Positions 1 through 42,381 of a stretch of DNA of 42,381 nucleotides are shown in pieces (within the stretch, counting starts at the first letter, position 1; every line of letters begins with the position of its first letter). Source of the stretch: an uncultured Myxococcales bacterium (lineage in GTDB: Bacteria; Myxococcota_A; UBA9042); the NCBI GenBank assembly GCA_903869075.1, contig CAIPXZ010000537.1:1-42381 (forward strand), written 5' to 3'. The position numbers were made by a program, and so were the translations under genes. The notes beneath the pieces were generated by a model. That model was given only the letters and a program-made list of their open reading frames with translations. It made no database searches and was not told the DNA's origin.

Positions 1-1662
1 GCGGGCGCCCAGGCGGCGGCGAAGCTGGCGGCGGGAACCGAGGTGCTGCTGCGCCACGCCACGCAGATCGGCGCCGACGACGCGCGCGCTTGGGCGGCGG
101 CCAAGCCGGCGGATGGCCGGCTGACGGCGGTTGTCGATCTGCCGGAAGCGGCCAAGCTGAACGTGGCGGCGTGGCTGGGCGCGCTGCAGCCGGACCTGGT
201 CGAATTGCGCACGCCGGCGTGGTCGGAGGCCGGCATGGCGGCGATCGGCTGGCCAGCGGGCCACGCCGTGTTGCTGCGGGTGCTGCAGGCGCTGGCGACG
301 GCGGAGGTGCCGACCCGGCTGGCGCTGCACGTCTCGGCGCTGACCGTCGCCGAGTTGAGCGCCGAAGCGCTGGACGCATTGGCCGCGGCGACGGGGTTGC
401 CGTCCCTGACGCTGGTGCTGCGGCCGGTGCTGGGTGCGGCGGCGCCGCCGCTGGACAAGCTGGCGCAGGCGGCGGTGGCGCTGTGGCAGTCGGCGCACGC
501 GGTGACGGCGGCGCGGCTGCTGCCGGCATGCGCGCTGCCCGAGGGCGTGGACGGCGAGGCGACTTTCGCCAGCGAACGCACCGCCGCCAAGCAGGACTAC
601 ACGCCGGCGTGCGCGGGCTGTCCGGCGCGGGAAGGCGGCCGCTGTGACGGCATCCCGGCGGACTTGTTGCAGGCGACAACCGCAGCTGGCGTGACCTGGG
701 CGGGCTGGGAGACGCTGGCGCAGGACCGCGATCCGGTGGTGATCGTCGCGGAACCGAATGAAACGCTGGAGGAAATGGCGGTGCGGCTTGGCCTGCGCCG
801 CGTCTGGCGCAGCGAGCTGTCCTTGGCCGAGGCCGAGGTGCTGGGCGCCCACCCGCCGCCGGGCCTGCTTGTGATTCCCGGCGCGCAGGTGACGCTGAAC
901 CCGGAGGCGACGCTGCAGTTTGACGCCGCGGGCGCGACCTCGCAGATCCTCTACCTGGCGCGCGAGCGGGCGGACGCGGAAGCGGCGCGCGCGGCCGATC
1001 TGGCGGCGACGAGCACCGACCCGGTGGAGCTGGCGGCGGCGCACCGCGCGCTGGGCCAGCTGCTGGGTTACCCGGAGTGCTGCGTCGCCGCGTTCCTGGC
1101 GGCGATGAGCGAGCGGCCGACCGACGCCGGCGTCACCGAGCACGCCTACGCGGTGCTGCGGGCGGCGCGCGCGAGCCAGACGCTGGATCGGCGGCTGAAT
1201 TTCGGCTCGCCGCTGGATGACGCCTGTCTGGTGCGGCACGTGCCGTGCGCGCTGGACTGCGCGGCGTCGCTGGCGCAGGTCGCGGAGATGGAGGCGGAGC
1301 TGGCGCGCATCGCCCCCGGGCGGCTGGCGACCAAGCTGGCGCTGCGCGTCGACGCGGCGCTCGTGTTTGCCGACAGCGCGCACCTGCCGCTGCGCGGGGT
1401 GGCGGTGGCCGATGGCAGCTTGCGCGACCCGGTCGTCGTCGCCGAATGGGACGGCAACACGCCGCGCGGCCGAGTTGCGCAGCGGGCGTACGAGGTGATC
1501 GCCGACCAGTTGGCACAAGCCGTGGCGCTGGTGCCAAGCGACGGTCTGGCGGGCGGCGGCGGCGTGCTGCTGCGCCGCGCCGATGGCACCGAGACGCCGC
1601 TGCTGCTGGGCACGCTGGGGGCGCATCCAGAATTTCCGCGGCTGATTGTCTTTGGTTCCTAG
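1..1662 (+). CDS. 5'-truncated protein with Cys motifs and a DUF483-like 'LGYPECCVAAF' segment; possibly the C-terminal part of a radical-SAM-type enzyme
   Basis: Frame 1 is open from base 1 through the called GTG at 43 to the stop at 1660-1662, so the true start is probably upstream. Motifs YTPACAGCPAREGGRCDG, LGYPECCVAAF and HVPCALDCAAS. Family assignment is from motif recall only. Confidence 0.55.
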   Translation, partial: AGAQAAAKLAAGTEVLLRHATQIGADDARAWAAAKPADGRLTAVVDLPEAAKLNVAAWLGALQPDLVELRTPAWSEAGMAAIGWPAGHAVLLRVLQALATAEVPTRLALHVSALTVAELSAEALDALAAATGLPSLTLVLRPVLGAAAPPLDKLAQAAVALWQSAHAVTAARLLPACALPEGVDGEATFASERTAAKQDYTPACAGCPAREGGRCDGIPADLLQATTAAGVTWAGWETLAQDRDPVVIVAEPNETLEEMAVRLGLRRVWRSELSLAEAEVLGAHPPPGLLVIPGAQVTLNPEATLQFDAAGATSQILYLARERADAEAARAADLAATSTDPVELAAAHRALGQLLGYPECCVAAFLAAMSERPTDAGVTEHAYAVLRAARASQTLDRRLNFGSPLDDACLVRHVPCALDCAASLAQVAEMEAELARIAPGRLATKLALRVDAALVFADSAHLPLRGVAVADGSLRDPVVVAEWDGNTPRGRVAQRAYEVIADQLAQAVALVPSDGLAGGGGVLLRRADGTETPLLLGTLGAHPEFPRLIVFGS

Positions 1663-1665
1663 CGC

Positions 1666-4380
1666 CTACCCGAGCGTCGCCGCCACACGCGCGAAGAACG
1701 CCTCCGCCACTGCCGGCACGTCATCAGGCGCCTTGCCGCCCGCCTGGGCAAAATCCGGGCGACCACCGCCGCGGCCGCCCAGCAACGGCGCCAGCGCCGC
1801 CACGGTCTGGCCCGCCGGCAGCTGCGCCGTCAAGTCCGCGGTCACCGCCACCAGCAGCAGCGCCTTGCCGTCCGCCAGCGTCGACAGCAGGCAGACGATG
1901 CCCGAGCCCAGCTGGTCGCGCGCCTGATCCGCCAGCGTGCGCAGGCCCGCGCCCTCGGCGCCGTCCACCACGCGAAACACCGCGGTATGACTGCCGAATT
2001 TCCGCTCCTGGTTCTGCCCGCCGCCGCTGTTGCCGGACAGCGCCTTGTGCTTCCACTTCTCCGCCTCGTCGCGCGCCGCCTTGATCTGGTCGGCCATTTT
2101 CTCAATGCGCTCAGGCAGTTGCTCCGTCGTCGTGTTCAGCCGGCGCGACACCTGCGTCAGCGCGTCCAGGCCTTCCTGCACGTACGCCAGCGCCGCCTCG
2201 CGGCACACCGCCTCGACGCGGCGCACGCCCGCTGACACCGCGGATTCACTGACGATTTTGACAAAGCCGATGTCGCCGGTCCGCGTCACGTGCGTGCCGC
2301 CGCACAGCTCCACCGAGTCGCCCAGTTGCAGCACGCGCACGATGTCGCCGTACTTGTCGCCAAAAAACGCCAGCGCGCCGCGCTTTTGCGCCACGTCCAT
2401 CGTCGTTTCGGCGGTATCGGCGACGGCGTTGGCAAAAACCCGCGCATTGGCGTGGGCCTCAATCGCGCGGATCTCGTCGTCGGTGAGCGCAGCGTAGTGA
2501 CTGAAATCAAAGCGCAAACGTCCGGGCTGCACAAGCGAGCCGCGCTGCTTGACGTGATTGCCGAGGATGTCCCGCAGCGCCTTGTGCAGCAGGTGCGTCG
2601 CCGAGTGGTGGGCACGCACGCTGGCGCGGTGGTCGGCGTCGACCGTGGCGCGGACAAGGTCGCCATCTTGCAGCTCGCCGGACTCGACGCGCACGAAGTG
2701 GAAGTAAAATCCGCTGTGTTTTTGCACATCTTCGACCACGGCGTGGCCGTCCGGCACCGCCGCGTCCGCCGGCCACCACAGGTCGCCGCGATCGCCCACC
2801 TGACCGCCGCCCTCGCCGTAAAACGGCGTGTCCGCCAGCACAAGCACCGCCTGCTGGCCCGCGCCAATCGTGTCGTCGGACGCGCCGCCCGCGAACAGCG
2901 CGTCGACCGTCGTGTGCAGCGTCGCCAGGTCGTAGCCGCGAAACACCGTCGGCTTGACCGACTCCGGCAGCTCGCGCACCAGGTCCCGCAGCTCCGTCGC
3001 GCCTTTTTTCCAGGACGCCTTGCCGCGCGCTTTTTGCGCTTGCATCGCCTCTGAAAAACCTTCCAGATCAACGGCATATCCGTTCTCGGCGGCGATCAGC
3101 GCGGTCAAATCGGTCGGGAAACCGTGGGTGTCGTGGAGCAGGAACACGACCGCGCCGGGCAGCACCTTGGCGCCGCCGGTGGCCTGGATGCGCGCCATCT
3201 CCGCCTCGATCAGCCGCAGCCCGGACTCCAGCGTCTGGCCAAACCGCTCCTCTTCGGTGCGCGTCACCCGCGCGATGATCGGCCGCGCCGTCGCCAGCTC
3301 CGGGAACACGCCGCCCAGCATGTCCGCGACCTGCGCCGTCACTTCGTGGAAAAACAGCTGTGTCATCCCGAGCTTGCGGCCAAAGCGGATGGCGCGGCGC
3401 ATGATCCGCCGCAGCACGTACCCGCGCCCCTCGCTGTCGGGATAGATGCCCTCGGCGATCAGGAACGCCGTGGCGCGGGCGTGGTCGGCGATGACGCGAA
3501 ACGCCACGTCGCGCTCGATTTCCGGGGTGTGGCTCAGCACATTTTCCGGGTCGAAGAGCCCGCCATAGCTCAGGCTCGCCAGCCGCTCGGTGGTGGCGAT
3601 CAGCCCGCGGAACAGGTCGGTGTCGTAGTTGCTCTGCGCGCCCTGCGCCACCGACGCCACGCGCTCCAGACCCATGCCGGTGTCGACGCTCGGCGCCGGC
3701 AGCGGCGACAGCTTGCCGTCCTGGCGGTCGTACTGCATGAACACGCAGTTCCAGATCTCGATGTAGCGGCCGTCGTCTTTGGCCAGCGTGCATTCCGGGC
3801 CTTGGCTCGGATCCAAATCCCAGTAAATTTCAGTACATGGGCCGCACGGGCCGGTGTCACCCATCGACCAGAAGTTGTCCTTTTCGCCCAGCGGCACGAT
3901 GCGATCGGCCGGCAGCCCGGCGATCTGCAGCCACAAATCGCGCGCCTCGAGGTCCGCCGGCACAGCGGCGTTGCCGGCAAAATACGTCGTCACCAAGCGG
4001 GATTTGTCCAGCTTGAGCACTTCCGTCAGGAACTGCCAGGCGTAGGTGATCGCGCCCTGCTTGAAATAGTCGCCAAAGGAAAAGTTGCCGAGCATCTCGA
4101 ACAGCGTGTGGTGCCGCCGCGTGCGGCCGACGTTCTCGAGATCATTGTGCTTTCCGCTGACGCGCAGGCATTTTTGCGTCGAGGTCGCGGTCTTGTACGG
4201 CGCGGTGCGGGCGCCGGTAAAATAGTCCTTGAACTGGACCATGCCGGCGTTGATGAAGAGCAGCGTCGGGTCCGCCGGCGGCAGCAGCGAGTGCGAAGCG
4301 ACGACGGCGTGGCCATTTTGGCCAAAATAGTCGAGGAAGGCTTGGCGAATTTCAGCGACGGAATGGGGCGTCTTGTCCAT
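1666..4380 (-). CDS. alaS: Alanyl-tRNA synthetase
   Basis: 904 aa; N-terminal FLDYFGQNGHAVVASHSLLPPADPTLLFINAGMVQFKDYF; editing domain HHSATHLLHKAL; CGGTHV motif. Full-length reading frame. Confidence 0.98.
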   Translation of the reverse strand: MDKTPHSVAEIRQAFLDYFGQNGHAVVASHSLLPPADPTLLFINAGMVQFKDYFTGARTAPYKTATSTQKCLRVSGKHNDLENVGRTRRHHTLFEMLGNFSFGDYFKQGAITYAWQFLTEVLKLDKSRLVTTYFAGNAAVPADLEARDLWLQIAGLPADRIVPLGEKDNFWSMGDTGPCGPCTEIYWDLDPSQGPECTLAKDDGRYIEIWNCVFMQYDRQDGKLSPLPAPSVDTGMGLERVASVAQGAQSNYDTDLFRGLIATTERLASLSYGGLFDPENVLSHTPEIERDVAFRVIADHARATAFLIAEGIYPDSEGRGYVLRRIMRRAIRFGRKLGMTQLFFHEVTAQVADMLGGVFPELATARPIIARVTRTEEERFGQTLESGLRLIEAEMARIQATGGAKVLPGAVVFLLHDTHGFPTDLTALIAAENGYAVDLEGFSEAMQAQKARGKASWKKGATELRDLVRELPESVKPTVFRGYDLATLHTTVDALFAGGASDDTIGAGQQAVLVLADTPFYGEGGGQVGDRGDLWWPADAAVPDGHAVVEDVQKHSGFYFHFVRVESGELQDGDLVRATVDADHRASVRAHHSATHLLHKALRDILGNHVKQRGSLVQPGRLRFDFSHYAALTDDEIRAIEAHANARVFANAVADTAETTMDVAQKRGALAFFGDKYGDIVRVLQLGDSVELCGGTHVTRTGDIGFVKIVSESAVSAGVRRVEAVCREAALAYVQEGLDALTQVSRRLNTTTEQLPERIEKMADQIKAARDEAEKWKHKALSGNSGGGQNQERKFGSHTAVFRVVDGAEGAGLRTLADQARDQLGSGIVCLLSTLADGKALLLVAVTADLTAQLPAGQTVAALAPLLGGRGGGRPDFAQAGGKAPDDVPAVAEAFFARVAATLG

Positions 4381-4428
4381 GGTCTCACTCGTGTTGCGGT
4401 CCGGAACGGCACCGCGGGGCGCGGAAGG

Positions 4429-6165
4429 TTAGCGCACGGCTGGGGTGCTGACCAGTGTCGACTGCACACGCGCCGCGGCGTCCGGCAAGTGCGCGTTTTG
4501 ATAGGCCACAATCGCGGCGTCGGCGGCCTGACGGTCGTGACCCAGCAGGTAAGCGTGCTCAAACAGCGCGCCCGCCTCCGGCCACAGCCGGTACTGCGCC
4601 GCCAGCGGACCCAGCGCCAGCAGCGCCGGCACGTCGCCTTGCCGCGCGTGGTGCCGCCGCAGCGCGTCCAGCGCCTGCGCCAGGTTGCGCCGCTCAATCG
4701 CCGTCAGCGGCAGCGCCTGCTGGACGACAAAAGTGCAGAAATTGCGGTGCGCATCCGGCCGCAAATTCGGCTGGTTGGCATACGCCCAGGCGTACAGCGC
4801 GCGCGCGTCCGCGACCGGCGCCTTGGCGCTGAACACCGCCAGCACCATGCCGTCCACGGCGCGATCGCGCTGTAAAATTAGGAGGTTCTGCCGCAGGAAC
4901 GCGTAGTCCTCGTCGCGCCGCTGCGCCGCGTCCAGGGACTCGGCGTAGCGCTTGATCAAGAGCGACCGTTGCGGATCCGCCGCCAGGTTGGTGCCCCACA
5001 GCGTCAGGGAATCGCGCCACAGCGGCTGCTGCAGCGCCGTCAGCGTCAGCAGCGCCGCGACGACCACCGCCGCCAGCGCCTGGACGCCGCGCCGCTGCAG
5101 CTGCGTCTCCAGCGCCGTCGCCGCCAGCGCCGCCAGACACGCCAGCGGCACGTAGGCGTAGCTGTCGCAGGTAAAGCGGTTGATCGGCAGCAGCATGGAC
5201 ACCGGCGCGTACGTCAGCGCCGCCAAGCCCAGCCACCAGCGCAGCCGCCGATCGCCACTGCGCGCCACCGCCACCGCCAGCGCTGCCAACGCCGCCAGGA
5301 CCAGCAGCCCGCGCCAGAACGGCGCGTCGGTCGGCCGCAAATCGGTCAGGCGAAAATACTGCGGCAGCAGCCCGCGCGGCCACAGCACATGCCGCGCTTG
5401 CAGGTCCAGCGCCTGCAGCACCGCCGCCAGGCGTTCCTGCAGGCCGTGCGGCGTGTCGTCCAGCGTCGTGTAGCCATCCGGACCGGCGTGGCGCGCCAGC
5501 GTCAGCCCGGCGGCAAAAATCGCCAGCGCCAGACCCGCCAGCACCACCGCCGCCAGCGCCAGACCTGGCCGCCGCAGCCCTGGCCGGCCGTCCAGCGCCA
5601 GCACGGTCCACAGCAGGCATGCCGGCAGGACGATCGCCGTCGGCTTGGCCAACATCGCCGCCAACCCAACCAGCAGCAGCCACGGCGGCACCCGCACCCG
5701 CGCCACGCCCGCGTGCAGCGTCAGCAGGAACCCGGCGGCGTACAGCAGGTCCTTGGTGGCGGTACACCACGTCGCTGGCTCAACGACAAGCGGATGCAGC
5801 GCCCACAGCGCCGTGCCCAGCCAGGCCACCCGCGGCATCGCGGTGCGCTGCAGCAGCAGGAACAGCAGCGCCGCGTTCAGCGCGTGCAGCAGCACGTTCA
5901 GGCCGTGGAACGCCGCCGGCGTCACGCCCAGCGCCAGCGCCGTCAGGCGGTACAGCGCCATCGTCACCGGGATTGGATAGCCGAGCGCCGGCGTCAGCAG
6001 GCCATCGGCCGGCCACGCAACATTTGGATTCACAAGCGGATTGTCGCGAATATACTGCGGATCATCCCACAGCACGAAGCCGTAGCCCAGCGCGCGCGCA
6101 AACACCGCGCCGACCACTGCCAGCACGGCCAGCGCCTGCCAGGCGTGGCGGCGCGTCAGCGTCAC
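4429..6165 (-). CDS. Multi-pass membrane protein, TMTC/PMT-like glycosyltransferase-type
   Basis: 578 aa; N-terminal pattern YGFVLWDDPQYIRDNPLV...FHGLNVLLHALNAALLFLLLQR...WLGTALWALHPLVVEPATW is typical of TMTC-like proteins; many hydrophobic segments. Confidence 0.75.
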   Translation of the reverse strand: MTLTRRHAWQALAVLAVVGAVFARALGYGFVLWDDPQYIRDNPLVNPNVAWPADGLLTPALGYPIPVTMALYRLTALALGVTPAAFHGLNVLLHALNAALLFLLLQRTAMPRVAWLGTALWALHPLVVEPATWCTATKDLLYAAGFLLTLHAGVARVRVPPWLLLVGLAAMLAKPTAIVLPACLLWTVLALDGRPGLRRPGLALAAVVLAGLALAIFAAGLTLARHAGPDGYTTLDDTPHGLQERLAAVLQALDLQARHVLWPRGLLPQYFRLTDLRPTDAPFWRGLLVLAALAALAVAVARSGDRRLRWWLGLAALTYAPVSMLLPINRFTCDSYAYVPLACLAALAATALETQLQRRGVQALAAVVVAALLTLTALQQPLWRDSLTLWGTNLAADPQRSLLIKRYAESLDAAQRRDEDYAFLRQNLLILQRDRAVDGMVLAVFSAKAPVADARALYAWAYANQPNLRPDAHRNFCTFVVQQALPLTAIERRNLAQALDALRRHHARQGDVPALLALGPLAAQYRLWPEAGALFEHAYLLGHDRQAADAAIVAYQNAHLPDAAARVQSTLVSTPAVR

Positions 6166-7439
6166 GGCTTGTGACCGTGGCGGCGCTTGGCGGCTTTGGC
6201 GCCCTTGCTGGCCTTGGTCGCCGGCTCGGGCTTGGCCGGCTTCTCGGCCTCCACGCGCTGCCGCTTGGGCGCCGCCTTGTCCGGCAGCGGCTCACACAGC
6301 TCCGCCAGCGGCTGGTTGGGCGACACCTTGGCCAGCGCCACGTGACCCTCCGCCAGTGCGTCCACCACCAGCGCGTGCGCATCCTGCACCGCCTCGCCGC
6401 AGACCATGTCCACGCGCAGCGCCGTCTGGATCGCCGCCTGCCACTGGCCCGCCTTCAGCTGCTTTTTCGCCTCGCGCAGCCAGATCGACTGCGGATCCGC
6501 GTCCTTCTCCGCGCTCTCCGCGCCCTGGCCCTTCAAGCGCTTTTGCCGCAGCGCCTGCCGCTCCGTGGCACCGCTCGCCAACTGCTGCGCCGCTTCCTCC
6601 GCGCGCGCGCACGCGGCGGCATTGGGCGCCTCGCGATCGGCTGGCGCGGCGTCCGCTTTGCCCTCACACAGCGCCTGCAGCTGCCCCAGGTCGTGCGACA
6701 GGAACGCGCGCTCCGCCAGCGGTTGCCAGCTCAGCTTGCCGCCGTCCACGTGCAGCGCCTGCGCGGTGCGCTGCCAGGCGACGACCTCGCCGAACTGCCC
6801 ATCGGCAAACCGCGCGCTGGCGATCGCCACCACCGGCATCGCCGGCCAGCCCGTCGCCACCAGCGTCCCCCACGCCGCGCCATCGTGGCCGGCTTTTTGG
6901 CGTTCCGGCGGCAGCGTCTCCGGCTCGTGGTGCGCCTCGGCAAACGCCGCTTCCGCCTTGCGCTCGCCCGGCCACGCCGCCACGACGACCAGCTGCTTGC
7001 CGGTGGCCCGCGCGCGGTCGGCGTCCGCCCGATCCACCGCCTTTGTGCACAGGCAGACTTCCCCCACCACCGGCGGCTCGCCCGGCTTCTCCGGCGGCAG
7101 CGTGATCTCCAGGCGCTTGCCGAGCGCGCAATCCGCCGGCAGCTGGTCGGCACAGCTCGTCTGCGGCACCAGCGTCCCCGCCTGCGCCCCGGACGCCAGC
7201 CGCCGCGGCAGCTGCGGCAGCTGCGGCAGCGCATCGCCCAGGGTCTGGCCCGCGGGCAGCGTCAGCGGCGGCTCAGTCGCCACAACGGTCGGCGGCGGCG
7301 GCTCTGGCTCACTCGGCGCGGCGACGGCCTGCGCGCTCGGCGGCTTCGGCGGCGGCGGCGGTCGATCGCACGCCGTCAGCGCCAGCGCGCCCACCAGCAC
7401 CAGCTTCAAGTTGGCAAATTTCGTCATGATTCTCCGCAT
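6162..7439 (-). CDS. Predicted lipoprotein with Pro-rich N-terminus and Lys/Arg-rich C-terminal tail
   Basis: Signal-like MTKFANLKLVLVGALALTAC lipobox (ATG at 7427 is an alternative start); PPPPPKPP; stop overlaps the start of the TMTC-like gene (ATGA). Confidence 0.7.
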   Translation of the reverse strand: MRRIMTKFANLKLVLVGALALTACDRPPPPPKPPSAQAVAAPSEPEPPPPTVVATEPPLTLPAGQTLGDALPQLPQLPRRLASGAQAGTLVPQTSCADQLPADCALGKRLEITLPPEKPGEPPVVGEVCLCTKAVDRADADRARATGKQLVVVAAWPGERKAEAAFAEAHHEPETLPPERQKAGHDGAAWGTLVATGWPAMPVVAIASARFADGQFGEVVAWQRTAQALHVDGGKLSWQPLAERAFLSHDLGQLQALCEGKADAAPADREAPNAAACARAEEAAQQLASGATERQALRQKRLKGQGAESAEKDADPQSIWLREAKKQLKAGQWQAAIQTALRVDMVCGEAVQDAHALVVDALAEGHVALAKVSPNQPLAELCEPLPDKAAPKRQRVEAEKPAKPEPATKASKGAKAAKRRHGHKP

Positions 7440-7451
7440 CGTCGGTCCCGT

Positions 7452-8027
7452 TCAGTCCCAGTTGCGCACCAGCGCGTGGCGCATCGGCTCGCCGCGGTGC
7501 GGCAGCGGCATGCCCATCGGCACCAGATCGTCCACGCCCGCGCCCAGCTTCGCCTCGCCGCGCAGCAGGCCTTCCTCGACAAAACCCAGGCCGGCGTACA
7601 TCGCCCGCGCCGCCGTGTTAGTCGCGTGTACCTGCAGCGCCAGTTTTTCCAGCAGCGGATTTTCCTGCGCCCAGCGAATCGTCTGGGCCATCAAGCGCTT
7701 GCCCACGCCGCGACGCCACCACGCGCGCACGACGCCCACGCTCATCGTGCCGACGTGCCGCGTGCGCCAGAGGTGGCCGCCGACGATGCTGCACAGGCCG
7801 ATCACCTGACCGTCCGCCGCCACCGCCAGCACCAGCACGCTGTTGGATTGGTGGTGAAAGCGGCCGATAATGTCGCGCTCAACTTCGACCTGATCGTCAA
7901 AATCTTCAAGGCCTTGCAGCAAAAACTCGGTCTCGCCAAAGATCTGCCGCTTGAACGCGCACAGCGCCTCGGCGTCGGCCAGACCGGCGGGGCGAATGGA
8001 ATAGGCGTCGTCCGGCGGTGCGCGCAT
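7452..8027 (-). CDS. GNAT family N-acetyltransferase
   Basis: 191 aa; SVGVVRAWWRRGVGKRLMAQTIRWAQ...LALQVHATNTAARAMYAGLGFVEEGLLRGE, GNAT motif A/B pattern. Confidence 0.88.
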   Translation of the reverse strand: MRAPPDDAYSIRPAGLADAEALCAFKRQIFGETEFLLQGLEDFDDQVEVERDIIGRFHHQSNSVLVLAVAADGQVIGLCSIVGGHLWRTRHVGTMSVGVVRAWWRRGVGKRLMAQTIRWAQENPLLEKLALQVHATNTAARAMYAGLGFVEEGLLRGEAKLGAGVDDLVPMGMPLPHRGEPMRHALVRNWD

Positions 8028-8090
8028 GCGCCGACTGTCGCACGAAATGGCCCGGCGGCAAAAGTCCGCGCTGCGCCACAGCCGCGGATT

Positions 8091-8981
8091 TCAGCGCGCG
8101 ACGCCGTCCAGGTTGAAGTTGCCCAGCACCCGCGCGTCCGCCACCGGCAGGCTGACGTAGCCCGCGCCCAGGCCGTGCAGGAACGTATCCAGTCGCGCCG
8201 TCGCCGGGTCCAGCTGCCGCAGCGCCTGCACCGTCGCCGCCGCCAGCCACAGCGGGTGGCCGCCGCGCACGCCCGCCGCTGTCGCCACCACCGGCCGCAC
8301 CGCCTGCGCGTCGCCGGCGCGGATCGCCGCCGCCACAAGCCGCAGCACAAGCCCGCGCTCCGGTGCCGGACAATCTACCGGCAGCAGCAGCACCGGTCCG
8401 GTCGTCACCGCCAGCGCGCGCTGCAGGCTGTGCAGCGGCGTCGCGTCGGGGTCGCCGTGCAGCGCGTCCAGCCGCGGCAACGTGACAAGCGCCGAATCCG
8501 GGTGCAGCACCGCCACCACGCGCGCCGCGCCCGCCGCCAGCAGCCTCTGCGCCTGCTGCTGCCACAGCGGCTGGCCATCGACGGCGATCAGCGCCTTGGG
8601 CCCGCCGGCGCGCCGCCCGTGCCCCGCCGCCAGCAGCACCGCGGTGAGGGGAAGCGCTGCCTGGCTCGGCCGCAGCCGCAGCGCCTGCTGGTCCGCAGCG
8701 TCGGACGGCAAATCCAGCGCGAACGGCGCCAGCGCCAGCCGGTTGGTCGTGCGCCGGAACCGCTGGCTCGCGCGATCGCGGATGCGCTCCGCCGCGGCAA
8801 AACGCCCGAGCGACTCGACGTGCGCCGCCGCCGCCCACTGCGTGAGCGCCCGTAGGCCTTCACGCAGCGGCCCGGGCGGCGTCCGCAGCCACGCGACCTC
8901 CCACCACGCATGCGCTTCGTGAAAGGCGGACTCCTCCCACGCCACGCCGCCAGCGACGATCAGCACGGCGAGATCGGTCAC
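8091..8981 (-). CDS. DUF309-like domain fused to MobA/MocA-type nucleotidyltransferase
   Basis: GTG start at 8981 overlaps the upstream stop (GTGA). N-terminal FHEAHAWWEVAWLRTPPGPLREGLRALTQWAAAAH resembles DUF309; C-terminal AVLLAAGHGRRAGGPKALIAVDGQPLW and LLPVDCP are MobA/MocA NTP-transferase motifs. The longer ORF (to 9749) runs antisense-like into xdhC and is not expected to be real. Confidence 0.78.
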   Translation of the reverse strand: MTDLAVLIVAGGVAWEESAFHEAHAWWEVAWLRTPPGPLREGLRALTQWAAAAHVESLGRFAAAERIRDRASQRFRRTTNRLALAPFALDLPSDAADQQALRLRPSQAALPLTAVLLAAGHGRRAGGPKALIAVDGQPLWQQQAQRLLAAGAARVVAVLHPDSALVTLPRLDALHGDPDATPLHSLQRALAVTTGPVLLLPVDCPAPERGLVLRLVAAAIRAGDAQAVRPVVATAAGVRGGHPLWLAAATVQALRQLDPATARLDTFLHGLGAGYVSLPVADARVLGNFNLDGVAR

Positions 8982-10075
8982 AGCGCGCCTTGGTCGGCGG
9001 CCAACAGCTGCGCCGCGACGCTGATGGCGATCTGCCCCGGCAGCTTGTTGCCCAGCAGCTGGCCGTGCGGCAGCCGCAGGCCGATCGGCGCGTGCAGCTG
9101 CGCCAGCACCGCCTCGCTCACGCCGCGCTGCCGCAGCCGCTGCTGCGTCACCGCCACCTTGGACGCCGAGCCGATCAGTCCGACAAACGCCAGCCGCTGC
9201 GCCGCATCCGCCGTCGCTTCCGGCACGCGCAGCAGCGCCTCGGTCAGGTCGCGGTCCAGCGCGTGGTCGTGGGTCAGCACCAGCGCGCGCGTGGCCGCCG
9301 GCAGCGGCACGAGCGGCAGCGGTCGGCCCTGCGCCGTCAGCCGCTGTGCCATCTGGCTCTGCTGCGCCAGCGCGCCGAGCCAGCCCCACGCCGCCAGCAG
9401 CCGCAGTGGCTCGGTGCACACGACCTCCACGCCCGGCGGAAAGCGCACGCGATCGGCCCACTCCGGCCGGTGGTCGACAACGACGATCCGCCACGGCAGC
9501 GGCTGCAGCACCCGCGTCAGCGCCGTCCCGACGTGGCCGGCGCCAAAAATGAGCGCGGTCGGCAGCGGCTGGGGCGACTCGGCCAGCGTCTCGCCGGCAA
9601 AAACCGTCCGCAGCGGCGTGCCGCTCGCCAGCGCGTGGCCGAGCGCCTGGGTCAGCGCGCGCGCCTCCGCCGGCGTCACAAGCCGGTAGTGCAGCCACAC
9701 GACGCCGCCGCAGCACTGCCCCAGCTGCGCGCCCAGCGGATAGCGGCACAGCCGCGCCGCCTGCCCGGTCGAGTCCGCCTCCTCCCGCACTTCCGTCGCC
9801 GTCGGCGCCGCCGCCTCCGCGTCATTGCCGCCCGCCGCCGCCGTCTCGCACTGCGCCGCCTCGCGCAGCGCCTCTTCCTCCAGGTGCCCGCCGCCGATCG
9901 TCCCCGCCAGCAGCCGCCCGCCACGGCACAGCAGCCGCGCCCCCGGCCCGCGCGGCGTCGAGCCTTGCACCGACCAGATCGTCACGAGCATCGCCGGCGC
10001 CGCGCCTTCCGGCAGCCAATCCGCCAGCCGCGCCAGCAGCCGCTGGCCTTCCGCGTCCATCGGCAGCGCGGTCAT
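8978..10075 (-). CDS. XdhC/CoxI family protein (molybdenum cofactor insertion/maturation)
   Basis: Starts MTALPMDAEGQRLL; SVQGSTPRGPGARLL, GTIGGGHLEEEAL, LGQCCGGVVWL and Rossmann ALIFGAGHVGTALTRVL are XdhC hallmarks. Start overlaps the upstream stop (ATGA). Confidence 0.9.
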   Translation of the reverse strand: MTALPMDAEGQRLLARLADWLPEGAAPAMLVTIWSVQGSTPRGPGARLLCRGGRLLAGTIGGGHLEEEALREAAQCETAAAGGNDAEAAAPTATEVREEADSTGQAARLCRYPLGAQLGQCCGGVVWLHYRLVTPAEARALTQALGHALASGTPLRTVFAGETLAESPQPLPTALIFGAGHVGTALTRVLQPLPWRIVVVDHRPEWADRVRFPPGVEVVCTEPLRLLAAWGWLGALAQQSQMAQRLTAQGRPLPLVPLPAATRALVLTHDHALDRDLTEALLRVPEATADAAQRLAFVGLIGSASKVAVTQQRLRQRGVSEAVLAQLHAPIGLRLPHGQLLGNKLPGQIAISVAAQLLAADQGAL

Positions 10076-10833
10076 ACGCCCGCCAGCTGGCACAGCCGCG
10101 CGTGTACGGGCAGTGCCACGCCCTGGCGTTCGGCCTCGGCCACGAACCAGCCGTTGCGCCACGGCCACTCCTTGACGGCCGCGCGGTTGTCGGCGATCGC
10201 CGCCGAGTACGCCACAAGCCCCGCCAGCACCGCCGCCGCGTCCACCGGCACGTCCAGCGCGCGCGCCGCCACCGGTAGCAGCTCCGCCGTCAGCGCCCCC
10301 AGCTCCGCCGCGTGCGCGGTCAGCACGTCCCCGACGGCGCAGGCGTGCGCTTGGCACAGCAGGCCAAAAATGCAGTTCCACAGCAGCTTTTCCAGCTCCC
10401 AGGCGGCAAACGTCGGGCGATCCACGACCTCGGCCGGCACGTCCAGCGCCGACAGCTCAGCGACAACCGCGGCGGCGTGCGGCCCGCAAAACGGACTCGG
10501 CGGACCCAGATCCAGCGGCGCGCCGCGGCGCTGCACGGCAAAAAACAGCAGCCCGCGCGTTGCGTCGGCCAGACCGTGCGCCGCCAGCCACGGCCGCAGC
10601 ATGCCGTTTTGCACGAACACCAGGTCGCCGTGCCGCGCCACCGGCACGCGCGCCAGCACTGCCGGCAGGTCGTCATTGCGCGTGCACACGAGAATCGGCG
10701 CGCCGGGCGGCGCCTGCAGCGCCTGCCAGTCGTCGTGGCGACCCAGCAGCGTCAACGGCCGGTGATGCTGCGCCGCGCGCGCCTGCAGCGCCCCGCCGAT
10801 CCTGCCCGCCCCAATCACTGTCCAGTGCGCCAT
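10072..10833 (-). CDS. Ketopantoate reductase PanE/ApbA-like protein
   Basis: N-terminal WTVIGAGRIGGALQARA Rossmann motif; VFVQNGMLRP; ELEKLLWNCIF resembles the KxxxN segment of the PanE/ApbA C-terminal domain. Confidence 0.72.
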   Translation of the reverse strand: MAHWTVIGAGRIGGALQARAAQHHRPLTLLGRHDDWQALQAPPGAPILVCTRNDDLPAVLARVPVARHGDLVFVQNGMLRPWLAAHGLADATRGLLFFAVQRRGAPLDLGPPSPFCGPHAAAVVAELSALDVPAEVVDRPTFAAWELEKLLWNCIFGLLCQAHACAVGDVLTAHAAELGALTAELLPVAARALDVPVDAAAVLAGLVAYSAAIADNRAAVKEWPWRNGWFVAEAERQGVALPVHARLCQLAGV

Positions 10834-10935
10834 GCTAGCCTCGCCCGCACTCTACGGCCGACGCCGCGGCGGACACAAGAGTTGGCGCAAATCCGGCCGC
10901 TGCGGCATCCTGCCCGCCAAGTGGGGAGCGTGCGC

Positions 10936-11688
10936 ATGGATCTGTGGCTGCATCTGGAAACGTGGGTGAGCTTGCTGACGCTGACGGCGATGGAGATCGT
11001 GCTCGGCATCGACAACATCGTGTTCCTGTCGATCCTCACCGGGCGGCTGCCGGCGGCGCAGCGACCGCGCGCGCGGCGGCTGGGGCTGGTGGGCGCGCTG
11101 GGCACACGGCTGCTGCTGCTGCTGACGCTGAACTGGCTGATGGGCCTGACGACGCCGCTGTTCCAGCTGGCCAGCCACGGCTTTACCGGCCGCGATCTGA
11201 TCCTCGGCGGTGGCGGGCTGTTCCTGATCGCCAAGGCGACGCACGAGATCCACGGTCGGCTGGATGCTGCCGACGCGCCCGATGGCGGCCAGCGCGGCAA
11301 GGCACCGTCGCTGGCGCTCGTGCTCGTGCAGATCGCCTTGCTGGACGTTGTTTTCTCACTGGATTCGGTCATCACCGCCGTCGGCATGGCGCCGCATTTG
11401 GCGGTGATGATCGCCGCGATGTTCCTGGCGGTGGGCGTGATGCTGATCTTCGCCGGCGTGGTCAGCGACTTCATCACGCGTCACCCGACGATGAAGGTGC
11501 TGGCGCTGGCGTTCCTGCTGCTGATCGGCGTGCTGCTGTGCGCCGACGCGATCGGCCAGCACGTCGACAAGGCGATGGTGTATTTCGCCATGGCGTTCTC
11601 CTTCACCGTCGAGCTGCTGAACCTGCGGCTGCGGCGCCACAAGCCCGTGGCGCTGCACAACACGCCGGACCTGCCCGAGCAACGGTAG
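10936..11688 (+). CDS. TerC family integral membrane protein
   Basis: MDLWLHLETWVSLLTLTAMEIVLGIDNIVFLSILTGRLP and DVVFSLDSVITAVGMAPHLAVM, TerC motifs. Confidence 0.92.
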   Translation: MDLWLHLETWVSLLTLTAMEIVLGIDNIVFLSILTGRLPAAQRPRARRLGLVGALGTRLLLLLTLNWLMGLTTPLFQLASHGFTGRDLILGGGGLFLIAKATHEIHGRLDAADAPDGGQRGKAPSLALVLVQIALLDVVFSLDSVITAVGMAPHLAVMIAAMFLAVGVMLIFAGVVSDFITRHPTMKVLALAFLLLIGVLLCADAIGQHVDKAMVYFAMAFSFTVELLNLRLRRHKPVALHNTPDLPEQR

Positions 11689-11742
11689 CCCCGGTTGGAC
11701 AACGGCGGCGTTCGCGTTACGATGCGGTGTCGGGGGTGTGGC

Positions 11743-13524
11743 ATGGCAAAGTTCCGACGATTGGCGCTGTTGTTTCTGGCAACCTTGGCGGGCGCGTGGG
11801 CCGTTCCGGCGCTTGCGTTCGTGCCGACCGGCGCGCTGCCGCTGCAAGGCGTGTTGCGCACGACCGCCGGCGGCGCGGTGGCCGACGGCACCTACGCGCT
11901 GACGGTCAAGCTCTACGACCAGCTCAACGCCGCCAGTCCGCTCTGGCAGGACACATTCAACACCCAGGTCCAGGGCGGCCTCTTCGCGTTCACGATCGGC
12001 GACAATCCCGCCGCCAAAGCCTTGCCACCCGAGCTGACGACGACCGGCGCGCCGCTGTGGGTCGGCATCTCGGTCGGCTCGGACGGCGAGCTGCCGCGCA
12101 GCGCGATCGGCTGGGTGCCGCGCGCGTTCTGGGCCAACGTCGCCAGCATCGCCAACGGCGTCAGCTGTACCGGCTGTTTGGGCGGCGACCAGATCGCCGG
12201 CGGCGCGATCTCCGCCGACAAAATCGGCTTCAATTACGCCGGCTCCGCCAGCGCCGGCGGCCCGGCGACAAGCGCACTGACCGCCAGCAGCGCTGACGTC
12301 GCCGCCAGCGCGCTCACCGCCGCCAGCGCCGACACCGCCAAGGACCTGAACTGCAGCGGCTGCGTCTCGCTCAGCAACCTCGGCAGCGACGCCAAAGCCG
12401 CGTTCGTCACCACCACCGGCGCCAGCACCATCACCGGCGACCTGACCGTGACCGGCGACTTGATGGTCGTCAAAATCCTCGATTTGACCTCCGCGATCAT
12501 CCTCGGCGGCCGCTTTGGTCCGGGCAACACGTGCACAGCCGCGACAAGCGGCGCGTTCAGCTGGGACGCAACCGCGCACCGCTTCAGCCTCTGCGATGGC
12601 ACGAGCTACCGCAAGCTGCCGTTTTGCAGCGAGCAGTGCCAGGACCCGAGCAAGGTCACGTGCGGAGCGGCGATCCCGGACATCTGCGGCGACACGACGT
12701 CAGGCTGCACGGGCACGGGCACGTACTGCCCCGGCGCCGGCGCGCAGTGTCTGGGTGGCACGTGCAGCGTCCAGTACACCTCCTGCCAGGCCCTCAAGAC
12801 GGCTGTCGGCAATCCACCGACCGGCCCGTACCAAATCGACCCCGATGGCCCGGGTGGCAACGCGCCGTTCATGGCCTACTGCGACATGACCAACAATGAT
12901 GGCGGCTGGACGCTTGTGATGAAAATCAACGGCGGCGCCCAGACGTTCAACTACGACTCCAGCCAGTGGACGACCGCGACGCCCTACCAGCAGGACACCG
13001 GCTACAACTGGGACCAGACGACGGAGCTGAAGTCCGCGGCATACGGCACGCTGCCGTTCTCGGCGATGCGCGTGACGATGTGGCTCAACGCGAATTCTGT
13101 TCAGACGGTCGCGTTTCCGCAAGGCGCGCCGTCGCTGCTGCAGCTGTTTGGTCAGGGTGCCTACCAGCCAACGTATTTTGGCCGATCAGCCTGGCAGGGC
13201 CTGATTCAAGGCGGCTCGCTGTTGCCGAACTGCAACCGCGAGGGCTTCAACGTCCGACCGTACAGCAATCCGTCGAGCGCAGGCCAAGTCTACAACGATG
13301 CCTTCAATACCGGTGTGTTGCGCGTGCGTTTTGGCATTCTCACCAATCAAGAAAACGACTGCATCACGCCGGATGCCGTGATCGGCGTCGGCATTGCGGG
13401 GGTTGCGTGTGGCCCGCTTCCCCAAGGGCTCTCCAACACGTCCGCTGGCAACATGGCAGCGTGTGGTTCGACGCCAAACAATCCGTCAAACGAGCCCGCC
13501 TGGGCCTACGTCTTCGTCCGCTGA
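11743..13524 (+). CDS. Secreted protein with C-terminal fibrinogen-like domain
   Basis: Signal peptide MAKFRRLALLFLATLAGAWAVPALA; C-terminal GPYQIDPDGPGGNAPFMAYCDMTNNDGGWTLVMKING is the fibrinogen-like YCDM..GGW signature; Ala/Ser/Thr-rich linker. Confidence 0.82.
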   Translation: MAKFRRLALLFLATLAGAWAVPALAFVPTGALPLQGVLRTTAGGAVADGTYALTVKLYDQLNAASPLWQDTFNTQVQGGLFAFTIGDNPAAKALPPELTTTGAPLWVGISVGSDGELPRSAIGWVPRAFWANVASIANGVSCTGCLGGDQIAGGAISADKIGFNYAGSASAGGPATSALTASSADVAASALTAASADTAKDLNCSGCVSLSNLGSDAKAAFVTTTGASTITGDLTVTGDLMVVKILDLTSAIILGGRFGPGNTCTAATSGAFSWDATAHRFSLCDGTSYRKLPFCSEQCQDPSKVTCGAAIPDICGDTTSGCTGTGTYCPGAGAQCLGGTCSVQYTSCQALKTAVGNPPTGPYQIDPDGPGGNAPFMAYCDMTNNDGGWTLVMKINGGAQTFNYDSSQWTTATPYQQDTGYNWDQTTELKSAAYGTLPFSAMRVTMWLNANSVQTVAFPQGAPSLLQLFGQGAYQPTYFGRSAWQGLIQGGSLLPNCNREGFNVRPYSNPSSAGQVYNDAFNTGVLRVRFGILTNQENDCITPDAVIGVGIAGVACGPLPQGLSNTSAGNMAACGSTPNNPSNEPAWAYVFVR

Positions 13525-13621
13525 TCCGCTGCGGCCGGGACTTGCCGATCCGCCAACCTTGCCGCTTGCCCTCGTCCCCGCGATGGCCTAGATTCGCCCG
13601 CAGCAACCGCTTTGAGGTCTG

Positions 13622-16600
13622 ATGGCGACTGCCTACACACGCAAGGACATCGACGAGCTGCCAGCGTCCTCGCTGGTCGACAATTCGTACCGGATCGTGC
13701 GCCTGATCGGCCGCGGCGGCATGGGCGCTGTGTATGAAGCGGAGGACATCCGCCTCGGCCGGCCGGTGGCGCTCAAGGTTTTGCGCTCGGATCTGGCGAC
13801 GCAGCTGCAGGCGGACGAGCGGTTTGTCCAGGAAGCCAAGATCCTCGCGCGCATCCGCTCGCCGTTCATGGCGACCGTGTACTCGATCGGCGCCACCGAG
13901 CAGGGCCGGACCTACATCGCCATGGAGTACATCGACGGCGAGTCGCTGGGCGATCTGCTCGACCGCGAGCGCTGGCTGCCGGTCAACCGCATGGTGCGCA
14001 TCGGCCAGCGGGTGTGCGAAGCGCTGATGGAGGCGCACAAAGTCGGCATTATCCATCGCGATCTAAAGCCGGACAACATCTTGCTGACCAAGATCGGCTC
14101 GGTGGACGATTACGTCAAGGTCGTGGATCTCGGCCTGGCAAAGCACATGGCGCCGGGCACTTCCGCGGGCTATTCGCCGCGGCTGACGCAGGCGCGGCTC
14201 GTCGTCGGTACGCCGGCGTACATGAGCCCGGAGCAGGCCGCGGGCCACGACGTCGGGCCGTCCTCCGATCTCTACTCGCTTGGCGTGATCTGCTACGAAA
14301 TGCTGTGTGGTTTCCTGCCGGTAGACGGCGAGTCGCCGCAGGACTTCCTGCGCGCCCACCAGCTGCAAGCGCCGGTGCCGCTGGCCAAGCGCCGCGCCGA
14401 CCTCGTGTTCCCGCCGCAGCTGGACGCGTTCTTCAGCCGGGTGCTGGCCAAGGGCATCGCTGAGCGGCCGACGGACGCGCGGGCGTTCGCCGAAGAGCTG
14501 GAGAAGCTCGAGGCGTCCCTGCGCTCGCCCAGCAAGCAGTTCGTGGTGGCGGACACCGCGTCGCGGCTGGAGACCGTCAAGCGCGACGCGCTGGACCTGA
14601 ACGAGATGCCACCGCTGCCGGACGAGCGCGGCCGGCCGCAGACGCCGACGACGCAGCAGCGGCCCAAGCAGACGGCGCAGGCCAAGCCCGAGGGGCGCGG
14701 GGACCGCCGGCCGTCTGGGCCGACGCTGGACATGCTGGACGACCGGCTGGACCGCGCCAAGGACCGCGTGCGGCTGGAGATGGTCGGGCTTGTGTCCCGC
14801 TCGCGCACCGCGCTGTACGACGCCATGGACGGCTTTGCCACCCACCTCGGCAACCGCGCCGACGCGCCGGTGATCGTGCGGATGCGCGTGTCGCCGCCCG
14901 ATGGCCGCCTGCCAATCGCCTGTTTTTTTGAGGAAATCCGCAGTCGCGCCGGGCTTTTCGACGACGATTCCGGCTCGGTGGCGCGGCGCAAGCTGCTGGC
15001 CTGGGTGCAGGGGCTGATGCCGGATCGGCCCGATCGCGCCAGCCAAGTCGCGCACCTGATCGGCCTGTATTTGCGCGTTGAATTCCCTGATTCGCCGCAC
15101 CTCTCGCACGCGCGCGCGGTGCCGGAAGTGGCGCGGCAGGCGGCGTGCGGCGCGCTTGTGGATGCGCTGCGGGCGATTGCCGGCCGCAACGTCCTGGTGC
15201 TGCTGCTGGATCGCGCCGAGCACCTGACCGAGACCGAGACGGCCTTTTTGCGGCGGCTGATCCGCCAGCTGGGCGCGACGCCGGTGATGGTCGTGGCGGC
15301 GTGGGTTGCCAAGACCGACGATGTGCCGCCGGCGCTGGCCGGCACGCTGGCGCAGGGCGCGGTGGCGGCGATCCCGTCGCGCGAGCCGCTGCCGATGGAT
15401 CTGGACGCGCTGGAGACCGATACGCGGCGCGTGCTGGCGGCGGCGGTGCAGCTGGGCGCGCCGCTGTGGCCGGACATGCTGGAAGCGGCGGCGGGCGTGG
15501 ACGTGGGCCTGCACCTCGACCGGCTGCAGCGCGCGGGCGCGGTGCGGCGCGTGCCGACGAGCCGGCTGTCCAGCCAAGCCGAGTATTTGCTGGCCGAGAC
15601 GCCGGACACCGTGCCGCTGCCGGACATGCCGCCGGTGCGGCTGCAGCACGCGCTGACGTGGATGCAAAAGCAGGCGGAGATTCGCCCCGAGCCGTGGGCG
15701 GCGCGGCTGGCGACCCTGGAAGCGGCGGCGGGCGAGACGATGCTCGCGGCCAAGCACGGCAGCGAAGCCGCGGACCTGATGCGGGCGCTGGGCGCGCTGC
15801 CGGAGGCGATCGGCGCGTACGAGACGTCGCGGCAGCAGTGCCGGACGCTGTACCAGGCGGCAGACGCGGCGGCGGCGCAAAAAGCCGCGGCGGCGTATAC
15901 GCTGGCGACGACCTCGCTGGGGCTGGCGCGGGCGCTGGGCGAGCGCGGCGACTACCAGACGGCGAGCGACCGGGCGCGGGAGTCGATCGAGATCCTGCGG
16001 GCGATGCCGGGCTTGGGCGAGGACGAGTGGTACACGCACGGCGTGCCGCTGCTGGACAGCTGGGCGGAAGCCGAGGCGCACTGTGGCCGGGCGCAGTCGA
16101 CGGTGGCGCCGCTGGAGGCGCAGTTGGTGGCGCTGACCCGCTCGACGACGCCGCAGGCAGCGGCGCAGCTGGCGCACACGCAGCTGGCGCTGGGTCGGTC
16201 CCTGCGCGCGAGCGCGCCGCCGACGGACAAGGCGACGCTGCGCAAGGCGGTGGCGGTATGGACGCTGGCGCTGGGCTCGGTGGCGGCGCTGCACGAGCCG
16301 GTGCTGGCGGCAGAGCTGGCGATGGAGCTGGCAGACACGTGGCGGGCGCTCGGCGACGGCGAGCAGTCGGTGGGTCACGCGCGGCGGGCGCTGGCGGCGG
16401 CGCGCGATGCCCGCAATTTGATTCTGGAAGTCGAGGCGCTCCGCGCCCTGGCGCTGGCGCTGCGCGATATCGGCGAGCTGGATGACGCCGAGGCGCAGCT
16501 GGGCGAGGCGCTGAACGCGCTGGGCCGCGTCGATCGGCAGCGGCTGGCGGCGGAAGTGCTTGTGCTGCTGGCGGCGGTGCTGCAGGCGCGCGGCGCGATG

Positions 16601-17125
16601 GACGAGGCGGACGCGGCGCTGGCCAAGGCGTGCCGGGCTTTCGCCGCGCTGCCGGACCTGGCGGGGCTGTCGGACGCGCTGCGGCAACGCGGCGACATCC
16701 AGATGGCGCACGGCATCTACACGCGCGCCAAGGCTTTTGCTGAGGAAGCGGCGCGGCAGGCGGTGCTGGCCAACCACGACAACCTGCGGCTCAAGGCGCT
16801 GCTGCTGACGGCGCGGGCGGCGGCGGCGGCGGGCGAGCCGAACGCGGCGCACACGTCGATGGAAGAGGCGTTCCAGCTGGTGCCGGGCGATGTGCCGACC
16901 CAGGAGCGCGCCGAGTGCATGGTCGTGCTGGCGGACCTGATTGAGGCGGGCGTGCTGACCTCGGATCGCCAGCCGCAGTCGCTGTTGCAAGAGGCGGAGA
17001 CGCTGTACCGCGACCTCTCGGCGACCGTGGAGGCGCAGCGCCTGGCGCGGCGGCTGCGGGCGATGAACGGCCTGGCGAGCGGCGCCAGCAAGGGCGCAAC
17101 GGGCGCCAAGCCGACCAAGACCTAG
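13622..17125 (+). CDS. Serine/threonine protein kinase with C-terminal ATPase-like and TPR regions
   Basis: LIGRGGMGAVYEAED, VALKVL, IIHRDLKPDNILL, VVDLGLAKHM, GTPAYMSPEQAAG kinase motifs; C-terminal helical TPR-like region. Confidence 0.95.
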   Translation: MATAYTRKDIDELPASSLVDNSYRIVRLIGRGGMGAVYEAEDIRLGRPVALKVLRSDLATQLQADERFVQEAKILARIRSPFMATVYSIGATEQGRTYIAMEYIDGESLGDLLDRERWLPVNRMVRIGQRVCEALMEAHKVGIIHRDLKPDNILLTKIGSVDDYVKVVDLGLAKHMAPGTSAGYSPRLTQARLVVGTPAYMSPEQAAGHDVGPSSDLYSLGVICYEMLCGFLPVDGESPQDFLRAHQLQAPVPLAKRRADLVFPPQLDAFFSRVLAKGIAERPTDARAFAEELEKLEASLRSPSKQFVVADTASRLETVKRDALDLNEMPPLPDERGRPQTPTTQQRPKQTAQAKPEGRGDRRPSGPTLDMLDDRLDRAKDRVRLEMVGLVSRSRTALYDAMDGFATHLGNRADAPVIVRMRVSPPDGRLPIACFFEEIRSRAGLFDDDSGSVARRKLLAWVQGLMPDRPDRASQVAHLIGLYLRVEFPDSPHLSHARAVPEVARQAACGALVDALRAIAGRNVLVLLLDRAEHLTETETAFLRRLIRQLGATPVMVVAAWVAKTDDVPPALAGTLAQGAVAAIPSREPLPMDLDALETDTRRVLAAAVQLGAPLWPDMLEAAAGVDVGLHLDRLQRAGAVRRVPTSRLSSQAEYLLAETPDTVPLPDMPPVRLQHALTWMQKQAEIRPEPWAARLATLEAAAGETMLAAKHGSEAADLMRALGALPEAIGAYETSRQQCRTLYQAADAAAAQKAAAAYTLATTSLGLARALGERGDYQTASDRARESIEILRAMPGLGEDEWYTHGVPLLDSWAEAEAHCGRAQSTVAPLEAQLVALTRSTTPQAAAQLAHTQLALGRSLRASAPPTDKATLRKAVAVWTLALGSVAALHEPVLAAELAMELADTWRALGDGEQSVGHARRALAAARDARNLILEVEALRALALALRDIGELDDAEAQLGEALNALGRVDRQRLAAEVLVLLAAVLQARGAMDEADAALAKACRAFAALPDLAGLSDALRQRGDIQMAHGIYTRAKAFAEEAARQAVLANHDNLRLKALLLTARAAAAAGEPNAAHTSMEEAFQLVPGDVPTQERAECMVVLADLIEAGVLTSDRQPQSLLQEAETLYRDLSATVEAQRLARRLRAMNGLASGASKGATGAKPTKT

Positions 17126-17149
17126 CGTCAGCGCGCGAGGCAGGAGGCC

Positions 17150-19441
17150 ATGGTTCAGGCCACGCCAACAGTGCGCAAGGCTCCGCGGCGCGCCAACGTG
17201 CCGCTGTGGTCGGCGCTGCTGGCGACGGTGCTGACCGCCGCGGCGCTGCTGGGCCACCACACCGGTCAATGGACGATTCCGGGGCTCGCGGAGGCCGAGC
17301 TGGCGACCGTCGACGCGCGGTTTTCGCTGCGCGGGGCGCTGCCGCCAGGCGATGGGCAAATTGTCGTCGTCGGTTTTGACGATCGGCTGCGGCAGACCGC
17401 GCCGGACGTGTTCCAGCGCCGCGCCGGCTGGGCGACGTTCCTGCGGGCGCTGGCGAAGTACCAGCCGCGGGCAGTCGGTCTCGACGCGTTCTTCAGCACA
17501 CCGGAGCTGCCGCTGCCGGCGCCGGTCACAGCGACCGTGGCGCAGGCGCTGGCGGCGCTGACGCCGGCGGAAGTGGCGCGCTCACCGGCGGTGGCGCTGG
17601 CACAGCAGGCGCTGCTGCAGGTCACGGACGCCGTACACGGCGACGACGCGCTGGCGGCAGCGCTGCGCGAGTCGCGGGTTGTGCTGCTGCCGCTGCTGTT
17701 TTTCCTCGATCACGGTGAAGACGCGCCGCTGCCGCCCGACAGTCCAGAGCCGCCGGGGCTCAAGGGCGCGCGGCTGACCGAGGGCGTGGTGACCGACGCG
17801 CCGGCGGGGCAGCGGCCGCCGCGGGCGGAGGCGGCGGTGTACGGTTCGCTGCCCGTGCTGGCGGCGGCGGCGGCGGGCGCGGGGGCGGTCAACGTGCTGC
17901 GCGACGTCGATGGCAAAGTGCGGCGGGTTGTCACCGTCATCCAGCACGGCGAGCGCTACTACCAGCCGCTGGGCCTCTCACTCGCGCAGCACGCCGGCAA
18001 TTTGCCGACGAGCTACGTGACTGGCGATCCGACGGTGCAGCTGGGTCCGCACGCCCTGCCGGTGGACCGCGATGGCACGGCGACGCTGAACTTCCTGGCG
18101 CCCGACGGCGGTTTTCGCACCTATTCGGCGGCGGACGTGCTCGCGGGCACGCTGCCGCGCGCGGCGCTGCAGGACAAGCTCGTGCTCGTTGGCTACACGG
18201 ACGCGGCGCGCGACCGCCTGGCGACGCCGTTTGATACCGCGGTGCCGGGCGTGCAGATCCACGCGACGCTGGCGCACAACGCGCTGCACGACGAGCTGCT
18301 GCACCGCGCCCCGGGCTGGTCGAGCGCGCTGGCGCTGCTGCTGATGGGCGCGATGCTGACGGCGGCGCAGATCCAGCGCGTGCGGCAGCGGCGCGCGTGG
18401 CTGGCGGGGATGCTGGCGCTGGGCTTGGCGCTCGGCTGGCTGGCGCTGGCGCAGGCGCTGTTCGTCGATCGCTGGCTCGTGGACGTCGCCGGACCGCTGG
18501 CGGGCATCGTGGTTGTGGCGCTGGCGGCGACCTCGACGGCGCTGGCGACTGAGGGCCGCGAAAAGGCGCATCTGCGCGCGGCTTTTTCGCAATACGTCTC
18601 CGGCAGCTTGGTCGAGCGCCTGCTGGACGATCCGAGCCGCGTGCGGCTGGGCGGCGAACGGCGCGAGCTGAGCGTGCTGTTCAGCGACATCCGCGGTTTC
18701 TCCAGTTTTTCCGAGAAGATGGAGCCAGAGGCGCTGTCGGCGTTCCTGAACGAATACCTGACGCCGATGACGGCGATCGTCCTGGAACAGGGCGGAATGC
18801 TGGACAAATACATCGGCGACGCGGTGATGGCGGTGTACGGCGCGCCGCTGCCGCAGGCGGACCACGCGGCGGCGGCGTGTCGCTCGGCGCTGGCGATGCA
18901 CAAGGCGCTGGCGGCGCTGAACGCGGCGTGGCTACCGCGGCAGCTGCCGGCGCTGCACATCGGCGTCGGCATCAACACGGGTATGATGTCGGTGGGCAAC
19001 ATGGGCTCGGAAATGCGCTTTGATTACACGGTGATGGGCGATGCCGTCAACCTCGCGTCGCGGCTGGAGGCGCTGACCAAGGAGCTGCGCTGCGGCATCC
19101 TGTGCGGGCCGCTGGTGCCGGCGCGCGCCGGGCCGGCGTTCGTGTTCCGCGAGGTCGATGCTGTGCGCGTCAAGGGCCGTGGCGGTGCCTTGTCCGTGTT
19201 CGAACTCTGCGGAACAGCTGAGGATTGCCCGCTCGACGCGGCGGCGCTGGGGTACTATGCAGCAGCGCTGGCGGCCTACCGTGCGCTGCGTTGGGACGAG
19301 GCACGGGCGGCGATCCAGATCTTCCTGGCGGCCCAGCCGTCCGACGGTCCGGCGCTGCGCCTGGCCGCGCTGATCGAGGCGCTGGCCGCGGAGCCGCCGC
19401 CGGCTAACTGGGATGGTGTGTATGACCAACGCAACAAGTAG
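17150..19441 (+). CDS. CHASE2 domain-containing class III adenylate/guanylate cyclase
   Basis: AGGAGG ribosome-binding site upstream; N-terminal CHASE2-like DARFSLRGALPPGDGQIVVVGFDD; three TM-like segments; cyclase motifs VLFSDIRGFSSFSEKM, LDKYIGDAVMAVYG, TVMGDAVNLASRLE. Confidence 0.93.
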   Translation: MVQATPTVRKAPRRANVPLWSALLATVLTAAALLGHHTGQWTIPGLAEAELATVDARFSLRGALPPGDGQIVVVGFDDRLRQTAPDVFQRRAGWATFLRALAKYQPRAVGLDAFFSTPELPLPAPVTATVAQALAALTPAEVARSPAVALAQQALLQVTDAVHGDDALAAALRESRVVLLPLLFFLDHGEDAPLPPDSPEPPGLKGARLTEGVVTDAPAGQRPPRAEAAVYGSLPVLAAAAAGAGAVNVLRDVDGKVRRVVTVIQHGERYYQPLGLSLAQHAGNLPTSYVTGDPTVQLGPHALPVDRDGTATLNFLAPDGGFRTYSAADVLAGTLPRAALQDKLVLVGYTDAARDRLATPFDTAVPGVQIHATLAHNALHDELLHRAPGWSSALALLLMGAMLTAAQIQRVRQRRAWLAGMLALGLALGWLALAQALFVDRWLVDVAGPLAGIVVVALAATSTALATEGREKAHLRAAFSQYVSGSLVERLLDDPSRVRLGGERRELSVLFSDIRGFSSFSEKMEPEALSAFLNEYLTPMTAIVLEQGGMLDKYIGDAVMAVYGAPLPQADHAAAACRSALAMHKALAALNAAWLPRQLPALHIGVGINTGMMSVGNMGSEMRFDYTVMGDAVNLASRLEALTKELRCGILCGPLVPARAGPAFVFREVDAVRVKGRGGALSVFELCGTAEDCPLDAAALGYYAAALAAYRALRWDEARAAIQIFLAAQPSDGPALRLAALIEALAAEPPPANWDGVYDQRNK

Positions 19442-20468
19442 TTTTTTCGCGAACATGTGCAGGGGCCTGCTGCTGGCGGCTGCGGCGTGTACTGCGCCCG
19501 CGCCGCCGCCGAAACCCGCAGCCGCCGCGGCGGTCGCCAAGCCAGCCGGCGCCGTGGAAGCGGTGGAGGGGCGCGCGACCGCGCAGCGTGCCGCCGCTGG
19601 GGCTGCCGCGCGGGGCCTGGCCGTACGCGACCCGGTGTGGCCGGACGACACGGTTGTAACGGCAGCGCAGGCGTCAGTGGCGATCCGGCTGCAGCACAAC
19701 GACGCGCTGTGGCTGCTGCAAGGCGGGCAGACGCGGCGGGTGGATGCGGCAGCGGCTTGGCGCGCGCCCAAGCAGGCGGCGCAGGTCGCGCTGGCGGATC
19801 GTCAGGCGGCGCCGACGACCGCTTCCGCCGGACGGCACAGCGAACAGGAGGCGGCACAAACCGGCGAGACGGCAGCGCGGCCAACGCCGCCGAACGCCGC
19901 CGACAAAGCCGCAGCGGACGCGCGCCACAAGCAGCTGGAGGACGCGATCAAGAAGCAAGGCGTGCTCGGCATCGTCGGCCACCGCGGCGAAAATGGCGGA
20001 ATGAAGGACGTTTTTGGCAGCAGCGACGACAACGGCTTGCAGGGCATGGCCATCGGCACCGGCGGCCTGGGCTTGAGCGGGCTGGGCGACGGCGGCGGCG
20101 GGCTGGGCACCGGCGGCATCGGCTTGCGCGGCATCGGCGAGGTCCGCACGAACAGCCGGGTCACGCTGCAGCCCAAGGTGCTCCACGGCAAGGCCAAGGC
20201 GGCGGACCTGCAGCGCTGGAGCAACCACGCCAAGCTGTTGATCCAGAAGGCGTATCTGCAGGCGCTCAAGCGCGACGTGAAGCTGGCGGGCACCGTTGTG
20301 GTGGCTGTGCGCGTGGCGGACGGCCGGGTGACCGAGGTGAAGCTCGTCTCCACGCACGCGCCCGACGCGCTGGCGGCGTGCGTGACCGGGCCGCTGGCGA
20401 CGCTGCAGCAGGCCGGGCTTGGCCCGCTGGAGCTGAGGATTGTCGTCCAGTTGGCCGGCCTGCGCTGA
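19422..20468 (+). CDS. FecR-like / AgmX-PglI C-terminal-domain-like secreted protein
   Basis: N-terminal signal/lipobox-like GLLLAAAACTAP; VVTAAQASVAIRLQHNDALWLLQGG resembles FecR; Gly-rich linker followed by QPKVLHGKAKAADLQRW...AGTVVVAVRVADGRVTEVKLV, similar to AgmX/TonB-like C-termini. Starts inside the cyclase 3' end. Confidence 0.55.
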   Translation: MTNATSSFFANMCRGLLLAAAACTAPAPPPKPAAAAAVAKPAGAVEAVEGRATAQRAAAGAAARGLAVRDPVWPDDTVVTAAQASVAIRLQHNDALWLLQGGQTRRVDAAAAWRAPKQAAQVALADRQAAPTTASAGRHSEQEAAQTGETAARPTPPNAADKAAADARHKQLEDAIKKQGVLGIVGHRGENGGMKDVFGSSDDNGLQGMAIGTGGLGLSGLGDGGGGLGTGGIGLRGIGEVRTNSRVTLQPKVLHGKAKAADLQRWSNHAKLLIQKAYLQALKRDVKLAGTVVVAVRVADGRVTEVKLVSTHAPDALAACVTGPLATLQQAGLGPLELRIVVQLAGLR

Positions 20469-20509
20469 CGGCCGCGGCCAATGCAGCTATGCTGTCCGCC
20501 GGAGGTGCC

Positions 20510-21697
20510 ATGGCGCGCGGGTTCGACAAGGTGTGCATTCTGGTCCTGGACGGCGCGGGCATTGGCGCGCTGCCGGACTGTGGCGAATTTGGCGACCCGC
20601 CGACGGTCAACACGCTGGGCAACTGTGCGCGCGCCGTGGGCGGGCTGAATGTGCCGCATTTGCAGGCGCTTGGCCTCGGCAATCTGACGCCGCTGCTGGG
20701 CGTGCCGGCGGTGGCGCAGCCGCATGCGTTCCTGCTGCGGATGGCCGAGCTGTCGCGCGGCAAGGACACGCCGACCGGCCACTGGGAGATGGTCGGCGTC
20801 GAGACCACCGAGCCTTTTGCCGTGTACAATCCGTGCTTTCCCGCGGCGATCATCGACGAATTCACGGCGAAGACCGGCTACGGCGTGCTTGGCAACATCG
20901 TCGCCAGCGGCACGGCGATCCTCGACACGCTCGGACCCGAACACCTCCGCACCGGCAAGCCGATTGTCTACACCTCCGCGGACAGCGTCTTCCAAATCGC
21001 CGCGCACGAGGCCGTGATCCCGGTGGCTGAGCTGCACCGCATCTGCCTCATCGCCCGGGAATTGCTGGACAAATACCGCGTCGGCCGGGTGATCGCGCGG
21101 CCGTTCATCGGCACGCCGGGGCACTGGCAGCGCACGTACAACCGCAAGGACTTCGCCATGCCGCCGCCGCCGGGGACGCTGCTGGACAAGCTCGTGGCGG
21201 CAGGCATCGCGGTCGTCGGCGTCGGCAAAATCCAGGATATCTTTGCGCAATGTGGCGTGCCAGAGTCGATCCACTCCGAGGGCAATGCCGACGGCATGCG
21301 CCTGACGCTGGAGCGGCTGCAGACCTTGCCGCGCGGCCTCGTCTTCACCAACCTCGTCGATTTTGACGCGCTGTATGGCCACCGCCGCGACCCGCACGGC
21401 TTTGCCCAGGCGCTGCAGGCGGTCGACGCGCAGATTCCGGCGCTGCTGGACGCGCTCGGCGACGACGGGCTGCTGTGCCTGACGGCTGATCACGGCAACG
21501 ACCCGACCTACCAGGGCTCCACCGATCACACCCGCGAGTATGTGCCGCTGCTGGTTGCATCGCGGCGCTGGGGTCACGGCGGCGATCTGGGCCACACGAC
21601 GAGTTTCGCGGCGCTCGGGCAGACCCTCGCCAGCAACTTTGGCGTGGCGCCGCTGACGATTGGGCAGGATTTCTTCCCACAAATTCTCGCGCCGTAG
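20510..21697 (+). CDS. deoB: Phosphopentomutase
   Basis: ATG at 20510; ARGFDKVCILVLDGAGIGALPD, GKDTPTGHWEMVG, YTSADSVFQIAAHE, GTPGHWQRTYNRKDF, LTADHGNDPT. Confidence 0.96.
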   Translation: MARGFDKVCILVLDGAGIGALPDCGEFGDPPTVNTLGNCARAVGGLNVPHLQALGLGNLTPLLGVPAVAQPHAFLLRMAELSRGKDTPTGHWEMVGVETTEPFAVYNPCFPAAIIDEFTAKTGYGVLGNIVASGTAILDTLGPEHLRTGKPIVYTSADSVFQIAAHEAVIPVAELHRICLIARELLDKYRVGRVIARPFIGTPGHWQRTYNRKDFAMPPPPGTLLDKLVAAGIAVVGVGKIQDIFAQCGVPESIHSEGNADGMRLTLERLQTLPRGLVFTNLVDFDALYGHRRDPHGFAQALQAVDAQIPALLDALGDDGLLCLTADHGNDPTYQGSTDHTREYVPLLVASRRWGHGGDLGHTTSFAALGQTLASNFGVAPLTIGQDFFPQILAP

Positions 21698-21766
21698 CTT
21701 GCATCCGCAGCGCGGAACGTGCGACCGTGCGCGTGGCCTGAGCGGATTGGGCTGCGCAGACGCCTG

Positions 21767-22234
21767 ATGCACCCGTGGCTGCCCATCGCTATCACTGCCA
21801 GCCACATCGTCGGCCGCCACCCGCGGTACGCCCGGCTTGTCGTGGTCCGGTTTGAGCTGGATCGCCGGCCGCCGACCCGCTGGGTCGACCTGTTCAACCG
21901 CGTGGACACCGGCAGCCTTGGCCTGCCCGGCACGCCGGTGCCGCGGGTGCTGGACGGTCTTGTGCAAGTCGACGCCCGCGATGAGGCGCTGGACGACGAC
22001 GTCGCCGGCGTGCTGCTGCACCTGGAAGCGACAAATCTCTGGTACGAAGAGGACTTGCGCGGCGCGATGCAGCCACCGCCGCCCGACGGCGAGGAGAGCG
22101 CGCGGCTGCGCGAGGCCCGCGTGCGCGCGGCGCGCTTGACCCGCGATTTCGGCCGGGTGCGCGCGCCATCGTCCGATGTCTGGGCCGTGCCGCTGCAGTT
22201 CATGCCGACGACGCCGAGCGACCGGGAACTCTGA
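21767..22234 (+). CDS. Hypothetical protein of unrecognised family
   Basis: About 155 aa (alternative start 21719); stop overlaps the downstream ATG by one base (TGATG); no family recognised. Confidence 0.55.
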   Translation: MHPWLPIAITASHIVGRHPRYARLVVVRFELDRRPPTRWVDLFNRVDTGSLGLPGTPVPRVLDGLVQVDARDEALDDDVAGVLLHLEATNLWYEEDLRGAMQPPPPDGEESARLREARVRAARLTRDFGRVRAPSSDVWAVPLQFMPTTPSDREL

Positions 22235-22983
22235 TGCCCAGCGAGGCAGCGCGGGAACAGCTGATCTGCGGGCTGCGCGCCGTCCAAGCTGCGCTGCGCG
22301 CCCGCCCGCTGCAGGTCCGGCGATTGTTTTACAGCCCGGAACATGAGCCGCTGCTGCGGCCGGTCTTGGCGCAGCTGGCCAAGCGCCGGGCGATCTTTCG
22401 CAGCTTACCGGACGCCGAACTGGACCGCGTCGCGGCGTCGCGCGCCCACCAAGGCCTCGTCGCCGTGCTGGACGCGCCGGACGTGCCGCTGCTGGCACGC
22501 GAGGCGGTGGTGACCGCGGCGCAGACGCCGGGCGTGACGCTGCTGCTCGACGGCGTGGGCAACCCGCACAACCTCGGGGCGATCGCCCGCACCGCGGCGT
22601 TTCTCGGCGTCCGGGCGCTCTGGCTGACGGCGCAAGGCGCGCAGACGGTGCGCAGCGCGGCGGCGTACCGCACGGCGGAAGGCGGGCTGGAGCATCTGGC
22701 GGTCGCGCGCTGCCATGACGCGCAGGCGGTCGTGCGCGCGTACGTGCAGGCGGGCGGCCACGCGCTGGCGCTGGCGGTGCGCGGTGAACAGCGGCTGGCG
22801 GATCTGCCGCGCTACCGCGATCGGCCGCTGCTGCTGGTGCTGGGTTCGGAGGAGGCGGGGCTGGAGCCGGCGGTCGAGGCCGCCTGCTCGCTGCGGGTGC
22901 GCATTGCCGGCACGGACGCGGTCGAGTCGCTCAACGTCAGCGTCGCGGCGGGCATCGCGCTGGCGGCGCTGCTGCAGCCGTAA
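22234..22983 (+). CDS. SpoU/TrmH-family RNA 2'-O-methyltransferase (RlmB-like)
   Basis: LLLDGVGNPHNLGAIARTAAFLGV, LVLGSEEAGLEP, ESLNVSVAAGIALA, the SpoU motifs 1-3. Confidence 0.93.
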   Translation: MPSEAAREQLICGLRAVQAALRARPLQVRRLFYSPEHEPLLRPVLAQLAKRRAIFRSLPDAELDRVAASRAHQGLVAVLDAPDVPLLAREAVVTAAQTPGVTLLLDGVGNPHNLGAIARTAAFLGVRALWLTAQGAQTVRSAAAYRTAEGGLEHLAVARCHDAQAVVRAYVQAGGHALALAVRGEQRLADLPRYRDRPLLLVLGSEEAGLEPAVEAACSLRVRIAGTDAVESLNVSVAAGIALAALLQP

Positions 22984-22988
22984 CGGCG

Positions 22989-23510
22989 CTAGACAAGCTC
23001 AGCGCGGCCGTTCTTGATTTTTTCCATCAGCAGCAGGATCGCGTCCATCACCTGCTCCGGCCGCGGCGGACAACCGGGGATGTAGACGTCCACCGGGATG
23101 ATGTGGTCAATGCCCGGCACCGTCGCATAATTGTCGTAAAAACCGCCAGTTGACGCGCAGGCGCCGAACGCCACGACCCACTTCGGCTCGGCCATCTGGT
23201 CGTAAATGCGCTTCAAAATCGGCGCGTTCTTGTGGTTGACGGTGCCGACGACCATCAGCAGGTCCGACTGGCGCGGCGTGAACCGCGGCACTTCGCAGCC
23301 AAAACGCGCCAGATCGTGCTGCGCGGCGTTCACGGACATGTATTCCATGCCGCAGCAAGCGGTGACGAACGGGTACTGGAACAGCGAGAACTTGCGGCCC
23401 CAATTGACCAAATCCTCGATCTTGGTCGTCAGCACGTTCTCGGCCATGCCGTGTTCAGCCAGCTCGCCCGCGCCAATACCCAATTCACTCTGCCGGTACA
23501 TCAAACCCAT
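22989..23510 (-). CDS. nuoB: NADH-quinone oxidoreductase subunit B
   Basis: FSLFQYPFVTACCGMEYMSVNAAQHDLARFG, QSDLLMVVGTVNHKNAPILKRIYDQM, VAFGACASTGGFYDNYATVPGIDHIIPVDVYIPGCPPRPE. Confidence 0.97.
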   Translation of the reverse strand: MGLMYRQSELGIGAGELAEHGMAENVLTTKIEDLVNWGRKFSLFQYPFVTACCGMEYMSVNAAQHDLARFGCEVPRFTPRQSDLLMVVGTVNHKNAPILKRIYDQMAEPKWVVAFGACASTGGFYDNYATVPGIDHIIPVDVYIPGCPPRPEQVMDAILLLMEKIKNGRAELV

Positions 23511-23573
23511 GTCACCCTCGTGCAGTCGGACCTCGCGTCCGGGTCGCTGATTTGCCCTGTCGCGCGGCGCGTG

Positions 23574-24419
23574 TCAACCGTCCAGCACCCAGGCGCCCGG
23601 CATCAGGCCGATCATCACGCGCGGCACCGGCGCCGTGAACTCCATCATCTGCTCGGTGACCGGATGCGGGATGCGGATCAGGCTGCAGTGCATTGCGATC
23701 TGGTGCGGCGGGACGACGGTGGAATCGGCGTATTTCGCCGGCAGCTCGACAAGGGCGTGTAGTGGCACGGACGTCAGCTCGGCGCCGTAGCGCTTGTCGC
23801 CGACCACGGGATAGCCGATCGCCGACAGGTGGATGCGGATCTGGTGCGTGCGCCCGCCGGTCATGGCGATCTGCAGCCGCGACATCATGCGGCCGCGCGC
23901 GATGAGCCGCCAGCTCGTGACAGCTGCCTTGCCGCCCTGGTCGATGGCCATGACCTGGTGGCGCAGGTGGCCGCCCTCGCGGACCGAGCCGATCGGCAGC
24001 GTGATGCGCCCGCGCGCGCCGGGGATGTCGCCCTGCGCCACGACGACGAACTCGCGCTTGCACAGCTCGCTGCGCCAGTTCCAGCGCATCGCCTTGGCGG
24101 CCTCCGGTGTGCGGGTCAGCAGCACAAGGCCGGTCGCTTCAGCGTCCAGCAGGCTGATCGGGTAGGTGACGCCGTAGCCCAGCGCCGTCAGCGCGCCCGT
24201 CACGGAACGCAGGCGGTACGCGCCCGTCGGCACCACCGGGCAGCCAGGCGCCTTGTTCACGGCGATCAGCGCGTCGTCAGCGTAGATGACGGTGCAGATG
24301 TCCTTGGGGCTGACGCCCAACTCCACGCGCGCGACCTTGGTGCCGGGCATGCCTTGCCGCAACGGCGCCGGCGGCTTGGCGCGGGCAGCGGCTGATTTGG
24401 GCGACGCGGGGGTAGGCAT
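23574..24419 (-). CDS. RluA-family pseudouridine synthase-like protein
   Basis: YADDALIAVNKAPGCPVVP, GGRTHQIRIHLSAIGYPVVGDKRYG; the catalytic-motif region reads SLLDAEATG. Confidence 0.85.
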   Translation of the reverse strand: MPTPASPKSAAARAKPPAPLRQGMPGTKVARVELGVSPKDICTVIYADDALIAVNKAPGCPVVPTGAYRLRSVTGALTALGYGVTYPISLLDAEATGLVLLTRTPEAAKAMRWNWRSELCKREFVVVAQGDIPGARGRITLPIGSVREGGHLRHQVMAIDQGGKAAVTSWRLIARGRMMSRLQIAMTGGRTHQIRIHLSAIGYPVVGDKRYGAELTSVPLHALVELPAKYADSTVVPPHQIAMHCSLIRIPHPVTEQMMEFTAPVPRVMIGLMPGAWVLDG

Positions 24420-24486
24420 CGGGCTCGCTCCTCAGGTGCGGACAACCGTCGCCGCCAGTGTAGCACGCATTTGCCAGCGCGCGCGT

Positions 24487-30075
<5,589 letters not shown>

Positions 30076-30280
30076 TCTGGCTCCGCGCGACGGCGACGGC
30101 ATCCACGCCGGTCCCGCCAGTATAACGGAGCGACGCGCGGGATGAAACGCGCCGCGGCAAATCGCCGAGGTGCCGCGGCAGGCCGTGAAAGAGTCGCAAG
30201 TTCCGTGGGGTTAGCGTCGGCGCTTGCGTCGTCAGCCGGTCCAGCTATGCTCGGCGCCGCCCATTGGCCCAGAGGTTCCC

Positions 30281-31840
30281 GTGTCCGCGCAAGCCCGCAT
30301 CCTCGTCGTCGCCAATGGTCCGGAGCTGCTGCAGTCGCTGGCGGCGGTGACGACACCGCTGGGCCACCTGCTGATGCACGCGCAGACCGCCGATGAGCTG
30401 GCGCAACGCCTGGGCGAGCTGCGGCCAGAGCTGTTGGTGATCGACGCCGACGCGCCGCTGGCGCGCGAGGTGGAGAAGCTCTCGGACGTGCTGAGCCGCA
30501 TCCGCGGCGATGGCACGCGACCGCAGCTTGTGCTGATCGCCCGCGCCGACGACACGCTGCGCGAGACGCTGTGCATCGCCACCCGCGCCGATGACGTGCT
30601 GGACAAGCCGGTTGACGCCCTGGAGCTGCAGGTCTGCGTGCGGACGGCCGTGCGCGTACACCGCTCGAGCGCACAGGCGATGCGCGACCGCGACATCCTG
30701 AACGCGCTGTTCGAGCTCTCGACCTTTTCCAAGGCCTACGCCTCGACCGATGAGGTGCTGGAAGCGCTGGCGCGGCGCGTGTCCGAGTGGATGGGCATGG
30801 CGCACGTCGTGGTGACGCTGGGTACAGCGAGCCAGCCGCGGGCGGTGGCGGAAGTGCACCGGCTGGCGGGCGGCCGCGGCAGCTCGGTTGTCGATCGGCG
30901 CCACGCCGAACTGTGCAACCGTGGGGAAATGCTGGTCATTGAGGAATCCGAAGGGGTGCTGGCGGGCGAGCATCCGGCGACGCTGCCGTACGTCGGCTTG
31001 CCGCTGCAGAGCCAGGACGGCGAGATCCTGGGCGCGCTGCACGCCTGGGGCCACGAAGCGCAGGCGTCCATGAACCACCGCGTCGGCGCCAGCGCGCGGC
31101 TGCGCGTGCTGCGGGTGGCGGCGGAGCGCATCTCCACGGAGATCCAGCTGCACCAGACAAACCGCCGTCTGGAAGAGATGGCCGAGGCGCGCACGGCGGA
31201 CCTGACGGCGGCGCTGGAGCGGCTGCGCGGCGTAAATGCCCAGCTGCTGGAGGCGAGCCGCGACACGGTGATGCGCCTGGCGCGCGCCGCTGAATACCGC
31301 GATGGCGACACGGGTGAGCACGTCGAGCGCATGAGCAGCTACGCCCAAGTGCTGGCGCGGCAGCTGGGCATGACGGTCGAAGACCAGGCGCTGATCAAGC
31401 TGGCGGCGCCGATGCACGACGTCGGTAAAATCGGCATCCGCGATTCCGTGCTGCTGAAAGAAGGCCGGCTGACCGACGACGAATGGCAGCAGATGCGCGA
31501 GCACCCGAACATTGGCGCGCGGATCCTCGCTGGCTCGCGGTCCAAGCTGCTGCAGATGGCGGAGCAGATCGCCGCGGCGCACCACGAAAAATGGGATGGC
31601 ACCGGCTATCCGAACGCCGCAAAAGGCGAGGTGATTCCGCTGGTTGGCCGCATCGTGGCGCTCGCCGACGTGTTTGACGCGCTGACGACGCCGCGCGTGT
31701 ACAAGGACGCGTGGAGCGTGGACGACGCCGTGGCGCACATCCAGCGCGAGCGCGGCCGGCATTTTGACCCGAAGATCGTCGCGGCGTTTGAGCAGTGCCT
31801 GGACCAGCTGCTGGAAGTCCGCGCCGCGTATCTGGAATAA
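30281..31840 (+). CDS. HD-GYP domain phosphodiesterase-like protein with N-terminal receiver-like and GAF-like regions
   Basis: GTG start at 30281 preceded by AGAGG; receiver-like ILVVANGPELLQSL; HD-GYP motifs GDTGEHVERMSSYAQVLARQLG, HDVGKIGIRDSVLLK, HHEKWDGTGYP. Confidence 0.9.
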   Translation: MSAQARILVVANGPELLQSLAAVTTPLGHLLMHAQTADELAQRLGELRPELLVIDADAPLAREVEKLSDVLSRIRGDGTRPQLVLIARADDTLRETLCIATRADDVLDKPVDALELQVCVRTAVRVHRSSAQAMRDRDILNALFELSTFSKAYASTDEVLEALARRVSEWMGMAHVVVTLGTASQPRAVAEVHRLAGGRGSSVVDRRHAELCNRGEMLVIEESEGVLAGEHPATLPYVGLPLQSQDGEILGALHAWGHEAQASMNHRVGASARLRVLRVAAERISTEIQLHQTNRRLEEMAEARTADLTAALERLRGVNAQLLEASRDTVMRLARAAEYRDGDTGEHVERMSSYAQVLARQLGMTVEDQALIKLAAPMHDVGKIGIRDSVLLKEGRLTDDEWQQMREHPNIGARILAGSRSKLLQMAEQIAAAHHEKWDGTGYPNAAKGEVIPLVGRIVALADVFDALTTPRVYKDAWSVDDAVAHIQRERGRHFDPKIVAAFEQCLDQLLEVRAAYLE

Positions 31841-31948
31841 GCGCCCGTGCGGCAGCATCGCTGGGTCGCCAAGTGCGCCCGCTGCGCGATACGCACGGCC
31901 ACACACGGCTGGGACGCGATTGGGTTGCTTCTACGCGGGTCCTAACCG

Positions 31949-32815
31949 TCAGGCCTTGGGCTTGCGCGGCTTGGCCGTCGGTCGAAAGCCCGGCACGCCG
32001 CGCGGAATCGCCACAAGCGCCGCCTGCGCCCGCTGCCGGTCGGCCTGCCGCTGTTGCACGACGACGCTCGGCGGCCGCCGCGCGCGTTCTTCGGTCTGCG
32101 GCGCGGTGCGGTGGCGGCGGTCAAGGTCCGAGGGCAGCGTGCCGCCATCTTCAGCGATCAGCGCGCGAAAATCCGCCGGCAGCGGCGCGCGCACGGTAAA
32201 ATGCTCACCGGTCACCGGATGCTTGAGCTCCAGCGCGCGGGCGTGCAGCATCGTCCGCGGCGCCAGCTTCTTGACGATCGGCCCGCCGTAGAGGAAATCA
32301 CCGCAGATCGGCGCGCCCAGCGCCGCCAGCGTGGCGCGGACCTGGTGCTTGCGGCCCTGCTCCGGGATGACGCGGACGAGGCCAAAACGCCGACCGCGGC
32401 CGAGCACCTCGACCTCCGCCGCTGCCGTCAGCCCGCCGTCCGGCACCACCGCCATGAATTCGCCGCCGCCGATCTTGCGCGGCTTGAGCTGCAGGTCCGC
32501 GCGCTGCCACCGCACGCCCGGCACCGGCGAGGTCAGCGCCAGGTAGACCTTCAGCACACGCCGCTCGCGAAACGCCTCATTGGCCAGCCGCGCCGCCTCC
32601 TCGCTGCGGGCAAAAAGCAGCACGCCGGAGGTCTCTTTGTCCAGCCGGTGCACGAGGTGGATGCTCGCCGGATCCTCGCCCTTGGCGGCGACGTGCGCCT
32701 GCAGCCAGGTCAGCGCCGAGGCGACGTCATCGGCGCCGTGCGACAGCAGCCCGGACGGCTTGTCCAGCGCGATCAAAGCGGAGTCCTGGAACAGAATCTT
32801 GGGCTGGAGCGCCAT
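31949..32815 (-). CDS. RluA-family pseudouridine synthase
   Basis: HLVHRLDKETSGVLLFAR catalytic motif; GRKHQVRATLAALGAPICGDFLYGG. ATG at 32815 chosen over the longer ORF start. Confidence 0.93.
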   Translation of the reverse strand: MALQPKILFQDSALIALDKPSGLLSHGADDVASALTWLQAHVAAKGEDPASIHLVHRLDKETSGVLLFARSEEAARLANEAFRERRVLKVYLALTSPVPGVRWQRADLQLKPRKIGGGEFMAVVPDGGLTAAAEVEVLGRGRRFGLVRVIPEQGRKHQVRATLAALGAPICGDFLYGGPIVKKLAPRTMLHARALELKHPVTGEHFTVRAPLPADFRALIAEDGGTLPSDLDRRHRTAPQTEERARRPPSVVVQQRQADRQRAQAALVAIPRGVPGFRPTAKPRKPKA

Positions 32816-32888
32816 GGCCGGGTCCTTGCAGCGCCGGACGGGCTGCGGCAGGCAAGGTAGCACGCATCGGCGGGCGACAAAAACAACG

Positions 32889-32918
32889 AGGCCTGTGAAT
32901 CGGCTGACTCACAGGCCT
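32889..32918 (-). terminator. Rho-independent terminator downstream of tRNA-Pro
   Basis: Perfect 10-bp stem aggcctgtga/tcacaggcct with 10-nt loop; on the minus strand followed by cgttgtttttgtcg. Confidence 0.8.
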
Positions 32919-32981
32919 TGGTCGATCGGATAACTGGGTGACCGGCGCGAGGCGCCCGTTGCAAAAACGGACCCGCGGCGA

Positions 32982-33058
<77 letters not shown>

Positions 33059-33246
33059 ATTTGTGCTGGCCGCAACGCGTCGGCCGGGATTCGCTGGGTT
33101 GGACGGTTGGACCGCCTTCGCCCGAGCGCGCGTGGCGGACACACCGCCAGCGGGCCGGTAGAATGCGTCCGGTCGGTCGGGTTGTCAAGGTCTGACCGGT
33201 TGTCAATCGCTCGCGGCGGCGGCACACTCGCGACCTGGAGGTCTGG

Positions 33247-35778
<2,532 letters not shown>

Positions 35779-35817
35779 ACTGGCGCGTGAACCTTGAACC
35801 AGCGCGAGCGTACCGGC

Positions 35818-36348
35818 ATGAATTTTCAAAGAGCGCGGTGGATCGCGGCAACCGGCGTGGTGCTGGCGGCGCTCGTCGCGGCGCTGGCCTTGCGGTCGCC
35901 GGCGCACGAGGCCAGCGGCAAGGAAGGCGAGGTCGTGGCGGATTTTGAACTGCCGCGCATCACCGCGGCAGGCGTCGAGCTGGCGACAGTGGACGGCCCG
36001 GCGAACCACCGCGGCAAGCCGTTCCTGCTGCACTATTGGGCGCCGAGCTGCGGGCCGTGCCGCGCCGAGCTGCCGCTGTGGCAGGCGCTGGCGACGCAAA
36101 GCGGCGCGAATTTCACGGTGCTGACTGTCGCGGGCGATGACGCGGCGGACGTCACCGGCTACCTCGCGGCGCAGCACATGACGCTGCCGGTGGTGTGGGA
36201 TGACAGCGGCGCGGGCCACCGTGCGCTCAACGTCTGGGGCATCCCGCACACGTTTGCCATCAGCCGCGCGGGCGTGATCGTCCGCGACCTCGAGGGCGCG
36301 CAATCGGCGGCGACGCTGCAAGCCGCGCTGGCGGCAGCGAGCCGCTAG
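35818..36348 (+). CDS. TlpA-like membrane-anchored thioredoxin-fold protein
   Basis: N-terminal hydrophobic anchor; FLLHYWAPSCGPCRAELPLWQAL CxxC motif; WGIPHTFAISRAG cis-Pro region. Confidence 0.9.
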   Translation: MNFQRARWIAATGVVLAALVAALALRSPAHEASGKEGEVVADFELPRITAAGVELATVDGPANHRGKPFLLHYWAPSCGPCRAELPLWQALATQSGANFTVLTVAGDDAADVTGYLAAQHMTLPVVWDDSGAGHRALNVWGIPHTFAISRAGVIVRDLEGAQSAATLQAALAAASR

Positions 36349-36354
36349 CCGCGG

Positions 36355-36972
36355 TCACGTCTCGATCGCCACCGTCGCCACAACGATCAGGTCACCCTCC
36401 ACAGTGGTGCCGACGATGAACACGTCGATGTCCGGCGACAACCCCCACGGCGTCTTGGGCCCGACCCGATAGACGTGCAGGTAGCTGAGCTGCGACGTCA
36501 GGATTTTCTTGAGCTTTTGGAATTGCGGCGCGCGCGCCTTCTCAAAATCCCCCCACCAATCCTGCGGCTCCACGTAGGGCTGCAGCAGCTTCGTCAGCGT
36601 CAGCGACTCCACCGCGCGCTGCGCCAGCGGCAGCGTCTGCGGCCGCTGCACGTAGATCGGCGCGACCTTCGCCTTGATGTTCCAGGCCGTCACGTGCGGC
36701 GTACCGGCACCCGGCAGGACAAAGACCTGCAGCGGGTAGTCGGACTCGCTCGTGTAGAGCAACCCCGACGCGGCGGCGGCAAGCTCCGCCTGCACCGTCG
36801 CTGTCGGCGCGCGGTGCGCCACTGTGGTGGCAGTCAGCGCCGGCAGGGCGACGGCAAACGACGGCGCGGCGTCCACAGCGGCAGCATCGGTCGCGCCAGC
36901 ATCGGCCGCCGGATACGCGGTTGTGGTACAGGCCGCCAGCAGCGCCGGCAGCAGCAAAAAGAAGCGGGACAT
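36355..36972 (-). CDS. Lipoprotein with nuclease A inhibitor (NuiA)-like domain
   Basis: MSRFFLLLPALLAACTTT lipobox; SGLLYTSESDYPLQVFV, EPQDWWGDFEKARAPQFQKLKKILTSQL, VYRVG...DIDVFIVGTTVEGDLIVVATVAIET match the NuiA family pattern as I recall it (GLL..SESEYPFEVF, QDWYEDEE...FQKL, DVYVIGET..GNL.G..TKVVET). ORF upstream of 36972 rejected as extension. Confidence 0.78.
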   Translation of the reverse strand: MSRFFLLLPALLAACTTTAYPAADAGATDAAAVDAAPSFAVALPALTATTVAHRAPTATVQAELAAAASGLLYTSESDYPLQVFVLPGAGTPHVTAWNIKAKVAPIYVQRPQTLPLAQRAVESLTLTKLLQPYVEPQDWWGDFEKARAPQFQKLKKILTSQLSYLHVYRVGPKTPWGLSPDIDVFIVGTTVEGDLIVVATVAIET

Positions 36973-37052
36973 GGGCACCTCCAGACGCGCAAACGGGCGC
37001 GCACAGAGGTATTCGGGCGGGCGGGGATTTTGCCGCGGCAAGAAGCGCCGAA

Positions 37053-37931
37053 TTATTTGCCGCCGACGCATTTTTGCCCGGGCGTCAGGCACTGCCCGCC
37101 CGCCGACGCGCAGTCGACGCACGTGTAGCCGCTGGCGCATGCGGGCGCGCAGCCGGTGCCGAGGCACGGCGCGGCATACGCGGCGATGGCCTTGCCGGCT
37201 TGCTGGGCGGTGCAGGCGCTGTCGTAGCTGTGGCCGTCGCAGCCGCAGATGGGCGAAAATTGGCCAGCACAATCGATGGGTTTGGGCTGGCATTTGCCGA
37301 GCGTGAAGCCGCAGCCGGTGTTGTCGCACCAGGTCGTGGCGCTGCAGTCGGCTTGGGTGGCGCAGGCGGTGGCCGCGACGGCGATGTCCGCTGGCACGTC
37401 GGGCGCGACTTCGCCGCCGGTGTCGCCGCTGTCGGCGGGCGCATCGCTGGTGTCCGTGGCGTCGGTCGGCGTGGCGCAGATGCTGGTGCGGGCCGGGTCG
37501 ACGTCGGGCGCGTCGGTGCACACGCCATTGGATCCCCACATATTTTCGAGGCAGCCGGTCGCAAAGCCGTTGTCGGTCGACCAGCGGTAGCCGATGAGCA
37601 CGCCGCTGGCGTTGAACCACCAGGTCTCGCCGACGTAGCCGCTGCGGCCGTACACGAGCGTGCCGCCGTCGCTGCACGGAACTTCGCCTGCTGACAATGG
37701 AAAATCATAGCAATAGGTCTGCGCCGCGGTCTTGGCTTGGGCAATCGTCGTCGTCAGCGGCACCTTGGTCAGCGCCACCAGCGGGTGGCTGCACGGCGGT
37801 ACGTCCAGCAGCGCCACGTCCTGGTCGTCCAGCGCTTCCACCACAGCGGCGTCATCGGTCGCCGTCGCCTGCGCACCGCAGCCCAGCAGCGCCAGCGCCA
37901 CGCCCATCGTCCCCAGCCATCGCCGCGCCAT
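37053..37931 (-). CDS. Lipoprotein with Kazal-like protease inhibitor domain
   Basis: MARRWLGTMGVALALLGCGAQ lipobox; C-terminal CAGQFSPICGCDGHSYDSACTAQQAGKAIAAYAAPC fits a Kazal-type pattern; Asp/Thr-rich linker; Cys-rich C-terminus. Confidence 0.75.
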   Translation of the reverse strand: MARRWLGTMGVALALLGCGAQATATDDAAVVEALDDQDVALLDVPPCSHPLVALTKVPLTTTIAQAKTAAQTYCYDFPLSAGEVPCSDGGTLVYGRSGYVGETWWFNASGVLIGYRWSTDNGFATGCLENMWGSNGVCTDAPDVDPARTSICATPTDATDTSDAPADSGDTGGEVAPDVPADIAVAATACATQADCSATTWCDNTGCGFTLGKCQPKPIDCAGQFSPICGCDGHSYDSACTAQQAGKAIAAYAAPCLGTGCAPACASGYTCVDCASAGGQCLTPGQKCVGGK

Positions 37932-38080
37932 CGCCACCTCCGCTGCGCAACTCTCGGGCCAGCGGCGGCAAAAGTCACGGGGCAATCGCCGCCTGCGCCG
38001 CAATCGCTTGCCACGCCGCGGGGTGCGCGCCATCATCCGCGGCGTCCCCCATTGCACAACCACCCGCTACCGGAGCGACC

Positions 38081-38839
38081 ATGAGCCACATTTTGGGCAA
38101 ATTTTGTTGGTACGAGCTGAACACAACCGACCTCGCCGCCGCCATCCGTTTCTACGGCCCCGTGGCCGGCTGGACCTTTGACGGCGCCACCGATGGCCCG
38201 CACGCCTACCCGCACATCCGCAACGGCGAAGGCCATGTGGGCGGCGTGACGCTGCTGCAGGAACAGGCCAAGGCCATGGGCGCGCCGCCGCACTGGCTGG
38301 GCTACATCGAGGTGGCGAACACCGACGCGACGCTGGCCAAGCTGCAAGCCTTGGGCGGCACGCTGTATTTTGGCCCGATGGACCTGCCCGGCACCGGGCG
38401 TTTCGCCGTCGTCGCCGATCCGCAGGGCGCGGCGTTCGCGCTGTACCAGCCAGAAAAGCAGGAGCCGGCGCGCGATCCCAAGCAGCCCGGCGAATTCAAC
38501 TGGCACGAGCTGGCTTGCAACGATCCGGTGGCGGCTTTTGCCTTTTATTCCGAGCTGTTCGGCTGGGAGACGAAGGTCGAGATGGACATGGGGCCGATGG
38601 GCATCTACCGGGTCTTTGGCCTGGGCGACCAGCAGATGGGCGGCATCTTCAAGCGGCCGCCGCAGATGCCGGTGTCGGCGTGGCTGTACTACATCATGGT
38701 GGCGGACGTGGACGCGGCGCTGCAGCGCGCGACGGACGGCGGCGCCAAGCTGCTCAACGGGCCGATGCCGGTGCCGGGCGGCGGGCGCATCGTGCAGCTG
38801 CTGGATCCGCAGGGCACGATGTTCGCGATCGTCGGCTAG
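38081..38839 (+). CDS. VOC (glyoxalase/bleomycin resistance) family protein, two tandem VOC modules
   Basis: FCWYELNTTDLAAAIRFYGPVAGW... and FNWHELACNDPVAAFAFYSELFGWE...; ADPQGAAFALYQP and LDPQGTMFAIVG. Confidence 0.93.
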   Translation: MSHILGKFCWYELNTTDLAAAIRFYGPVAGWTFDGATDGPHAYPHIRNGEGHVGGVTLLQEQAKAMGAPPHWLGYIEVANTDATLAKLQALGGTLYFGPMDLPGTGRFAVVADPQGAAFALYQPEKQEPARDPKQPGEFNWHELACNDPVAAFAFYSELFGWETKVEMDMGPMGIYRVFGLGDQQMGGIFKRPPQMPVSAWLYYIMVADVDAALQRATDGGAKLLNGPMPVPGGGRIVQLLDPQGTMFAIVG

Positions 38840-38865
38840 CCGCAACCGCCAGGACCGCAAAAACC

Positions 38866-38903
38866 AGAACGGCCGCCTCCACTTGCGCGGGGGCGGCCGT
38901 TCT
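38866..38903. terminator. Bidirectional-type hairpin between convergent VOC gene and rpoC
   Basis: Perfect 12-bp stem agaacggccgcc/ggcggccgttct; minus-strand exit reads ctggtttttgcgg. Confidence 0.8.
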
Positions 38904-38926
38904 ACTTTCAGACACCGATCGCGGCT

Positions 38927-42381
<3,455 letters not shown>

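Follow-up and report, generated by a model that had tools for sequence, protein, structure and literature searches.

The locus described here raises the question of what a NuiA-type nuclease inhibitor would do on a lipoprotein, whose nucleases it would meet there, and whether a second lipoprotein with a Kazal-like module, encoded next to it, shares in the task. Both genes lie in a window of 42,381 nucleotides, by which we mean the whole stretch of DNA that was analysed. The genome holding it (G000) is a draft MAG of 6.27 Mb in 806 contigs, 89% complete, and its named relatives are uncultured Myxococcales MAGs whose isolate names suggest a freshwater habitat. The two genes were found on the minus strand exactly where an earlier note on this DNA had put them, at 36355..36972 (NuiA-like lipoprotein, 205 amino acids) and 37053..37931 (Kazal-module lipoprotein, 292 amino acids), and the lipobox signals that it had claimed were seen in both (LLAAC, Cys15; LLGC, Cys18). 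The Kazal-like gene sits upstream of the NuiA-like gene across an intergenic gap of 80 bp (36973..37052), and the two are probably co-transcribed. A Shine-Dalgarno-like GGAGG precedes both start codons, the ATG of the NuiA-like gene being preceded by GGAGGTGCCC and that of the Kazal-like gene by GGAGGTGGCG. On the plus strand, a TlpA/AhpC-TSA-type thioredoxin gene (35818-36348) converges on the NuiA gene 6 bp off its 3' side, and beyond it lies an M1 aminopeptidase gene with HEAT repeats (33247-35778), also convergent. The latter is thus downstream of NuiA, past the thioredoxin gene, and not upstream as had been stated. As a partner for the Kazal protein the aminopeptidase is unsupported, being on the opposite strand with the thioredoxin and NuiA genes in between. 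The thioredoxin and aminopeptidase genes stay near NuiA in the congeneric loci read (L014-L018).

The NuiA-like protein begins with a signal peptide and lipobox, MSRFFLLLPALLAAC (36928..36972, minus strand, as are all features of both genes), which places the predicted lipidation site at Cys15, without Asp at +2; the linker that comes next is rich in Ala and Asp and leads into a C-terminal domain. M1 and LAAC are invariant across six congeneric proteins. At 89.5 bits (E = 2.9e-25), the domain (amino acids 60-205; 36358..36795) passes the cut-off of the Pfam profile PF07924 (NuiA), which is 22.1, and the protein matches Anabaena NuiA (PDB accession numbers 1j57 and 2o3b) by sequence at an E-value of about 5e-13. 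Confidence in the AF2 model is modest (pLDDT 60.5), but the one PDB structure that it matches significantly is 2o3b_B (E = 6.8e-11; TM 0.81 on the target).

The residues of Anabaena NuiA that contact NucA, which we take to be the hot spots Glu24, Asp75, Trp76 and Thr135, all have retained equivalents in the alignment. These are Glu76 (36745..36747), the predicted active-site plug; Asp138-Trp139 (36556..36561), part of a QDWW motif invariant in the genus; and the C-terminal Thr205 (36358..36360). The Glu76 equivalent, its SES motif and the C-terminal ET do not vary across 12 divergent NuiA domains that represent both branches of the tree described below. Throughout the Myxococcota, the Glu24 equivalent is present in 43/44 NuiA domains showing the position (bin8340 included) and the C-terminal Thr in 42/43 complete proteins, a single paralogue (G105a) with SQT and a C-terminal ER being the exception at both. 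This copy (L091), with Gln for Glu24 and Arg for the terminal Thr, has an intact NuiA copy elsewhere in the same genome. Two further proteins (G184 and G315) end in WT instead of ET. The Asp75-Trp76 equivalents are missing in several lipoprotein NuiAs (e.g. G037 and G044), and targets may therefore differ across the branch. The gene is under purifying selection, with a dN/dS of about 0.15 for the closest pair of relatives. No match was found in phage records by tblastn, and no confirmed relative in IMG/VR contigs.

The lipoprotein NuiA occurs in all five genomes of the genus. Of the nuclease family expected as its target (PF01223), no gene was detected in G000, which leaves the protein without a candidate partner from its own genome, nor was one detected in the four congeners. 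Since these are draft MAGs, any single one may have such a gene that went unseen, but that all five should is hardly likely. Because no NucA-type nuclease was detected in these genomes, a foreign target is the likeliest, and we consider that the gene product is probably an envelope-anchored inhibitor of NucA/Serratia-type nucleases, most likely foreign ones. The earlier note had suggested protection from enzymes of self, predators or competitors; the part concerning foreign nucleases fits the genus, whereas an own nuclease is at odds with the detection of PF01223 in 0/5 genomes. A nuclease of another family could also be the native target.

We infer the following course of events. The protein would be exported, lipidated on Cys15 and tethered at the surface through its Ala/Asp-rich linker. 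By homology, the folded domain would then place Glu76, together with Thr205 at the C-terminus, before the active site of a DNA/RNA non-specific nuclease of the NucA/Serratia (beta-beta-alpha-metal) type; Anabaena NuiA is thought to present the equivalent residues to the active site of NucA. The enzymes blocked would be those delivered or secreted by other organisms, be they competitors, prey or predators. As a result, DNA at or near the surface would be protected, or nucleases would be kept from crossing the envelope. The upstream lipoprotein would display a degenerate Kazal module, for which a protease-inhibitor role is possible.

The distribution of NuiA in related bacteria shows two forms of the protein. 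At class level, 13 of 52 genomes carry NuiA and 3 a PF01223 nuclease. The corresponding numbers for 379 Myxococcota genomes are 43 and 32, the two occurring together in 11 genomes versus 3.6 expected (p = 2.5e-4). This signal is largely carried by leaderless pairs, and the excess of nuclease-bearing genomes outside the leaderless branch is not significant (5 versus 2.6, p = 0.16). The N-termini of 45 NuiA matches were classified: 34 possess a lipobox by a rule that we set ourselves and two (G122 and G344) by eye, six are leaderless (G376, G293, G371, G342, G373 and G212), and three (G017, G238 and the second copy of G068) are not assessable. A lipobox is therefore found in 36/42 assessable Myxococcota genes versus 0/8 from cyanobacteria, where all eight N-termini examined are leaderless. 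A PF01223 gene lies within about 2 kb on the same contig in all six leaderless cases versus 1/36 lipoproteins, in the lineage G005 (Fisher p about 1.3e-6 by hand, or 1.6e-6 with 1/35, a value which overstates the independent support because the linked cases are related by descent). A quick tree built from 49 NuiA domains shows a single change of leader state (SH-aLRT 87). In seven of nine cyanobacterial plasmid regions, the neighbour that converges on NuiA encodes a DNA/RNA non-specific endonuclease, and no endonuclease neighbour is listed for the pCC7120gamma and Nodularia regions. The nuclease-adjacent cytosolic context is a trait of the leaderless branch and not of the NuiA domain family, and the window protein does not share the traits of the Anabaena prototype (cytosolic, leaderless and beside a nucA-type gene).

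Additional N-terminal regions were seen in some other lipoprotein NuiAs. Those of L096, L097, L102, L094, L020 and L109 resemble duplicated helix-hairpin-helix repeats, and in the three that were scanned (G122, G028 and G296, from other families) HHH_3 is matched weakly between lipobox and NuiA domain (E about 3e-5, under the curated cut-off). The NuiA lipoproteins of L082, L087 and L089 share one related N-terminal region, with a DUF6748 match in the scanned member (G243, L089). Perhaps, and we put this forward tentatively, the leaderless branch is an antidote travelling with a NucA-type nuclease, and the membrane-anchored, mostly orphan form of the Myxococcota is an envelope shield against foreign nucleases, the nuclease counterpart of MliC-type lysozyme inhibitors, which in some proteins is joined to helix-hairpin-helix or Kazal modules.

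The Kazal-like protein opens with MARRWLGTMGVALALLGC, a signal peptide and lipobox ending in LLGC (37878..37931), with Cys18 invariant in four relatives. Next come an uncharacterised Cys-containing domain without a Pfam match (amino acids 47-138; 37518..37793), the Kazal-like module (214-256; 37164..37292) and a Cys-rich C-terminal tail that is strongly conserved in the genus (257-292; 37056..37163). With 22.8 bits, Kazal_1 (PF00050) is slightly over its cut-off of 21, and Kazal_2 (PF07648) just misses its own (22.6 versus 22.8), a marginal result in both cases. The Kazal motif proposed earlier is thus borderline by profile, and the six-cysteine pattern and a suitable P1 residue are not there: C2-x7-C3-x10-C4 is kept, C5 is absent, an extra Cys occurs in CGCDG, and P1 is Gly in all four aligned proteins. 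Gly at P1 is unfavourable for serine protease inhibition. Since C5 is absent as well, protease inhibition by this protein is doubtful. Full-length homologues were found in the genus only, where the gene is under purifying selection (dN/dS about 0.14 for the closest pair of relatives). The AF2 model (pLDDT 41) is too poor for use, and a literature search for Kazal proteins in myxobacteria returned nothing relevant.

Several other explanations of the NuiA lipoprotein deserve attention. It might confer periplasmic immunity to the bacterium's own exported nuclease on its way across the envelope, the nuclease having since been lost by the genus. This would agree with the neighbouring lineage G005 (L029, L021), in which an exported PF01223 nuclease with a DRGH motif is encoded 78 bp ahead of, and in the same orientation as, a lipoprotein NuiA that groups with those of the genus in the tree, just outside it (SH-aLRT 85). 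The tandem links lipoprotein NuiA to the class of enzyme expected as its target, and the co-occurrence of NuiA with PF01223 in the phylum points the same way. However, that co-occurrence owes most to the leaderless pairs, with no significant excess outside them, and the genus keeps NuiA under purifying selection with no PF01223 gene detected in any of five genomes, so own-nuclease immunity appears unlikely to us. The lipoprotein might instead guard DNA held at the surface, in an eDNA matrix or during uptake, rather than the cell itself. The HHH_3 stretches of its relatives in other families may hint at DNA binding, but such repeats may bind protein instead and the window protein has no helix-hairpin-helix domain by Pfam; we regard surface-DNA protection as improbable. 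A NuiA fold re-used for another role, such as generic envelope binding, would agree with the absence of a detected target nuclease in G000, and PR-1-like folds have other roles elsewhere. Re-use is nevertheless very unlikely given that the Glu24 and C-terminal Thr equivalents are strictly kept, with their joint loss in one paralogue only. An anchored inhibitor of foreign nucleases is thus the reading that we prefer.

The remaining explanation is that of a true dual inhibitor operon, the two lipoproteins blocking nuclease and protease together; the earlier note had spoken of a possible inhibitor pair. The Kazal gene precedes NuiA in 4/6 congeneric loci (G000, G036, G033 and bin8340), and adjacency and order are kept there even though identity between the Kazal proteins has fallen to 54-60% in most comparisons. 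In addition, Kazal_1 (29 bits) is fused to NuiA (22.9 bits) in one distant lipoprotein (G329, L112). Yet in the other two congeners the gene is not beside NuiA, G034 having no homologue and G035 having one on another contig. Kazal modules are also frequent, with 2-5 matches per genome of the genus and up to 8 elsewhere in the phylum; the G329 genome holds 8 Kazal_2 matches, and the fusion may therefore be module shuffling. Together with the Gly at P1, the missing C5 and the unusable model of the Kazal protein, this leaves a dual inhibitor operon with little likelihood in our judgement, while a joint function of the two lipoproteins is possible; adjacency and the fusion speak for the pair, and the commonness and degeneracy of the module against it. 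Where relatives have the Kazal gene, G034 has between rpoC and NuiA (L017, about 6650-7860) frames that by eye resemble a nucleotidyltransferase/HEPN-type pair.

If the window protein does inhibit foreign nucleases from the envelope, bacteria would use anchored inhibitors to guard their surface against extracellular nucleases, in the way that some guard theirs against lysozyme, and nucleases would be a real threat or weapon outside cells in freshwater communities. No paper on a lipoprotein NuiA was found in the literature searched, most subscription journals being outside its scope. The protein is directly testable, since its target class can be named, and the exported nuclease and lipoprotein NuiA of G005 are a ready test pair.

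Of the known systems, the closest is NuiA of Anabaena, which is described as inhibiting competitively, at a site overlapping the one for DNA (PMC5758888). The window protein shares with it a homologous domain (PF07924; 1j57, 2o3b), a predicted common fold, the hot-spot residues and the exact C-terminus. Unlike the cyanobacterial proteins, which are leaderless and mostly encoded convergently with a nuclease gene, it is a predicted lipoprotein from a genome in which no PF01223 gene was detected. The G005 protein also has a lipobox and groups with the window NuiA, just outside the genus, but its gene comes immediately after that of an exported PF01223 nuclease, unlike the gene of the window NuiA. 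With Kazal-type inhibitors (PF00050, PF07648) the neighbouring lipoprotein has in common the C2-x7-C3-x10-C4 spacing and a PxCGxDGxxY core; it differs in the lack of C5, the extra Cys after C3, the Gly at P1 and the marginal score. In its proposed role, and with no homology claimed, the NuiA lipoprotein is best compared with the lysozyme inhibitors MliC/PliC (PMC2267010) and with SliC, a surface-displayed lipoprotein (PMC6033465). These too are envelope inhibitors of a foreign hydrolase, and in some cases lipoproteins, although it is lysozyme that they target and not a nuclease.
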